From NCBI RefSeq assembly GCF_026339875.1, contig NZ_JAPEPZ010000001.1, forward strand, positions 9,424,001 through 9,488,000: a stretch of 64,000 nt of DNA, read 5' to 3'. This document shows positions 1-64,000 of this stretch, one piece after another. A model generated the notes under the pieces. It saw only the letters and a list, made by a program, of their open reading frames with translations. It was not told the DNA's origin and made no database searches. Numbering within the stretch: the first letter of the stretch is position 1; each line of letters begins with the position of its first letter. Source of the DNA: Streptomyces sp. NBC_01571 (GTDB taxonomy: Bacteria > Actinomycetota > Actinomycetes > Streptomycetales > Streptomycetaceae). A program made the translations under genes and the position numbers.

Positions 1-543
1 GCGTACGAAGGACAGCTCCTCGTCCGCTTCCTGAGGACAGAACAGGTCCATCCGGTGGGTGCCCGGCACGACTTCCAGACCGCCGTTGTCCCGGTCGATC
101 GTGTCGCAGGCGATCCAGGCGGCCACACAGGTGCCCGGCTCCACCCGCAGATAGAAGTTGTCCTGGTGCAGCGCCTGGCCACGGGCGCCGGGCGGCTTGA
201 AGTAGAACATGCTCTGCGCGGCCAGGACCTCCTCGCCCAACAGGTCTTCGAGGACGACCCGCAGCCGGGGATCGAGCAGCGTGCTCCGGGACAGCGCGTT
301 GATGCGGTGCGGATGCATCACCCGCGGGTGGCCGTGCAGCGGATCGGCCGGGCCGCCGGTGTCCGTCGCGCGGGGCTCGAAGTGCCCCGGCACCGGCCCG
401 GCGGCGTGCAGCGCCGTGAACTCGGCGCACAGCTCGTCGATCTCGGCGCCGGTGAACAGCCCGCGGAGCACCACGAAGCCGTTCTCCGCGAACTCGTGCT
501 CCCACGAGCCCGAGGCCCGTCCGCTCCTGTCCGTGACCGTCAT
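1..543 (-). CDS. Phytanoyl-CoA dioxygenase family protein (3' end cut by window edge)
   Basis: Fe(II)/2-oxoglutarate-dependent oxygenase of the PhyH family; 181 codons are visible from an ATG at 543 and the reading frame is still open at base 1, so the C-terminus with the distal iron-binding His and the oxoglutarate-binding Arg is outside the window. The visible part starts MTVTDRSGRAS, contains the helix EIDELCAEF typical of PhyH proteins, and has the iron-binding H-x-D pair in LHQDNFYLRVEPG. Substrate cannot be told from the sequence; family members hydroxylate small organic acids, ectoine or secondary metabolites. It is divergent from an AraC-type regulator only 70 bp away, an arrangement that suggests the regulator controls it. 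Confidence 0.88.
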   Translation of the reverse strand, partial: MTVTDRSGRASGSWEHEFAENGFVVLRGLFTGAEIDELCAEFTALHAAGPVPGHFEPRATDTGGPADPLHGHPRVMHPHRINALSRSTLLDPRLRVVLEDLLGEEVLAAQSMFYFKPPGARGQALHQDNFYLRVEPGTCVAAWIACDTIDRDNGGLEVVPGTHRMDLFCPQEADEELSFVR

Positions 544-613
544 CCGACCGTCCCTTCCGCTCGGGGTGCGAGGTGCCCAAAGCTAGGCCGACGACCCTTC
601 CCGGAGGATGCCC

Positions 614-1531
614 GTGCGTGCTGACGTCCTGCCCGAGCCTGCTGTCCCGTCCCCGCCGCCGGGCCTGGTGACCGTCGGACGCTACGACCAGCGGTCGGGA
701 TACCGCGTCCACCGGCCGTACGGCAGCGACAGCTGGCTGTTCACCTGGACCACGGCCGGACGGGGCAGCCTTCGGCAGGGCGCGACACGGACGACGGCCG
801 GCGCGGGCGACCTGGTGGTCCTGGGACCCGGCGTACCGCACCGCTACGGCGTCGAACCGGGCGCCGGCCACTGGGCGTTCTGGTGGGCGCACTGTCGCGC
901 CAGGCCGTCCTGGGACCGGTGGCTGCGGCCGTACGCCCTCGACGACGGGGTGTACGCCGTGCGGCCCGCCCGGAGCCGGGAACGCATCGGGTCGGCGTTC
1001 CGGCGGATGCTCACCGACGCCCGCTGGACGGGGGACGGCGAGCCGCCCGGTGGCGCGGAACCGGCCGACGGCGCGGTCGCGGTCGCGCATGGCACCGCGG
1101 CCAGGGAACTGGCCCTGTGCTCCCTGGAGGAGATCGTGCTGCTCGGCACGGCCCGGGCGGAGGGCGTCAGGCCAGGGGTGGACGCCCGTGTGCTGCGGGC
1201 GGAGGCGCTGATGGCTGCCGACCCGGGCGCCGCGCACACCGTCCGCTCGCTGGCCGGGGCGGTCGCGCTCTCGCCGTCGCGGTTCGCGCACCTCTTCACC
1301 GAGCAGCTCGGCCGGTCCCCGATGCGGGCGTTGCGCGAGGCCCGGCTGCTGCACGCCGCCCGGCTTCTGGAGGTCACCGAACTCCCGGTGGAACGGGTGG
1401 CCGCGGTCTCCGGGTTCACCAGCGCCCCCCACTTCCAGCGGACCTTCCGGCAGCGCTACGGGACCCCGCCGGGCGCCTACCGCCGTGGTACCGCTAGGGG
1501 TGGTGCGGGGGAGGCGGCGGCAAGGTCGTGA
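614..1531 (+). CDS. AraC-family transcriptional regulator
   Basis: About 305 residues. The N-terminal half is a cupin-like sensing region (residues about 15-110, with WLFTWTTAGRGSLRQG and GDLVVLGPGVPHRYG). The last 100 residues are the double helix-turn-helix: first helix pair around SLAGAVALSPSRFAHLFTEQ, second around VERVAAVSGFTSAPHFQRTF, followed by the usual YGTPPGAYR end. An ATG at 608 lies directly on the GGAGG and is too close to it, so the GTG at 614, six bases beyond that motif, is the better start. The gene is divergent from the dioxygenase gene, its likely target. Its last 38 bases overlap the convergent stress-protein gene. The ligand is unknown. Confidence 0.87.
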   Translation: MRADVLPEPAVPSPPPGLVTVGRYDQRSGYRVHRPYGSDSWLFTWTTAGRGSLRQGATRTTAGAGDLVVLGPGVPHRYGVEPGAGHWAFWWAHCRARPSWDRWLRPYALDDGVYAVRPARSRERIGSAFRRMLTDARWTGDGEPPGGAEPADGAVAVAHGTAARELALCSLEEIVLLGTARAEGVRPGVDARVLRAEALMAADPGAAHTVRSLAGAVALSPSRFAHLFTEQLGRSPMRALREARLLHAARLLEVTELPVERVAAVSGFTSAPHFQRTFRQRYGTPPGAYRRGTARGGAGEAAARS

Positions 1532-1985
1532 CGTCCGGAGCCGACTCCGGCCAGACCAGCAGGACGGGACAGGGCGCGTGGTCGACGACGAACCGTCCGG
1601 CCGGGCCCAGACTGTGCGGACCGAGGCGGGCCCGGTCGCCGTCGCGGGCGAGCACGAGCAGATCGGCGCCGTCGGAGGCGGCGACCACCTCCCGTTCGGC
1701 GCGGCCGGCGCGCTCCAGACGGTCGCAGGGGCGCCCCAGCCGCTCGGCCGCCGCGTCGAGCAGCTGAACGGCCGAGGAGGCGCTGAGGTCTTCCAGCAGG
1801 GCCTCGGGGTCGCGCTCCCGGTGCCCCCGGCCGAGCAGTCCGGCGAAGGCGCCGTGCGCCAGACCGGGCACCCCCGGCTCGCTGACGTGCAGCAGCACGA
1901 CCTCCGTGGCCCGCGGCGCGTGCTCGCGCACCGCGTCCACACAAGCCGGCCAGGTCCCTTCGACGAGCCAGGCGATCACCCGCAT
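1494..1985 (-). CDS. Universal stress protein (UspA) family
   Basis: 163 residues with one Usp fold: beta-strand start MRVIAWLVEGTWPACVDAV, then LLVLARDGDRARLGPHSLGPAGRFVVDHAPCPVLLV, which matches the C-terminal Usp strand and the region that binds the ATP phosphates in nucleotide-binding members. The GxxG part is degenerate, so nucleotide binding is uncertain. The ATG at 1985 has a GGAGGA ribosome site that overlaps the upstream permease stop codon. The gap to the permease is only 16 bp, so the two are almost certainly one transcript. A Pro/His-rich tail (PPPPPHHP) is unusual and lies in the part that overlaps the convergent AraC gene. Confidence 0.82.
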   Translation of the reverse strand: MRVIAWLVEGTWPACVDAVREHAPRATEVVLLHVSEPGVPGLAHGAFAGLLGRGHRERDPEALLEDLSASSAVQLLDAAAERLGRPCDRLERAGRAEREVVAASDGADLLVLARDGDRARLGPHSLGPAGRFVVDHAPCPVLLVWPESAPDVTTLPPPPPHHP

Positions 1986-2001
1986 GGGCAGCGTCCTCCG
2001 T

Positions 2002-3258
2002 TCAGCCTCCGATGACGTGGAGCGAGGTCCACAGTGCCAGTACGGCGGGGACCAGCGCGGCCGGCACGGCGATCAGGCCGAGCCGGGTGAACTCCTTGAG
2101 GTCGACGCCGTGTTCGTGCTGGTGGACGATACGCCGCCACAGCAGGGTCGCCAGGGAACCGGCGTAGGTGAGGTTGGGGCCGATGTTGACGCCGAGCAGG
2201 ACGGCCAGCACCGCGCCGGAGCCGGACGTGGCGGCGAGCGGCAGCAGCACCAGCACCGCGGGCAGGTTGTTGATCAGATTGGCGAGGACGGCGGCGAGCG
2301 CCGCGATCCCGAGCAGCGCGGGCAGCCCGCTGCCGTCCGGCAGGATCCGGCCGAGGGCGTCGGAGAGTCCGTTGTCGACCACCGCGCGGACGACGACGCC
2401 CAGGGCGAGGACGAAGGCCAGGAAGGCCGGAGCGGCGGCCCGGACGACGGTGAGCACGGTGGCGCGCCCACGCACCGTCGCACGAACGGCGAGCACCAGC
2501 GCCCCGGCCGCCGCCGACCATGCCGGATCGATCCCGACCGCGGAGGCGACGACGAAACCGGCCAGCGTGCATCCCACCGTGACCAGCGCGAACAGCGGGA
2601 GCTCCGGCGGCTCGTCGAGGGTGGGCTGCGGAGCGGCGGCGGCCAGGTCACGGGCGAAGAAGCGCCGGAAGACCACGTACTCGGCGCCGATCGCGACCAG
2701 CCACGGAAGGACCATCAGCGCGGCGAACCGGGTGAAGCTCAGCCCGCTCGCGGTGAACGCCAGCAGGTTGGTGAGGTTGGAGACCGGGAGCAGCAGCGAG
2801 GCCGTGTTCGACAGGTGCGTGCAGGCGTACACGTGCGGTTTGGGGCGGGCGCCCATCCGGGCCGCGGTGGCGAAGACGACGGGCGTGAGCAGCACGATGG
2901 TGGCGTCGAGGCTGAGCACCGCGGTGATCGCGGAGGCGAGCGCGAAGACCGCGGTGAGCAGGCGCCGGGGCCGCCCCGCGGCCCAGCGCGCCATCCAGGC
3001 GCCGCACGCGTGGAAGAGGCCTTCGTCGTCACAGAACCTGGCGAGCACCAGTACGGCCGCCAGGAAACCGATCACCGGCCCCAGGTGCGCGGCCTCCTCG
3101 CGCGCGTGGTCCCAGGAGATCGCGCCGGTGGCCATCACCAGCAGGGCGGCCGGGACCGCGACGACCGCCTCGGGCCAGCCGAACGGCCGCACCACCGCGC
3201 AGACGAGCACGGCGGCGAGCAGTACGACGGAGAGTGTTTCGGCGAGCGGGGTGTTCAG
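2002..3258 (-). CDS. ArsB/NhaD/SLC13-type membrane permease, probable CTG start
   Basis: Integral membrane protein with about 10-12 hydrophobic segments of the ion-transporter superfamily that holds ArsB arsenite pumps and SLC13 anion permeases. Two re-entrant signature regions are visible: LSNTASLLLPVSNLTNLLAF and LANLINNLPAVLVLLPLA. Substrate (arsenite, citrate, other anion) cannot be decided; there are no ars genes nearby. The first GTG, at 3210, gives 402 residues but has no ribosome site. Upstream in the same frame a CTG at 3258 lies seven bases after GGAGGA and adds LNTPLAETLSVVLLAA, which completes the first membrane helix, so I place the start there (418 residues). The stress-protein gene follows by 16 bp. 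Confidence 0.78.
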   Translation of the reverse strand: MNTPLAETLSVVLLAAVLVCAVVRPFGWPEAVVAVPAALLVMATGAISWDHAREEAAHLGPVIGFLAAVLVLARFCDDEGLFHACGAWMARWAAGRPRRLLTAVFALASAITAVLSLDATIVLLTPVVFATAARMGARPKPHVYACTHLSNTASLLLPVSNLTNLLAFTASGLSFTRFAALMVLPWLVAIGAEYVVFRRFFARDLAAAAPQPTLDEPPELPLFALVTVGCTLAGFVVASAVGIDPAWSAAAGALVLAVRATVRGRATVLTVVRAAAPAFLAFVLALGVVVRAVVDNGLSDALGRILPDGSGLPALLGIAALAAVLANLINNLPAVLVLLPLAATSGSGAVLAVLLGVNIGPNLTYAGSLATLLWRRIVHQHEHGVDLKEFTRLGLIAVPAALVPAVLALWTSLHVIGG

Positions 3259-3387
3259 GGTTCGGTCCTCCAGGGCACGATCGGGTGCCCGTCCATCACA
3301 TCAGATGCCGCACCACCTGCCCCGACGGGACGCGGTCAGACCTCCGGGAGCGCGTCCCTCCGGCGGCGGTTCGGACCCAGGGGCCGG

Positions 3388-5771
3388 TCAGACCTCTGGG
3401 AGCAGGCTCAGCTCGGCCCAGATCGTCTTTCCGTCGGCTGTGTGCCTGCTGCCCCAGCGCTGGGTGAGCTGGGCGACCAGCAGCAGCCCGCGCCCGCCCT
3501 CGTCGAAGGTCCTGGCCCGGCGCAGATGCGGCGCGGTGTGGCTGCTGTCGGAGACCTCGAAGATCAACGTGTCCGCGTCGTGGATGAGCCGCAGCCCGAT
3601 GGGCGCGTCGCCGTACCGGACCGCGTTCGTGACCAGCTCGCTCACCACGAGTTCGGCCGTGAACGCGGCCCGGCTCAGTTCCCAGCTGTCGAGCTGTTCC
3701 ACGACCTGGCCGCGGATCGGCGCCACCAGGGCCGGGTCGGCGGAAACGTTCCAGGTCGCCACCCGCGAGGACGGCAGCCCGTGGGTCCGGGCGAGCAACA
3801 GGGCCACGTCGTCCGGGGCCCCGCCGGCGGGCAGCAGGGCCTGGAGGATCGCGTGGCAGGCCCCGTCCAGGGAGTCCGCGGACCGCTCCAGCGCGCGCAC
3901 AGCAGGTCGAGGTTGATGGCGGGGTCGCGGTCGCGGTCGTCCAGCAGTCCGTCGGTGTAGAGGGCGAGCACCGTGCCCTCGGGGAGGGCGAGTTCGACGG
4001 ACTCGAAGGGCAGACCGCCCAGCCCGAGCGGCGGGCCCGCGGGGACGTAGACCTGCCGGGCCGGGCCGCCCGGCGGAAGCATGACGGGCGGTGGATGGCC
4101 GGCGCGCGCGAGCGTGCAGCGCCGTGTGACCGGGTCGTACACCGCGTACAGGCAGGTGGCGCCGACTTCGGCCGTGGTGTCCTCCGAGCCGGCCTCCGCG
4201 GACAGCCGTACGACGAGGTCGTCCAGGTGGGTGAGCAGTTCGTCCGGGGCGAGGTCGAGGTCGGCGAGTGTCCGGACGGCCGTGCGCAGCCGGCACATGG
4301 TCGCTGAGGCCTGGACGCCGTGGCCGACGACGTCGCCGACGACCACCGCCACCCGCATCCCGGACAGCGGGATCACGTCGAACCAGTCGCCGCCCACCCC
4401 GGCCCGTGCGGCGGGAAGACAGCGGGAGGCGGCCTCCAGGGCGGCCGTGCGCGGCAGTTTCCGTGGCAGCAGGCTGCGTTGCAGGGAGAGCGCGGTCTCG
4501 CGCTCGCGGGAGTAGCGGCGTGCGTTGTCGATGCAGACGGCGGCCCGGGCCGTCACCTCCTCGGCGAGCAGCACGTCGTCGGCGGTGAAGGGATCGGGGC
4601 GCCGGCAGCGGGCGAGGACGGCGACGCCGAGGGTCTGGCCCGCTGCCGTGATCGGTACGCACATGACGGCGTGGACCCCGTACTCCGCGGCGCGTTCGCC
4701 CCGCGGCGCGTCGCAGGAGAGCCACTCCGTCAGGGTGCCGGTGTCGTCGGGCACCACGATCGTCCGGCCGGCCCTCAGCGAGTCGGCCTGCGCTGAGGCG
4801 GCGGGGTAGACGTCCACCTGTCCCGGCTTGAGCACGGCCTCGGGGGTACCGGGGTGGACCGACCGGTGGGCGACGCGACGCAGTGCTACGGGTGTGGGCG
4901 GCGGCCCGACGGGGGGTTCGCCCCCGTGCTCCGGCGCGTCCAGCAGATCGACGCTGACGAAGTCGGCCAGGACGGGCACGCAGACGTCGGCGAGTTCCTG
5001 GGCCGTTCGGGTGACGTCGAGCGAGGTGCCGATGCGTACGCCGGCCTCGTTGACGAGTTGCAGGCGCTCCCGGGCGAGATGGTGCTCGCTGAAGTCGTGC
5101 GCGGCCAGACACACCCCCACGACCTTGCCTCCGGAGTCGGTCAGCGGGGCGATCCGGGCCGGCCAGGCGTGCGCGTTGTACTCGCCGCCCGCCCGCAGGT
5201 ACGTCTCGACGTCGCGTCCGATTCCGGAGACGAGCACGTCGCGTAGATGGGTCTCCAGCTTCTCGCTCTCCTCCTTGCCGCCGATCTCGGAGATCCGCGG
5301 GCCCTGGATGAGGGCTTCGGGCAGACCGATGACGTCGGGCATGGCGTCGTTCACGGCGAACAGGCGCAGCCGCTCGTCGTAGACGGCCACGGGACACGGG
5401 GACTGCAGCGGCGCCGCCGTGGTCAGTGGATCTCCCGGCTCGCGGGGGTCCCTGGGTTCCAGCGGTGTGACCACCAGCCAGCTGACGGGGCCGCCGTCCG
5501 GCGACTGCCTGCGGTGGGCCGGCAGCCATACGGGGAGGGAGTGTCCGTCGCGGTGGCGCAGGGCGACGGTGCCGTTCCAGCGGCTTCCGCCCGGTTCGCC
5601 CGGCAGGTCGGCGCGGTCGGCGAGCAGCCTGGAGACGGGACGGCCCTCGACCTCTTCCGGAGCGTGGCCCAGCAGACGGCGGGCCCCCTCGCTCCACCGG
5701 AGCAGGGTGCCGTCGGCGTCGATGACCGCCCGCGCCGTGGAGGCCTCGTCGAGGGGGTGGACCGGGGCCAT
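3388..5771 (-). CDS. PAS-PAS-GAF-SpoIIE phosphatase-HATPase protein, reading frame broken near 3895
   Basis: A partner-switching regulator of the Streptomyces type. In order: PAS-like region (STARAVIDADGTLLRWSEGAR), a second PAS (CPVAVYDERLRLFAVNDAMPD), a GAF domain (about residues 245-420), a PP2C/SpoIIE phosphatase domain (GVGGDWFDVIPLSG, VVGDVVGHGVQASA, ALYTDGLLDDRD), and in another frame an HATPase_c anti-sigma kinase domain (VVSELVTNAVRYGDAPIGL, FDEGGRGLLLVAQ). The first frame runs from the ATG at 5771 to NLDLLCA, then degenerates. The homologous continuation ALERSADSLDGACHAIL starts one frame over. The switch falls in a GCGCGC run at 3891-3898. Both halves look intact, so this is a recent indel, a sequencing error or, less likely, a real frameshift. 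The ATG at 5771 has GAGGGAG eight bases upstream and is preferred to the GTG at 5807. Confidence 0.8.
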
Positions 5772-5895
5772 CGTCGCCACTCCCTCACGGACACTCGCGG
5801 TGAACACGCGTCACTCGGGCCTCAGCCTCGTGCGCGGGCGCGTCACGCACCCCGCACACGGGCCGCCGAGGAGCGCATCGGTGCGACATGTTCCG

Positions 5896-5960
5896 GACGG
5901 GGTGACACCCGGGACGGAAGTGGGTGCCCGCCCCTTGACGGGTCCATGTGTCACCCCGTC
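5896..5960. promoter_or_regulatory. Perfect 13-bp inverted repeat, 39-bp spacing, upstream of the GH2 gene
   Basis: GACGGGGTGACAC at 5896-5908 is repeated as its exact reverse complement at 5948-5960. The right arm sits between a TTGACG hexamer (5935-5940) and AT-richer sequence around 5960-5975 that could hold the -10 of the GH2 gene. This is the expected place for a repressor operator with a second site upstream. The region is also upstream of the divergent phosphatase gene, so either gene may be controlled. Confidence 0.5.
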
Positions 5961-6022
5961 AGAATCTGTTTGTTCAGGATCAGTTGTGATGAGTTATGAG
6001 CCCTTGATGAGGGAGAGCCGCT

Positions 6023-9000
6023 TTGACGGTCACTCGGAGATCGGTATTGATCGCAGGAACCGCCGCCCCCACGGCCGGAGCGCTCGTGGGCGCCACCGAC
6101 GCCCGGGCGGCCTCGTCCGGACACGCGACGGGCCGCAGCACCGTCGAACTCCACGACGGCTGGCGCTTCGCCCTGGTCGATCCGGGCGGGGTCACCGACC
6201 CGACCGGGGCGTACGAGGGCGCGGCACAGCCGGGCTACGACGACTCGGCCTGGCGCGAGGTGGCCGTCCCGCACGACTGGAGCATCGAGCAGACCCCCAC
6301 CACGGAGCACGGCACCACCAGCGGCACCGGCTTCTTCCCGGGCGGCCTCGGTTGGTACCGCATCGCCTTCACCCTGCCGCCCGAACTTACCGGCAAGCGG
6401 ATATCGGTGGAGTTCGACGGCGTCTACATGGACGCGTACGTCTACTGCAACGGCACCGAAGCCGGCCGCCACCCCTACGGATACACGGGGTTCGCCCTCG
6501 ACCTCACCGAGCTGCTGCACACGGACGGCAGCACCGCCAACGTCATCGCGGTCAAGGTCCAGAACCAACTCCCCAGCAGCCGCTGGTACTCGGGCAGCGG
6601 CATCTACCGCGAGGCCCGTCTCGTGGTCACCGAACCGGTGCACGTCGAGCGCTGGGGCACCCACGTCACGACACCGGACATCACCGCGCGGCGGGCGGTC
6701 GTCAGGGCGCGGACGAGCGTGGTCAACCGGACCGGTGCCGCGACCGAGGTCCAGGTGATCTCACGGATCGTCGACCCCGACGGCCGCACCGCGGGCCGCG
6801 CATCCACCACCGCGACGGTCGGCGACCGGGCCGACGAGACACATGAACTCGTCGTCGAACGGCCGAGGTTGTGGGACTTCGCGACCCCCGGCCACCGCTA
6901 CACCCTGGAGACCGAACTGCGCGTCGGCGGCAACACCGTCGACACCTGCCGCACGTCCTTCGGTATCCGCTCCTTCCGCTTCGACCCGGACGAGGGCTTC
7001 CACCTCAACGGCACCCACGCCAAGATCAAGGGCGTCGACCTCCACCACGACCAGGGCGCCCTCGGCGCCGCGATCAGCATCGACGCCGTCCGCCGGCAGA
7101 TGACCATCATGAAGTCGATGGGCGTCAACGCCTTCCGCACCTCCCACAACCCGCCCTCCCCGCAGATGATCCAGGTCTGTGAGGAGCTGGGCATCGTGAT
7201 GATGGTGGAAGCCTTCGACTGCTGGCGGACCGGCAAGACGAGGTACGACTACGGCCGCTTCTTCGACGAGTGGTGCGAGAAGGACGCCACCGAGATGGTC
7301 CTCGCCGCCCGCAACTCGCCCGCCGTGGTCCTGTGGTCCATCGGCAACGAGATCCCCGACTCCACCTCCACCGCCGGACTGGCCATGGCCGACCGGATCA
7401 TCGGCGCCGTCAGGGCCGCGGACGACACCCGCCCCCTGGTCATCGGCTCCGACAAGTACCGCCGCGTGCCCGCCAAGGGCTCCGCGGCCGACCTCATGCT
7501 CGCCAAGCTCGACGGGCTCGGCCTCAACTACAACACCGCACAGTCGGTCGACGCGCTGCACGCCGCCTACCCCCACCTCTTCCTCTTCGAGTCGGAGTCC
7601 TCCTCCGAGACCTCCACCCGCGGCACCTACCAGGAGCCGGAGCACCTCAACACCGGCGAGAACCACACACCGGGGCGCCGCGCGACCTCCTCGTACGACA
7701 ACAACCTCGCCTCCTGGACCATGAGCGGCGAGTACGGCCACAAGAAGGACCGGGACCGGAAGTGGTTCGCGGGCCAGTTCCTCTGGTCGGGGATCGACTA
7801 CATCGGCGAACCCACGCCGTACGACGTCTTCCCGGTCAAGGCGTCCTTCTTCGGCGCGGTCGACACCGCGGGCTTCCCCAAGGACATGTACCACCTGTTC
7901 CGGAGCCAGTGGGTGAGCGAACCCATGGTCCATCTGGTGCCCATGACCTGGAACCACGACAGGGGCGACACGGTCGAGGTGTGGGCATACTCGAACGTCG
8001 ACACCGTGGAGCTCTTCCTCAACGGAAAGTCCCTCGGTACACGGAAGTTCGACACGAAGAGAACCGTCGACGGCCGTACGTACCTGGAGACCACCGAGGC
8101 GACCGGCGACGACAAGACGTTCACCTCGGGCCCCTACCCGGGCAGCTACACCAGTCCCAACGGCAGCGCGGGCAGACTCCACCTCACCTGGAACGTGCCC
8201 TACGCACCCGGTGAGTTGAAGGCGGTGGCCCGCCGCGACGGCCGAACCGTCGCCACCGACGTGCTGCGCACCGCCGGCCCCCCGCACGAGGTCCGCCTCA
8301 CCGCCGACCGCAAGTCCCTTCCCGCGGACGGCCGTTCACTGGTGTTCGTGACGGCGGAAGTGGTCGACGCCCGGGGAGTGGTCGTGCCCGACGCCCAGCA
8401 CCTGATCGCGTTCGAGGCCCACGGCGGATCGCTCGCCGGTCTCGACAACGGCCGGGAGGAGAGCGCCGAGCGCTATCAGGCGAGCACCCGGACCGCCTTC
8501 CACGGCAAGGCCCTCGCGATCGTCCGCAGCGGCACGCGCCCCGGAGCACTGCGGGTGACGGCCCGCTCCGAGGGGCTGCGGAGCGGCGCCGTCTCCGTGC
8601 CCGCCACCGCGGCGCGCACGAAGGCGACCACCCCGGCCGCCCGCTTCGAACCCGACCCGGGACCCGGTGCCCCCGCCTACCCGTTCGCGGACGCCGGCTA
8701 CTCGGGACGCCCGGACTCCCTGCCGGCCGCCATGCTCGACGGTGACGCGGCCACCGGCTGGTCCAACGCCTTCTACAAGTCGGCCACGGCCCTGCTGCCC
8801 GCCTTCAGCGGGGCCCGCCCCGAGGACTGGGTCTCGGTCACCTGGGCGCGCCCTCGCGCCGTCGACCGCGTCGAGGTCTCCTTCACCGTCGATGCGACGC
8901 ACACCCTGCCCGCCTCGGCCGAGGTCTCCGTGTGGGACGGCGAGCGGTACGTCCCGGTGAGGGGAGCGTCGGTCGACTGGGCCACCGCGTCCGACGCGCC

Positions 9001-9121
9001 GACCGTGATCACCTTCGACCGGACCCGCGGGTCACGGCTGCGGATCCTCCTGACCAGCGGGCACCCTGGAGCCGCCGACGGCGGGCTGCGCATCAGCAGG
9101 CTGGAGGTCCCGGTGGTCTGA
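6023..9121 (+). CDS. Exported glycoside hydrolase family 2 protein (beta-galactosidase-like)
   Basis: 1032 residues. The start is a TTG at 6023, seven bases after GAGGGAG. The N-terminus VTRRSVLIAGTAAPTAG carries a twin-arginine motif (TRRSVLI), so Tat export is likely. Domain order: GH2 sugar-binding domain (residues about 40-180; HDWSIEQT, GLGWYRIAF), immunoglobulin-like domain, TIM-barrel catalytic domain with SIGNEIPDS (acid/base Glu about 443) and FLFESESSSE (nucleophile about 523), a DUF4982-like domain (VEVWAYSNVDTVELFLNGKSLG), an invasin/Big-1-like segment, and a C-terminal F5/8-type carbohydrate-binding domain (LDGDAATGWSNAF). It probably removes beta-linked galactose or glucuronic acid from polysaccharide ends outside the cell. 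The last 90 bases overlap the convergent cytochrome b gene. Confidence 0.9.
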   Translation: MTVTRRSVLIAGTAAPTAGALVGATDARAASSGHATGRSTVELHDGWRFALVDPGGVTDPTGAYEGAAQPGYDDSAWREVAVPHDWSIEQTPTTEHGTTSGTGFFPGGLGWYRIAFTLPPELTGKRISVEFDGVYMDAYVYCNGTEAGRHPYGYTGFALDLTELLHTDGSTANVIAVKVQNQLPSSRWYSGSGIYREARLVVTEPVHVERWGTHVTTPDITARRAVVRARTSVVNRTGAATEVQVISRIVDPDGRTAGRASTTATVGDRADETHELVVERPRLWDFATPGHRYTLETELRVGGNTVDTCRTSFGIRSFRFDPDEGFHLNGTHAKIKGVDLHHDQGALGAAISIDAVRRQMTIMKSMGVNAFRTSHNPPSPQMIQVCEELGIVMMVEAFDCWRTGKTRYDYGRFFDEWCEKDATEMVLAARNSPAVVLWSIGNEIPDSTSTAGLAMADRIIGAVRAADDTRPLVIGSDKYRRVPAKGSAADLMLAKLDGLGLNYNTAQSVDALHAAYPHLFLFESESSSETSTRGTYQEPEHLNTGENHTPGRRATSSYDNNLASWTMSGEYGHKKDRDRKWFAGQFLWSGIDYIGEPTPYDVFPVKASFFGAVDTAGFPKDMYHLFRSQWVSEPMVHLVPMTWNHDRGDTVEVWAYSNVDTVELFLNGKSLGTRKFDTKRTVDGRTYLETTEATGDDKTFTSGPYPGSYTSPNGSAGRLHLTWNVPYAPGELKAVARRDGRTVATDVLRTAGPPHEVRLTADRKSLPADGRSLVFVTAEVVDARGVVVPDAQHLIAFEAHGGSLAGLDNGREESAERYQASTRTAFHGKALAIVRSGTRPGALRVTARSEGLRSGAVSVPATAARTKATTPAARFEPDPGPGAPAYPFADAGYSGRPDSLPAAMLDGDAATGWSNAFYKSATALLPAFSGARPEDWVSVTWARPRAVDRVEVSFTVDATHTLPASAEVSVWDGERYVPVRGASVDWATASDAPTVITFDRTRGSRLRILLTSGHPGAADGGLRISRLEVPVV

Positions 9122-10576
9122 GCGCCCGCGATGCTCGTGCTCGGTCAGCGTGTGGAGTTCGGCCGGGCCCAGCGGGCGGTGCGCCTCGACGTACTCGCCG
9201 TGCGGCAGGCGTGTGATCACGCCGGTCGCACGGCCGTGCGCCACCAGTTCACGGTCCCGCTGCTGCAACCCCAGACACAGGCGGCGCGTCACCACGAGGA
9301 CGAGGACCGGGACGACGAACAGGGAGACCCGCACGGCCCAGGTCACGCTGTTGATGGACAGATGCAGTCGGGTCGCCACGATGTCGTTGCCGCCGCCCGC
9401 GAGCAGGATCAGATACACGCTGATCCACGCCGCCCCGATCGCCGTACGCACCGGCCGGTTGCGTGGACGGTCCAGGAGATGATGCTCGCGCCGGTCCCCC
9501 GTGAACCGGGCCTCGAGGAACGGGTAGACGCCGATGGCGACCAGGAGCAGCGGAAAGACCACGACGGGGATGAGCACGCCGAGCACCAGCGTGTGCCCCG
9601 CGACATGGACCTCCCAGCCCGGCATGACACGCACCAGGCCCTCGGCGAAGCCCAGGTACCAGTCCGGCTGGGCGCCCGTCGACACCTGGTCGGCGCGGTA
9701 GGGGCCGTACGCCCAGACCGGGTTGACGGTCGCGACCGCCGCGACCAGCGTGATCACCCCGGACACCAGGAAGAAGAAGCCGCCGGCCTTCGCCAGGTAC
9801 ACCGGCAGGAACGGCGTCCCCACGACGTTGCGTTCGGTCTTTCCCGGCCCCGCGAACTGGGTGTGCTTGTGGTACACGACGAGGATCAGATGCGCGACGA
9901 CGAGCGCCGCCATGATCCCCGGGATCAGCAGGACGTGCAGCGAGTAGAAGCGGGACACGATGTCATGGCCGGGGAACTCCCCGCCGAACAGGAAGAACGA
10001 CAGATAGGTGCCGACGACCGGCACCGACAGCAGCGCCCCGTCCACGAACCGCAGTCCCGTCCCGGACAGCAGGTCGTCAGGCAGCGAGTAGCCGAACAGG
10101 CCCTCGAACATGCCGAGGAGCAGCAGCGTCCAGCCGAACACCCAGTTCAGCTCACGGGGTTTGCGGAACGAACCCGTGAAGAAGTGCCGCATCATGTGCG
10201 TCAGCATCGCCGCCAGGAAGATCAGCGCGGCCCAGTGGTGGATCTGCCGGATCAGCAGCCCGCCGCGCACGTCGAAACTGATGGCGAGCGTGGACGCGTA
10301 CGCCTCCGACATGCGGATGCCGTTCAACGGGACGTAACCGCCGTGGTACGTCACCTCGTTCATGGACGGATGGAAGAACAGCGTCAGGTACACGCCGGTG
10401 AGGACGAGCACCACGAAGCTGTACAGGCAGATCTCGCCGAGCAGGAAGGACCAGTGGTCCGGGAAGACCTTGCGCAGATACCGCCTGCCGAGGGTGTGGA
10501 GGCCCAGACGGCCGTCGAACCAGTCGGCGAGGCGCTCGCCGGAGGACGTCCTCCCTGTGCTCCCGGTGTCCGTCAT
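9032..10576 (-). CDS. qcrB: Cytochrome b subunit of a bc complex (orphan QcrB paralogue)
   Basis: 514 residues, eight or nine membrane helices. Heme b ligands are visible as His pairs in RQIHHWAALIFLAAMLTHMMRH and in FYSLHVLLIPGIMAALVVAH. The C-terminal cytochrome b part (GAQPDWYLGFAEGLVRVMPGWE) matches actinobacterial QcrB. Neither Rieske (qcrA) nor cytochrome c (qcrC) genes lie beside it, so this is a paralogue outside the main operon, possibly exchanged into the bc complex under stress (inference). Its ATG overlaps the stop of the sigma factor gene (ATGA), showing translational coupling. The last 30 residues (about HEHRGRSDHRDLQ onward) are hydrophilic, have no obvious counterpart in the family and are encoded in the overlap with the GH2 gene. 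Confidence 0.88.
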   Translation of the reverse strand: MTDTGSTGRTSSGERLADWFDGRLGLHTLGRRYLRKVFPDHWSFLLGEICLYSFVVLVLTGVYLTLFFHPSMNEVTYHGGYVPLNGIRMSEAYASTLAISFDVRGGLLIRQIHHWAALIFLAAMLTHMMRHFFTGSFRKPRELNWVFGWTLLLLGMFEGLFGYSLPDDLLSGTGLRFVDGALLSVPVVGTYLSFFLFGGEFPGHDIVSRFYSLHVLLIPGIMAALVVAHLILVVYHKHTQFAGPGKTERNVVGTPFLPVYLAKAGGFFFLVSGVITLVAAVATVNPVWAYGPYRADQVSTGAQPDWYLGFAEGLVRVMPGWEVHVAGHTLVLGVLIPVVVFPLLLVAIGVYPFLEARFTGDRREHHLLDRPRNRPVRTAIGAAWISVYLILLAGGGNDIVATRLHLSINSVTWAVRVSLFVVPVLVLVVTRRLCLGLQQRDRELVAHGRATGVITRLPHGEYVEAHRPLGPAELHTLTEHEHRGRSDHRDLQPADAQPAVGGSRVPAGQEDPQP

Positions 10577-11508
10577 GCGCGTTCCTCCTCGGTCGCGTCG
10601 GTCTCGTCGGCCCGCCGTACGCGCGCCAGCTTCTCGGGGTTGGTGACGATGTAGACGTCGGACACCCGCTCGCCGTCCGGGGTGAGATCCATGACCATGA
10701 CCGCGTACGGCGACTCGCCCGCGAAGATCACCGCGGAGTCGTCGCCGTTGACCCGGCGGTAGCGGATGTCGAGGCCGGCGCCGCGCCGAGCCGCGTAACC
10801 GGCGAACAGCCGGGCCGCCTTGTCCCGGCCGCGCACCGGGCGCAGCCCCGCCGGCGCGTTGCCACCGCCGTCCGTCCACACGGTCACGTCCGGCGCGAGG
10901 ATCTCCATCAGCGCGGCGATGTCCCCGCCGAGCGCCGCTTCGACGAACCGCTCGGTCGCCTGGCGGCGGACACGGGGATGGGCCCGGTAGAGCGGCCGGC
11001 GGGCATGCACGTGTTCCCGCGCCCGGTGCGCGAGCTGACGCACCGCCGCCGGACTGCGGTCGATGACCTCCGCGATCTCGGTGTGCGCGTAGCCGAACAC
11101 CTCGTTGAGGACGAAGACCGCCCGCTCCAGCGGGGTGAGCGACTCGAGGACCACCAGCATCGCCAGTGACACCGACTCGGTGCGCAGGGTGCGGTCGGTC
11201 GAGTCGTCGGGGGCCGCTTCGTCGAGCAGCGGCTCCGGCAGCCAGGGCCCCACATACGTCTCGCGGCGCCTGGTGATCGCGGCGCGGCGCGCGAGCGCGT
11301 GGTTCACGGCGATCCGTACGAGGTAGGCGCGCGGGTTGGTGATCGCGTCCAGCGGTGCGCGCCGGGCGCGGCCCGTCCACGACAGCCAGGCCTCCTGGAG
11401 GACGTCCTCGGTGTCGGCGACGCTGCCGAGGATGTTGTAGACGATCGCGAAGAGCAGTTCGCGATGGTCGACGAACACCTGCGTGGCGCTTTCGGTCCGC
11501 TCGGACAT
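10573..11508 (-). CDS. ECF sigma factor of the ECF41 type with C-terminal SnoaL-like domain
   Basis: 311 residues. Sigma region 2 (LFAIVYNILGSVADTEDVLQEAWLSW, continuing past a 20-residue stretch) and region 4 (SLTPLERAVFVLNEVFGYAHTEIA) are followed by an NTF2/SnoaL-like domain. Three features known for the ECF41 group are present: WLPEPL in the linker (residues 89-94), DGGG (213-216) and NPEKL (290-294). In that group the C-terminal extension itself controls sigma activity, replacing a separate anti-sigma factor. ECF41 genes usually stand beside a carboxymuconolactone decarboxylase or oxidoreductase; here the coupled gene is cytochrome b. The ATG at 11508 has GGGAGGA six bases upstream. Confidence 0.9.
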   Translation of the reverse strand: MSERTESATQVFVDHRELLFAIVYNILGSVADTEDVLQEAWLSWTGRARRAPLDAITNPRAYLVRIAVNHALARRAAITRRRETYVGPWLPEPLLDEAAPDDSTDRTLRTESVSLAMLVVLESLTPLERAVFVLNEVFGYAHTEIAEVIDRSPAAVRQLAHRAREHVHARRPLYRAHPRVRRQATERFVEAALGGDIAALMEILAPDVTVWTDGGGNAPAGLRPVRGRDKAARLFAGYAARRGAGLDIRYRRVNGDDSAVIFAGESPYAVMVMDLTPDGERVSDVYIVTNPEKLARVRRADETDATEEERA

Positions 11509-11560
11509 GCCATTCCTCCCTGGGTGCGCTCACCACTGCGAGCCCCGGAGGGGGTCCGAA

Positions 11561-11567
11561 TGTGACA
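11561..11567 (-). promoter_or_regulatory. TGTCACA element upstream of the ECF41 gene (possible autoregulated -35)
   Basis: On the minus strand the heptamer TGTCACA ends 53 bases before the sigma start codon. From memory, ECF41 factors recognise promoters with TGTCACA at -35. I do not see a clean CGTC at the expected spacing (GGCT/GCTC is there), so the match is half a promoter only. Confidence 0.35.
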
Positions 11568-11690
11568 TCCGGAGGCCAAAGAGTGACGTACGTCTCACGA
11601 CGTCACGCGGTCCCGGCGCCGTGCCCTCTTGAACGCGAGTCCGATGCCCGCCACACACGGCACCCAACTCGGCACTAGGAGACAGACATC

Positions 11691-13304
11691 GTGTTCAAGA
11701 AATGGCACGGAAATCCCTGGGCGATCCTCTTCACGCTCTCCCTGGGCTTCTTCATGACCCTGCTCGACCTGACCATCGTCAACATCGCGATTCCCGACAT
11801 GGGACAGGACCTCGACGCCTCACTGGACGAGATCCTCTGGGTCGTCAACGCCTACACGCTCGCGCTGGCCGTGCTGCTCATCACCGCGGGCCGCCTCGGC
11901 GACCTGCGCGGCAAACGCGCCCTCTTCCTGGCCGGCGTCGCCCTGTTCACACTCGCCAGCCTCGCCTGCGGCCTCGCACGGGACCCGGCCCAGCTGATCG
12001 CGTTCCGGGCGGTCCAGGGCCTGGGCGCGGCGCTGCTCATGCCACAGACCCTCTCGATCATCGCGGAGGTGTTCCCGGCCGACCGGCGTGGTGCCGCGAT
12101 GGGTGTCTGGGGCGCGGTCGCGGGAATCTCCGGCGCGCTCGGCCCGATCGTCGGCGGCGCGCTGATCACGCACCTGGACTGGCGGTGGATCTTCTTCGTG
12201 AACCTGCCGCTGGGGGCGCTGGTACTGGTGCTCGCCGTGGCGATCATCCCGGCCTCGCGTCGCACGGTCCGCCACCGCTTCGACACCCCCGGCGTCCTGC
12301 TCGCCTCAAGTGCCCTGTTCTGCCTGGCCTTCGGGCTGACGGAGGGGCAGCGCTACGACTGGAACGGCTGGATCCTGGGCCTGTTCGGTGCCGCGGCGCT
12401 GCTCTTCGCCGGTTTCCTCGGCCACGAGCGCGGACGGCAGGGCGACGATCCGCTCGTCCCGTTCTCGCTCTTCAGGGACCGCAACTTCACCCTCATCAAC
12501 TTCGTCGGCGTCACGGTGTCCTTCGGCGTGATCGGGATGTTCCTGCCGCTGACGATCTACCTGCAGTCCGTCCTGGGCTTCAGCGCCCTCAAGTCCGGGC
12601 TCGTCCTGCTGCCGCTGGCCCTCGGCTCGTTCGTGACGGCGGGACCGGCCGGAGTCCTCGCGGACAAGGTCGGCGGCAAGTTCATCCTGATGACCGGGCT
12701 GCTCGCCTGGGCCGCTGCCCTGGTGTGGATCGTGGCCGCGGTGGACGTGGGGTCGAGCTGGACGGCGGTCGCCTTCCCGCTCCTGCTCGCGGGCCTGGGA
12801 GCCGGGTTCACCTTCGCGCCGATGGCCACCGAGGTCATGCGCAACGTGCCGGCGAGGCTTTCCGGAGCCGCGTCCGGCCTCAACAACGCGCTGCGGCAGG
12901 TCGGTTCGGTGCTCGCGGGTGCCGTCGTCGGCGCGGTGCTCCAGGCCCGGCTGGCATCCTCGCTCCCCGAGCAGGCCCAGCAGCGCGCCGGCCTGCTGCC
13001 CGCGGCCTACCGCGACGGTTTCGTCGGCGCCTTCTCCAAAGGGGAGGCCGACATCAACGCCGGGCAGTCGGCGCGGGTGCCGGACGGCGTCCCGCGCGAC
13101 GTCGCCGACCGCATGCGCGAACTGGGCGGCCAGGTCTTCGGCCATGGCTTCGTGCACGCGATGGGGCCCGCCGTCCTGGTCGCCGCCGCCGTGCTGCTGA
13201 CCGGCGCGCTCGCCTGCCTCGCCGTACGCCGTCACCGCGGCCCGTCGGCCAACCCGCACGCCCTGCCCGTGTACGAACCCCAACTGGAGGAAGCGGCCTC
13301 ATGA
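11691..13304 (+). CDS. DHA2-family (EmrB/QacA-type) MFS efflux transporter
   Basis: 537 residues with about 14 membrane segments. Start is a GTG at 11691 after AGGAGA. Helix 1 has FMTLLDLTIVNIAIPDM, the DHA2 hallmark. The loop 2-3 motif A is present as GRLGDLRGKR, and motif C-like Gly-rich helix 5 as AVAGISGALGPIVGGALI. Members export drugs and small antimicrobials by proton antiport; the substrate here is unknown. It is divergent from the ECF41 gene with 182 bp between starts and overlaps the next gene by four bases, so efflux pump and hemerythrin protein are made together. Confidence 0.9.
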   Translation: MFKKWHGNPWAILFTLSLGFFMTLLDLTIVNIAIPDMGQDLDASLDEILWVVNAYTLALAVLLITAGRLGDLRGKRALFLAGVALFTLASLACGLARDPAQLIAFRAVQGLGAALLMPQTLSIIAEVFPADRRGAAMGVWGAVAGISGALGPIVGGALITHLDWRWIFFVNLPLGALVLVLAVAIIPASRRTVRHRFDTPGVLLASSALFCLAFGLTEGQRYDWNGWILGLFGAAALLFAGFLGHERGRQGDDPLVPFSLFRDRNFTLINFVGVTVSFGVIGMFLPLTIYLQSVLGFSALKSGLVLLPLALGSFVTAGPAGVLADKVGGKFILMTGLLAWAAALVWIVAAVDVGSSWTAVAFPLLLAGLGAGFTFAPMATEVMRNVPARLSGAASGLNNALRQVGSVLAGAVVGAVLQARLASSLPEQAQQRAGLLPAAYRDGFVGAFSKGEADINAGQSARVPDGVPRDVADRMRELGGQVFGHGFVHAMGPAVLVAAAVLLTGALACLAVRRHRGPSANPHALPVYEPQLEEAAS

Positions 13305-13918
13305 CCACCGACACCATCGACCTCACCGTCATGTACGCGGCCCACGACGCCTTCCGGCGCGACCTGGAGCGCCTGGCCAAGGCGGCGGTGGACGGCACCG
13401 CGGCCTCTCCTGGAGTCCGCGCGGGCTGGGACAACTTCAAGCACCAGCTGCACATCCACCACACCGCGGAGGACAGCGACCTGTGGCCGCGTGTGGAGCG
13501 CGGGGCCACGGGCCGGCCCGGGGACGTCGCCCTGCTGGCCGCGATGGAGGCGGAGCACGCCGGTCTCGGCGCGCTGCTGACGGCCGTCGACACCGCGCTG
13601 CGTGACGGGTCGGCCGAACTTGCCTCGTGCGTACACGCGTTGGCCGCGGCTCTCGACGACCACCTCGCGCACGGGGAGGACAGCGCCCTTCCGCTCGTCC
13701 AGGAGGTACTGACGCCGGCGGACTGGGGCGCCTTCACCGGGCGGATCCGCGAGGCACAGGGGCTGCGCGGGGCCGCGGTCTTCGTGCCGTGGCTCGTCGA
13801 CGGAGCCCCGGCCGCCGACCGGGCCCGGTTCCTCGGTGCGCTGCCGCCGCCCGTGCGGGTCCTCAACCGGCTTTTCTGGGAAGCGGGTTACCGCAGGCGC
13901 GGTGTGTGGCGGGCCTGA
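13301..13918 (+). CDS. Hemerythrin/HHE-domain protein
   Basis: 205 residues. The ATG overlaps the MFS stop codon (ATGA). Helices carry the metal-ligand pattern of HHE proteins: MYAAHDAFRRDL (His), HQLHIHHTAEDSDLWP (H...HxxxE), MEAEHAGLGALL (His-Glu) and DDHLAHGEDSALP (HxxxE-type). The C-terminal 60 residues (AQGLRGAAVFVPWLVDGA, LNRLFWEAGYRRR) follow the form found in Streptomyces hemerythrin-domain proteins of unknown function. A diiron centre for O2 or redox sensing, or metal buffering, is plausible. Coupling to an efflux pump and nearness to an ECF sigma gene suggest a stress role; no direct evidence. Confidence 0.85.
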   Translation: MTTDTIDLTVMYAAHDAFRRDLERLAKAAVDGTAASPGVRAGWDNFKHQLHIHHTAEDSDLWPRVERGATGRPGDVALLAAMEAEHAGLGALLTAVDTALRDGSAELASCVHALAAALDDHLAHGEDSALPLVQEVLTPADWGAFTGRIREAQGLRGAAVFVPWLVDGAPAADRARFLGALPPPVRVLNRLFWEAGYRRRGVWRA

Positions 13919-13977
13919 ACCCGAGGCGCGCCCGGACGGGGCCTCGGCTCCGTCCGGCCGCGTGGGCCGTGGCCCGG

Positions 13978-14016
13978 GGCCGCCGGCCGAGGGCGGGAGG
14001 AACGGGGCCGGCGGCC
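13978..14016 (+). terminator. GC-rich hairpin downstream of the hemerythrin gene
   Basis: Arms GGCCGCCGGCC (13978-13988) and GGCCGGCGGCC (14006-14016) are exact complements around a 17-base loop, 60 bp after the stop codon. There is no T run, as is usual for terminators in this genus. Confidence 0.45.
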
Positions 14017-14481
14017 GGTTTCGCGCGGGAGAGCCGCCGTCCTGCGCTGGGCCTCCGAGAAGGGCCGGGTTCCAGTGGACCACCGGGTTCCGTGCGCCGG
14101 GAGCGTGCGACGGGCTCCGGCGCGAGCGCGCGGTTCACACGGGGCGCAAAGAAATTTCGAAAGCCGGTGCGAATAGGCCGAGTTGCCAGAGAATTTGACC
14201 ATCTTTCAAAGATGCGGATGTTGCTCAGGCGCCTTGTTGGTCATGAGTGTGTTGTGCGAGGGTGAACTTACTGCGCGTGGTCAATGGCCGGGTGTGAAAT
14301 CCGTGTTCGTCATTCCGGACCGCCTCCGAGTGCGAAAGGCTCCGGACGAAGGTCTTCGCCGACCTTCCCGCCCGGCTGTTCTCCCGGCGCATCGCCAGAA
14401 AGGTACGCACCGGGCAGGGCTGCTTTTCGGCGGCCGGAAATTGCCTGTGCGTCACCTTGCACCGTGGAAGGAACCCGCTTC
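14017..14481. other. Intergenic region with AT-richer promoter segment and a palindrome
   Basis: No gene is supported. The part from about 14145 to 14300 is clearly richer in A and T than its surroundings and probably holds the promoter of the lectin-domain gene. It contains TTGACC (14195-14200) directly followed by the perfect palindrome CATCTTTCAAAGATG (14200-14214), a candidate operator. Confidence 0.45.
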
Positions 14482-16506
14482 GTGCCCACCCCCCACCCCC
14501 CTCGTCCCGCCTATCCTCCCGGCGGCGCCTCCGGTGAATGCGACGAGAGTCTCGCCGCCCGGCTCAGAGGCCGACCGGAGGGCGGGGCCACGCAGTCCGT
14601 CGCCCTGCTGATGGCCCGGCACTGGCAGTCGACGTACGACTACTCGGTCATCTGCCTCGCCTCTTCGTCGCACGTCGCCTCAATGGTCGCCGCGACCTCC
14701 TTCCACTACGCGCTCGACTGCCTGATGCGCGGCGAGTCCGGAGCGGCCCTGCGGCCCCGGCTCCTGGTGACGGTGCGGGACACCGTCAAGGAATGGTCCG
14801 CGGAGGACCGGATATCCGGTGTTCTGCCGGACTTGGGGAAACCCGCCGGTGGCCGTGGTATGCGGGTGGCGGGACCCATGGCGGCCGAAAACCGGAAGCT
14901 CGCCGAGCGTTCCTTCCAGGCGCTCCCGGGTTCCGCCCAGTGCCTGCTCTGGCACACCGAGGTCGAGGCCGAGCCCATATCCGTACCGGCCGGTCTGTCG
15001 GGCATGGACATCCCCACCGCGACGGCCGCTCTGGAGCAGGCCCGCGAGCAATTCCGGCAGGGTTGTGTACGCGCCCATCGGGAACTCGCGCCGAGTGAGG
15101 AATGCGGTTTCTACAATCGGCTGCTGGATGTCCTGACGCGTCGCGGCGGTGCGCTGTCGTCGGACGTCCGGCACCATCTCGCGGGGTGCGCCCACTGCCG
15201 ACACACCGCGGAGCAACTTGGTTACTTTGAGGGCGAGTTGGGTGTCCTGCTCGCCGAAGCGGTGCTCGGCTGGGGCGCGCGGCGCTATCTCGACACCCGC
15301 TCGGGGGGCGCGCGGCAAGGAGTGCGCCCCCCGAGCGGGCCGGCGGTCGGGGGGCGCCTTTCGGATGATCCCGCCGTTCCAGGCGGCCCCCGAGGGGGCA
15401 GCGGTACCCGTGGTGGTGGCGGTGGTGCGGGAGGTCATGGAGGTCCGGGCGACGACGGAGGTCACGCGGGTGGCGGGGGGCCCGCGAGCGGCGGACGCCA
15501 TCGACTGCTGGCCAGGATCCCCGCGCCGGGCCGCCGGATCCCGACCGGACAGGCACGTTCCAAGGCCCTGCTCACGGGGGCGGGCACGGTCTCGGCCCTG
15601 CTGCTCGTGACCGTCCTCGCCGTGAGCGTGTCGTCCTCCGGCGGCGGCGGTGCCGACCCGGCCGCCTCCACGGGCGTCGGCAGCAGTCACACCGTGCCGG
15701 CCGCCCCGGGTTCCTCGCCCCCGACCTCGGCCGGACTGCCCGCCGGTACCGAGCGGACACGGCTGCGCAACCTCGCCGCCGACCTGTGCCTCGACATCAG
15801 GGGCGGCAGGACGACCTCCGGCGCGGAGACCGAGCTCGCCGTCTGCTCCTCCGCCCGGACCCAGCAGTGGTCGTACGAGGACGACGGGCTGCTGCGCAGT
15901 GTCGCCGACCCCGGAATGTGCCTGGACTCCGGGGCGGTCGACGGTGTCGTCGCGCTGAACCGCTGCGTCGGTTCCGGGGACGCGCACGGCGACGACGTCC
16001 GCTACGACCTCACCGTACGGGGCGAGTTGCTGCCTCGTGCGCGGAGCGGGCTCGCGGTCGCGCCCGGTTCCTCCGGCCCGGACGCCGTCGTCGTCGTCAA
16101 GGACCGGAGCGGTTCCGACGCGCAGCGCTGGCGCACCGATTCCTCGTCTGCCGCACCCCGGTCGTTGTCGATCGCGGGCACGGCGGGCGCGGCGGTCGCG
16201 TCAACGAGTCCCGTCACCGAGCGGGCGTCCGCCGACGGCACGACGAGAGGACAGCGAGACGGAGGGCCGGGCGACCCGCCCGGCGAGCGGCCGACGGGCG
16301 GTCCCGACACCCCGGACACGACCGCGACGGGCGGCCCCGACACCCCGGACACGACCGCGCCGGGCTGCCCCGACACCCCGGACACGACCGCGCCGGGCGG
16401 CCCCGAGGAACCCCGCGCGGTGAGCGTCGACGACCGCACACACCCGGAGCCCGTGCTGCCGCTGCCCGTAGGACTTCCTCCCGTGGCGGCCGAGACGGCC
16501 CTCTGA
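14482..16506 (+). CDS. Membrane protein: sigma-70-like N-terminus, HxxxCxxC motif, TM helix, ricin-type lectin domain
   Basis: 674 residues from a GTG at 14482, eight bases after GAAGGAA. Residues about 35-105 look like a degenerate sigma region 2 (TQSVALLMARHWQSTYDYSV) and 148-200 like region 4 (LPGSAQCLLWHTEVEAEPIS, then a helix ending LEQAREQFRQG), as in the Streptomyces sigma factors fused to their own anti-sigma. Residues 228-250 carry H232-xxx-C236-xx-C239, the zinc-binding anti-sigma signature. A Gly-rich linker (275-340) leads to one membrane helix (about 366-384), then a ricin B-like beta-trefoil (about 428-550; AADLCLDIRGGR, CLDSGAVDGVVALNRCVGSG) outside the cell, and a Pro/Thr/Asp repeat tail. 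It probably senses a surface sugar and signals inward; whether the sigma part still binds polymerase is open. Confidence 0.75.
   Translation: MPTPHPPRPAYPPGGASGECDESLAARLRGRPEGGATQSVALLMARHWQSTYDYSVICLASSSHVASMVAATSFHYALDCLMRGESGAALRPRLLVTVRDTVKEWSAEDRISGVLPDLGKPAGGRGMRVAGPMAAENRKLAERSFQALPGSAQCLLWHTEVEAEPISVPAGLSGMDIPTATAALEQAREQFRQGCVRAHRELAPSEECGFYNRLLDVLTRRGGALSSDVRHHLAGCAHCRHTAEQLGYFEGELGVLLAEAVLGWGARRYLDTRSGGARQGVRPPSGPAVGGRLSDDPAVPGGPRGGSGTRGGGGGAGGHGGPGDDGGHAGGGGPASGGRHRLLARIPAPGRRIPTGQARSKALLTGAGTVSALLLVTVLAVSVSSSGGGGADPAASTGVGSSHTVPAAPGSSPPTSAGLPAGTERTRLRNLAADLCLDIRGGRTTSGAETELAVCSSARTQQWSYEDDGLLRSVADPGMCLDSGAVDGVVALNRCVGSGDAHGDDVRYDLTVRGELLPRARSGLAVAPGSSGPDAVVVVKDRSGSDAQRWRTDSSSAAPRSLSIAGTAGAAVASTSPVTERASADGTTRGQRDGGPGDPPGERPTGGPDTPDTTATGGPDTPDTTAPGCPDTPDTTAPGGPEEPRAVSVDDRTHPEPVLPLPVGLPPVAAETAL
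16296..16407 (+). repeat. 33-bp tandem repeat inside the lectin-domain gene, 3.4 copies
   Basis: Three nearly identical 33-bp units start at 16296, 16329 and 16362, with a partial fourth at 16395. They encode PDTPDTTATGG, PDTPDTTAPGC and PDTPDTTAPGG-like units. The period is a multiple of three, so copy number can vary without a frameshift. A likely cell-wall spacer. Confidence 0.9.
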
Positions 16507-16573
16507 CGGAACGGCCCCCGGCCCCCCCGGCGCGCACGAGCAGTCGGGGGCCGGGCCCCGACGGGATCGGCCT

Positions 16574-17000
16574 GCGGGTGTCGATCGCCTTGCCCGACGG
16601 GATCGGCCTGCCGGGCTCGATCGGTTCGTCGGATGGGATCGGTCTGGCCGGGGGAGGTGTTCGCGATACGGGACCGTGTGGGCCGATGGTGGCGGGCCGG
16701 CCTGCGGGGACGGTGTACCCGATGGGGCCGGGCGACCCGGCTGGGGCGGTGCGCCTGCGGGCCCGGGTTCTCGACAGGATCGTCCCGCGGGTGTCGATCG
16801 CCTTGTGCGACGGGATCGGCTCGGCCGGCCGGACTCGATCGGATCGTCCGACGGGGTCGGTCTGGCCGAGGGGATGGGCTCGCGCGACGGGACCGAGTCG
16901 GCCGACCGTACCGGGCCGACCTGCGGTGCGCCCGATGGGGCCGGGGCACCCCGCTGGGGCGGTGCGCCCGACGTGACCGGGCGCCGCCAGGGACACCGGG
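16574..17000. repeat. Diverged 213-bp tandem duplication in a 638-bp non-coding gap
   Basis: Between the lectin-protein stop (16506) and the dehydrogenase stop (17145) no convincing gene is present. Block 16574-16650 recurs at 16787-16868 and block 16718-16757 recurs at 16931-16970. Both pairs are offset by 213 bases, so the whole segment is an old tandem duplication. Short GACGGGATCGG-like words recur throughout. A trace of a third copy (GATGGGGCCGGG) occurs at about 17033. Function unknown. Confidence 0.75.
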
Positions 17001-17144
17001 CGGCTTCGCGGGACAGTGCGCCCGGATGGGGCCGGGCCCCCTGCGGACCGGGGGCCTCGCGGGATTGGGCGGCCCCGCGACACCGGGCCGTGTCGCGGGG
17101 CCGGGTCCGGGACGGGGACCGGGCGTGGGGGCGGGCCGAGCCCG

Positions 17145-18113
17145 CTACGACACCACATCCCGTGGCGGCTTGCCCGCCACGAAGTCGGCGGCGTTCTGGA
17201 CCGCGGCCAGCGCGATCCGTACGAGGGTCTCGCGCGTGACGCCCGCGACGTGCGGCGAGAGCACGACGTTCGGGGCCTTGAGCAACCGCAGTGCCGCCGT
17301 GGGCGGTTCGGGGTCGAAGACGTCGAGACCCGCGCCGGCCAGCGCACCCGCTTCGAGCGCGTCCGCGAGGGCGTCCTGGTCGATCAGGGCGCCCCGCGAG
17401 GTGTTGACGACGAACGCGGTGGGCTTCAGGAGCGCGAGCCGTTCGGCGTTCAGCAGATGCCGGGTCGTCTCGGTGAGCGGCACGTGCAGCGTGATGTAGT
17501 CCGACGTCCGCAGCAGTTCGTCGAGTTCGACGTGGCGGGCGCCGCCGAGCCGGGCCTCCGCCTCCGCGCCGACGGACTGCGGACCGGCGTACACGAGGGA
17601 CATGTCGAACGCGACCGCGCGGCGGGCGACCTCCTCGCCGATGTGACCGAGCCCGATGATGCCGAGGGTCTTGCCGGACAGCTCGGTGATGGACCGCTGC
17701 AGCCGCGGCAGCGCCCAGTCGGCGTCGACGAGGGCGGTGTGCGCCGGGATCAGCTGCTTGGCGAGGGCGAGCATGAGGGCGAAGGTCTGCTCGGCCACGT
17801 TCTGCTTCTCGGCGCCGCTGGAGCCGATGTTGCACACCGGCACCCCCTTGGCGCGGGCGGCCTCCAGGTCCACGTAGTCGAAGCCGTGGCTGGCGCACTG
17901 CACCAGTTCGAGGTCCGGTGCGGCGGCCAGGTGCTCGGCGGTCACCGGGGCGAGGCCGGTGATGATGACGTGGGCCTCGCGCAGCGCGCCGGGGTCCTCG
18001 TCGGTCGTCTCGACGACGGTGACGCGGGCCTCACCGGGGAAGACGCCGGCGAGAGCGGCTCCGGCGGTGCGACCGCCCACGTGTGCCGAGACCACGGCGA
18101 GTACGTTCTTCAC
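17145..18113 (-). CDS. D-2-hydroxyacid dehydrogenase (NAD-dependent) family
   Basis: 322 residues. The Rossmann nucleotide-binding segment is GKTLGIIGLGHIGEEVARRA (GxGxxG). The catalytic region shows NTSRGALIDQDALADAL (substrate-binding Arg), GAGLDVFDPEPP (Glu of the relay) and LSPHVAGVTRET (catalytic His), in the order of phosphoglycerate/glyoxylate-type dehydrogenases. The N-terminal substrate domain has ELVQCASHGFDYVDL. Substrate not determinable. The GTG start at 18113 overlaps the stop of the upstream oxidase gene (GTGA), so the two are cotranslated and probably act on related 2-hydroxy/2-oxo acids. Confidence 0.85.
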   Translation of the reverse strand: MKNVLAVVSAHVGGRTAGAALAGVFPGEARVTVVETTDEDPGALREAHVIITGLAPVTAEHLAAAPDLELVQCASHGFDYVDLEAARAKGVPVCNIGSSGAEKQNVAEQTFALMLALAKQLIPAHTALVDADWALPRLQRSITELSGKTLGIIGLGHIGEEVARRAVAFDMSLVYAGPQSVGAEAEARLGGARHVELDELLRTSDYITLHVPLTETTRHLLNAERLALLKPTAFVVNTSRGALIDQDALADALEAGALAGAGLDVFDPEPPTAALRLLKAPNVVLSPHVAGVTRETLVRIALAAVQNAADFVAGKPPRDVVS

Positions 18114-19279
18114 GGTGTTTCCTCGATCAGGTCGTCGGGGCCGAGGCCGGCGGGGCGGGAGTGTCCGGACAGGGCGAGGGTGAGGTCGAACTCCGCGAGC
18201 AGACAGCGGATCACGTGTTCGACGCCCGCCTGTCCGTCGAGGCCGAGCCCGTAGGCGTACGGCCGTCCGACGAGCACCGCCCGTGCGCCCAGGGCGAGTG
18301 CCTTGAAGATGTCGTCGCCGGTGCGGATGCCGCTGTCGAACAGGACGGTCAGCCGGTCGCCGACCGCCTCGACCACGCGGGGCAGCGCGTCGGCGGCCGC
18401 CACCGAACCCGCCACCTGCCGTCCGCCGTGGTTGGAGACCACCACGCCGTCCATCCCCGCGTCGGCCGCGCGCCGGGCGTCGTCCGGGTGCAGGATGCCC
18501 TTGAGGACGATCGGCCCGTCCCAGTTCTCCCGGAGGAAGGCCAGGTCCGGCCAGGTCTTTCCGGGGTCGGCGAACATCCCCACGAAGTGCATCACGGCCG
18601 CGTTCGGGTCCTCGTGCACCGGCTTGGCCAGACCCGCCTGGAACGCCGGGTCGGAGAAGTGGTTCGCGGTGCCGATGCCGTGCAGGAACGGCAGATACGC
18701 CTGGTCGAGGTCGCGCGGACGCCAGGCCAGCAGGGGAGTGTCCAGCGTGACGAGCAGGGCCGTGTATCCGGCGGACTTCGCCCGGGCCAGGAAGCTCCGG
18801 GTGACCTCGCGGTCCTTCGCCCAGTACAGCTGGAACCAGCGCTCCGCGTCACCCATCGTCTCGGCGACCTGTTCCATGGGCGTACTGGACGCCGAGGACA
18901 GGATGTACGGGACACCCTGCGCTGCGGCGGCCCGTGCGGCGGCGGGCTCCGCGTCCGGATGCATGATCGAGAGCACGCCCACGGGCGCGAGCGCCAGCGG
19001 CGCGGGCAGGGCGCGCCCCAGCACCTCGACGGACAGGTCGCGTTCGTGCACGTCCCGCAGCATGCGCGGCACGATCCGGCGGCGGTCGAGCGCCTCCCGG
19101 TTCGCCCGCGCGGTGCTGCCGTTGCCCGCGCTGCCCGCCACATAGCCGACCGGACCGGGGCCGAGCCGCTGCTCGGTGAGCTCCTCCAGCCGGGTCAGAT
19201 CGGTGGGCAGCCGCGGCACGGCGCCCGTCATTCCGTTCAGATAGATCTCGTACTGGAAGTCGGCCCAGTGCTTCGCCAT
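18110..19279 (-). CDS. FMN-dependent alpha-hydroxy-acid oxidase (lactate 2-monooxygenase-like)
   Basis: 389 residues from ATG at 19279 (MAKHWADFQYEIYLNGMTG), the start form seen in lactate 2-monooxygenase relatives; longer upstream readings add non-homologous sequence. FMN TIM barrel: LALAPVGVLSIMHPDAEPA, YILSSASSTPMEQV, WFQLYWAKDREVT, IVLKGILHPDDARRA, and the active-site segment VVVSNHGGRQVAGS with catalytic His and Arg, then LFDSGIRTGDDIFKAL. Oxidises L-2-hydroxy acids to 2-oxo acids or, in the monooxygenase type, to a decarboxylated acid. Forms a two-gene operon with the downstream dehydrogenase. The PucR gene is divergent, 113 bp away, and may regulate it. Confidence 0.87.
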   Translation of the reverse strand: MAKHWADFQYEIYLNGMTGAVPRLPTDLTRLEELTEQRLGPGPVGYVAGSAGNGSTARANREALDRRRIVPRMLRDVHERDLSVEVLGRALPAPLALAPVGVLSIMHPDAEPAAARAAAAQGVPYILSSASSTPMEQVAETMGDAERWFQLYWAKDREVTRSFLARAKSAGYTALLVTLDTPLLAWRPRDLDQAYLPFLHGIGTANHFSDPAFQAGLAKPVHEDPNAAVMHFVGMFADPGKTWPDLAFLRENWDGPIVLKGILHPDDARRAADAGMDGVVVSNHGGRQVAGSVAAADALPRVVEAVGDRLTVLFDSGIRTGDDIFKALALGARAVLVGRPYAYGLGLDGQAGVEHVIRCLLAEFDLTLALSGHSRPAGLGPDDLIEETP

Positions 19280-19392
19280 CCGTACGTCCCGCCTCTCGTC
19301 CCTGAGATCGCGCTGTACGCCGTCGATCCTGGCCACTGTGACAAGGTCCGTCCACTGTGGTGCGCACATCGCGTGGCTGGGATCATCACCTC

Positions 19393-20571
19393 GTGACAAA
19401 CAGGCCCGTGGACGTCAGAGAACGTGTCCGGCAGGAGATGGTCGCCGACCCGCGTGTCGTGGAGGCGGTCGTCGCCGCCGTGCACGAACAGGTCCCGGTC
19501 TACGCCGCGCTCGACGACAGCCGACTGCCCGAGGTACGTGCCATCGCGGCCTGGGGGCTGGAGCGCCTGCTCCATCTGTGGGCCACCGACGCCACGCTGG
19601 AGCCGTCGGACCTGCGGCGCTTCCGGGGCATCGCGGCGGCCCGCGCGGCCGACGGGCGCCCCGTCCAGGCGGTGCTGCGCGCCTACCGGGTCGCGGCGAC
19701 GGTCCTCACGGACGAGATCGCCGCCCGCGCGCCACGGCTGACCGCGACGGACGCCCTGGCGCTCACCAGGATGCTGCTGACCGCGCTCGACACCCTCTCC
19801 GAGGAGATGGCCACCGCGTACGCCGCGACCAGCGAGGACCTCGCCGCGAACCGTGACCGGGCGCTGCGGCTGCTCCTGGACGACCTGATCGCGGGGCGGC
19901 ACGCCTCGGTCGGCGCGCTGACCGACCGCTCGGCCCGGCTGGGCATCCAACTCCCCGACCCCGCCTGCCTGCTGGTGGCCGAGTCGGCCGGCCCGGACCG
20001 CCCCGACATGACGCACGACGTGGTGACGGGCCTGCTGGACACGCTCGACACCACCGGCACTCCCGACGTCGTCTCGCCGACGACCGTACGGGGCCCCCGC
20101 GCCGTCCTGCTGCTGCCCGCCGCCGTCGCGGGGGCCGGCGCGGCACTGCGCGCGCTGGACCTGCGCGGCTGCGCGATCACGACGGAGAGCCTGGACCGGA
20201 TCGCCGTAGCCCACCGGCTGGCCGCCGACGCCCTCGACACGGCACCCGCCCACGCGTACCGGGGAGGCCGCCTCCTCACCGACGCCGACGCCCATGTCCT
20301 CGCGCTGCTCGCCGGGCACCCGGCCGCGCCGCCGGACCACATCGCCCGTCTGGTGCTGGGGCCGCTCACCGATCCGGGGCAGGGACACCTGCTGGCGGCG
20401 CTCACCGCGTACCTCGACACGGGTACGGCGAACGCCGCCGCACGTGAACTCCATCTCCACGCCCAGTCCCTGCGCTACCGCCTACGCCGCATCCGCGAAC
20501 TGACGGACCGTGACCCGCGCGACGCCTGGCAACGGCTGACCCTGGACATCGCCCGCACGATCAGGGCCTGA
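19393..20571 (+). CDS. PucR-type helix-turn-helix transcriptional regulator
   Basis: About 392 residues. The C-terminal PucR helix-turn-helix is clear: LLAALTAYLDTGTANAAARE, then LHLHAQSLRYRLRRIRELTD. The centre resembles the GGDEF-like fold of this family (RALRLLLDDLIAGRHASVGA onward) and the N-terminus is an all-helical sensing region. Family members are usually activators of purine, amine or acid catabolism. Start is uncertain: GTG at 19393 fits the divergent promoter space; GTG at 19408 is the alternative. It lies between the hydroxyacid operon (divergent) and the cyclase/permease operon (convergent); the divergent pair is the more likely target. Confidence 0.82.
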   Translation: MTNRPVDVRERVRQEMVADPRVVEAVVAAVHEQVPVYAALDDSRLPEVRAIAAWGLERLLHLWATDATLEPSDLRRFRGIAAARAADGRPVQAVLRAYRVAATVLTDEIAARAPRLTATDALALTRMLLTALDTLSEEMATAYAATSEDLAANRDRALRLLLDDLIAGRHASVGALTDRSARLGIQLPDPACLLVAESAGPDRPDMTHDVVTGLLDTLDTTGTPDVVSPTTVRGPRAVLLLPAAVAGAGAALRALDLRGCAITTESLDRIAVAHRLAADALDTAPAHAYRGGRLLTDADAHVLALLAGHPAAPPDHIARLVLGPLTDPGQGHLLAALTAYLDTGTANAAARELHLHAQSLRYRLRRIRELTDRDPRDAWQRLTLDIARTIRA

Positions 20572-20590
20572 GCGGGGGCCCTCCGCTCAG
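20568..20590. terminator. Bidirectional hairpin containing both convergent stop codons
   Basis: CTGAGCGG (20568-20575) and CCGCTCAG (20583-20590) pair exactly around a 7-base loop. The TGA of the PucR gene is in the left arm and the stop of the cyclase gene (read on the minus strand) is in the right arm. Confidence 0.6.
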
Positions 20591-21309
20591 ACCTGTCCGC
20601 CCGGCACGGGAGAGGGGCCGCCCCGCGGCGGGGTGTCCCGCGCCGGCTCGCCGACGCGGGCCGTGGCCCTGATCGGTGCGCCGTCCGCTCCCGCCAGGCG
20701 CAGGGGAAACAGGAAGACCTCGACCGACCGGCCCGCGGCCTGGGCCTCGGCGAGCCGGCCGAGGCCGGTCAGGTTCTCGGCGATCACCCCTCCCGCCCCG
20801 CACAGCACACGGTGGGCCGGCAACTCCGCTCCACCCGTGGGGTCCACGCTCAGCGCGTCGACGGCCACCGTGCGCACGCCCGCGGTGACGAGGGCCTGCG
20901 CGGCCGTCGGCGTGAGCCAGGGGTGCGCCGCGTAGTGGTCGGTGCCCCAGTGCGCCGACCATCCGGTGGCCAGCAGGAGGATGCCGGCCGGTCGCCTTCC
21001 GAGGAGACCGAGCGCCGGCGCGAGATGGTCCGGGGTGATCGGCTCCCGTGCCGGCAGACCCCGGACGTCGGCCACCACGGCCGCTCCCGCGAACCGCTCC
21101 AGCGGCAGATCGTCCAGCGTGGGCCACGCCTCGTCCACGTGGTACGGCGCGTCGACGTGCGTCCCCGACTGCGAACCCATGTGCAGCCGCAGGACGTTGA
21201 CGCCGTGCTCGGCGACCGTCAGCGCCCTGGTCACCTCGACCCGGGGGTCACCGGGATAGACGGGCATTCCGGTGACCACGGGGACGGACAGATCGATCCA
21301 GGGACCCAT
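20587..21309 (-). CDS. Cyclase/kynurenine formamidase-type metal hydrolase
   Basis: 240 residues, the usual length. N-terminal WIDLSVPVVTGMPVYPGDPR and the metal-site block MGSQSGTHVDAPYHVDEAWP match the cyclase family, whose Zn/Mn motif is HxGTHxDxPxH. Here the first His is Gln (QSGTHVDAPYH), so metal binding may differ. Further family blocks are LLLATGWSAHWGTDHYAAHPW and VAVDALSVDPTG. Enzymes of this family open cyclic amides or formamides (kynurenine formamide, isatin). The ATG directly follows the permease stop codon (TGAATG), so uptake and hydrolysis are co-produced; the substrate is probably a small nitrogen heterocycle (inference). Confidence 0.82.
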   Translation of the reverse strand: MGPWIDLSVPVVTGMPVYPGDPRVEVTRALTVAEHGVNVLRLHMGSQSGTHVDAPYHVDEAWPTLDDLPLERFAGAAVVADVRGLPAREPITPDHLAPALGLLGRRPAGILLLATGWSAHWGTDHYAAHPWLTPTAAQALVTAGVRTVAVDALSVDPTGGAELPAHRVLCGAGGVIAENLTGLGRLAEAQAAGRSVEVFLFPLRLAGADGAPIRATARVGEPARDTPPRGGPSPVPGGQV

Positions 21310-22905
21310 TCAGCTGCTCTCGGCGGCGAGGGCCGGCGTCGAGCCGTCCGTCCGTGAGCCGTCCGTCTCCGCGCCGGGCCCGGTGATTGCCGGGACCGGG
21401 ACGTCGACCGTACGGGCCAGCCGCGCGCCCTGCGGCCCGTATACGGCCCGGGGCTCGGGGAAGACCCGCAGCAGCGTCAGGAACAGCACCGCGGCGACGG
21501 CCAGCGACAGCGGCAGACTGATGTCGATGCCGTTGGCCAGATCGCCCAGCGGTCCCACGAACTGACCGGGGATGTCGGTGAACAGCACACCGACCACCGC
21601 GGCCACCCACCACGCCGTCATGCCCCGCCAGTTCCAGCCGTGCGAGAACCAGTAGCGGCCGCCGCGCTGGCGGCGGTTGAAGACCTGCAGCGCGTCCGGG
21701 TCGTACCAGCCGCGCCGGGTGTAGAAGCCCAGCATCATCACGACCATCCACGGAGTGGTGCACGTGATGATCATCGTGGCGAAGGTGGAGATGGACTGGA
21801 CGAGGTTCAGACCGAAACGGCCGATGAAGATGAAGGCGATCGACAGCACACCCACCACCAGCGTCGCCTGGACCCGCGACAGCCGCGGGAACACCGACGA
21901 GAAGTCGAGCCCGGTCCCGTACAGCGAGGTCGTGCCCGTCGACATGCCGCCGATCAGCGCGAGCAGACACACCGGCAGGAAGAACCAGCTCGGGGAGATG
22001 GCCAGCAGCCCGCCCACGAAGTCGGGGGCGCCCGGGTCGACGTACTTCGGAGCCTTCGTCGCGATGATGCTCGCGGTGGCCAGACCGAAGACGAACGGCA
22101 GCAGGGTCGCGATCTGCGACAGGAACGCGGCGCCGACGACCCTGCGGCGCGGCGCGTCGGCCGGGATGTAGCGCGACCAGTCGCCGAGGAACGCACCGAA
22201 GGACACCGGGTTCGACAGCACGATCAGCGCGGATCCGATGAACGACGGCCAGAACAGCGACTGGGTGGCGGAGTCGGCGGAAGCCGTGAAGACGCCCGCG
22301 TACGAGGGGTCGAAGTCACCGGCGAAGGCGATCGCGCCGAGCAGGAACAGCACGGTCGCCGAGGTCACCGCGATCTTGTTGACGAAGAGCATGAACCGGA
22401 AGCCGTAGACGCACACGGCGAGCACCAGACCGGCGAACAGCGCGTACGCGACGACGTACGACAGATTGCTGCGCTCCAGGCCGAAGAGCCGGTGCGCGCC
22501 GCCGACCAGGGCGTCGCCGGAGCTCCACACCGAGATGGAGAAGAAGGCGATGGCGGTGAGCAGGGAGAGGAAGGAGCCGACCACCCGGCCGTGCACTCCG
22601 AGGTGCGCGGACGAGGAGACGGCGTTGTTCGTGCCGTTGACCGGGCCGAACACCGCCATCGGGCAGAGGATCAGCGCGCCCGCCACCACGCCGAGGAGCG
22701 TGGCCGCGAGCCCTTGCCAGAAGGAGAGACCGAAGAGGATGGGGAAGGCCCCGAGAACACAGGTGGAGAAGGTGTTGGCGCCGCCGAAGGCGACCCGGAA
22801 CAGGTCGAGCGGGGACGCGCTGCGGTCCGCGTCGGGGATCCGCTCGACCCCGTAGGTCTCGACCTCGGTGAGGGAGGGAGAGGTGGTCGGGGAGTTGTCG
22901 GACAA
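21310..22905 (-). CDS. NCS1-family nucleobase/heterocycle permease
   Basis: 531 residues with about 12 membrane segments. The region before helix 1 (VETYGVERIPDADRS, then LFRVAFGGANTFSTCVLGAF) and SNPVSFGAFLGDWSRYIPAD in the middle are typical NCS1 features; GGMSTGTTSLYGTGLDFSSV is a further conserved stretch. NCS1 carriers import cytosine, purines, hydantoins or thiamine with H+ or Na+. The TTG at 22905 (LSDNSPTTSP) has GGAG five bases upstream and begins the homologous part; a longer reading to 23076 is not supported. First gene of an operon with the cyclase. Confidence 0.85.
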   Translation of the reverse strand: MSDNSPTTSPSLTEVETYGVERIPDADRSASPLDLFRVAFGGANTFSTCVLGAFPILFGLSFWQGLAATLLGVVAGALILCPMAVFGPVNGTNNAVSSSAHLGVHGRVVGSFLSLLTAIAFFSISVWSSGDALVGGAHRLFGLERSNLSYVVAYALFAGLVLAVCVYGFRFMLFVNKIAVTSATVLFLLGAIAFAGDFDPSYAGVFTASADSATQSLFWPSFIGSALIVLSNPVSFGAFLGDWSRYIPADAPRRRVVGAAFLSQIATLLPFVFGLATASIIATKAPKYVDPGAPDFVGGLLAISPSWFFLPVCLLALIGGMSTGTTSLYGTGLDFSSVFPRLSRVQATLVVGVLSIAFIFIGRFGLNLVQSISTFATMIITCTTPWMVVMMLGFYTRRGWYDPDALQVFNRRQRGGRYWFSHGWNWRGMTAWWVAAVVGVLFTDIPGQFVGPLGDLANGIDISLPLSLAVAAVLFLTLLRVFPEPRAVYGPQGARLARTVDVPVPAITGPGAETDGSRTDGSTPALAAESS

Positions 22906-23187
22906 GAGTGCTCCAGCGAAGTGCCTGTACCCGGACGGGCGGTGGAACGCGTGGTGGCGCCTGGGGAGGGATGGCCGGTTGTCGCCGCTGGGGTGTGCGG
23001 CGTGAGCGGAAGCCGTCCTCGTGGGGTCTGCCGACGTTAAGGCGTCGCGGAGCACGGGCACCAGAGGACGGATCATCCACCTTCCGAGCCACCACAGGAC
23101 GGTTCCTCCACGGAGTGGGCGGTCCGTCGCTACGGCGTCATCTCTCGTTCACTCCTTCTGCTCCCTCTCGTTCTCTTCCCGCTCTCC

Positions 23188-23760
23188 CTACTTCTCTTCC
23201 CGTTCTCCCTCGGTGTCGGCGGCGGCAGCGTCCTGCGGCCCGGCGTCCGGCCCCTGGGCGCGGACCCGCTCCACGTGTGCGAGCGAGTCACGCAGTTCCG
23301 TCAGCCAGTCGTCGGTGTGGCGCTGCACGAGGCGGACGCACCAGGCGAGCGCGTCGCTGCGGCTGCGGGCCACGCCGCCGGCGATGAGGGTGTCGAGGAC
23401 CTGGCGCTCGGGCTGGCGCAGCCGGGTCATGACAGGTGCCGCGACGTGGGTGAACAGCGCGCGTTCGCCCCCGCACTCGACACCCCAGGACACCTTCCGG
23501 CGGAAGCGGTGCTCCGCCTCGCGCGCGACCGCGACCCGGTCGTCGCGGGTGCGCTCCCTGAACTCCTGGACGCGTGCCCGGACGGCGGCCTCCCGCTCCG
23601 CGTCCGAGGCGCCCTCGGCGAGCCTGGGCTCCGGGATGCGGCCGACGACGGTGATCTCCTCGCGGTCGACGGTCACCTCGGCCGGGCTCTCGAAGAGAAC
23701 GTCGGGAAGGCGGCCGGCGAACCAGCCCCGTATCTGCTCGCGATGCTCTGTCGTAATCAT
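23188..23760 (-). CDS. Conserved actinobacterial protein with possible ribbon-helix-helix segment
   Basis: 190 residues, function not known to me. The N-terminal half (MITTEHREQIRGWFAGRLPD, EVTVDREEITVVGRIPEPRL) resembles proteins seen only in actinobacteria. The C-terminal part LDTLIAGGVARSRSDALAWC followed by VRLVQRHTDDWLTELRDSL has the beta-helix-helix look of ribbon-helix-helix proteins. The acidic tail (DTEGEREEK) is encoded in a strongly polypyrimidine strand. No ribosome site precedes the ATG at 23760; GGAG is 14 bases away, so a leaderless start is possible. Inverted and direct GTAAT repeats lie on the start codon and suggest autoregulation. Confidence 0.65.
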   Translation of the reverse strand: MITTEHREQIRGWFAGRLPDVLFESPAEVTVDREEITVVGRIPEPRLAEGASDAEREAAVRARVQEFRERTRDDRVAVAREAEHRFRRKVSWGVECGGERALFTHVAAPVMTRLRQPERQVLDTLIAGGVARSRSDALAWCVRLVQRHTDDWLTELRDSLAHVERVRAQGPDAGPQDAAAADTEGEREEK

Positions 23761-23774
23761 GTAATGACGATTAC
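23753..23774. promoter_or_regulatory. GTAATC...GATTAC operator-like repeats over the start codon
   Basis: GTAATC (23753-23758) and GATTAC (23769-23774) form an inverted repeat with a further GTAAT at 23761-23765. They surround the ATG of the preceding gene. Short GTAAT-type half-sites are unlike the GC-rich background. Confidence 0.45.
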
Positions 23775-24110
23775 TCCATTGCAGGGGATGCGCAAGGGTC
23801 GCGGGGCGATGTCCGCCGTGGGCGGAAAGGGGGTCCCGTGGGGCCGGGGGCGCGCTGAGCGGAATGTTTCAGGCCTATTGCGGAGCCGGGGAAATCCAGC
23901 CAGGAAGATGCCCCGGGCGATCAACGGCCGTGCCGTTGTAGGGCTCGAACGTTCGAGTTTCGTTACTTCGCGCCAGTGATTCAATACTCAAAGTTACCGA
24001 AACGCGTGGGGTCGATGTGTGTTTCCGGTGTGGACTCGGCAGACTCGCGCTCGCCGCACCGACACACACCGAGCCGGTGCCGCATTCAACCGAGCGGAAG
24101 GATGCACACA
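23775..24110. other. Intergenic region upstream of the SSI gene
   Basis: No gene supported. An AT-richer stretch at about 23945-24005 probably carries the promoter of the inhibitor gene, giving a leader of roughly 100 bases; I cannot assign -35/-10 boxes with confidence. Confidence 0.4.
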
Positions 24111-24557
24111 ATGCCGAACACCGCGCGCTGGGCAGCGACTCTCACCCTCGCGGCCACCGCCGTCTGCGGGCCCCTCGGAGGGTCCGCCCTCGCCGCCCCC
24201 GCCCCCGCCCCCGCGCTCGCCCCGTCCGGGCTGTACGCCCCCTCGGCCCTGGTGCTCACCACGGGCCACGGAGAGAGCGCCGACACCGCGACCCCGGAAC
24301 GCGCGGTCACGCTGAACTGCGCGCCGACCGCCTCCGGCACCCACCCCGCGGCCGTCCAGGCCTGCGCCGAACTCCGGGGAGCCGGCGGCGACTTCGATGC
24401 CCTCTCGGTCAGAGACGGCGTCTTGTGTACGAAGCAGTTCGATCCCGTGGTCGTCACGGTCGCCGGTGTCTGGCAGGGCAAGCGCGTCGCGTACGAACGG
24501 ACCTTCGCCAACGAGTGCGTGAAGAACTCCTACGGGACGACCGTCTTCACGTTCTGA
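24111..24557 (+). CDS. Secreted subtilisin inhibitor (SSI) family protein, P1 = Lys
   Basis: 148 residues, the usual precursor size. The start at 24111 is chosen because GGAAGG lies nine bases upstream; an in-frame ATG at 24102 sits too close to the motif. Signal peptide [20 protein letters not shown] followed by an Ala-rich cleavage region (about residue 29). SSI core: [37 protein letters not shown], and the reactive-site loop [15 protein letters not shown]. Cys70/85 and Cys106/136 are the two family disulfides. By alignment to SSI (CPMVYDP) the P1 residue is Lys108 and P1' Gln109, so it should inhibit trypsin-like as well as subtilisin-like proteases. Such inhibitors control extracellular proteolysis around aerial growth. 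Confidence 0.93.
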
Positions 24558-25015
24558 GAGACCGGGATCGCGCGCTTTTCGTGAGCATCGATCGAGGCGC
24601 GTAGCTGGGGAGTGCGAGCCCCGTCGCGGAGTGCAGCGCGATCTCGCACCGAGGGTCGGCCGGGCGGAGTGGGGCCTCCGGTCGGCCCTCGGCATGTTCC
24701 GGGCCCGCCCACGAGGACGCAAGTCGGCTCGTCCTCGGAGGGTTTGGCCCCGCAGGGGAAGCACGCCGAAGGCTGGAACCCCGGGCGCGGCACCCGCAGG
24801 CCCGAGCGGCGGGGGAAGCGGACCGACGCGGACCCCCCGGAACACCGGAACACCGGAACGCCGGAACGCCGGAGCACCGGAACGCCGGAGCACCGGCACT
24901 TCGGGCTCGGTCAGAGCCGCGGCGACCCGCGCGGGAGGCTCCGCGCGGAGCAGTCGCGTCACCGGTCCGAGTCTCCGGGGATGCCGGGTCCGTCCCGGTA
25001 CCGTAGCCATGGATC
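24558..25015. other. Non-coding gap with an 8-bp tandem repeat
   Basis: No gene supported in 458 bp. At 24839-24894 seven copies of an 8-bp unit (GGAACACC, GGAACGCC or GGAGCACC) stand head to tail; the rest is GC-rich without clear hairpins. Confidence 0.6.
24839..24894. repeat. 8-bp tandem repeat, seven copies
   Basis: Units start every eight bases from 24839, with only A/G changes at two positions. An eighth degenerate unit (GGCACTTC) follows. The period is not a multiple of three and the repeat is outside any gene. Confidence 0.9.
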
Positions 25016-26590
25016 ATGAGTGTTCTGACTGACGCGGACCGACGGCTGTTCCGACGCGTGGCGGCGGCGCGGCTGCCCGGCGCGGATCCGGCGCTGCGAC
25101 GGCTGAGCCACTGCGCCGATCACGGCCGCCTGTGGCTGGGCGCGGCGGCAGGCCTCGCCCTCGCCGGGAGCGGCACCGGCCGCCGCGCGGCGCTGCGGGG
25201 TCTGGGCTCGCTGGCGCTGGCCTCGCTGACCGTCAACACCGCGGCCAAGTGGAGCACCCGGCGCCCCCGCCCGCTGCTGGAGACGGTCCCGCCCGTCCGC
25301 CACCTCGCCCGGCAGCCGCACACCACCTCGTTCCCCTCCGGGCACTCCGCCTCGGCCGCGGCCTTCGCGACCGGAGTCGCCCTGGAGTCGGCCGGACCCG
25401 GCGCACTGGTCGCGCCCTTCGCCGCGGCGGTCGCCTTCTCGCGGGTGTACGTGGGGGTGCACTATCCCGGTGACGTGCTGGCCGGCGTCGCGATCGGAGT
25501 CGGGGCGGCCGTCCTCACCGCCCGCTGGTGGCCGCCGCGCCCGGTGCTCCCGGAGCGGGAACGGCCCTCGGTGTCCGCCCCGGCGCTGCCCGCCGGCGCG
25601 GGGCTCGTCGTCCTCGTCAACGCCGAGGCGGGGACGGCGGAGCCGGGGGCGTCGTCTCCGGGCGAGCGGTTGCGCGCGCTGCTGCCCGCGGCCGACCTGA
25701 TCGAACGCGGCCCGGACGACGACTTCGCCGCGCTGCTCGACCGGGCGGCCGCGAGGGCCGTGGAGGCGGGGGGTGCGCTCGGGGTGTGCGGAGGCGACGG
25801 CAGCGTCAACGCCGCCGCGCGGGCGGCGGCCGAACGCGGGCTCGCGCTCGCCGTGTTCCCCTGCGGCACCTTGAACCACTTCGCCCAGGACGTGGGCGTA
25901 TCCGGTGTGGAGGACACCGCCACCGCGGTCGGCAGCGGCGAGGCGGTGCGGGTGGATCTGGGCGTGGCGAGGCCGCCGGGTGCCGGGCACGAGGTGCGGT
26001 TCCTCAACACCTTCAGCATCGGCCTGTATCCCGAACTCGTCGCGATCCGCGAGCGCTTGGAGGATCGCTGGGGCAAGCGGGCCGCCTCGGCGGTCGCCCT
26101 GCTGCGGGTCCTGCGCGATGCCGCCCCCGTAGAACTGCGCGTCAACGGCCGGGACCGACGGCTGTGGCTGCTCTTCGCGGGCAACGGGCGCTACGAGCCG
26201 GAGGGTTTCGCCCCGGTCTTCCGGCCTCGCCTGGACGACGGACTCCTCGATCTGCGGCTGATCGACGGCGCCCACCGCCTCGCCCGTACCCGGGTCGTGG
26301 TCTCCGCCCTCCTCGGCGCGCTCGGCCGCTCCCGTGTGTACCGCGCCGAGGCGGTGCCCTGGGTCGAGCTGGAGGGTCTGGGCGGCACGGAGACCCTCGC
26401 GTACGACGGTGAAGTCGCGCCCGCGCCGGCCGGGTTGAGGCTGGAGAAGGAGCGGCGCGCGCTCGTCGTGTACCGGCCCGCCGCGGCACGGAACGCGAAC
26501 GTCGGGCCGGCCGCTCGGGCCGGCGGCCGGCGCAACGGGAGGAGGGGCCGCCGTCTCCCTGCAGACGGCGGCCCCTCGGTTCCGGGGTGA
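25016..26590 (+). CDS. PAP2 phosphatase-diacylglycerol/sphingosine kinase fusion
   Basis: 524 residues, two enzymes in one chain. Residues about 1-190 are a PAP2 phosphatase: KWSTRRPRP, PSGHSASAAAF and SRVYVGVHYPGDVLAG are the three active-site motifs, among hydrophobic helices. Residues about 200-480 are a DAG-kinase-type lipid kinase: VLVNAEAG, GVCGGDGSVNAAARA (ATP-binding GGDG), AVFPCGTLNHFAQDVG and FSIGLYPELVAIRERL. The phosphatase would dephosphorylate a lipid phosphate and the kinase phosphorylate a lipid; such fusions occur in actinobacteria and are thought to recycle membrane lipids or carriers. The last 16 codons contain a terminator hairpin, which is unusual. Confidence 0.9.
   Translation: MSVLTDADRRLFRRVAAARLPGADPALRRLSHCADHGRLWLGAAAGLALAGSGTGRRAALRGLGSLALASLTVNTAAKWSTRRPRPLLETVPPVRHLARQPHTTSFPSGHSASAAAFATGVALESAGPGALVAPFAAAVAFSRVYVGVHYPGDVLAGVAIGVGAAVLTARWWPPRPVLPERERPSVSAPALPAGAGLVVLVNAEAGTAEPGASSPGERLRALLPAADLIERGPDDDFAALLDRAAARAVEAGGALGVCGGDGSVNAAARAAAERGLALAVFPCGTLNHFAQDVGVSGVEDTATAVGSGEAVRVDLGVARPPGAGHEVRFLNTFSIGLYPELVAIRERLEDRWGKRAASAVALLRVLRDAAPVELRVNGRDRRLWLLFAGNGRYEPEGFAPVFRPRLDDGLLDLRLIDGAHRLARTRVVVSALLGALGRSRVYRAEAVPWVELEGLGGTETLAYDGEVAPAPAGLRLEKERRALVVYRPAAARNANVGPAARAGGRRNGRRGRRLPADGGPSVPG
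26542..26577. terminator. Perfect 15-bp hairpin inside the 3' end of the PAP2-kinase gene
   Basis: GAGGGGCCGCCGTCT (26542-26556) pairs exactly with 26563-26577 around the 6-base loop CCCTGC. It lies between two convergent genes, 13 bases before one stop codon and 25 after the other, so it can terminate both directions. Confidence 0.75.
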
Positions 26591-26601
26591 TCACACGGGT
26601 C

Positions 26602-28101
26602 CTACATGTGGACGGCGCGCACGGCGTCCGGGTCCTGCTCCTGGGCGCCACGGCGGTACAGGAGGAAGGCGATGACCGCGCCCGCGGCGAAGAAGCCCGC
26701 CGACCACCAGAAGGCGGTGGTGTAGCTCTCGATCGTCGACTGCGCCCGGACCAGCTTGTTCGTCGCGTCCTTGCCGGCCAGGTAGCTGGTGGCGGCGCTC
26801 GCGGCGAGCGTGTTCAGCAGCGCGGTGCCGATCGAACCGCCCACCTGCTGCATCGTGTTGACCGTGGCGGAGGCGACGCCCGCGTCCTCGGCGGCGATCC
26901 CGCTGGTGGCCAGCGACATGGCGGGCGGCATCACGATGCCGAGGCCGGCGCCGATCAGGAGCAGCTGCGGCAGCACGGCGGTGGAGAAGTCCGAGGCGAC
27001 CCCGATACCGGTCAGCCAGGCCATGCCGGCGACGGCGATCGCGAAGCCCGCCGGGATGACGATCTTCGGGCCGATGCGCGGTACCAGGACGGTGGTGGAC
27101 ACCTGAGCCATGATCATCAGGGCCGCCATCATCGGCAGGAAGGCGACACCGGTCCTGGTCGGACTGAAGCCCAGGTTCAGCTGCAGGTAGTAGGTGAGGA
27201 AGAGGAAGACACCGAACATGCCGGCACCGGTGATCAGCACGGTGACGAACGACGCGGCGCGGTCGCGGTCGAGCAGGACGCGCATCGGCAGCAGCGGGTG
27301 CTCGGCGCGGGTCTGCCACCGGGCGAAGGCGCTGAGCAGGATGCCGCCGGCGGTGAGGAAGCCCCAGGTCAGCGGCGAACTCCAGTCGTGCGTCTCGGCG
27401 TTGGAGAAGCCGTAGACCACGGCGAAGAGGCCGGAGGAGACCAGCAGGGTGCCCGGCAGGTCGAGCCGGGAGTTCGCGGCGTCCCGGTGGTTGCTCAGCA
27501 GCACCCAGCCGCCGGCGAAGGCGACGACCGCGAAGACGAGGTTGACGAACAGCGTCCAGCGCCAGTCGAGCGCGTCGGTCAGCACACCGCCGAGCAGCAG
27601 ACCGACCGCGCCACCGGCACCGGCGATCGCGCCGTAGACACTGAACGCCTTGGCGCGTTCCTTCGCGTCGGTGAACGTCGTGTGCAGCAGCGAGAGCGCG
27701 GCGGGGGCGAGCAGCGCGCCGAAGACACCCTGCAGGGCACGTGCGGTGACCAGCATGCCGAAGCTCGCGGAGGCGCCGCCGAGCACGGAGGCGCCGGCGA
27801 ATCCGGCGACACCGATGAGGAAGGCGGGCTTGCGCCCGAAGAGGTCGGCGATGCGTCCGCCGAGCAGCAGCAGGGAGGCGAAGGCCAGCGAGTACGCCGT
27901 GACGATCCACTGCCGGTTGCCGTCGGAGAAGCCGAGGTCCGCCTGCGCGGACGGCAGGGCGATGTTCACGATGGTGGCGTCGAGGACCACCATCAGCTGC
28001 GCGATGCCGATGATCGCGAGGATCCACCACCGCCTCGACGACGGCGCGGACGAGGAGTCCACGGAGCCCTTGCGGGCACCTTCGGTCAGGGTCTGGGACA
28101 T
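26602..28101 (-). CDS. DHA2-family MFS drug exporter
   Basis: 499 residues, 14 membrane segments. ILAIIGIAQLMVVLDATIVN at helix 1, GGRIADLFGRKPAF (motif A) and GAIAGAGGAVGLLLGGVLTD (motif C) define a drug:H+ antiporter of the EmrB/QacA group. The start MSQTLTEGARKG at 28101 is preferred over an upstream ATG that would place the start inside the promoter. Upstream lie two GAAAC/GTTTC palindromes (28148-28207) around good -35/-10 boxes, so a TetR-type repressor is expected, but no tetR gene is adjacent. Substrate unknown. Confidence 0.9.
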   Translation of the reverse strand: MSQTLTEGARKGSVDSSSAPSSRRWWILAIIGIAQLMVVLDATIVNIALPSAQADLGFSDGNRQWIVTAYSLAFASLLLLGGRIADLFGRKPAFLIGVAGFAGASVLGGASASFGMLVTARALQGVFGALLAPAALSLLHTTFTDAKERAKAFSVYGAIAGAGGAVGLLLGGVLTDALDWRWTLFVNLVFAVVAFAGGWVLLSNHRDAANSRLDLPGTLLVSSGLFAVVYGFSNAETHDWSSPLTWGFLTAGGILLSAFARWQTRAEHPLLPMRVLLDRDRAASFVTVLITGAGMFGVFLFLTYYLQLNLGFSPTRTGVAFLPMMAALMIMAQVSTTVLVPRIGPKIVIPAGFAIAVAGMAWLTGIGVASDFSTAVLPQLLLIGAGLGIVMPPAMSLATSGIAAEDAGVASATVNTMQQVGGSIGTALLNTLAASAATSYLAGKDATNKLVRAQSTIESYTTAFWWSAGFFAAGAVIAFLLYRRGAQEQDPDAVRAVHM

Positions 28102-28147
28102 GGGAGAACCACTCCAGGGAAGTCGCTCAGGGTAACGGAGACGTAAA

Positions 28148-28207
28148 CGAAACTGTTTCGTACACATCGACACTAAGACACCGCCCTGCGAAACGGCAAC
28201 GTTTCGC
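28148..28207 (-). promoter_or_regulatory. Promoter with two palindromic operators upstream of the MFS gene
   Basis: On the minus strand: TTGCCG (28194-28199), 18-bp spacer, TAGTGT (28170-28175). GCGAAAC-N6-GTTTCGC (28188-28207) covers the -35, and CGAAAC-T-GTTTCG (28148-28160) lies just after the expected start of transcription. Both share the GAAAC/GTTTC half-site, as TetR-type operators do. Confidence 0.65.
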
Positions 28208-28268
28208 TAGAGGTGCCGAGTGAGGTGACCGTCACATCGCGCATCCCGCTGCGGGTGCGCGTGTGTCG

Positions 28269-28311
28269 TATGCCTTGACCGGCATATAACCGAAGCGGCA
28301 TATTGGGGCGC
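28269..28311 (+). promoter_or_regulatory. ArsR-gene promoter with inverted repeat; possible leaderless start
   Basis: TATGCC-N6-GGCATA (28269-28286) overlaps TTGACC (28275-28280). A second GGCATAT half-site at 28297-28303 overlaps the -10-like CATATT (28299-28304, 18-bp spacer). Transcription would begin about 28311, at the ATG itself. Confidence 0.5.
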
Positions 28312-28665
28312 ATGCCCGACGTCACTCCCTGGACCGCGCTCGCCGACCCGCACCGCCGCGCGATCGTCGCGCTGCTGCGGGAGCGCCCGCGCCCCGTCGG
28401 AGAGATCGTGGCGGCATGCGGACTGAGCCAGCCGAGCACCTCGAAGCACCTGCGGGTGCTGCGGGACGCGGGCCTGGTCCGGGTCAGCCAGGACGCGCAG
28501 CGCCGCGTCTACGCGCTGGATCCGGCCCCGATCGCCGCACTCGACGCCTGGCTCGCCCCGTACCGCACGCTGTGGAACGACAGCCTCGACGCTCTCGGAC
28601 GCCGTCTGGACCAGGCGGCGGGGGAGCCGTCGGACGAGCCCGAAGCCCCCTCCGTGAAGGACTGA
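28312..28665 (+). CDS. ArsR-family winged-helix repressor
   Basis: 117 residues. DVTPWTALADPHRRAIVALL leads to a winged helix with recognition helix CGLSQPSTSKHLRVLRDAGL and wing VRVSQDAQRRVYALD. There is no Cys cluster for metal sensing; this is the non-metal subgroup often paired with an SRPBCC/AHSA1 protein. The start is the ATG at 28312; a TTG three codons earlier lies in the -10 region. The SRPBCC gene follows after 6 bp, so they form one operon, probably autoregulated by the repeat upstream. Confidence 0.88.
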   Translation: MPDVTPWTALADPHRRAIVALLRERPRPVGEIVAACGLSQPSTSKHLRVLRDAGLVRVSQDAQRRVYALDPAPIAALDAWLAPYRTLWNDSLDALGRRLDQAAGEPSDEPEAPSVKD

Positions 28666-28671
28666 GCCACC

Positions 28672-29208
28672 ATGTCGGCCGAACGCACCGCCCTCACCGG
28701 CACCTACCTCACCCTCGACGACGGCCGCCCCGCCGTCCGCTTCAGCCGTACCTACGACCACCCGATCGCCCGCGTCTGGCAGTTCGTGACCGACCCGGAG
28801 GAACTGGCCGGCTGGTTCCCGTCCCGCGCGGAGATGGAGCTGCGCCCCGGCGGCGCGATCCGGTTCAGCGGTGACCCGAACACCTCCGACTCCACGGGCC
28901 GCGTCATCGCCGTGGACCCGCCCCGGCACCTCTCCTTCGACTGGGGCGGCGACGAGCTGCACTTCGACCTCGAGGCCCTCGACGAGAAGCGCACGCACCT
29001 CACGCTCACCGACGTGCTCGCGGCCGAGGACACCGCCGCCCGCAACGGCGCCGGCTGGGAGGTCTGCCTCGCAGTCCTCGACGCCAAGGCCCTCGGCCGG
29101 CACTCGCCGGGCCCGCACGCCGGCGCCGGAGCGCCCTGGCGGGAGATCTACGGCGCCTACCTCGCCGCCGGTGTCCCCTCCGGCGCCCAGGTACCGGGGA
29201 TGGACTGA
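28672..29208 (+). CDS. SRPBCC/AHSA1-domain protein
   Basis: 178 residues. FSRTYDHPIARVWQFVTDPE, ELAGWFPSRAEMELRPGGAI, PPRHLSFDWGG and GAGWEVCLAVLDAKAL follow the START-like lipid-binding fold of AHSA1/YndB proteins. The fold makes a hydrophobic cavity; the ligand is unknown. Pairing with an ArsR repressor in one operon is very common in actinobacteria, suggesting the protein handles or reports the repressor's signal. It converges with the NHLM permease gene, four bases apart. Confidence 0.85.
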   Translation: MSAERTALTGTYLTLDDGRPAVRFSRTYDHPIARVWQFVTDPEELAGWFPSRAEMELRPGGAIRFSGDPNTSDSTGRVIAVDPPRHLSFDWGGDELHFDLEALDEKRTHLTLTDVLAAEDTAARNGAGWEVCLAVLDAKALGRHSPGPHAGAGAPWREIYGAYLAAGVPSGAQVPGMD

Positions 29209-29212
29209 CCTC

Positions 29213-32026
29213 TCACGCCAACTGCCGTCGCACCAGTTCGTGCAGCCGTCCGCCCGTGTCCGCGAGCAGCCGCGCGGGAGGCCCCTGCTGGGCGACCCGG
29301 CCGTCCTCCATCACGATCACCCGGTCCGCGTCCATGACCGTGGACAGCCGGTGCGCGATCACGACCCGGGTGGCGTTGAGCGCCCGGGTGCTCTCGATGA
29401 CCGTGCGCTGGGTCTCGTTGTCCAGGGCGCTGGTTGCCTCGTCGAAGAAGAGGATGCGCGGGCGGCGGATCAGCGCCTGGGCGATCATCAGGCGCTGGCG
29501 CTGCCCACCCGAGACCGCGCCGCTGCCGGAGACGATCGTGTGCAGCCCCATCGGCATCCGCCTGATGTCCTCGGCCAGGCCCGCCATCTCGGCCGCCGCC
29601 ATCGCCTCTTCGGGGGTGTACGGCTCGGTGCCGCAGATGCAGTCCAGGACGGAGCCGGTGAACGGCTGCGCGTGCTGGAGCACGACACCGCACTGACGGC
29701 GCACGGCGGACTGGTCGAGGGCCGCCAGGTCCTGGCCGTCGTACAGCACACTGCCCGAGACCGGTTTGTCGAAGCCGATGAGCAGCCTCAGCAGCGTGGA
29801 CTTGCCGCAGCCGCTGGGGCCGACGATCGCCACGAACTCGCCCGCCCGGATGTCGAACGACACGTCGTCGAGGACGAGCGGGCCGTCGTCGGAGTACCGG
29901 AAGGAGAGCCTGCGGGCCTCGATGGCCCCGGACAGCACGCCGGGGCGGGTGCTCGCCACCCGGACCTCCGGGGTGGCGTCGAGCACCGGCTTGATCTCCT
30001 CGAACATCGGCAGCGCGGCGGCCGCCGAGACGAAGGCGCCGGTCAGCTGGGTGACCGAGGTCAGCAGCATGGTCACCGAGGTGTTGAAGGTGAGGAAGTC
30101 CGCGGCCGACAGGGATCCGCTCGCCGGGCCGGCGAGCAGCATGAACATCAGCAGGGAGCAGAGCGGCAGATAGACCGCTCCCAGCACCGTGGTGAGGTTC
30201 TTGATGCGGCCGACCTTCCGCTGGAGTTCACGGCTGCGCGCGAACTCGCCCGCCCAGGCGGCGTACGCGTAGTTCTCCGCCGCCGCGACCCGCAGTTTGG
30301 GCAGTCCGCGCAGGGTCTGGAACGCCTGGTTGTTCAGCTTGTTGCCGAGCACGACCAGCCGCCGCTGCCACCGCACCTGCCACAGACCGAGCCCCAGGAA
30401 CACGGCCGCGATGACGACGAGCATGGCGACCGCTGCCAGCGCCATGGGCACGCTGTACCAGAGCAGCAGCCCCAGGTTCATCGCGCCGACCGTGCCGGCC
30501 TGCGCGAGTGTGGGGCCGACGCCCGCGAGGAGTCGTCGGATCGCGCTGATTCCCATGGCGGCACTGGCCAGTTCACCGGTCGAGCGCGAGGTGAAGAACT
30601 TCGTCGGCAGCCGCAGCAGCCGGTCCCACACGGCCGGTTGCAGCGTCGCCTCGATCCGCCCCTCCATCCGCAGCAGCGTGAGGTTCTGCAGCAGCATGAA
30701 CGCCGCCGACACCACGCTGGTGATCATGATCGCCAGGCAGACCTGCACGATGAGTCCGTGCTGGGCCTTCGGCACGTACTCGCCGAGCACCTTGCCGGTC
30801 GCGATCGGCACCAGGGCGCCGATCGCCACGGTGACGAGACCGCTGACCGCGAGGTTGCGCAGATCGCCGCCCGTGCCCTGGAGACAGAACCGCGCCAGCC
30901 GCAACGGGCTCAGCCGGCGCTCGGGCAGCGGCCGGTAGAACATCACGGCCCGCGGCTCGAACTCGGCCGCGTTGGCCTTCTCGACCGGCGTCTCCCGCCC
31001 GGACGACGGCTGTACGGCCACATAGCCGCCGCGCCGCCACAGCAGCGCGACCGGGCTGCCCGACACCGCACGCCGGCCCACCAGCGGGCCGATGTCGTCC
31101 CGCCACCAGGGCCCGTCCAGGCGCACCGCACGACTGCGGACGCGCGAGGCCAGCGCGATCCGCTCCACCGGGTCGATCCTGTCGCTCTCCGTGCCGCTCT
31201 GCGCCGGCTCGGCGAGCGTGATCCCGGACGCGCGGGCGACCAGCGCGCAGGCCGTGTAGGTGGCGTCCGTGTCGGCCGACGTAGGACGCTTCGAAGCCGT
31301 CCCCATGGATGCGAGCAGGGTCCGGTCGGCCTGGGCGCGGACGGCCTCGCCCGCCTTGATGCCCGCCGCCGTCCGGTCCTCGTGACGGGCCTCCAACTGC
31401 TCGATCCAGCGGTCCAGCGTGGCCAGCAGCCGGTACTGCTGGTCGACCATGCCCTGCCACACACCCGAGTCCATCAGCAGGTCCGCCGCGGCCTCCGCCC
31501 CGTACAGCGAGCCGTACTGCACACTCCCCGGCGGCACCTGCATCCAGAAGACGTCGTCGTCCGTGAGCGCGGCCGCGTTCTCCGTGGCCGTGGGAGCCTG
31601 GAAGAGGATGGAGAGGCTGCGGCCGACGCCGAGCGCGAGGGCGTACTCCAGCGGGCTCGATGTCGGCGGCACGTACTGGGGGTTGCCGTACTCGTCGTAG
31701 GACCAGGTCTCGGTGGGGACCGGCTGGTACAGCTCGCGCAGCACGATCCGGCGTACCGCGCAGTCCCGCAACGGCCGCCCGACCAGCGTGTGCTGGGGAC
31801 CCGCGACCGGGCCGAGCAGCAGCGAGCCCGCTTCGAGGCGGCCGAGGTGGTGCCAGTGGCCCTGCTGGGCGGCGTCGACCGCGAACAGGTCCAGGGCGCC
31901 CGCGACCACCAGCCACAGGACCTGCGGCCCTTCCAGGTCGAGGCGGTTGAGCCCGGCGCAGTCGACCGGCGTACCCATCGTGCCGAGCGCGCCGAGGACG
32001 ACGTCGCCCTCGTGAACCGTCGTCAT
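29213..32026 (-). CDS. NHLM-type bacteriocin export ABC permease/ATPase (no peptidase domain)
   Basis: 937 residues. Residues about 1-300 are a long N-terminal region without C39 peptidase, as in the permease-ATPase member of NHLM (nitrile hydratase leader microcin) export systems. Six membrane helices follow (about 400-690), with RLLRLPTKFFTSRSTGELAS in the first intracellular loop. The ATPase has Walker A GPSGCGKST, signature VSGGQRQRL, Walker B ILFFDEATSALD and a switch His in VVIAHRLSTV. Last gene of the cassette; its ATG lies one base after the stop of the C39 transporter. With that protein it probably forms a heteromeric exporter for the 71-residue peptide encoded at the operon's front. 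Confidence 0.87.
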   Translation of the reverse strand: MTTVHEGDVVLGALGTMGTPVDCAGLNRLDLEGPQVLWLVVAGALDLFAVDAAQQGHWHHLGRLEAGSLLLGPVAGPQHTLVGRPLRDCAVRRIVLRELYQPVPTETWSYDEYGNPQYVPPTSSPLEYALALGVGRSLSILFQAPTATENAAALTDDDVFWMQVPPGSVQYGSLYGAEAAADLLMDSGVWQGMVDQQYRLLATLDRWIEQLEARHEDRTAAGIKAGEAVRAQADRTLLASMGTASKRPTSADTDATYTACALVARASGITLAEPAQSGTESDRIDPVERIALASRVRSRAVRLDGPWWRDDIGPLVGRRAVSGSPVALLWRRGGYVAVQPSSGRETPVEKANAAEFEPRAVMFYRPLPERRLSPLRLARFCLQGTGGDLRNLAVSGLVTVAIGALVPIATGKVLGEYVPKAQHGLIVQVCLAIMITSVVSAAFMLLQNLTLLRMEGRIEATLQPAVWDRLLRLPTKFFTSRSTGELASAAMGISAIRRLLAGVGPTLAQAGTVGAMNLGLLLWYSVPMALAAVAMLVVIAAVFLGLGLWQVRWQRRLVVLGNKLNNQAFQTLRGLPKLRVAAAENYAYAAWAGEFARSRELQRKVGRIKNLTTVLGAVYLPLCSLLMFMLLAGPASGSLSAADFLTFNTSVTMLLTSVTQLTGAFVSAAAALPMFEEIKPVLDATPEVRVASTRPGVLSGAIEARRLSFRYSDDGPLVLDDVSFDIRAGEFVAIVGPSGCGKSTLLRLLIGFDKPVSGSVLYDGQDLAALDQSAVRRQCGVVLQHAQPFTGSVLDCICGTEPYTPEEAMAAAEMAGLAEDIRRMPMGLHTIVSGSGAVSGGQRQRLMIAQALIRRPRILFFDEATSALDNETQRTVIESTRALNATRVVIAHRLSTVMDADRVIVMEDGRVAQQGPPARLLADTGGRLHELVRRQLA

Positions 32027-32027
32027 C

Positions 32028-34250
32028 TCATCGCTCCCTGACCAGCTCGGCGTACGGACCGCCGGCCGCCACCAGGGCGTCGTGCCGCCCGCGTTCCACG
32101 ATCGTGCCGTGCTGGAGCACCACGATCTCGTCGCTGTCGCGCACGGTGCTGAGCCGGTGCGCGATCACCACACAGGCGCAGCCGCGCTTGCGCAGGTTGT
32201 CGATGACGGTCTGCTCGGTCTCCGCGTCCAGCGCGCTGGTCACCTCGTCGAGGACCAGGATGCTGGGCCTGCGCACCAACGCCCGTGCGATCTCCAGCCG
32301 TTGGCGCTGGCCGCCGGAGAAGTTGCGGCCGTCCTGCTCGACCCGGCTGTGGATGCCGCCGGGGCGGCGCACCACGACGTCGTACAGGGCCGCGTCCCGC
32401 AGCGCGGCGACGACGGCGTCGTCCGGGATCGACGGATCCCACAGCGCCACGTTGTCGCGGACCGTGCCCTCGAAGAGGAAGACGTCCTGGTCGACGAAGG
32501 AGACGGAGGCCGCGAGTGCGCCGCGCGGGATGTCCTCCAGCAGTTGCCCGTCGATGCGGATCGTGCCTTCCCAAGGGGTGTACAGGCCTGAGATCAGCCG
32601 GGACACCGTGGACTTGCCGCTTCCCGAGCCGCCCACCAGTGCCACCTGCCGGCCCGGGCCCACGGTCAGCGAGAAGCCGGTGAGCAGCGGCTTGTCGAGC
32701 GGGCTGTAGCCGAACGTGATGTTCTCCAGCTCGACATGGCCGTGCAGCCTGCGGGTGGAGTCGCCGGTGCCGGAGCGGGCGTACAGCGGGTCGGCCTGGA
32801 AGTTCTCGACGTCCTTGAGGCGTGCCACGTCGGCCGCGAAGTCCTGGATGCGTCCCGCGACACCGTTGAGCCGGGTGAGCGGCGCGGTGAAACGGGTGAC
32901 GAGCGCCTGGAAGGCCACGAGCAGACCGACCGAGATGTGCCCCTCCATCGCCCGCAGACCGCCGATCCAGAGGATCAGCGCGCTGTTGAGGGTGGCGAGC
33001 GTCGGCGCGACCACTCCCAGCCAGGCACTCGGCACCCCGAGGCGCTGCTGTTCCTCGAGTGTGGTGGCGTGTTGCCCGGCCCACTTGCGGAAGTAGCCGT
33101 CCTCGCCGCCGGTCGCCTTCATGGTCTCGATCAACTGCAACCCGGTGTAGGCCGTGTTGGTGAGCCGGGCGCTGTCCGCGCGCAGTTTCGCCGTACGGGT
33201 CGCGCGCAGCCGGATCACCACCCGCATCGCGACCACGTTGAGCAGCGCGACACCGATACCGACCGCCGTGAGCTGCGGATCGTAGGTGTAGAGCAGGACG
33301 GCGTAGAGCACCACGACGACCGCGTCGACGCCCGCCGCCGCGAGGTCTCGGGCCAGGGTCTCGGCCACCGCGTCGTTCGACTGCAGCCGCTGCACCAGGT
33401 CGGCCGGGCTGCGCTGGGAGAAGAAGGTGACCGGCAGTCGCAGCAGATGGCGCAGGAAGCGTGCGCTGCTGAGCGTCGATGAGATGATCCGGCCGTGCAG
33501 CAGGTTCGCCTGCTGGAGCCACGTCAACAGCACGGTCAGCAGGACACAGGCACCCATCGACGCGAAGAGCACGCCGAGCAGCGAGGTCTGACCGCCGATC
33601 AGGTAGGTGTCGATGTAGGTCCTGCTGAGCGCGGGCACCGCCGCGCCGACCGCGACCAGCAGCAGGCTGGCCAGCACGGCCGCGGGCATCGTGCCCGACG
33701 TGCCGCGCAGCCGGGCCGGCATGGCGCCGAGGATGCCGGGCCTGCGGCCGCCCTCGCGGAAGTCGGGGCCCGGCTCCATGACCAGCACCACGCCGGTGAA
33801 GCTGGTGTCGAAGTCCTCCATCGGCACGAAACGGCGGCCCTTGCCCGGGTCGTTGATGTGCACCCCGCGCCGTCCGAAACGGCGGCCCATTCCGTCGTAG
33901 ACGACGTAGTGGTTGAACTCCCAGAACAGGATCGCGGGCGCCTGCACCTCGGCGAGCGCGGCCGTGTCCATCTGCATGCCCTTGGCCGTGAGGCCGTAAC
34001 CGCGCGCCGCCTTGAGGAGATTGCTGGCGCGCGAGCCGTCCCGGGAGACACCGCAGGCGATGCGCAGCTCTTCGAGGGGGATGTACCGGCCGTGGTGGCC
34101 GAGCACCATGGCGAGGGAGGCCGCGCCGCACTCCACGGCCTCCATCTGGAGCACCGTCGGCGTGCGGACGGTCCTGCGGGTGCTCCTGGGGACCGTGCGC
34201 TTCGGCGGTGCGGCGCGCCGTCTGCCCCGGGTGTCCTGTGCGGTGGTCAC
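32028..34250 (-). CDS. NHLM-type C39 peptidase/ABC permease/ATPase
   Basis: 740 residues. The start is a GTG at 34250 that overlaps the HlyD stop (GTGA); upstream extension is not homologous. The C39 domain is complete: oxyanion Gln35 and nucleophile Cys41 in QMEAVECGAASLAMVLG, His114 in FNHYVVYDG, Asp134 in INDPGKG. It cuts leaders after Gly-Gly and then exports the peptide. Six membrane helices (about 190-480) contain LLRLPVTFFSQRSPADLVQ. ATPase: GGSGSGKST, FSGGQRQRLEIARALV, SILVLDEVTSALD. Second of three transport genes in the cassette; the peptide with the matching GG leader is encoded 1.1 kb upstream. Confidence 0.92.
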   Translation of the reverse strand: MTTAQDTRGRRRAAPPKRTVPRSTRRTVRTPTVLQMEAVECGAASLAMVLGHHGRYIPLEELRIACGVSRDGSRASNLLKAARGYGLTAKGMQMDTAALAEVQAPAILFWEFNHYVVYDGMGRRFGRRGVHINDPGKGRRFVPMEDFDTSFTGVVLVMEPGPDFREGGRRPGILGAMPARLRGTSGTMPAAVLASLLLVAVGAAVPALSRTYIDTYLIGGQTSLLGVLFASMGACVLLTVLLTWLQQANLLHGRIISSTLSSARFLRHLLRLPVTFFSQRSPADLVQRLQSNDAVAETLARDLAAAGVDAVVVVLYAVLLYTYDPQLTAVGIGVALLNVVAMRVVIRLRATRTAKLRADSARLTNTAYTGLQLIETMKATGGEDGYFRKWAGQHATTLEEQQRLGVPSAWLGVVAPTLATLNSALILWIGGLRAMEGHISVGLLVAFQALVTRFTAPLTRLNGVAGRIQDFAADVARLKDVENFQADPLYARSGTGDSTRRLHGHVELENITFGYSPLDKPLLTGFSLTVGPGRQVALVGGSGSGKSTVSRLISGLYTPWEGTIRIDGQLLEDIPRGALAASVSFVDQDVFLFEGTVRDNVALWDPSIPDDAVVAALRDAALYDVVVRRPGGIHSRVEQDGRNFSGGQRQRLEIARALVRRPSILVLDEVTSALDAETEQTVIDNLRKRGCACVVIAHRLSTVRDSDEIVVLQHGTIVERGRHDALVAAGGPYAELVRER

Positions 34251-35056
34251 GGAAGCAGCCAATCGACGGGACGCTGATCGGCCAGCCGGATCGAGCCCGT
34301 GGCCAGGGTCATGGAGGTCAGCGGGTACGGAGGCCCGTCCGCCGAGGACCACTTGAGGCCGCTCTTCGTACGGGACGAACGGTCGAGGGAGACCAGGACG
34401 GCCACCGGCCTGCCCTTCTTGGTGAACTGCTCGCCGAGCTGGCTGTCGCCGAGGGAGGAAGTGATCTGCTGCTGGGTCTGCACGCTCCGGCCGACCGCCT
34501 TCACATGACCGCGGAGCACCCCGTACCGCTGGGTCGGCACCGACTGGACGGTGAGGTCGACGGCGGCGTCCGCGGGGATGGTGGATGCGCTCTCGGCGGG
34601 CACGTACACCGTCGCGTAGAGCGGATCGCCGGCGTGCGCGACCTTCTCCACCGCGGCGACGTTCGCGCCGGTGGAGATGATGGCCCCGATGGTGGCGGCG
34701 AGGGCCGTGACGCGGCCGGCGGCCACGGTACGGACGACGGAGGTCTCGCCCTGGGCCGTACGGACCTTCAGCACCGGGGCGTCGGCCGCGAGCCGATCGC
34801 CCTCCTTGGCGAGGACCGCGGTGACCTGACCGGCGACGGGGCTCTGCAGGACGTAACTGCCCTGCGCGTGTGTGAGGACGGCGGGGGCACCGACCGTCGA
34901 GGCCACCGTGCCCGTCACGGCCCAGACCGACGCGGCCGCCATGACGACCACCGTCACGGACAGGACGAGCCAGCCCTGGGGGCGGGCGAAGCGCACCGGC
35001 AGGTCGAGTTCTTCGGCTGACTGCAGCTTGGCGAGGGCCTGTTGGCGGAACTGCAC
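34247..35056 (-). CDS. HlyD-like adaptor of the NHLM export system
   Basis: 269 residues. One membrane helix near the N-terminus (GWLVLSVTVVVMAAASVWAV) is followed by a biotinyl-lipoyl-like hairpin (YVLQSPVAGQVTAVLAKEGD, VAAGRVTALAATIGAIISTG) and a beta-barrel part (PLYATVYVPAESAS). This is the short form of the membrane fusion protein that accompanies NHLM exporters, without the long coiled coil. The N-terminal RQQALAKLQSAEELD is typical. It follows the peptide gene by 90 bp and overlaps the C39 transporter by four bases. Confidence 0.85.
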   Translation of the reverse strand: MQFRQQALAKLQSAEELDLPVRFARPQGWLVLSVTVVVMAAASVWAVTGTVASTVGAPAVLTHAQGSYVLQSPVAGQVTAVLAKEGDRLAADAPVLKVRTAQGETSVVRTVAAGRVTALAATIGAIISTGANVAAVEKVAHAGDPLYATVYVPAESASTIPADAAVDLTVQSVPTQRYGVLRGHVKAVGRSVQTQQQITSSLGDSQLGEQFTKKGRPVAVLVSLDRSSRTKSGLKWSSADGPPYPLTSMTLATGSIRLADQRPVDWLLP

Positions 35057-35146
35057 GGAACTTCCCTCACCTGTCGGAGAGATTTACGGCATCCGAGAGC
35101 CCCGGAACCGGGGAGTGGTTCCGGGACTCAGCGGGATGAGACGCGA

Positions 35147-35362
35147 TCAGAGACCGGCGACCAGGCCGGTGACCGGAGCGGTGTTCAGGCCGGTCACACC
35201 CTCGACGGTGCCGACGGCCGTGCCCACGAGGCCGGAAACCGGGGCAACGCCGTCGACCAGGCCGGTGACGGTGCCAACGGCGTTCAGCGACAGGCCGCCG
35301 GAGACGTTGTCGAGGTCCGCGTCCGAGATCTCGGCGGTGGCAACCTGGGGGGTGGAGTTCAT
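35147..35362 (-). CDS. Peptide precursor: GG leader plus cysteine-free VTGL-rich core
   Basis: 71 residues. The ATG at 35362 has AGGGAAG seven bases upstream. Leader residues 1-23 contain EISDADLDNVSGG, the double-glycine cleavage form of mersacidin-like and other C39-processed leaders. The predicted core (24-71, 48 residues) begins LSLNAVGTVTGLVDGVAPVS and ends NTAPVTGLVAGL. It is rich in Gly, Val, Thr and Leu, has two Asp/Glu, no Lys/Arg and no Cys. Four V-(T/S)-G-L units recur. Without Cys it cannot form lanthionines, and no modifying enzyme gene is adjacent. Automated calls of type A2 lantipeptide would rest on the leader only. The dedicated exporter follows on the same strand. Confidence 0.85.
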   Translation of the reverse strand: MNSTPQVATAEISDADLDNVSGGLSLNAVGTVTGLVDGVAPVSGLVGTAVGTVEGVTGLNTAPVTGLVAGL

Positions 35363-35841
35363 GGGGGAACTTCCCTTCGTATGGATATTCATAAGGGGGG
35401 AGCGGCCCCCTCTGGGGACAGATGACGGCCGCCACCGCGGGGGTGCGGATCCCGTGTCCGGGAGCCCTGCGGCTCCCGTCTCCGGAGGTGTGCCGCGACC
35501 TCCGCGGTGCACGGATCAAAGCACGGTCGCGGGGCACGTATCCAATCAACCAGGGCTCCCACCTGGGAACTTGAGCGCAGCTTCGGCCCAACCGTGCAGG
35601 CGTGCACACGTCTTTGCGGCCACTTCTTCACATGCTGCACGGCATTGTTTCGGCGCTGCCCTTGCCGCCCGGCGCGCCAATGGGACAGTCCCGTCCCAAT
35701 GGCGCGCGGGGGGGCGCGCGACTGTGCAGATCCGTCGCGCGCCGTGACGCGCCTGCGCATTCGATGTGCAGATTCGCTGAAGCAAGGATTCCGGCCCCGT
35801 TGGCGGACGGAGTGTCACCGGCCGTCAGCGGACGGTGTCGT
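35363..35841. promoter_or_regulatory. Long upstream region of the peptide-export cassette with two TGGGA palindromes
   Basis: No gene supported. Minus-strand promoter-like sequence lies at about 35530-35560 (GGTTGATTGGATACG). TCCCA-CC-TGGGA (35557-35568) is a 12-bp palindrome. A near-perfect 15-bp inverted repeat (35672-35686 and 35693-35707, one mismatch, 6-base loop) carries TGGGAC-N6-GTCCCA at its centre; it could be an operator or a terminator for the upstream thioesterase gene. An 8-bp hairpin (35459-35478) falls in the likely 5' leader. Confidence 0.5.
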
Positions 35842-36255
35842 TCAGCCGAGCAGGGCGTACACCGTGCTCGCGCGCGCCGCGACGTCGCGGGCGTCCCCGG
35901 CCGTCATCGTGACGTCGGCGAAGGCCATGCGGCGGCCGAGCTTGGTGAGGACCGCCTCGACGAGCACGTCCGCGTCGGTGACCGCGCGCTGGAAGCTGGT
36001 GGACTGCTGGACCGTCGTCATCGGGACGAAGGCGCCGCGCGCCGCCGACACCGCGATCACGGTCGCCGTGTCGGCGGCGGCCATCAGGGCCTGGCCCGAG
36101 AGCGAACCGCCCGCGCGGGCGAGCCGGGCGGACCAGGGCAGCCGCAGCACCGCGCGGCCCTCGCCCAACTCCGTCACCGACAGGCCCAGGTCCAGCACCC
36201 AGGGAGCGAAGTGGGTGGAGAGGATCTTGTCGGCTTCGGCGAGGTTCAGTGTCAT
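35842..36255 (-). CDS. PaaI-type hotdog thioesterase
   Basis: 137 residues, one hotdog domain. LGLSVTELGEGRAVLRLPWS, ARAGGSLSGQALMAAADTAT (the Gly-rich turn and helix with the catalytic-type Asp) and VPMTTVQQSTSFQRAVTDAD match the PaaI/YbgC group, which hydrolyses acyl- or phenylacetyl-CoA esters. Here the HGG-like turn reads GGSLSGQ, so activity may differ. The start at 36255 has no strong ribosome site. It is on the same strand as the peptide cassette but 480 bp upstream with a strong hairpin between, so probably a separate transcript. Confidence 0.8.
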   Translation of the reverse strand: MTLNLAEADKILSTHFAPWVLDLGLSVTELGEGRAVLRLPWSARLARAGGSLSGQALMAAADTATVIAVSAARGAFVPMTTVQQSTSFQRAVTDADVLVEAVLTKLGRRMAFADVTMTAGDARDVAARASTVYALLG

Positions 36256-36450
36256 ACGGGGCAGTGTTCCCCGGTCGGCCGGAGGAGAGACGCGGTCACC
36301 TCGTAATCCATGCCTTCGGCCGGGCTGACTCCTGCCTTTCTCAGAGGGAGTTGAACAACTCCTGCGACTCACACGTATCAACAGGCATCCAGGCGCCCCC
36401 CAGTCAGCCGCCGGACGGTGGCATCGACCCCGTCCCCAGGAGGTCAAGAG

Positions 36451-37770
36451 TTGAGTCACAAAAGGATTCCCAAGCGCAAGGCCGCCATCGCCGCGGGAAG
36501 CGTCGCGGCGCTCGGAGCGGCAGCGCTGCTGCTGCCCAACGCCAACGCCTCGCAGACCGACGCGAAGGACGCCGCTCCCAAGACGCTGAAGGCCGCGGAC
36601 GCCTCGGACCTCACCTCGCTCCTCGCCACCCAGCTCGGTGAGGCCTACGGAGGCGCGTACTACAACGCCGCCAAGCAGCAGGTCGTCGTCAACGTCGTCG
36701 GCGACGACAGCAAGGCGGTCGACGCGGTCAGGAAGGCCGGCGCTGTTCCCCGCAGCGTCGACAACAGCCTCGCCGCCCTCAAGTCCGCCGCCCGGACGCT
36801 GAAGACCGACGCGACCATCCCCGGCACCGCCTGGTCCGTCGACCCCAAGACGAACCAGCTCCGGGTCACCGCCGACAGCACGGTCACAGGTGCGAACTGG
36901 AGCAAGCTGACGTCGACGGTCGACTCGCTGGGTTCCGGCATGGCCACCGTCAAGAAGTCCGCGGGCACCTTCAAGACGTTCGTGGACGGCGGCGACGCCA
37001 TCTTCGGCGGCGGAGCGCGCTGTTCGCTGGGCTTCAACGTCACCGCCGGCGACGGCAGTCCCGCCTTCCTGACCGCCGGTCACTGCGGGGTCGCGGCCAA
37101 GCAGTGGTCGGACGCGCAGGACGGCGCGCCGATCGCCACCGTCGACCAGGCCACCTTCCCCGGTGACGGCGACTTCTCGCTCGTCAAGTACGACGACCCC
37201 AACACCCAGGCCAACAGTGTGGTCAACGTCGGCAACGGTCAGACCGTCGCCATCAACCAGGCCGCCGACGCCGCCGTGGGCCAGCAGGTCTTCCGGATGG
37301 GCAGCACCACCGGTCTCAACGACGGCAACGTCACCGGACTCGACGCCACCGTGAACTATCCCGAGGGCACGGTCACCGGACTCATCCAGACCGACGTGTG
37401 CGCCGAGCCCGGCGACAGCGGCGGTTCGCTCTTCACCCAGGACGGCAGTGCGATAGGCCTGACCTCGGGCGGCAGCGGCGACTGCACCGTCGGCGGCGAG
37501 ACCTTCTTCCAGCCGGTGACGACCGCGCTCACGGCGACCGGCGCGACGCTCGGAGCGGGCGCCGGGGCGGGTGCGGGCGGTGCGGGCGACGCGAGCGCCA
37601 CGGCCGGTGCCGAGCCCAGCGACCCCGCGGCGAGCGACCCGGCGGCCGGTGACCAGTCCGGGATGGGTGACCAGTCGGGGGCCGGCGGCGACCAGTCGGG
37701 TGCCGCGGGCGACAACCAGTCCGGCACCGGTGCGGACGACGGCTCCGGAATGGTGAGCTCGAACGGGTGA
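36451..37770 (+). CDS. Secreted S1 serine protease with propeptide (streptogrisin/alpha-lytic type)
   Basis: 439 residues from a TTG at 36451, six bases after AGGAGGT. Basic N-region and signal peptide (KRIPKRKAAIAAGSVAALGA) cut near Ala33; propeptide about 34-182 (chaperone-type prodomain); mature chymotrypsin fold from about IFGGGARCSLGFNV. Triad His211 (TAGHCGV), Asp241 (GDGDFSLVKY) and Ser323 (PGDSGGSLF); Cys191/212 and Cys317/345 would form disulfides. A C-terminal tail of about 70 residues is Gly/Ala/Asp-rich with GDQSG repeats, not present in short streptogrisins. Probably an extracellular protease, made as an inactive precursor. Strong terminator hairpin at 37831. Confidence 0.92.
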   Translation: MSHKRIPKRKAAIAAGSVAALGAAALLLPNANASQTDAKDAAPKTLKAADASDLTSLLATQLGEAYGGAYYNAAKQQVVVNVVGDDSKAVDAVRKAGAVPRSVDNSLAALKSAARTLKTDATIPGTAWSVDPKTNQLRVTADSTVTGANWSKLTSTVDSLGSGMATVKKSAGTFKTFVDGGDAIFGGGARCSLGFNVTAGDGSPAFLTAGHCGVAAKQWSDAQDGAPIATVDQATFPGDGDFSLVKYDDPNTQANSVVNVGNGQTVAINQAADAAVGQQVFRMGSTTGLNDGNVTGLDATVNYPEGTVTGLIQTDVCAEPGDSGGSLFTQDGSAIGLTSGGSGDCTVGGETFFQPVTTALTATGATLGAGAGAGAGGAGDASATAGAEPSDPAASDPAAGDQSGMGDQSGAGGDQSGAAGDNQSGTGADDGSGMVSSNG

Positions 37771-37830
37771 CACCGCTGACGCAGAGCCACTGACCCGGCC
37801 GCGGAACAGCCGTCCCGGCCGACGGTGGGA

Positions 37831-37860
37831 GGTCCGGCCCTCCGGCGGGAGGGCCGGACC
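37831..37860 (+). terminator. 13-bp stem, 4-base loop hairpin after the protease gene
   Basis: GGTCCGGCCCTCC (37831-37843) pairs exactly with 37848-37860 around GGCG, 60 bp after the stop codon. Confidence 0.8.
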
Positions 37861-37889
37861 GCTCCGCGTCCCGGGACCGGCCGCCCAAC

Positions 37890-38030
37890 CGGTGTGCGCC
37901 GGGTGACACCCGGTCGGCGTGGACCGTATGACGCCCCGTCGGTGTGCGCCGCTGACACCGGTTCGGCGTGGACCGTATGACGCCCCGTCGGCGTGCGCCG
38001 CTGACACCGGTTCGGCGTGCGTCGTGTGCC
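37890..38030. repeat. 49/50-bp tandem repeat, about 2.8 copies, intergenic
   Basis: Units begin at 37890, 37940 and 37989. Each holds CGG(T/C)GTGCGCCG, then a GACAC core and CGGCGTGGACCGTATGACG (the last copy diverges after 38018). The first copy contains the palindrome CCGGGTGACACCCGG (37899-37913); the second and third have CCGCTGACACCGG at that place. It fills most of the gap between the protease terminator and the convergent phosphatase gene. Function unknown. Confidence 0.88.
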
Positions 38031-38101
38031 GGCGGGTCGGTGGGCGTCGCGCGGCTCCCGGTCAGTGTCCGCCGTAGGACCGATCCGCGACGGGGCCACC
38101 G

Positions 38102-40243
38102 TCACGCGTGTGTCCGTGCCCGCAGCAGAAGCAGTGCCACGTCGTCGAGCCGCTCCTGCGTCAGCGCCCCGCTCTGCCGCACCAGGGTGTCGGCCAGCTC
38201 GTCGAGCGGCTGCTCGGGGGCGTCGCCGAGACGCTGCCCGAGGCCGGCCAGGGCGTCCTCGATGTCCACACCGGGGGACTCGATCAGCCCGTCGGTATAG
38301 AGGGCGAGCAGCGAACCGGGCAGCAGCGGGACCTCGGTCGTCTGGTACCTGGCGTCGGCGTCGATCCCGAGCAGCGGCCCGCCGGCCAGGTCGAGCACCC
38401 GCACCCGCCCGTCCGGCCGCCGCAGCAGCGGGGGCGGATGACCCGCGCGCGCCATGACCGCGACCTCACGGGCGGGATCGAGGCGCAGATAGAGACAGCT
38501 CGCGAACAGGTCGGTGCCCAGGTCGATCAGCAGCCGGTTGGTGCTGCGCATCACCTCCTCCGGCGGCTGGCCCACGGTCGTGTACGCGCGGACGGCGGTC
38601 CGGACCTGTCCCATCAGGGCCGCCGCGGTCACGTTGTGCCCCTGGACGTCGCCGATGACCGCCGCGGCCAGGCCGTGCGAGGGCATCAGGTCGTAGAAGT
38701 CACCGCCGATCTCCATGCCCTGAGTGGCCGGCAGATAGCGTGCGGCCGCCTCGATGAAGGGCAGCGACGGCAGGGTGTGCGGCAGCAGCGCGGCCTGCAG
38801 ACCGTGCGCCAGATGGAGCTTGGTGTCGTAGAGCAGCGCCCGTTCCAGCGCCTGCGCGACGAGCCCGCTCAGACTCGTCAGCACGGCCCGTTCGTCGGTC
38901 GGGAAGGAGTGCGGCTCCGCGTAGGCGAGGACGCAGGTGCCCAGCGGACGTCCGGACGCGATCAGCGGCAGGTACGCCCATGCGGCCATGCCGTCGGACG
39001 TCGCGTTCCGGGGCGGATACAGGTGCTCCAGTTGCGCGCGTGAGTCGAAGAAGGCGGGCACCCCGCTGTTGTGGGCGTGGGTGCAGGGGGACGGCGCGCT
39101 CAGCGACAGCCCGTCGAGGTGTTCCGCGACGTGGGTGTCCGGATACCCGCGGTGGCCGAGTACGTGCAGTCGGCCGGCCCGCGAGCCGAGCAGGATCAGC
39201 GCCCTGCTGCCGACAGCGGGCGCGATCTCGTCGGCGACCAGTTGCACCACGTCCTGCACGCTCGCGGCCTGGGTGAGCGCGCCGGCGAGGCTGAGCACAT
39301 GGGAGATGGTCACCAGGCGCGGGGCGTCCTCGTGCTGCGGCCCGGCGCGGTTCTCCTGCGCGACCGCCCTGGCCCGGGAGATGCGCACACTCAGCCCGGT
39401 CGTACTCGGATAGAGCCGGAACGACAGCCAGTCACCGGGCGGCCGCAGCGCCACGAACGACGTCACGTGCTGGCTGATCAGCGCGGCGCGGTAGCGGTCC
39501 TCGTAGACGGGATCGTTGAGCCAGGGCACCGACGCCCACAGCTGGGTGCCCAGCAGAGCGCTGACCGGCAGGCCGAGCATCTCGGCCGTCGCCGGGTTGG
39601 CGTAGCTGACCCGCCCGTGCAGATCCAGCGCGCACAGCCCGTACGGCAGCCGCGCCACCATCCGCGCCGCCTCCACCGTGCCGAGCGTGCCGGGGACCGG
39701 TGTGGCGGACGGCGTGAGCAGGTCGGGTTCCCGGCGGACCGGGCGGTGCTCCTCCGCGGCCCGCTCCAGGCGCAGCGCGAGCCTGTCGCAGGCCGCGGTG
39801 AGGTGGTCGCGCTCCCGGTCGGCGAGTTCCAGAGGGTGCGAGCCGGGCCACGTCACGAAGACGGCTCCGTACGTGGTCCGCGAGGTCGCGACCGGAAGGG
39901 CGGCGAGCGCGAAGGGGTACGGCAGGACCATGGCGATCCGGGGAAAGCGGCGGGCCATCTCCTCCCCGCCGCTGACCCAGACCAGTCGCCGCTCGCGCAC
40001 CGCGACGGCCACCGGGATCGGAGCGTTGAGCCCCACCCGCTCCCAGGGCGCCGCGAACGCCCGGGGCATGCCGGCCATCACCGCCATCTCCAGTACGGGT
40101 TCGCCGCTCGCCAGCAGGTACACCGCGCCGGAGTGGGCATGCACCTCCTCCACCAGCGAGGCCAGCGTCAGCGAGAGCAGAGGCCGCCCGACCTGCGTCG
40201 TACGGCCGGCCGGTGCCTGCACGGACCCCCGCCAGTCGGACAC
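38102..40243 (-). CDS. GAF-PAS-GAF-SpoIIE-type PP2C phosphatase
   Basis: 713 residues. The GTG at 40243 lies seven bases after GAGGAGGT and is preferred to upstream starts. Order: GAF-like region (about 20-185; LASLVEEVHAHSGAVYLLAS), PAS (about 210-310; LPYGLCALDLHGRVSYANPA), second GAF (about 330-475; VLSLAGALTQAASVQDVVQL), and PP2C/SpoIIE (about 490-713) with MEIGGDFYDLMPS, VIGDVQGHNVTAA, FASCLYLRL and LLALYTDGLIESPG holding the metal-binding Asp residues. It would dephosphorylate an anti-anti-sigma factor in response to ligands of GAF/PAS. There is no HATPase domain, unlike its divergent neighbour. Confidence 0.88.
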   Translation of the reverse strand: MSDWRGSVQAPAGRTTQVGRPLLSLTLASLVEEVHAHSGAVYLLASGEPVLEMAVMAGMPRAFAAPWERVGLNAPIPVAVAVRERRLVWVSGGEEMARRFPRIAMVLPYPFALAALPVATSRTTYGAVFVTWPGSHPLELADRERDHLTAACDRLALRLERAAEEHRPVRREPDLLTPSATPVPGTLGTVEAARMVARLPYGLCALDLHGRVSYANPATAEMLGLPVSALLGTQLWASVPWLNDPVYEDRYRAALISQHVTSFVALRPPGDWLSFRLYPSTTGLSVRISRARAVAQENRAGPQHEDAPRLVTISHVLSLAGALTQAASVQDVVQLVADEIAPAVGSRALILLGSRAGRLHVLGHRGYPDTHVAEHLDGLSLSAPSPCTHAHNSGVPAFFDSRAQLEHLYPPRNATSDGMAAWAYLPLIASGRPLGTCVLAYAEPHSFPTDERAVLTSLSGLVAQALERALLYDTKLHLAHGLQAALLPHTLPSLPFIEAAARYLPATQGMEIGGDFYDLMPSHGLAAAVIGDVQGHNVTAAALMGQVRTAVRAYTTVGQPPEEVMRSTNRLLIDLGTDLFASCLYLRLDPAREVAVMARAGHPPPLLRRPDGRVRVLDLAGGPLLGIDADARYQTTEVPLLPGSLLALYTDGLIESPGVDIEDALAGLGQRLGDAPEQPLDELADTLVRQSGALTQERLDDVALLLLRARTHA

Positions 40244-40585
40244 GCCGACCACCTCCTCGCAGGGCCGCGCCATGGCTCCCGGGGCCAGGGCGTGTGTGGC
40301 CCGTCCCGTCGGGCGGCCGGCGCCCGGCACGGCACCTCGCCGCGTGGCCGGATCACCCGGGTGCGTCCCCTCCGCGGGAGACCCTCCGCCGTGCCGCGGA
40401 CGGCCCGGACACCGCACGCCGATCCGGCACCAGGGGCCGGCCATGATCTAAGGCTCCCTCCTGGCGGCTCCCGCCGCACGGCGAGCGCCACGCGCGGCAC
40501 CCCGTACGGCTTCCGGGCCCCACCACAGGCCCGCAAGGTGCCGGAACGGTCACAGGGGCTGCGCGGGGGCTCCGGAAGCGCTGTA
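40244..40585. other. Divergent promoter region between two SpoIIE-type phosphatase genes
   Basis: 342 bp of GC-rich sequence without a supportable gene. Apart from the GAGGAGGT ribosome site of one gene and a GGAAG before the other, I see no distinct operator or hairpin. Confidence 0.4.
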
Positions 40586-43030
40586 ATGACGGACGTGGTC
40601 AGTGAGCGCGCTGCGGAACGCGGAACGCGGACGCTGCGTGCCGAAATCTCCCTGAAGACCCCCACGCCGGACCTCGATCCGCGCGAACGGCTGCGCCGTG
40701 TCCTCGAACAGGCGCTCGTTTTCGCCGGGGCGACCGTCGTCGCGGTGTACTCGCCCACGAAGAGGGGCGGCGAACTGCACCTGACCGAGTCGGCGGGTGT
40801 CCCCAGAACGCTCTACGGGCTGCGCGACAGCTATCTCCTCACCGGCAGTTCCCCCACGGTGGACGCGCACCGCTCGGGCCGGCCGCTGTGGCTCGGTCCG
40901 GAGGAGATCGGCCGCTGTGCCGAATCCCGTCGCCTGCCGTCCCAGGACTTCTGGCTGGCCGTGCTGCCGCTGCGGGACGCCGGGTGCCTGGTCGCGGTCA
41001 GTGAACGCCCCGGCGGCTTCGACAGCGAGGACAGGGAGTGTCTCGCCCTGATCGCCGAGGCCGCGGTCTGCCCCGCGCCCGGCTCGGCGACCGCCCCCGG
41101 CGCCCTGGCCGCCAGCGCCTTCGACCTCGCCATGGACACCGGGCACGTCGAGGTCGACGACGAGATGCTGGAGCTGTTCGGCCTGGATCGTGCCGAGTTC
41201 GACGGCAAGGTCGAGACCCTGCTGTCACTCACCGTCCCCGAGGACCTGCCCACCCTGATGTCCGTGGTCGAGGCGGACCACATGTCCATCGGGGAACGCG
41301 AGCTGGAGTTCCGCATCACACAGCCCTCCGGCAAGCCGAGGTGGCTGCGGCTGCGCGGCCGCATGGTGCCGGGAGGAGACGGCCGCCCGGCACGCCTGGT
41401 CGGTACGGTCGCCGACGCCTCGAAGCTCCGCTCCGGCGTCAGCGACGTGGCCCGCGTACAGCGGCTGGCCGCCGCCCTCGCCACCGCGGGCACCGTCCGG
41501 GACGTGGGCCGGGCCGTCGTGGCCGCGCTGCGGCGGCCCCTGCGGGCAGACCGGATCGCCCTCGCCGAGTTGGAGGGCGACCGCCTCGTCGTCACCGTCC
41601 TCGATCCGCCCGAACCGGCCGCCTGGCCGGAACTGTGGCGCTCCGAATGGCGTTCGGAGTGGCCCGACGCGCCCGTGCGCGCGATGCCGACGCTCGCGGC
41701 GGCCCTCAGCGAGGGACGCCCGGCCGTCTGGCCCGCCGGATCCCCGCTGGAACCCGCGCTCGCCGACGTCGGCCCCGGCGGCCTCGCCATCCTGCCGCTG
41801 CCCGCCGGCGGGCGCATGGCCGGAGCCTGTCTGATCGGCTGGGACGCCCCGCACGACTTCGGCCCCGACGAGCGCGCCCTGCTCACCGCGTCCGCGGGCC
41901 TCGCGGGCCAGGCACTCACCCGCGCCCGCTCCTTCGACGCCGAACACGAGCTGGTCACCACGCTCCAGCGCTCCCTGCTCCCGCGCCGGCTGCCCAGGCT
42001 TCCCGGCGCGGTCGCCGTCGCCCGCTACCTGCCCACCACGGCGGGACTCGAGGTCGGCGGCGACTGGTACGACGTGATCCCGCTGCCCGACAACCATGTC
42101 GCCCTCGTCATCGGCGACGTCCAGGGTCACAACGCCCAGGCCGCCACCCTCATGGGCCAGATGCGCACGGCCCTGCGCGCCTACGCCGTCGAGGGCCACC
42201 CGCCCGACGTCGTCGTCTCGCGCGCCAACCGGCTCCTCATGGACCTGGAGACCGACCTCTTCGTCACCTGCTGCTACGTCGAACTGGACATGGAGGAGGG
42301 GTCCGCCTGGTGCGTACGTGCCGGCCACCATCCGCCGGTACTGCGTCACCCGGACGGCACCACGGAGGTCCCCGACTCCGACGGCGGACCGCCGCTCGGC
42401 GTCGTCACGCAGGCCGAGTTCCCGATGACCCCACTGCGGCTGCGGCTGGGCACGGTCGTCGCCCTGACCACGGACGGTCTGGTCGAGTCCGCCGAGGTCG
42501 ACATCGAGGACGGCCTGAACCGGCTCGCCGGGGTGCTGGCCGCGTCCGACCCCGCGCACCTCGGGATGGTCGCCGACAGACTGCTCACCGGCGCCAACCG
42601 AAGCGACGACGTCGCCCTCCTCCTGATGCGCTACGACGGCATGTCGCTGCGCCCGCTCCGGGAGAGCTGGACGATCTGGCGCGTCCCCGAGGCCGTGCGG
42701 CACGCCCGCCGCTTCACCCGGCGCACGCTGCGGTCCTGGGGCGTGACCGACGACAGCATGGACACCGCGCTCCTGGTCGTCTCCGAACTCGTCACCAACG
42801 CCCTCGTGCACACCGGCGGCCAGGTCAGACTCGACCTCACCCTCATCAACCGGCTGCTGCGGATCGCCGTCGCCGACTCCTCGCCGCGTACGCCCATCAA
42901 GCCCACCAGCATCGGCTGGGAGGCCACCGGCGGCCGCGGCATCCTCCTCGTCGAGGCCACGTCGGCGGCCTGGGGGAGCCTGCCGGTCAGCGGCGGCAAG
43001 CAGGTGTGGAGCGAAGTCCTTCTCGACTGA
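40586..43030 (+). CDS. PAS-GAF-SpoIIE phosphatase-HATPase regulator
   Basis: 814 residues from ATG at 40586. Order: N-terminal GAF-like region (about 35-165), PAS (about 180-290; DLAMDTGHVEVDDEMLELFG), GAF (about 295-450), PP2C/SpoIIE (about 470-690; GLEVGGDWYDVIPLPDNHVA, VIGDVQGHNAQAATLMGQ, VVALTTDGLVESAE) and a C-terminal HATPase_c (about 700-814; VVSELVTNALVHTGGQVRLD, GGRGILLVEATS) of the RsbW anti-sigma kinase type. One chain thus joins sensor, phosphatase and kinase of a partner-switch system, the same plan as the broken gene at 3388-5771. It is divergent from a related phosphatase. Confidence 0.9.
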   Translation: MTDVVSERAAERGTRTLRAEISLKTPTPDLDPRERLRRVLEQALVFAGATVVAVYSPTKRGGELHLTESAGVPRTLYGLRDSYLLTGSSPTVDAHRSGRPLWLGPEEIGRCAESRRLPSQDFWLAVLPLRDAGCLVAVSERPGGFDSEDRECLALIAEAAVCPAPGSATAPGALAASAFDLAMDTGHVEVDDEMLELFGLDRAEFDGKVETLLSLTVPEDLPTLMSVVEADHMSIGERELEFRITQPSGKPRWLRLRGRMVPGGDGRPARLVGTVADASKLRSGVSDVARVQRLAAALATAGTVRDVGRAVVAALRRPLRADRIALAELEGDRLVVTVLDPPEPAAWPELWRSEWRSEWPDAPVRAMPTLAAALSEGRPAVWPAGSPLEPALADVGPGGLAILPLPAGGRMAGACLIGWDAPHDFGPDERALLTASAGLAGQALTRARSFDAEHELVTTLQRSLLPRRLPRLPGAVAVARYLPTTAGLEVGGDWYDVIPLPDNHVALVIGDVQGHNAQAATLMGQMRTALRAYAVEGHPPDVVVSRANRLLMDLETDLFVTCCYVELDMEEGSAWCVRAGHHPPVLRHPDGTTEVPDSDGGPPLGVVTQAEFPMTPLRLRLGTVVALTTDGLVESAEVDIEDGLNRLAGVLAASDPAHLGMVADRLLTGANRSDDVALLLMRYDGMSLRPLRESWTIWRVPEAVRHARRFTRRTLRSWGVTDDSMDTALLVVSELVTNALVHTGGQVRLDLTLINRLLRIAVADSSPRTPIKPTSIGWEATGGRGILLVEATSAAWGSLPVSGGKQVWSEVLLD

Positions 43031-43171
43031 GCCGGACCGGCCGCACCGGACCGGGGCGGACCGGACTGACTCGGACCGAGGCGCACCGGACCGAGGCGCA
43101 CCGACCGACGCGGGCCCGGCAGCCGTCCGGACGCGGCCTCGGCGCGGGGCCCGGAACGTAGGGTGGACGCC

Positions 43172-43699
43172 GTGCGTCTGCTCCTGATGTCCGACACCCA
43201 TCTCCCCGCGCGGGCCAGGGAACTGCCCCCGCGGCTGACGGCCGAACTCCCGCTCGCCGACGTCGTCGTCCACGCGGGCGACTGGGTCGACACCGCCACC
43301 CTCGACCTGCTGGAGGAGCGGGCACGCAGGCTCGTCGCGGTCCACGGCAACAACGACGGCCCGGAGCTCCGCGCCCGCCTCCCCGAGGTCGCCCGGGCGG
43401 AACTGGACGGTCTGCGTCTCGGGGTCGTGCACGAGACCGGCTCCGCCCAGGGCCGCGAGCGGCGCTGCGCCGAGCGCTACCCCGACCTTGACGTCCTGGT
43501 CTTCGGCCACAGCCACATCCCCTGGGACACCACCACCGGGACCGGTCTGCGCCTGCTGAACCCGGGCTCGCCGACGGACCGCCGTCGCCAGCCGTACTGC
43601 ACCTACATGACCGCGACCGTGGCCGACGGGCGGCTCACCGACCTGACACTGCACCGGCTGCCGCCCCGCACGGGGAACCGGGCGGACGGTATCGCCTGA
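43172..43699 (+). CDS. YfcE/MJ0936-type metallophosphoesterase
   Basis: About 175 residues, the normal size. All metal-site motifs are visible: MSDTHLP (DxH), VVVHAGDWVD (GDxxD-like), AVHGNNDGPEL (GNxD) and VLVFGHSHIPWD (GHSH). Members are Mn-dependent phosphodiesterases with little known physiology. Two GTG codons compete: 43163 and 43172; the second begins VRLLLMSDTHL and has AGGGTGG just upstream, so I prefer it. Stands alone between the phosphatase gene and the convergent xdhC-like gene. Confidence 0.87.
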   Translation: MRLLLMSDTHLPARARELPPRLTAELPLADVVVHAGDWVDTATLDLLEERARRLVAVHGNNDGPELRARLPEVARAELDGLRLGVVHETGSAQGRERRCAERYPDLDVLVFGHSHIPWDTTTGTGLRLLNPGSPTDRRRQPYCTYMTATVADGRLTDLTLHRLPPRTGNRADGIA

Positions 43700-43719
43700 C
43701 GGGACGGTCCGGGCCGGGG

Positions 43720-43759
43720 CAGGAGCGGTGCACTCGACCGGGACAGGAGCGGTGCACTC
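43720..43759. repeat. 16-bp direct repeat, 24-bp period
   Basis: CAGGAGCGGTGCACTC occurs at 43720-43735 and again at 43744-43759, the second copy touching the stop codon of the xdhC-like gene. Confidence 0.8.
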
Positions 43760-44930
43760 AAGGCGCGGCCGCCTCCCTTTCTGCAGGCGTTCCCCCCGGC
43801 GTTCCTCCCAGCGTTCCTCCGGGTGGATCGAGGCGCCTCGGATGGATCGCCCCGCCGGTCGCCGTCAGGGGTGCCCCGCTGCCGCCCCAGCGCAGTGCGA
43901 CGATCTCCGCGGCGACGGACACGGCCACCTCCTCGGGCGTCCGCGCCCCGAGATCCAGACCGACCGGCGAGCGGAGCCGGGACAGCTCGTCCCGCGACAC
44001 ACCGGCCTCGACGAGCCGCTTCGTCCGGTCGTCGTGGGTACGGCGACTGCCCATCGCGCCGATGTACGCGGCCGGGCGGCGCAGCGCCTCCTCCAGCAGG
44101 GGCACGTCGAACTTCGGGTCGTGCGTGAGGACACAGATCACCGTGCGCGCGTCGGTCGTCGTCCCGCGCAGATAGCGGTGCGGCCAGTCCACGACGACGT
44201 CCACGCCCGCCGGGAACCGCTTGGCCGTCGCGAAGACGGGCCGGGCGTCGCACACCGTGACGCGGTAGCCCAGGAAGTCCCCGACGCGGGCCACCGCCGC
44301 GGCGTAGTCGATCGCTCCGAAGACGAGCATGCGCGGCGGCGGGGCGAAGGACTGGAGGAAGACGGTCACGGCGTCCTCGCGGCGCTCACCGTGCGGTCCG
44401 TAGTGCCGCTGTACGGTGGCGCCCTGGGCGAGCTCGCCGCGGGCGTCGGCCGTGACGGCCGTGTCCAGGCCGGTCGAACCCAGCGAACCGGCCACCTCGT
44501 CCGGCCACACCGCGAGGGCGGCACCGAGCGGCGCGGGCCCCGCCAGTACCGTCGCCACGGTCACCGCACGCCCGGCGGCCACCGACTCGGCCACCGCGCC
44601 GAAGGAGGGGTCCTCGCCGGGCGTCACCCTGCGCAGCAGCAGGCTGATCTCGCCCCCGCAGGTGAGACCGACGGCGAACGCGTCCTCGTCGCTGTACCCG
44701 AAGGTCTCCAGGCGCGCCTCGCCGGACGCCACAACCTCCTGGGCCAGTTCGAAGACGGCCCCCTCGACACAGCCTCCCGACACACTGCCCACGACCTCGT
44801 CGCCCGGCCCCACCGCCATCGCCGCTCCCGGGTCGCGGGGCGCGCTCCGGGAGACCGCGACCACCGTGGCGAGCCCGAAGGGGGCGCCCGCCGCGTACCA
44901 CCGGTTCAGCGCCGGGAGGATCTCACGCAT
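43758..44930 (-). CDS. xdhC: XdhC/CoxI-family protein
   Basis: 390 residues. N-terminal XdhC_CoxI block SAPRDPGAAMAVGPGDEVVG, then SVSGGCVEGAVFELAQEVV and GLTCGGEISLLLRR; C-terminal Rossmann part PRMLVFGAIDYAAAVARVGD, VCVLTHDPKFDVPLLEEAL-like VICVLTHDPKFD, and YIGAMGSRRTHDDRTKRL. XdhC-type proteins bind molybdenum cofactor, promote its sulfuration and hand it to xanthine dehydrogenase or CO dehydrogenase-type enzymes. No molybdoenzyme genes are in the window. The C-terminus (GGTLGGTPGGTPAEREAAAP) is low complexity. Confidence 0.87.
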   Translation of the reverse strand: MREILPALNRWYAAGAPFGLATVVAVSRSAPRDPGAAMAVGPGDEVVGSVSGGCVEGAVFELAQEVVASGEARLETFGYSDEDAFAVGLTCGGEISLLLRRVTPGEDPSFGAVAESVAAGRAVTVATVLAGPAPLGAALAVWPDEVAGSLGSTGLDTAVTADARGELAQGATVQRHYGPHGERREDAVTVFLQSFAPPPRMLVFGAIDYAAAVARVGDFLGYRVTVCDARPVFATAKRFPAGVDVVVDWPHRYLRGTTTDARTVICVLTHDPKFDVPLLEEALRRPAAYIGAMGSRRTHDDRTKRLVEAGVSRDELSRLRSPVGLDLGARTPEEVAVSVAAEIVALRWGGSGAPLTATGGAIHPRRLDPPGGTLGGTPGGTPAEREAAAP

Positions 44931-45144
44931 CGCTCGCTCCGCTCACCGCTCACCCGCTCATCGCAGACCGCGGCCCGTTCGAGGGCCCGTTTCTCCTCAA
45001 GGGTCCACTCCTCCCCCCACCCCCGCCAGCCGTTCCGGTACGGCCGGGCCGTGCCGGGCGTTGGTTGAGCGTTAATCCGTTGCCGCCGGACCCGGTCGGC
45101 TGCTGGACTACGTGGGACATATCCGCCGGGATCAAGGAGCAGCA

Positions 45145-45255
45145 ATGCGCACACCGTTCATGTCCGCCCAGGAAGGAATCACTCCCACTTCGAAGGACAT
45201 GACGCCCGGTGCATATGCTCAACCTCGGAATCCTGGCGCACGTAGACGCCGGTAA
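45145..45255 (+). CDS. Possible 36-codon leader peptide overlapping the ribosomal protection gene
   Basis: ATG at 45145 follows AAGGAG with five bases between, a better site than that of the gene behind it. The frame encodes MRTPFMSAQEGITPTSKDMT and continues in another frame across the start at 45209, ending at TAA 45253-45255. Short translated leaders that overlap or precede ribosomal protection or methylase genes often control them by ribosome stalling. No homology can be claimed, so this may be a chance frame. Confidence 0.35.
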   Translation: MRTPFMSAQEGITPTSKDMTPGAYAQPRNPGARRRR

Positions 45256-47197
45256 GACAAGCCTGACCGAGCGCCTGCTGCACTCGGTCGGGGTCATCGA
45301 CGAGATCGGCAGCGTCGACGACGGAAGCACCCAGACCGATTCCCTCGCGCTCGAGCGGCAGCGCGGTATCACCATCAAGTCCGCCGTCGTCTCCTTCGCG
45401 ATCGACGACGACGTCACGGTCAATCTGATCGACACCCCCGGTCACCCCGACTTCATCGCCGAGGTGGAACGGGTGCTGAGCGTGCTCGACGGCGCCGTGC
45501 TCGTGGTCTCGGCCGTGGAGGGCGTACAGGCGCAGACCCGGGTGCTGATGCGGACGTTGCGGCGGCTGCGGATTCCCACACTCGTCTTCGTGAACAAGAT
45601 CGACCGAGGCGGCGCACGGTACGAGCGCGTTCTGGAGAACATCGCCGCGCGGCTCACCCCGGCGATCGTCCCGATGGGTGAGGTGAGCGGGGCGGGCACC
45701 CGGGACGCCCGCTTCGCCCGGTTCACCGCGGACCGGCTCTGCGGGGCGCGGGCGGACCTGCTCGCGGAGCACGACGACGCGCTGCTGGCCGCGTACGTCG
45801 AGGGACGGGTCTCCCGCGACCGGTTCCGGGACGCCCTGGTGCGCCAGACCGGGCAGACACTGGTGCACCCGGTGTTCTTCGGTTCGGCCATGACGGGCGC
45901 AGGTGTCGAGGAGCTGATCGCCGGGATCAGGGAGCTGCTCCCGCCGGCCGAGGGCGCGGCCGACGGGCCGCTCTCGGGCACCGTCTTCAAGGTGGAGCGC
46001 GGGCCGGCCGGGGAGAAGATCGCCTACGTCCGGCTGTTCTCCGGGACACTGCGGACCCGCGACCGGGTGTGCCTGCGCGACGGCGGGGAGGCGAAGGTCA
46101 CCGCGATCAGTGTGTTCGACCGCGGCGCGGCGGTGCCCGAACCGGCCGTGACGGCGGGGCGGATCGGCAGGCTCTGGGGCCTCGGGGACATCCGTATCGG
46201 CGACACCATCGGCGTGGCGCGGAAGTCCTCGGACGACGAGCTCCACTTCTCACCCCCGACCCTCGAAACCGTCGTCGTCCCCCGCCGTCCGGCCGACAGG
46301 GGCGCGCTCCACCTCGCGCTCACCCAACTGGCCGAACAGGACCCCCTGATCGACCTGCGCCAGGACGAGCTGCGCGAGCAGGTCTCCATGTCGCTCTACG
46401 GCGAGGTGCAGAAGGAGGTCGTTCAGGCGACACTGGCCGACGAGTTCGGCATCGAGGTCCTGTTCCGGGAGACGACACCGCTGTGCGTCGAGCGGCCGGT
46501 CGGCAGTGGCGCGGCGGTCGAGTTCAACGGAAAGGACCCGAACCCCTTCCTCGCGACCGTCGGGCTGCGCGTCGATCCGGCGCCGGCCGGCTCCGGTGTG
46601 GCATTCCGTCTGGAGGTCGAACTCGGAGCGATGCCGTACGCGTTCTTCAAGGCGGTCGAGGACACCGTGGGGGAGACCCTGAGCCAGGGGATCCACGGCT
46701 GGCAGGTCACCGACTGCACGGTCACGATGACCCACTCCGGCTATTCACCCCGGCAGAGCCACGCCCATCAGGGCTTCGACAAGAGCATGTCCAGCACGGG
46801 GGCCGACTTCCGGGGCCTGACCCCGCTGGTGGTGATGGACGCGCTGCGTGCGGCGGGTACCCGGGTGTACGAGCCGATGCACCGGTTCCGGCTGGAGGCG
46901 CCGACCGACACCGTGGGGGCGGTGCTCCCGCTGCTGGTGAGGCAGCACGCCGTGCCGGCGACCACCGAGATGCGGGGAACCGTGTGCGTGCTGGAGGGCC
47001 GGATCCCGGTCGCCCGGGTCCATGAGCTGCAGCAGCGGCTGCCGGGCCTGACCCGTGGCGAGGGCGAGCTGGAATGCGCTTTCGACCACTACGCGCCGGT
47101 CGTCAGGGGCGCGGTCCCGGACCGGCCGCGGACCGATCTCAACCCGCTCGACCGGAAGGAGTATCTGCTGAACGTGACGCGAAGGGTCGGCGCGTGA
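45209..47197 (+). CDS. Otr(A)/Tet(M)-type ribosomal protection GTPase
   Basis: 662 residues, an EF-G relative of the size of tetracycline ribosomal protection proteins. G motifs: GILAHVDAGKTSLTERLL (G1), RGITIKSAVVSF (G2), LIDTPGHPDF (G3), VFVNKIDRGG (G4) and FGSAMTGAGV (G5). Domain IV has SPRQSHAHQGFDKSMSSTGA, and FNGKDPNPFLATVGLRVDPA matches Tet(M)/Otr(A) rather than EF-G. Such proteins dislodge tetracycline from the ribosome; Streptomyces carry several versions, and without a nearby biosynthetic cluster the drug is not known. The GTG at 45209 has a distant AAGGA; ATG at 45215 is the alternative. Translation may depend on the leader frame at 45145. Confidence 0.88.
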   Translation: MHMLNLGILAHVDAGKTSLTERLLHSVGVIDEIGSVDDGSTQTDSLALERQRGITIKSAVVSFAIDDDVTVNLIDTPGHPDFIAEVERVLSVLDGAVLVVSAVEGVQAQTRVLMRTLRRLRIPTLVFVNKIDRGGARYERVLENIAARLTPAIVPMGEVSGAGTRDARFARFTADRLCGARADLLAEHDDALLAAYVEGRVSRDRFRDALVRQTGQTLVHPVFFGSAMTGAGVEELIAGIRELLPPAEGAADGPLSGTVFKVERGPAGEKIAYVRLFSGTLRTRDRVCLRDGGEAKVTAISVFDRGAAVPEPAVTAGRIGRLWGLGDIRIGDTIGVARKSSDDELHFSPPTLETVVVPRRPADRGALHLALTQLAEQDPLIDLRQDELREQVSMSLYGEVQKEVVQATLADEFGIEVLFRETTPLCVERPVGSGAAVEFNGKDPNPFLATVGLRVDPAPAGSGVAFRLEVELGAMPYAFFKAVEDTVGETLSQGIHGWQVTDCTVTMTHSGYSPRQSHAHQGFDKSMSSTGADFRGLTPLVVMDALRAAGTRVYEPMHRFRLEAPTDTVGAVLPLLVRQHAVPATTEMRGTVCVLEGRIPVARVHELQQRLPGLTRGEGELECAFDHYAPVVRGAVPDRPRTDLNPLDRKEYLLNVTRRVGA

Positions 47198-47227
47198 CGC
47201 GACGTCGCGCGACAATGCGGGCAGCGT

Positions 47228-47332
47228 GACCGGACGGGTCCCGACGGGCGGCATCCGACCGGACGGGACCCGACCGGACAGCATCCGGCCGGACAGCATC
47301 CGGCCGGGCGGCACCCGTCCGGGTGGCGCCTG
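47228..47332. repeat. Degenerate 15-bp repeat array between convergent genes
   Basis: CCGGACAGCATCCGG-like units recur head to tail, clearest at about 47273-47320, with more diverged units on both sides (GACGGGTCCCGACGGGCGG, GTCCGGGTGGCGCC). It fills the gap between the ribosomal protection gene and the SUMF1 gene and can form many alternative hairpins. Confidence 0.7.
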
Positions 47333-47468
47333 ACTGGACGTGCCCCGTCTCGGTCGGTCTGGTCCGTGTCTCCGGTGAACGGGTCCGATTCGCCGGACGT
47401 CCCGGATGACCGAGCCCCCGGTCGAGCGGTCGGCGGACATGGCGTCCGAGGACGGACGAGACCGGTCG

Positions 47469-48140
47469 TCACCCGAGGGAACGCGCGACGCGGAATCCGA
47501 CGTCGTCGACCTGGAAGGTCGGGTGGCTGCGGCGCCGGGCGGAGGCCCGGCAACTCCAGTGCTCGTCGAACCAGCCACCGCCACGGAGCACCCGGTAGGT
47601 GCCGTAGACCTCGGCGTCGTAGACGTCCCAGCACCAGTCCCAGACATTGCCGAGCATGTCGTGGAACCCCCACGCGTTCGGGCGTTTGCCACCCACGGAG
47701 TGGATGCGCTCGTGCGAGTTGCCGCGGTACCAGGCGATCTCGTCCAGCTCCCCGTAACGCGGACCTTCGGTACCCGCACGGCAGGCGTGCTCCCACTCGG
47801 CCTCGGTCGGCAGTCGGTACCCGTCGGCGGACGCGTCCCACTCGATGTCTTCGCCGCCGTCCCGGAAGTGGTACGCGGAGGTGAGCCCGTCGCGCTGGGA
47901 CAGGGCGTTGCAGAACCGCGCCGCGTCCCACCAGGAGACACACTCGACGGGCGACTGGTCCCCGTGGGCGGTACTCGGCCGCCGGTCTGTGATCTGTGCG
48001 TAGAACGCCTGGGTGACCGGGAACGCCGCGAGCTGGTAGGGCGCAAGCTCGACCGACCAACTGCGCTGCGTCCGCCGGTCCGACAGCGTTGTCCGCCCCG
48101 GCGGGACAGCGATCATCTCGTTCCCCGTCACCACGTCCAT
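47469..48140 (-). CDS. SUMF1/formylglycine-generating-enzyme domain protein
   Basis: 223 residues, one SUMF1 fold: MIAVPPGRTTLSDRR, YQLAAFPVTQAFYAQITDRR, PVECVSWWDAARFCNALSQR, GYRLPTEAEWEHACRAGTEG, DMLGNVWDWCWDVYD and YRVLRGGGWFDEHWSCRASA. The paired copper-binding Cys of true formylglycine-generating enzymes (C-x4-C in the C-terminal segment) is absent: only one Cys occurs there (HWSCRASARRR). So sulfatase activation is unlikely, and a binding role or another oxidation, as in other SUMF1 proteins, is more likely. No sulfatase gene is nearby. Confidence 0.82.
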   Translation of the reverse strand: MDVVTGNEMIAVPPGRTTLSDRRTQRSWSVELAPYQLAAFPVTQAFYAQITDRRPSTAHGDQSPVECVSWWDAARFCNALSQRDGLTSAYHFRDGGEDIEWDASADGYRLPTEAEWEHACRAGTEGPRYGELDEIAWYRGNSHERIHSVGGKRPNAWGFHDMLGNVWDWCWDVYDAEVYGTYRVLRGGGWFDEHWSCRASARRRSHPTFQVDDVGFRVARSLG

Positions 48141-48277
48141 CCCCTGATCCTCTCAGGGATTCCCGGCCTTCAGGCCGGGCGGGAACGCGGGCCTCGGTCC
48201 GGAGGCGCGAAGCGCCGGAGTGCTCCGCGTCCGCGGGGTGACCTGAGAACCCTCACGCTGAACTGAGTGCCATGGAG

Positions 48278-48628
48278 TCACAGGCTGTGGGCGATGGGGT
48301 GCCGCGGTTCGTACAGGGGGAGTTCGGCGCCGCTGGGGAGCCGGATTGCCGTCAGTTTGCCCCAGCGCTGTTCGCTGACCGGGCGGGTGATCTCGACACC
48401 CTGTGCGCGGAACTCGCCGAGCTGGGAATCCAGGTCGTCGCACATCAGGAAGAACTCGTGCTGGGGCGGGCCGTCGGTCGGGTGCACGGCCACCTCGGCC
48501 GGGGGCAGCTTGAAGATGAGCCAGCCGCCGCCCGCGTCGACGCCGGGAAAGCGGAGGACGTCACGGATGAAGGCGCGGTCCGCCTCAGCGTCCTGGCTGT
48601 GGAGGACGACATGTGCACCGTTGATCAC
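48278..48628 (-). CDS. Glyoxalase/bleomycin-resistance (VOC) fold protein
   Basis: 116 residues. The GTG at 48628 has AGGAG six bases upstream and starts VINGAHVVLHSQDAEADRAF, the proper first VOC strand and helix; longer readings add a non-homologous extension. Second module: PPQHEFFLMCDDLDSQLGEF, ITRPVSEQRWGKLTAIRLPS, AELPLYEPRHP. One His (GAHVVLHS) and the Glu of YEP could be metal ligands. Function cannot be specified. Upstream (48714-48743) is a short ACGACGAC tandem repeat. Confidence 0.82.
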   Translation of the reverse strand: MINGAHVVLHSQDAEADRAFIRDVLRFPGVDAGGGWLIFKLPPAEVAVHPTDGPPQHEFFLMCDDLDSQLGEFRAQGVEITRPVSEQRWGKLTAIRLPSGAELPLYEPRHPIAHSL

Positions 48629-48713
48629 GGCTGGCTCCTGCCCGTCGACTGGTTCGCGGTCGTGTCCCCGGCATCCTGGCACGCTCAGATCGGAGAAGAC
48701 CGTCGGCTCCCCT

Positions 48714-48743
48714 CGACGACACGACGACACGACGACACGACGG
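48714..48743. repeat. 8-bp ACGACGAC tandem repeat, nearly four copies
   Basis: Units of ACGACGAC follow each other from 48714 to 48743 in the gap between the VOC gene and the GH5 gene. Probably a slippage product. Confidence 0.75.
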
Positions 48744-48814
48744 CCGGTCGCGCGGAGCTGAGACTTACTCATGAGTCAGATGTATTGACCGCTCTCCCCA
48801 CCCGCGCAATTGTT

Positions 48815-50701
48815 ATGGACATGGCGAAGTTGCGTGCGCGTCTGCTCGGCGTCCTCGTACTCCTCACCGGCTGCTTCTCGGTGGCGGGCGTGCAACCCGC
48901 CGCCGCGGACGGACTTCCCGACTCCCTGTGGTTCGACGCGCCGGCCGCGGCCACCCTCACGGTCGACGGCGGACGCTTCATCGACGGCCTCGGCCGTGAG
49001 GTCGTCCTGCGCGGCTACAACGTCTCCGGCGAGACGAAGCTGGAGGAGAACAGCGGACTCCCCTTCGCCTCGGTCGCCGACGCGAGGAAGTCGGCGACGG
49101 CCCTGCGCGCCCTCGGAGGCGGGAACTCCGTACGTTTCCTGTTCTCCTGGGCCCACGCCGAACCCGTACGCGGTCAGGTCGACACCGCCTACCTCGCCGC
49201 GGCCACCGACCAGATGCGCGCCTTCCTGGACGCCGGAATCCGTGTGTACCCCGACTTCCACCAGGACCTCTACTCCCTGCACCTCTTCGACCCGGGCAGT
49301 TGGTACACCGGCGACGGCGCTCCCGAGTGGGCCGTGGACGCGGGGAACTACCCGGGTGAGTCGTGCGGGATCTGCCTCTTCTGGGGCCAGAACATCACCC
49401 AGAACGGGGCGGTGAAACAGGCGCAGTACGACTTCTGGCACAACGCCCACGGCCTCCAGGACGCCTTCCTGGCCACGGCCCAGGCCACCCTCGCCTACGT
49501 GGAACAGCACCTCACAACGGCCGAGTTCGCGGGCGTCGTCGGCTTCGACCCGTTCAACGAGCCGTACGCGGGCAGCTACGACTCGGGCCAGACCAGCCGC
49601 GGCTGGGAACGTGACCTGCTCTGGCCGTTCTACGTACGCTTCCGGGCCCGCATGGACGCGGCAGGCTGGCAGGACAAGCCCGCCTTCGTCGAACCGAACC
49701 TCTTCTGGAACGCCGACATCGACTCCCAGAAGCAGGAGGGCGGCCTGCTCGACGCGGGTCCTCTGGGCCCCCGGTATGTGTTCAACACCCACTTCTACGA
49801 CCAGAAGGCGATCTCCGGCATCCTGATGTGGGGCAAGGCGGGGGACGGCCAGTACGCCACCGACTTCTCCACGGTGCGTGACCGTGCCGCGGCGGCGGGG
49901 ACGACGGCGATCGTCAGCGAGTTCGGCCACCCGTTGTCGGGAACGGTCGCGGACAAGGCCCCGACGGTCCTCAAGGCGATGTACCAGGCTCTCGACTCCC
50001 GGCTGCCAGGGGCCGGTTGGTGGTCCCGGCCGGCGGCCTCGGGGCCGGTCCTCTCCGGTACCCAGTGGCAGTGGGACCTCTACAGCGGCCGCCATCACGA
50101 GCTGATGAACGGCAACGCGAGCAAGGTCCGCACCTCCGGTGACGCCTGGAACGACGAGGACCTGTCCGCCGTACGCCTCGACGACTCCGGAACGGCCGTC
50201 CTGCGCCAGGACGCCCGCCTCCTGGACCGGCTCTACCCGAGCGCGACAGCCGGCACCACGCTCGCCTTCACCTACGAGGACCGATCCCGGGACGGCTCCA
50301 CCACCCTGACCTGGAACCCGGTCCCGTCCACCCTGCCCCATGTCTCCCAGCTCGTGGGACCGGGCCGGTACGGCCTGCTGGTCTGGCGCTCGGACGGCGG
50401 CACCGCACCCACGGAACTCCATCTCCCGGCGTCCTTCGCCACCTCGGCCACGACGGTGGTGTCCGACCTCGGCACGGCGTACTCCCCGCCCGCCTACACC
50501 ACGAGCACGCCGATCGCCGTGGCCCCCGAGCCGGGCGGCACCGGCGCCCGCCGCCTGCTGCTCACCGCGCCGGGCGCCGCGGGGACTCCGCACTACGCGC
50601 TCGTCACGAACGGGGCCACGGCGCCGTCCGCCGGCCTGTTGAGCGCGGCCCGCTCCGAACTGACCTCATGGGCGGCGACGGCCGGCCGGCCCGCCACCTG
50701 A
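48815..50701 (+). CDS. Exported GH5 glycosidase (endoglycoceramidase-like)
   Basis: 628 residues. Signal region MAKLRARLLGVLVLLTGCFS. LLTGC fits a lipobox, so a lipoprotein is possible; otherwise cleavage after PAAA. GH5 barrel: GREVVLRGYNVSGETKLEEN, RFLFSWAHAEPVRGQ, YPDFHQDLYSLHLF, GFDPFNEPYAGSY (acid/base Glu) and TAIVSEFGHPLSG (nucleophile Glu). A C-terminal beta domain (about 470-600) has FTYEDRSRDGSTTLTWNPVP. The family includes endoglycoceramidases and beta-glycosidases acting on glycolipid or steryl glycosides. The short distance from a TTGACC (48785-48790) to the ATG suggests a very short or absent leader; the palindrome ACTCATGAGT (48767-48776) sits upstream of it. Confidence 0.87.
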   Translation: MDMAKLRARLLGVLVLLTGCFSVAGVQPAAADGLPDSLWFDAPAAATLTVDGGRFIDGLGREVVLRGYNVSGETKLEENSGLPFASVADARKSATALRALGGGNSVRFLFSWAHAEPVRGQVDTAYLAAATDQMRAFLDAGIRVYPDFHQDLYSLHLFDPGSWYTGDGAPEWAVDAGNYPGESCGICLFWGQNITQNGAVKQAQYDFWHNAHGLQDAFLATAQATLAYVEQHLTTAEFAGVVGFDPFNEPYAGSYDSGQTSRGWERDLLWPFYVRFRARMDAAGWQDKPAFVEPNLFWNADIDSQKQEGGLLDAGPLGPRYVFNTHFYDQKAISGILMWGKAGDGQYATDFSTVRDRAAAAGTTAIVSEFGHPLSGTVADKAPTVLKAMYQALDSRLPGAGWWSRPAASGPVLSGTQWQWDLYSGRHHELMNGNASKVRTSGDAWNDEDLSAVRLDDSGTAVLRQDARLLDRLYPSATAGTTLAFTYEDRSRDGSTTLTWNPVPSTLPHVSQLVGPGRYGLLVWRSDGGTAPTELHLPASFATSATTVVSDLGTAYSPPAYTTSTPIAVAPEPGGTGARRLLLTAPGAAGTPHYALVTNGATAPSAGLLSAARSELTSWAATAGRPAT

Positions 50702-50865
50702 CGACGCCGGTGGAACACCGCCGTGGCCCCTCGCCCGGCGAGGTGACCATCCGTGACGCCTGATATCTGCCTGTAAATGCGGTTGTCTCATGATCGATCT
50801 ATGCTGATGCCGGGAAAGCTCGGGCAGTCGACGGCCGGTCGTGAGCCGGCGGGAAGCGGGCTTGC

Positions 50866-51711
50866 ATGAGGGAGCGGTTCGACAGGCTGGGCCTGGTCGG
50901 CGAGATGGCCGCCGAATTCGTCGGCACCATGGTGCTGATCCTCTTCGGATGCGCCGTGGTGGCGCAGGTGGTTGCCGGCGGCGCGCTCACGACCCCACCG
51001 GGCGGACTCGGCGACCACGACAGCATCTCCTGGGGGTGGGGCATCGGTGTCACCATGGGTGTCTACGTCGCGGCCCGCCTCAGTGGCGCCCACCTCAACC
51101 CCGCGGTGACGGTGACGCTGGCCACCTTCAAGGGATTCCCCTGGCGCAAGGTGGCGCCGTACGCGTTCGCCCAGACCGCCGGCGCCTTCGTGGCGGCGCT
51201 GCTCGTCCGCTGGAACTACACCGAGGCACTGGCGAAGGCCGACCCCGGCCACACCTTCAAGACGCAGACGGTGTTCTCCACGCTGCCCGCCAACGGAAAC
51301 CCGAACCTGCCGGTCCACGAGTGGGGCGCGTTTCGCGACCAGGTCATCGGCACCGCCCTGCTGCTGCTCCTGATCCTGGCCATCACGGACCTGCTCAACA
51401 CACCCCCCGGCGCCAACCTGGGCGCGTTCATCACCGGTCTGGTCGTCGTGGGCATCGGTATGGCCTGGGGCACCAACGCGGGTTACGCCATCAACCCCGC
51501 GCGCGACTTCGGTCCCCGGCTGGCCAGTTTCCTCACCGGGTATCGCAGTGCATGGCGGGATCAGTACGGAAACTTCTACTTCTGGGTGCCGATCGTCGGC
51601 CCGCTGGTCGGCGGTCTGCTCGGCGGGGCGCTGTACAAGGGCGTCGTCGGACGGTTCCTGCCTTCGGCGGAGCCCGAGCCCCCCGGCCGGGCCCAGGCCT
51701 CCGAGGGCTGA
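50866..51711 (+). CDS. glpF: Glycerol uptake facilitator (aquaglyceroporin)
   Basis: 281 residues, six membrane helices and two half helices. Both NPA boxes are present: [16 protein letters not shown] and [15 protein letters not shown]; the Asp after the second NPAR marks a glycerol-conducting rather than water-only channel. N-terminal [20 protein letters not shown] is typical. The ATG at 50866 follows GGAAG by nine bases. glpK starts 22 bp downstream, so glycerol entry and phosphorylation are encoded together; no glpD or gylR-like regulator lies beside them. Confidence 0.93.
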
Positions 51712-51733
51712 CCCCTACGCAGAAGGCGGCACC

Positions 51734-53251
51734 ATGGCTGATCTCGTCGGCGCCGTGGACCAGGGGACCACCAGTACCCGGTTCATGATCTTCGACCACG
51801 CGGGCAACGAGGTGGCGAAGCACCAGCTGGAGCACACCCAGATCCTTCCGCGCTCGGGGTGGGTCGAGCACGACCCGGTGGAGATCTGGGAGCGCACCGA
51901 GTCGGTGATGGAGAACGCGCTGCGGGCCGGGAACGTGTCCGCGACCGACCTGGCGGCGATCGGCATCACCAACCAGCGCGAGACCACCGTCGTCTGGGAC
52001 CCGCGCAACGGCCGTCCCTACTACAACGCCATCGTCTGGCAGGACACCCGCACCGACTCGATCGCCGCGGCCCTGGAACGCTCGGGCCGGGGCGACGTCA
52101 TCCGCCGCAGGGCGGGCCTGCCGCCGGCGACCTACTTCTCCGGCAGCAAGATCCAGTGGATCCTGGAGAACGTGGACGGCGTCCGTGAGGCGGCGGAGAA
52201 GGGACACGCCGTCTTCGGCAACACGGACTGCTGGGTCCTGTGGAACCTCACCGGCGGCCCCCACGGAGGCATCCACGCCACCGACGTGACCAACGCCAGC
52301 CGCACCATGCTGATGGACCTGGAGACCCTCGACTGGGACGACGAACTGCTGGGATTCTTCGACATCCCGCGGACGATGCTGCCCACCATCAATCCCTCGT
52401 CCCACCGGGAGGCGTACGGGGTGACGCGCACCTCGCGGCCCCTGCAGGCCGCCGTCCCCGTCGCCGGGGTGCTCGGCGACCAGCAGGCGGCCACCGTGGG
52501 ACAGGTCTGCTACGCCCCGGGCGAGGCCAAGAACACCTACGGCACCGGCAACTTCCTGGTCCTCAACACCGGTACGGAACCGGTCCGTTCGCAGCACGGC
52601 CTCCTCACCACCGTGGCCTACCAGTTCGGCGACAGCCCGGCGGTCTACGCCCTGGAGGGCTCCATCGCGGTCACCGGGTCCGCGGTGCAGTGGCTGCGCG
52701 ACCAGATGAAGATCATCAAGGACGCGGCGGAGAGCGAGACGCTGGCCCGTACGGTCGAGGACAACGGGGGCGTGTACTTCGTCCCCGCGTTCTCGGGTCT
52801 GTTCGCCCCCTACTGGCGCTCCGACGCCCGCGGCGCGATCGTCGGCCTCGCCCGGTACAACGACAACGGACACCTGGCCCGGGCCACCCTGGAGGCCATC
52901 TGCTACCAGAGCCGTGACGTCGTCGAGGCCATGGAACAGGACTCCGGGGTCCACCTCGACGTGCTCAAGGTCGACGGCGGTGTGACCGCCAACGACCTGT
53001 GCATGCAGATCCAGGCCGACGTCCTCGGCGTACCGGTCAGCCGCCCGGTCGTCGCCGAGACCACCGCGCTCGGCGCGGCCTACGCGGCGGGCCTGGCCAC
53101 CGGCTTCTGGCAGAACACCGACGAACTGCGCACCCACTGGCAGGAGTCCAGGCGCTGGGAGCCCCAGTGGTCCGACGACCGGCGCGAGGAGGGGTACGCG
53201 GGATGGAAGAAGGCGGTGCAGCGGACCCTCGACTGGGCCGAGGTCGAATAG
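51734..53251 (+). CDS. glpK: Glycerol kinase
   Basis: 505 residues, full length. [20 protein letters not shown] (phosphate 1 loop), [88 protein letters not shown] and [18 protein letters not shown] are the FGGY-kinase blocks of GlpK. Produces sn-glycerol 3-phosphate from glycerol and ATP in the cytoplasm. Second gene of the glpF-glpK pair. The His of the GlpK family phosphorylated by PTS in low-GC bacteria is not obvious here. Confidence 0.95.
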
Positions 53252-53305
53252 ACCGCCCCCGAGCCGCGCACCACCCGCTTCCCGCGTCACCGGCCGTCCC
53301 ACCGG

Positions 53306-53656
53306 TCAGCACGCGCTCACCGAGGTGAGGGTCACCAGGGCCACGACGACCGCGCCGAGCAGGAACGCGGTGCACAGCCGCAGCCGCAGCGCCCGGTACG
53401 CCGCCTCGTACTCGGCCCGCAGCTCCCGGCCGCGCCGTGCCGTCCGTTCCCAGGAACGGCGCGTGAGTTCCAGGTAGTCGTCCACGTAGGACTCCTCCAC
53501 CTCCTCCCGCTGGGTGTCCGTCAGCCAGGCCAGCGACCGGGCGAAGCGAACCGCCTCCGCCCGCCCCTCGGCGCGTGAGGCCTCGATGAGCAGATGGCCC
53601 TCCACCTCACTGATGAGGGCCCGCGGATCGAGCGGGCGGTCGTCCATGGCCGTCAT
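53306..53656 (-). CDS. Small membrane protein coupled to oxidase subunit I
   Basis: 116 residues, not a family I can name. The first 85 residues are hydrophilic and helical ([40 protein letters not shown]), then one membrane helix at the very C-terminus ([20 protein letters not shown]). A tail-anchored protein is the simplest reading. The ATG overlaps the ctaD stop codon (ATGA), so it is made with subunit I and may assist or modify the oxidase (inference). Confidence 0.75.
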
Positions 53657-55338
53657 CGCAGGTCCTCGCGCGCCGTCTCCAGTTGCGGGCGCGCGGCGCC
53701 GATCTCCGGGTGGTGCAGGTCGAACGCCGGGGATTCGCTGCGGATCCGCGGCAGGGTGAGGAAGTTGTGGCGCGGCGGCGGGCAGGACGTGGCCCACTCC
53801 AGTGAACGGCCGTACCCCCAGGGGTCGTCGACCTCGACCTTCTGGCCGTACTTGGCGGTCTTCCAGATGTTGTAGAAGAACGGCAGGAGGGAGCTGCCGA
53901 GCAGGAAGGAGAAGATGGTCGACACCGTGTTGAGGGTGGTCAGACCCTCCACCGCCAGGTAGTCGGGGATGCGGCGCTGCATGCCGTTGGCGCCCAGCCA
54001 GTGCTGGACAAGGAACGTGCCGTGGAAGCCCACGAACAGCGTCCAGAAGGTGATCTTGCCGAGGCGTTCGTCGAGCATCTTGCCCGTGAACTTCGGCCAC
54101 CAGAAGTGGAAGCCGGAGAACATCGCGAACACCACGGTGCCGAAGATCACGTAGTGGAAGTGCGCCACCACGAAGTAACTGTCCGAGACGGGGAAGTCCA
54201 TCGGCGGCGACGCGAGCATCACTCCCGTCAGACCGCCGAAGACGAAGGTGATGAGGAACCCGGTGGCCCAGAGCATCGGTGTCTCGAAGGACAGCGAGCC
54301 CTTCCACATCGTTCCGATCCAGTTGAAGAACTTCACGCCTGTCGGTACGGCGATGAGGAACGTCATGAAGGAGAAGAACGGGAGCAGCACGCCACCGGTG
54401 ACGTACATGTGGTGCGCCCACACGGTCACGGACAGACCCGCGATCGCGATGGTCGCGCCGATCAGGCCCATGTAACCGAACATCGGCTTGCGCGAGAACA
54501 CCGGGATGACCTCGGAGATGATTCCGAAGAACGGCAGCGCGATGATGTACACCTCCGGATGGCCGAAGAACCAGAAGAGGTGCTGCCACAGGAGCGCCCC
54601 GCCGTTCGACGCGTCGAAGACATGGGCGCCGAACTTGCGGTCCGCCTCCAGCGCGAACAGGGCCGCGGCCAGGACAGGGAAGGCCAGCAGCACCAGTACC
54701 CCCGTGAGCAGCACGTTCCACACGAAGATCGGCATCCGGAACATCGTCATGCCGGGAGCGCGCATGCAGATGATCGTGGTGATGAAGTTGACCGAGCCGA
54801 GGATCGTGCCGAAGCCGGAGAAGGCGAGCCCCATGATCCACATGTCGGCGCCGACGCCCGGCGAACGGACCGCGTCCGACAGCGGCGCGTAGGCGAACCA
54901 GCCGAAGTCGGCCGCACCCTGCGGAGTGAGGAAGCCACCCACCGCGATCAGCGAGCCGAAGAGATACAGCCAGTAGGCGAACATGTTCAGCCGCGGGAAC
55001 GCCACGTCGGGCGCGCCGATCTGCAGCGGCATGATCCAGTTCGCGAAGCCGGCGAACAGCGGCGTCGCGAACATCAGCAGCATGATCGTGCCGTGCATCG
55101 TGAACGCCTGGTTGAACTGCTCGTTCGACATGATCTGCAGTCCCGGCCGGGCCAGCTCGGCGCGCATCAGCAGCGCCATCACCCCGCCGATGCAGAAGAA
55201 GCCGAACGCCGTGACCAGGTACAGCGTGCCGATCGTCTTGTGGTCCGTGGTGGTCAGCCACTTCACCGCGGCCTTTCCGGGACGACGCGGACGCCCGGGA
55301 ACGGCTGCGGGCGGCGTCGTGACAGTGGTGCTCTCCAT
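53653..55338 (-). CDS. ctaD: Cytochrome c oxidase subunit I (orphan CtaD paralogue)
   Basis: 561 residues, twelve membrane helices. Heme and copper ligands: [30 protein letters not shown] (Cu-B His and the cross-linked Tyr), [10 protein letters not shown] (two Cu-B His) and [14 protein letters not shown] (heme a and a3 His). The D-channel and K-channel regions look intact, so an active aa3-type subunit is expected. Genes for subunits II and III are absent, so this copy must use those encoded elsewhere. Its promoter faces that of an ECF sigma gene (105 bp apart). Start [15 protein letters not shown] at 55338. Confidence 0.92.
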
Positions 55339-55443
55339 GCCCCGCCTGTGTCCGGCGCCGGGGCCCCGGTCACACTTGAGGGAAGCGACGAGCGTCACAC
55401 CGGCGGCTGTGACGTTCGAAGGACTGCCGGACACATAGGGATC

Positions 55444-56007
55444 ATGAGCAACGACGAGACCTTCGCCGCTGCCTATCGCGAGCACTACTGGGCGGTCAGC
55501 CGCTACGTGGCGAGGCGACTGGACGGCCGGAGCAGTGACGTGGAGGAGGTGGTGGCGGAGGTCTTCACCGTCGCCTGGCGGCGCCGGTCCGACCTTCCGC
55601 CGTCCCCGCTTCCCTGGCTCTACGGGGTGGCACGCCACTGCCTGGCCAACGTCGTACGCGGTTACGGGCGGCGCCGCAGACTCCTCGACCGGCTCGGCAA
55701 CGACGAGAGCGCGCACGGCAGACAGGTGGTCGAAAGCCCCGACTCCGGGTCGCCGGGCGACTGGGTGCACGAGGCACTGGCCCGGCTCTCACCGGCGGAC
55801 CAGGAAATACTGCGCCTCACGGCCTGGGAGGAACTCGGCGTCGACGAGGTCGCCGTCGCCCTCGGCTGCGGCACCCGCGCCGCGGCGATGCGCCTGCACC
55901 GCGCCCGCCGCCGGCTCAGAGCCGAGATCGACCGTCCGCACCTCGCCGTTGCCCCCGGCACCGCGACGTCCCGCCACGACACCCCGAAGGAGCACGGCCA
56001 TGGCTGA
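55444..56007 (+). CDS. ECF-type RNA polymerase sigma factor
   Basis: 187 residues. Region 2: [20 protein letters not shown], then [15 protein letters not shown]; region 4: [52 protein letters not shown]. The C-terminus overlaps the next gene by eight bases; that gene encodes a single-pass membrane protein of the CU044_5270 type which regularly accompanies such sigma factors and may act as its regulator. The pair is divergent from the orphan ctaD gene, a possible target. Confidence 0.9.
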
Positions 56008-56971
56008 TGAACTCGACCTCCTGCGCCGCGCCAACCCGGTACCGTCCGACGACGGCCGCTTCCACGACCGGCCGCTCGACCAGCACGCCGAGCGCCGCCT
56101 CAACCGGCTGCTGCACAGCGGGCGTCCCCGCCGGCTGCGCCGCTGGGCCCTGAGCGTCGGGTCCGCTGCCGCCGTCGGCGTGGTCGTCCTGACGCTTCTG
56201 CTGTCGGGCTCGGCGACCACTCCCGCGGTGGCCGCGCCCCGACCCCTGCAGATCGAGTCCGGCTCCACCCCCGTTTCTCTCGGCCGGATCGCCGCACGGG
56301 CGGCCGCCGACCGCTCCCAGCGGCTGCGCCAGGGGACCCACGCGCAGACCTGGAGCCTGAGCATGACCGCGGGCTCCGGCGCCGGGCGGGCGGTCACGGT
56401 GCCCGAGGAACGTGTGGTCCGCTGGCAGCCGGACGGCAGCTCCACAGAACTGGTCGTGGCCACCGACCCGCGCCGGCCGGGCCGCCCCGTCATCAGCGGA
56501 GCCGACCCCGTCCCGCGCACCGTCGAGGACGGTCATGTCCTCAGCAGGCGGACCTTCCCGCCCAGCTGGAGCGATGCCCCGCCTCAGGCCACCCCGCCGC
56601 ACGACACCGGGCGGCTGCGCGCCTACCTCGACGAACTCGACCGCACCGGACCGCTGGGAACGTCCCAACTCCTCGACGCAGTCGGTGAGTTGCTGGACAA
56701 CTGGACCCTCGGTTCACGCGAGAACGCGGCAGTGGTCCGTCTCCTCGCCGACGCGAAGGGGCTGCGTCCGGCCGGCGCGGTCACCGACCGGCTGGGCCGC
56801 CCGGGACAGGCGTACGTGTACGACGACACCGCGCACGCCGTGCGCCGGATGCTGATCCTGAATCCGGTGACCGGCGCCGTACTCGGCCTGGAGGACACCG
56901 TCACCAAGGACGACGCGGAGTTCGGCGTCCGGTCCGGGGACGTGATGTCGTACAAGGCGTGGATGCGCTGA
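56000..56971 (+). CDS. CU044_5270-family membrane protein, sigma partner
   Basis: 323 residues. A hydrophilic N-terminal segment of about 48 residues ([20 protein letters not shown]) lies inside, one membrane helix follows (WALSVGSAAAVGVVVLTLLL), and about 250 residues lie outside, including IAARAAADRSQRLRQGTHA, LLDAVGELLDNWTLGSREN and RRMLILNPVTGAVLGLEDTV. The arrangement is that of the family annotated CU044_5270, which normally follows an ECF sigma gene. An anti-sigma role is plausible but there is no zinc-binding HxxxCxxC motif. Confidence 0.83.
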   Translation: MADELDLLRRANPVPSDDGRFHDRPLDQHAERRLNRLLHSGRPRRLRRWALSVGSAAAVGVVVLTLLLSGSATTPAVAAPRPLQIESGSTPVSLGRIAARAAADRSQRLRQGTHAQTWSLSMTAGSGAGRAVTVPEERVVRWQPDGSSTELVVATDPRRPGRPVISGADPVPRTVEDGHVLSRRTFPPSWSDAPPQATPPHDTGRLRAYLDELDRTGPLGTSQLLDAVGELLDNWTLGSRENAAVVRLLADAKGLRPAGAVTDRLGRPGQAYVYDDTAHAVRRMLILNPVTGAVLGLEDTVTKDDAEFGVRSGDVMSYKAWMR

Positions 56972-57076
56972 GTGCAGGCCCCGGACGTCCGAGACGGCGT
57001 CCGGCGCCTGTGGCGGTCCGCGCGGGCACCGCGCCCGTCGTCGGGCCGGCACCTCCCGGCATCGGCGTGATCAGCG

Positions 57077-57098
57077 GCGCCCGTGCACGGACGGGCGC
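57077..57098. terminator. 8-bp stem hairpin between convergent genes
   Basis: GCGCCCGT (57077-57084) and ACGGGCGC (57091-57098) pair exactly with a 6-base loop, between stop codons at 56971 and 57142. Confidence 0.5.
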
Positions 57099-57141
57099 GA
57101 CGTCTACGTCGCCGGGGTGACGGCCGCCGTCGCCGTTGCGA

Positions 57142-58044
57142 TCAGCGGCCGCGCTCGCCGGCCGTGGGCGGCGCCGTCGGGTCGGTCCCGGCCAGGAACG
57201 CCTCGGCCTGCGCCGCGACGGTCACGGCGCCTACGGCTCGTGCCCAGCGGGCGACCTCACGGGCCAGTGCCGCGGCCCCGGCGTCGTCACCCGTGTCGCG
57301 GGCCAGGACCGCCAGGAGCAGTTGCTGCGAGAGGGTGCCGGGGACGGTTCCGGCCCGGGCGCCGAGCTCGGTCGCCCGGGTCCAGCGTTCCAGGGCCCGT
57401 ACGTGGTCGCCGGTGTCGTGATCGTGATCGCCGAGGTGTCGCAGCGCCTCGCGGGACAGGAGGTCGTCGCCGAACTCGCCCGCAAGCAGGGCCGCTTCGT
57501 AGTGCGAGGGCGCGAACTCCCGTTCGGCGAAGAGGTTGTCGGCGATGAGACCCAGGTACATCTCCGCCCAGCCGCGGCGGACGGTGTCCGGGGCCCGGTC
57601 CCGCAGGCCCAAGGCGAAGCCGCGCAGTGAGGTGAGGACCGCCGGGTCCTTGCCGTCGGGTCCGGCCCGGAACACGCCGTCGACGTGCAGTTGTTGCCGG
57701 TAGCCGTGACGCAGCCGCAGGAAGTCCAGGTCCCAACGACTGACGAGGGGTGACGCGCCGGCGATGTCCTCGGTGGGCTCCTCGGCCGCCTCTTCGGCCG
57801 TTCCCTCAGCGGCCGCGAGCCTGGCCGCCGCCAGACCGGTCCCGCAGAACCAGTCGCTCTCCAGTGCGACTTCGGCGGCGGCGACGGCGAGCCGGACGCG
57901 GGCCCGGGCATCGGTCACCTCGGCGGAGTCCAGCAGGGCCGTCGCCCGCTCCCATCGTCCTGCGATCCTCAACTCACGTGCTGCTGCGATGAGTTCGTCG
58001 GTCGACACGACCGCTCCGACGGCGTTGCCCGTGGTGTTCGTCAT
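57142..58044 (-). CDS. Helical-repeat (TPR-like) cytoplasmic protein
   Basis: 300 residues; no family name recognised. Sequence is nearly all alpha-helical with paired helices: LIAAARELRIAGRWERATAL, RARVRLAVAAAEVALESDWF, AERVF-free segment RGWAEMYLGLIADNLFAERE, SREALRHLGDHDHDTGDHVR, ALERWTRATELGARAGTVPG and QLLLAVLARDTGDDAGAAAL, the form of tetratricopeptide arrays. It has no signal peptide. The ATG at 58044 is preferred to a hydrophobic extension encoded in the AT-rich operator region. It is divergent from a MarR regulator 59 bp away and is the likely regulated gene. Confidence 0.72.
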   Translation of the reverse strand: MTNTTGNAVGAVVSTDELIAAARELRIAGRWERATALLDSAEVTDARARVRLAVAAAEVALESDWFCGTGLAAARLAAAEGTAEEAAEEPTEDIAGASPLVSRWDLDFLRLRHGYRQQLHVDGVFRAGPDGKDPAVLTSLRGFALGLRDRAPDTVRRGWAEMYLGLIADNLFAEREFAPSHYEAALLAGEFGDDLLSREALRHLGDHDHDTGDHVRALERWTRATELGARAGTVPGTLSQQLLLAVLARDTGDDAGAAALAREVARWARAVGAVTVAAQAEAFLAGTDPTAPPTAGERGR

Positions 58045-58103
58045 GGCGAGGAAGGTAGTAATCAGAAAAACTATCCACAAGAAAACCACTTTCGGAGGTG
58101 GGC
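58045..58103. promoter_or_regulatory. AT-rich divergent operator region of the MarR gene
   Basis: The 59 bp between the two start codons include AGAAAAAC (58061-58068) and AAGAAAACCAC, a strikingly A-rich island in this genome. Promoters of both genes and the MarR binding site must lie here. Confidence 0.5.
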
Positions 58104-58643
58104 GTGGGGGAGCACATCGGGCGGCAGTCCTCGAACGGGGACTCCGTCGACCGGCACGTGGCGCTCTGGTCGAAGGAACTCGACTGGATGGACCCGGTCA
58201 AGGAGGAGATCTTCGTCCGGCTCGCGATCCTGGCCCGGCACGCCGCGCAGGCCCGCCGGGGCACCCTCGACTCGGACGGACTGCGGCACTGGCAGTTCAA
58301 GGTGCTCCTGATGCTGCGCAGGACCGGCCCGCCGTACGCGGCGAGCCCGTCGCGCCTCGCCGACCTGCTCGGACTGACCCGCGGCGCGCTGTCGGCGCGG
58401 CTCGCCCCACTGGAGGACGCGGGACTGATCACCCGTACGCACGAGGCGACCGACCGACGGCGGGTGGAGGTACGGCTCACCGAGGCCGGATACGCCGCGT
58501 TCGAACAGCACGCGGTGTCGGAGGACGAGGGTGAGAACGCGCTGCTCGCAGTGCTGACCGCAGCAGAGAAGCGGACACTCGCAGACCTGCTGCGGAAACT
58601 CGTCGTGGCCGCCGAGTCCGGGGCGACCCCGACCGCCCCATAG
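58104..58643 (+). CDS. MarR-family transcriptional regulator
   Basis: 179 residues from the GTG at 58104, four bases after GGAGGTGGGC; a GTG at 58098 lies within the ribosome site. Winged helix: LRHWQFKVLLMLRRTGPPYA, PSRLADLLGLTRGALSARLA (recognition helix), LEDAGLITRTHEATDRRRVE (wing). The flanking helices would form the dimer interface and ligand pocket. Long N-terminal helix HVALWSKELDWMDPVKEEIF. Divergent from the helical-repeat gene, which it probably represses. Confidence 0.88.
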   Translation: MGEHIGRQSSNGDSVDRHVALWSKELDWMDPVKEEIFVRLAILARHAAQARRGTLDSDGLRHWQFKVLLMLRRTGPPYAASPSRLADLLGLTRGALSARLAPLEDAGLITRTHEATDRRRVEVRLTEAGYAAFEQHAVSEDEGENALLAVLTAAEKRTLADLLRKLVVAAESGATPTAP

Positions 58644-58706
58644 CCACCTTGGCCGAGAAGGTCCAGGTCAGACGGGAGGACACCTGGACCTTCGGCCAGT
58701 TCCTCC

Positions 58707-59072
58707 CTACTCGTCCCATGCCTGCAGCAGCGTGTGTTCGACGATCTTGCCGTCCCGCAGCGACATCATCGAGCTGGCCAGTACCCGCACGCCGTCCGGG
58801 TAGAGGCAGGACTCGGTGAAGGCGACGTGGTCGCCCTGGATGACACACTGTTCGAGCTTGTGGATCATGTCCCGGCTGTAGACGTCGTTCAGCATGTCGG
58901 CGATCTCGCCACGACCGTGTTTCACCATCGGGTGACTCGGCTGCGTGTTGCGGTCGACGATCCGTATCTCCGCGTCGTCCGCGTACAGCGCCAGCATTTC
59001 CGCCGGGTCGTGTCCTTCGATTCCGCGGCGCAGCGCTTCCGTGTCGAAGGCGGGGCCTGCCATGGTGCCCAT
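58707..59072 (-). CDS. SnoaL/NTF2-like protein
   Basis: 121 residues. FDTEALRRGIEGHDPAEMLA, LYADDAEIRIVDRNTQPSHP, GRGEIADMLNDVYSRDMIHK and DGVRVLASSMMSLRDGKIVE trace the cone-shaped NTF2 fold of SnoaL-type polyketide cyclases and ketosteroid-isomerase-like proteins. Catalytic residues are not certain and many members have no known reaction. The ATG at 59072 has AGGAGGT five to six bases upstream and is preferred to 59063. Stands alone. Confidence 0.83.
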   Translation of the reverse strand: MGTMAGPAFDTEALRRGIEGHDPAEMLALYADDAEIRIVDRNTQPSHPMVKHGRGEIADMLNDVYSRDMIHKLEQCVIQGDHVAFTESCLYPDGVRVLASSMMSLRDGKIVEHTLLQAWDE

Positions 59073-59245
59073 GAATGACCTCCTCGAAGGGCCGCGGCCC
59101 GGTGAGGAGCGGGCCGCGAGGGGCCTCTCCTCCGAGACTCCTCCGCCGCACAGCTCACGGCAAGCCCAGCCCGCACGATGAGCCTCTCGGGTGAGCGGCG
59201 GGGTCCGGCCGTGACCGGGCGGGGTCCGGTGCCGTTGCTGAAGGC

Positions 59246-59542
59246 ATGATCTCAACACGACGTATGGTCGCCGCCGTTGGTCTCGCCGTCGGTGTCACGG
59301 GCCTCGCCGCGCCGATGGCCTCCGCGGCCGCCCCCGAGGCCCCGGACGCGGGACGGCTGAACCCGATCACCCAGCTCGACACGCTCGCGACGAGCGGCCT
59401 CCCGGCCGAGCAGCAGAACGACATCCCGCGGATCTCCAACCAGCTGGCCGGGCTCAACCACCTGAACGACCTGAACCAGCTGCACCAGCTCACCGACCTG
59501 GCCGCCCCCGTCACCGGGTTGCTCCCGGGCATCGGGGCCTGA
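59246..59542 (+). CDS. Small secreted Leu/Asn-rich protein
   Basis: 98 residues; not a named family to me. Signal peptide ISTRRMVAAVGLAVGVTGLA with cleavage likely after ASA (about residue 27). The mature 71 residues hold LNPITQLDTLATSGLP, then a run of short Leu repeats (LAGLNHLNDLNQLHQLTDL, residues 67-85) and the end APVTGLLPGIGA. There is no Cys. The repeats look amphipathic. The end resembles the core of the exported peptide at 35147 (APVTGLVAGL). Followed by a perfect palindromic terminator. The ribosome site (GAAGG) is unusually close to the ATG. Confidence 0.72.
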   Translation: MISTRRMVAAVGLAVGVTGLAAPMASAAAPEAPDAGRLNPITQLDTLATSGLPAEQQNDIPRISNQLAGLNHLNDLNQLHQLTDLAAPVTGLLPGIGA

Positions 59543-59563
59543 GCCGCCGGCCGAGCCCCCCAC

Positions 59564-59597
59564 ACCCTGCCCCCGGCACGCGTGCCGGGGGCAGGGT
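59564..59597. terminator. Perfect 34-bp palindrome after the small secreted gene
   Basis: The 17-base arm ACCCTGCCCCCGGCACG (59564-59580) is followed at once by its exact reverse complement (59581-59597). It lies between convergent genes and can terminate both. Confidence 0.8.
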
Positions 59598-59667
59598 CGC
59601 GCCCGCCCGTGTTCGCCCGGTGAAGCGTTCTGCGTCTCGCGGGCGCCCCCGGACGACGCGCGGAGCC

Positions 59668-61422
59668 TCAGCCCGTCGTGGCGAGGAACTGCGTGGCGGC
59701 CAGTTCCGCGTAGAGGGGGTCTCCCGCCACGAGTTCCCGGTGGGTTCCCACCGCCCGCACCCGGCCCGCGTCCATGACGACGATGCGGTCGGCCATCGTG
59801 ACGGTGGACAGCCGGTGCGCGACGACGAGGACCGTGGTCGTCCGCGCCACATCGGCGACCGTGTCCCGCAGCGCGGCCTCGTTCACGGCGTCGAGCTGCG
59901 AGGTCGCCTCGTCGAGGAGCAGCAGGCGGGGGCGGCGCAGCAGGGCGCGGCCGATCGCGACACGCTGGCGTTCACCACCCGACAGCTTGGTGCCACGGTG
60001 CCCGACCAGCGTGTCGAGACCACGCGGCAGCCGGGCCACCAGCCCGTCCAGACGCGTCGTCCTCACCACCCGGGTCAGCTCCGCCTCGTCGGCCTCCGGG
60101 TTGCCCAGCAGCAGGTTGTCCCGCAGGGAACCCGACAGGACCGGGGCGTCCTGCTCCACGTATCCGATGGCGGACCTGAGCTGCGACAGGTTCCAGTCCT
60201 CCAGTGGACGGCCGTCCACCGTGATGACGCCGGCCTCGGGGTCGTAGAAACGCTCGATGAGCGAGAACACGGTGGTCTTGCCCGCGCCCGAGGGGCCGAC
60301 GAAGGCCGTCATGCCCCGGGCCGGTACGGCGAACGTCACGCCGTGATGGACGTACTGCAGATCGTCGGCGTACCGGAAGCGGACGTCGTCGAAGGCGAGC
60401 GAGGCAGGCGCGGAGCCGGGCGTCGGCAGGGGCGCGGGAAGCGCGGCCGGTTCCGCGGGCAGCCGCAGCGCCTCCTGGATCCGGGCGAGCGCCGCGGCGC
60501 CGGTCTGGTACTGCGTGATCGCGCCGACGACCTGCTGGATCGGCGACATGAGGTAGAAGACGTAGAGAAGGAAGGCGACCAGGGTGCCGACGCCGATGGC
60601 GCCGGTCGCCACCCGGGCGCCGCCCACCGCGAGCACCGTGATGAAGGCGATCTGCATCGCGAGCCCCGCCGTGTTGCCCGCCGCCGCCGACCACTTGGCG
60701 GCCCGCACGCTCTGCCGCCAGGACTCCTCGGCCGCCGCGTGGATGGTCTGCTCCTCGCGGTGCTCGGCTCCGGACGCCTTGATCGTGCGCAGCGCCCCGA
60801 GGATCCGCTCCAGCGCGGCGCCCATCACACCGACCGCGTCCTGCGCCTGCTTGCTGGCCCGGTTGATGCGCGGCACGATCAGGCCGAGCACCGTTCCCGC
60901 GCACAGGATCACCCCGAGGGTGACACCGAGCAGCACCACGTCGACCAGCCCCATCATCACCACCGTCGCGACGAGCGTGAGGCCACCGGTGCCGATGCCC
61001 ACGAGCGAGTCGGTGGTGACCTCGCGCAGCAGTGTCGTGTCGGAGGTGATGCGGGCCATCAGGTCGCCGGGCTCGCTGCGGTCCACGGCCGGTATGCGCA
61101 GCCGCAGCAGATAGGACGACAGGGCGCGCCGCGCGCCGAGCACCACCGACTCGGCGGTGCGCCGCAGCACGTACGAACCCAGCGCGCCCACCGCCGCGTT
61201 GGTGACCACGAGCGCCGCCATGCCGAGCAGCGCCCGCCCGATGGGCCGGTCGTGCGACAGGTCGTCGATGAGCCCGCGCGCCACCAGCGGCAGCAGCAGA
61301 CCGGTGCCACCGGTCGTCAGCGCCAGCAGGGCGCCCGCGAACAGCGCCCACCGGTGCGGGCGTACGTATCCGAGAAGCAGCCGCCAGGCGGGTGGTTCGG
61401 CTTGCGTCCCTGCGATGGTCAC
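59668..61422 (-). CDS. ABC transporter, fused permease-ATPase (exporter type)
   Basis: 584 residues: six-helix membrane domain (about 1-320; [40 protein letters not shown]) and one ATPase with [20 protein letters not shown] (Walker A), [16 protein letters not shown] (signature), [16 protein letters not shown] (Walker B) and [11 protein letters not shown] (switch His). A half transporter that works as a dimer, related to LmrA/MsbA-type multidrug and lipid exporters. Substrate unknown. It converges with the small secreted gene, whose product leaves by Sec and so does not need this transporter. Confidence 0.9.
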
Positions 61423-61755
61423 GGCGCTCCTTGCGGGAAGGGATGAGGACGCCTCAGGCTACGTCGGCGCCGGCACCGTACGGGCACCGGTCGGCCCCCC
61501 CGTACAAGGTGGACCGGCCACGCATCGGCGCCGCCCGGAGGGAACCTCGCGCCGGGCGGCCGGGCGGCCGTCGAGCATGCGGAACAGGGCGTCCGCCGGG
61601 CCCTGTTCGGCGCACGTCATGACGCTCCCGCGAGACCGGAGGCGGGCGGCCCGGCACACGTCGACCGAGGCGACCGAAGACCACCTGGCCTGCTACCGGT
61701 CGGTCACACCGTAGGGTCGGTCGACGAACGTCGATCTACGGAAGGGTTCGCCACC
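61423..61755. other. Divergent promoter region between ABC exporter and mscR
   Basis: 333 bp without a supportable gene. Toward mscR the octamer GGTCGGTC appears at about 61698 and again at about 61722, a possible regulator half-site pair; ACGGAAGGG at 61740 is the mscR ribosome site. Nothing else distinct. Confidence 0.4.
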
Positions 61756-62841
61756 ATGGCGCAGGAAGTACGTGGCGTGATCGCCCCGGGCAAGAACGAA
61801 CCGGTGCGCGTGGAGACCATCGTCGTGCCTGATCCGGGGCCGGGAGAGGCCGTGGTGAAGATCCAGGCGTGCGGGGTCTGTCACACCGACCTGCACTACA
61901 AGCAGGGCGGCATCAACGACGACTTCCCGTTCCTGCTCGGCCACGAGGCCGCGGGCGTCGTGGAGTCGGTCGGCGACGGGGTCACGGAGGTCGCACCCGG
62001 CGACTTCGTGATCCTCAACTGGCGGGCCGTGTGCGGGCAGTGCCGGGCCTGTCTGCGCGGGCGGCCCTGGTACTGCTTCAACACCCACAACGCCAAGCAG
62101 AAGATGACCCTCACGGACGGCACCGAGCTGTCCCCGGCCCTGGGCATCGGCGCCTTCGCCGAGAAGACCCTCGTCGCCGCCGGACAGTGCACCAAGGTCG
62201 ACCCGGCCGTCTCCCCGGCGGTCGCCGGACTGCTCGGCTGCGGTGTGATGGCGGGGATCGGCGCCGCCATCAACACCGGAAACGTCGGCCGGGGCGACTC
62301 CGTGGCCGTCATCGGCTGCGGAGGCGTCGGCGACGCGGCGATCGCGGGGGCCAGGCTGGCCGGCGCCGCGAAGATCATCGCCGTCGACATCGACGACCGG
62401 AAGCTGACCACCGCCTCGAAGCTCGGCGCGACGCACACCGTCAACTCCACCTCGACCGACCCCGTCGCGGCGATCCAGGAGCTGACCGGGGGCTTCGGCG
62501 CCGACGTCGTCATCGACGCGGTCGGCCGCCCCGAGACGTACAAGCAGGCGTTCTACGCCCGTGACCTCGCGGGCACGGTCGTACTGGTGGGCGTCCCGAC
62601 CCCGGAGATGAAGCTGGAGCTGCCGCTGCTCGACGTCTTCGGACGCGGGGGAGCCCTCAAGTCGTCCTGGTACGGCGACTGCCTGCCGTCCCGCGACTTC
62701 CCGATGCTGATCGACCTGCACCTCCAGGGTCGCCTGGACCTGGAGGCGTTCGTGAGCGAGACGATCGCGCTGGACGAGATCGAGGCCGCCTTCGAGCGGA
62801 TGCACCACGGCGACGTGCTGCGCTCGGTGGTGATGTTCTGA
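61756..62841 (+). CDS. mscR: S-(hydroxymethyl)mycothiol dehydrogenase
   Basis: 361 residues, zinc-dependent medium-chain dehydrogenase. Catalytic zinc: [15 protein letters not shown] and [11 protein letters not shown]; structural zinc loop [21 protein letters not shown] site [20 protein letters not shown]. The sequence from [20 protein letters not shown] through [20 protein letters not shown] fits the mycothiol-dependent formaldehyde dehydrogenase of actinobacteria. It oxidises the adduct of mycothiol and formaldehyde to S-formylmycothiol with NAD+, and the same enzyme can reduce S-nitrosomycothiol. The stop overlaps the next gene by one base (TGATG). Confidence 0.92.
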
Positions 62842-63470
62842 TGACCGCGCGCATCGAACACCTCGTCACCTCGGGCACCTTCTCCCTCGACGGCGGCACC
62901 TGGGACGTCGACAACAATGTGTGGATCGTCGGGGACGACCACGAGGCGATCGTCATCGACGCCGCGCACGACGCCGACGCCATCGCCGAGGCGGTGGGCG
63001 ACCGGCGGCTGCTGGCCATCGTGTGCACCCACGCCCACAACGACCACATCGACGCCGCGCCCGCCCTCGCCGAGCGCACCGGCGCCACGATCTGGCTCCA
63101 CCCGGACGACCTGCCGCTGTGGAAGCAGACCCATCCCGACCGGCTGCCCGACGCCTGGCTGCAGGACGGGCAGGTGATCGAGGCGGCAGGCGCCGATCTG
63201 ACCGTCCTGCACACGCCCGGCCACGCCCCCGGCGCGGTGTGCCTCTACGACGCGGGGCTCGGCACGGTGTTCACCGGCGACACCCTCTTCCAGGGCGGTC
63301 CGGGAGCCACCGGCCGCTCCTACTCGGACTTCCCGACCATCGTCACGTCGATCCGTGAGCGTCTGCTCGGCCTGCCGGGCGACACCGTCGTCCGCACCGG
63401 GCACGGCGACTCGACCACCATCGGCGCCGAGGCGCCGCACCTGGAGGAGTGGATCGCGCGCGGCCACTGA
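62841..63470 (+). CDS. Metallo-beta-lactamase-fold hydrolase paired with mscR
   Basis: 209 residues. Metal motifs of the MBL fold: CTHAHNDHIDAAPALAERTG (HxHxDH), VLHTPGHAPGAVCLYDAG, VFTGDTLFQGGPGATGR and RTGHGDSTTIGAE. Overall like the glyoxalase-II/thioester hydrolase branch. The one-base overlap with mscR, an adjacency kept in other actinobacteria, points to hydrolysis of S-formylmycothiol or a related mycothiol thioester to finish formaldehyde removal; this is inference from context. Confidence 0.9.
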   Translation: MTARIEHLVTSGTFSLDGGTWDVDNNVWIVGDDHEAIVIDAAHDADAIAEAVGDRRLLAIVCTHAHNDHIDAAPALAERTGATIWLHPDDLPLWKQTHPDRLPDAWLQDGQVIEAAGADLTVLHTPGHAPGAVCLYDAGLGTVFTGDTLFQGGPGATGRSYSDFPTIVTSIRERLLGLPGDTVVRTGHGDSTTIGAEAPHLEEWIARGH

Positions 63471-63602
63471 CGCGGACGCGCCCGAAACCTGACAGAAGAT
63501 GTCCGGCTTCCACGTCACGCTCGTAGCGACCCATCGGTGAAGCCACCGCTGGGCACTGCGAACCCGTACGAACGCAAGAACGTACGAACATGGAGGTCGG
63601 AC

Positions 63603-64000
63603 ATGTCAGGGCCGCTGGAAGGCAAGGTCGCACTGGTCGCGGGCGCCACCCGGGGAGCGGGGCGGGGGATCGCCGTGGAACTCGGCGCGGCCGGCGCCAC
63701 CGTCTACGTGACCGGGCGCAGCACCCGCGAACGGCGCTCGGAGTACGACCGCCCCGAGACGATCGAGGACACCGCGGAGCTGGTGGACGCGGCGGGTGGT
63801 GTCGGTGTCGCCGTGCCCACCGACCACCTCGACCCCGTGCAGGTCGAGGCCCTGATCGCACGCGTCGACGACGAACAGGGCCGGCTCGATGTCCTGGTCA
63901 ACGACATCTGGGGCGGCGAGAAGCTCTTCGCGTGGGACGCCCCGGTCTGGGAGCACGACCTCGACAACGGACTGCGGCTGCTCCGGCTGGCCGTCGAGAC
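63603..64000 (+). CDS. Short-chain dehydrogenase/reductase (3' end cut by window edge)
   Basis: 132 codons visible. GKVALVAGATRGAGRGIAVE holds the TGxxxGxG-type nucleotide loop (Ala for Thr: AGATRGAGRG), ATVYVTGRSTRERRSEYDRP suggests NADP preference through the Arg residues, and DVLVNDIWGGEKLFAWDAPV replaces the usual NNAG with NDIWGG, as in a known SDR subgroup. The catalytic YxxxK is beyond the window. ATG at 63603 follows GGAGG. Upstream, CGTACGAAC occurs twice (about 63567 and 63582), a possible operator. Confidence 0.85.
   Translation, partial: MSGPLEGKVALVAGATRGAGRGIAVELGAAGATVYVTGRSTRERRSEYDRPETIEDTAELVDAAGGVGVAVPTDHLDPVQVEALIARVDDEQGRLDVLVNDIWGGEKLFAWDAPVWEHDLDNGLRLLRLAVE

Follow-up and report, generated by a model that had tools for sequence, protein, structure and literature searches.

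A widespread Streptomyces export cassette for a cysteine-free GG-leader peptide probably also serves scattered peptides with a common leader and a promoter-like signature

Among described systems, the locus considered here most needs to be set beside SCO0753-0756 of Streptomyces coelicolor, which is described in PMC6629963 as having these same four genes in this order, with a cysteine-free peptide and conservation in many Streptomyces. According to that description, the four genes are overexpressed more than 60-fold under the Sco5282 D125G kinase allele and nearly silent in the null mutant, SCO0753 is the most overexpressed gene under that allele, alongside envelope and secretion genes, and effects at the hyphal surface are suggested. 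Two further papers class the S. coelicolor locus as a bacteriocin cluster, and a third counts sco0756 with the up-regulated efflux genes of a mannosylation mutant. A motif set for GarR (Sco5283) has also been published from in-silico work (PMC11043171). Outside Streptomyces, pneumococcal C39 peptidase/permease/ATPases (PCATs) are reported to export GG peptides with roles in communication and competition, one of them preferentially secreting a co-regulated set (PMC7018657). The pneumococcal PCAT/GG sets (RtgAB; ComAB, BlpAB) are the closest analogue we have seen for one exporter with a co-regulated peptide set, although the rtg peptides, as described, are encoded within rtg while the Streptomyces orphan peptides discussed below lie elsewhere in the genome, and the Streptomyces exporter adds a second NHLM-type ABC protein and an HlyD-like partner.

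In the window, by which we mean the whole stretch of 64,000 nucleotides that was analysed, the four genes all lie on the minus strand, as the first-pass annotation had it. The precursor gene (35147..35362) encodes 71 aa from an ATG start, with a leader of residues 1-23 ending in VSGG and a predicted 48-residue product from Leu24; residues 24-71 contain no Cys, and no Lys or Arg either, so that the claimed GG-leader precursor with a cysteine-free core is borne out. Behind it come the gene for the HlyD-like adaptor (34247..35056; 269 aa, GTG start; Pfam HlyD_3), the gene for the PCAT (32028..34250; 740 aa from GTG; Peptidase_C39 at 1.2e-34) and the gene for ABC2, a second NHLM-type ABC permease/ATPase (29213..32026; 937 aa). 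From the sequence we take the PCAT to start at the GTG whose overlap with the adaptor stop reads GTGA, the mechanically called open reading frame extending to 34352, and the ABC2 gene begins one base after the PCAT stop; the close linkage proposed for the transport genes is thus as described. All four genes occur together in 79 of 80 named loci (tblastn).

Both ABC proteins resemble NHLP/NHLM (proteusin-type) exporters, with NCBIfam scores above the curated cut-offs for ABC1 with a C39 domain (TIGR03796, 1014.6 bits against 853.3) and for ABC2 (TIGR03797, 898.7 bits against 709.4). The adaptor departs from this family, as its score of 141.3 bits with TIGR03794 is under the cut-off of 156.2, although that family is its best by far, and no modification enzyme was found beside the cassette. 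The leader also differs in being only 23 aa long, and one orphan leader scored 12.9 bits with TIGR03793, against 50.9. The precursor matches no NCBIfam or Pfam family at cut-off, and the four NCBIfam families that match it at E<=10 include no NHLP or Nif11-type leader.

The first-pass annotation had proposed the cassette as an undescribed system, and that proposal has to be withdrawn, since SCO0753-0756 by its description already has the genes, their order, the absence of Cys and the conservation. The likeness is drawn from the gene order and the hydrophobic, Cys-free peptide as described in PMC6629963, not letter by letter, and SCO0753 is given there as 77 aa, against 71 aa for the window precursor. 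Homologues of the precursor number 677 proteins at E<=1e-3; the best 120 of these share 86-97% identity with the query and cover 94-100% of it, those with an organism given are from Streptomyces, and many are titled 'type A2 lantipeptide'. One of the homologous peptides, at 90% identity, carries the name of S. violaceoruber. In a sample of 150 Streptomyces genomes the precursor is present in 96 (E<=0.01) and the adaptor in 109 (E<=1e-15). Across a class-wide sample of 197 genomes, a model of the leader matches 15 Streptomyces genomes and, weakly (E 0.003), one other; those 15 also hold adaptors of at least 60% identity, while remote adaptors turn up in six non-Streptomyces genomes (25-33%) and, in one case, as an additional copy (34%). 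A single plasmid record out of 72,556 carries the precursor. The cassette appears to be a known locus, common across Streptomyces, that secretes a small Cys-free peptide.

The name given to many of the homologues raises the question of modification. The claim that no modification enzyme lies next to the cassette agrees with a Pfam scan of the 14 called genes between 20.6 and 44.9 kb, which found no RiPP-modifying enzyme (one gene was without a family), and with a tabulation of neighbours at 123 cassette loci, in which the ten annotated representatives of the commonest clusters include no LanM, YcaO, LanB or radical SAM protein. The likeness to type A2 (class II) lanthipeptides lies in the style of the leader and in the NCBI name, while the cassette core has no Cys in any of 84 peptides and a class II LanM (PF13575, E<=1e-10) is absent from the window's genome; we therefore rejected the lanthipeptide reading. 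A broader version, in which the peptide is a RiPP because an enzyme with a gene at another place modifies it in trans, could draw on the same resemblance of the leader and on a haem-oxygenase-like protein and a small methyltransferase found in the fetched flanks of 33 and 27 of the 123 cassette loci, but these two genes are missing from most of the fetched loci and LanM is present in only 24 of 109 adaptor-positive genomes (absent in 85), and together with the Cys-free cores this makes modification in trans quite improbable.

Other frequent neighbours at the 123 loci are an alpha-lytic-type S1 protease, the commonest of all (87), SpoIIE/GAF phosphatases (78), Ppx/GppA (47) and MFS proteins (33). 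In the window, the alpha-lytic-type secreted S1 protease is at 36418-37770 (+), and a subtilisin-inhibitor-like (SSI) protein is encoded at 24111-24557 (+). SpoIIE/GAF/PAS sensor phosphatases, common at cassettes, are found here at 38102-40273 and 40586-43030. One further reading has a partner cell sense the peptides as signals, as happens with streptococcal GG pheromones. The ten annotated clusters of frequent neighbours contain no receptor-type gene, common though the sensor phosphatases are, and hydrophobic products of 48 residues are large for signals of the GG-pheromone type. Even with the precedent of pneumococcal PCATs that export communication GG peptides, one of them a co-regulated set (PMC7018657), we consider a signalling function very unlikely.

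The cassette had also been called self-contained, which overlooks unlinked peptides in its relatives that have nearly the same leader and the same upstream signature. They came to notice as second matches to the precursor, in stretches with no exporter. We call a precursor an orphan if its leader scores at least 18 bits and the adaptor is absent from the fetched stretch (usually 6 kb per side, shorter at contig ends), and by this definition there are at least 50 single-gene orphan precursors from 41 genomes, beside 85 cassette peptides; these counts cover listed and fetched matches, and weaker matches fall outside them. Several peptides per genome with a common GG leader thus occur in relatives, while the window's own genome (11.54 Mb) has a single listed leader peptide and no orphan, an extra match at E 0.56 being taken as chance. 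The orphan cores fall by eye into several groups with no evident similarity to the cassette core. None of ten orphan entries (one of them a leader only) scores above cut-off with any NCBIfam model, and on inspection of two called genes per side we saw no neighbour common to different orphan families. One locus (L047:5352-6195) has a tandem pair of leader precursors ahead of one exporter.

Class II bacteriocins typically come with a PCAT and a GG leader, and the cassette might be an unmodified bacteriocin of that type with its exporter, the orphans being more bacteriocins of the same arsenal. The orphan cores are diverse and fast-evolving, some score weakly, and never up to the cut-off, with models of class IIb or CTB bacteriocins, and in one orphan group 7 of 11 members have, 30-101 nt downstream on the opposite strand, a gene for a protein of 108-119 aa without a Pfam family, for which an immunity role is conceivable. 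Composition tells against this reading. Counting 84 of the 85 cassette peptides (one with a frameshift-like tail was left out, and His was not counted in the charge), 82 cores are without Lys or Arg and no core carries a net positive charge; among the 50 orphan cores only one is net positive, 49 are not, and 34 are without Lys or Arg (nine have one Cys). The lack, within two called genes per side, of a neighbour shared between orphan families also speaks against it, as does the mean identity of 86.5% among 78 distinct cassette cores, which would be unusually stable for a bacteriocin. On balance we find the bacteriocin reading unlikely.

In the cassettes, dN/dS is about 0.48 for the core (78 distinct cores), 0.28 for the leader and 0.18 for the C39 gene, and the cassette core is under purifying selection. 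The precursor has a pS of about 0.17, against 0.29-0.33 for the exporter genes, or about half their synonymous divergence, perhaps a result of expression-linked codon bias. In two orphan families the core dN/dS is 1.56 and 0.97, values that are rough because synonymous divergence is low. Values near or above 1 might be expected if the orphans were decaying duplicates that only retained the leader and the promoter, and one orphan family does have stretches of 5' UTR in common with the cassettes. However, two orphan families comprise 344 and 32 homologous proteins (the listed ones being mostly Streptomyces 'hypothetical protein' entries), and open frames, leader and box spacing have been retained over unrelated cores, leaving decay a slim prospect. 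AlphaFold models of the cassette peptide and of one orphan family (pLDDT 58.7 and 47.2) were too poor for a fold search.

Upstream of the cassettes and of most orphans we found the signature TGG-N16/17-GTGCTTTGATC. In the window, the promoter-like box GTGCTTTGATC is at 35514..35524 (-), the sole match there at up to one mismatch, and the upstream box TTGATTGG is at 35542..35549 (-), 17 nt before it; this match taken alone is not significant, as 34 of 100 shuffles hold at least one match at up to one mismatch. The evidence comes from comparison. On the sense strand of the 300 nt upstream, GTGCTTTGATC is exact at 56/85 cassettes and 24/50 orphans and present at up to one mismatch at 69/85 and 35/50, while the other strand of those upstream regions has none and control random windows of the orphan loci gave 0/9176 and 0/9100. 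When two mismatches are allowed, the box is found at 78/85 cassettes and 42/50 orphans against 107/9222 control windows, so that it is absent from 15 of the 50 orphans at one mismatch and from 8 at two. A TGG precedes the box by 17 nt at 65 of 69 cassette sites; of the 35 orphan sites, 26 have it at 16 nt and 6 at 17 nt. When all 10-mers ahead of the 50 orphans were counted without guidance, GTGCTTTGAT came out as the joint commonest (24). That the spacing is fixed and the orientation always the same points to a promoter rather than a palindromic operator.

Genome-wide, the exact 12-mer CGTGCTTTGATC has 106 matches in the 150 genomes, whereas the reversed pattern has 5. For 93 of the 106, a leader peptide begins 42-152 nt further downstream; 72 of these have an adaptor within 2.5 kb (cassettes) and 21 have none (orphans). 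The remaining 13 have no leader in the following 600 nt, 12 of them lack a TGG at a spacing of 16 or 17, and they fall in adaptor-positive (8) and adaptor-negative (5) genomes as expected of background. Outside the 150 genomes from which the box was defined, seven cassettes have five exact boxes and two with one mismatch, and three orphans have boxes with 0, 1 and 2 mismatches. Among named cassette loci, which may overlap the 150 genomes, the box is exact in 63/79 and within one mismatch in 75/79. We infer that a single sigma factor or activator reads the signature and that this common upstream sequence regulates cassette and orphans alike, although box and leader could instead be common by descent alone. 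The passages of PMC6629963 on SCO0753-0756 make no mention of orphan peptides or of a shared box; a literature search for scattered GG peptides in Streptomyces found no earlier description among the matches listed, and the listed matches to a text search for the letters of the box were all outside Streptomyces by title.

Some loci differ from this pattern. One orphan family (L035, L044, L045, L050 and L122) lacks the box with one mismatch allowed, and has in 5/5 members a gene cluster 108-127 nt downstream, of which the tested representative has a sigma-70 region 2. In two genomes from other genera of the order (L163, L164), an unrelated gene is preceded by TTGACTGG and then, at wider spacing, CGTGCTTTGATCCAT. 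Between signature and precursor, the 5' UTR (35363..35450, minus strand; alignment of 31 sequences) is conserved. A hairpin is predicted in it (GCGGCC/GGCCGC), as is a second pairing, which would mask the Shine-Dalgarno region; there is next to no covariation, the term being only -0.14 kcal/mol over the 31 sequences, and the structure is a prediction.

The leader model matches 109 of the 150 genomes and the adaptor likewise 109, with both in 107 (Fisher 4e-31, a value that overstates independence because the genomes are related), but the model was built from leaders of these same genomes and the agreement arises largely because a cassette brings its own leader peptide. Of the 41 adaptor-negative genomes, 39 have no leader; the two with a leader alone are an assembly only 79% complete and a match at E 0.054, and the two with an adaptor alone have adaptors of 45% and 34% identity that perhaps belong to other systems. 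What bears on export in trans is the distribution of the orphans themselves, which come from 40 of the 109 adaptor-positive genomes and from one of the 41 adaptor-negative ones, that one being the 79% complete assembly (Fisher 7e-6, again among related genomes).

From these sequence comparisons, we think it likely that the cassette exports both its own unmodified GG peptide and the unlinked orphans, and that it and most orphans are switched on together through the shared promoter-like signature. The C39 domain would cut the precursor after Gly23, and the C39-ABC, ABC2 and HlyD-like proteins would export a 48-residue product that is hydrophobic, anionic and unmodified. Where orphans exist, the same exporter would handle their precursors in trans, and the cassette and most orphans would be turned on at the same time by the bipartite signature. 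This suggests one exporter serving dispersed, co-regulated, unmodified and mostly anionic peptides rich in Gly, Ala and Val. For their role, action at the hyphal surface or in the envelope during vegetative growth seems to us the likeliest, a preference we hold tentatively; an envelope or hyphal-surface role fits best and a classical cationic bacteriocin poorly, although the fast change of the orphan cores counts against a purely structural role.

The cassette itself is known, and the possible novelty is that it stands as the hub of a dispersed, co-regulated peptide set, the exporter in many relatives probably serving scattered peptides with a common leader and promoter signature as well. A fuller picture, for and against which we see the case as evenly balanced, is a widespread, dispersed Streptomyces regulon in which one NHLM-type PCAT, a conserved hub peptide and a lineage-specific unlinked set under one promoter class, with an exact 12-mer nearly confined to it, would provide a lineage-specific surface coat. 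The signature TGG-N16/17-GTGCTTTGATC offers a means of finding further members of such a regulon, and a locus that is commonly classed as a lantibiotic or bacteriocin cluster becomes the likely centre of a regulon for peptide secretion in a genus of major importance for antibiotics.
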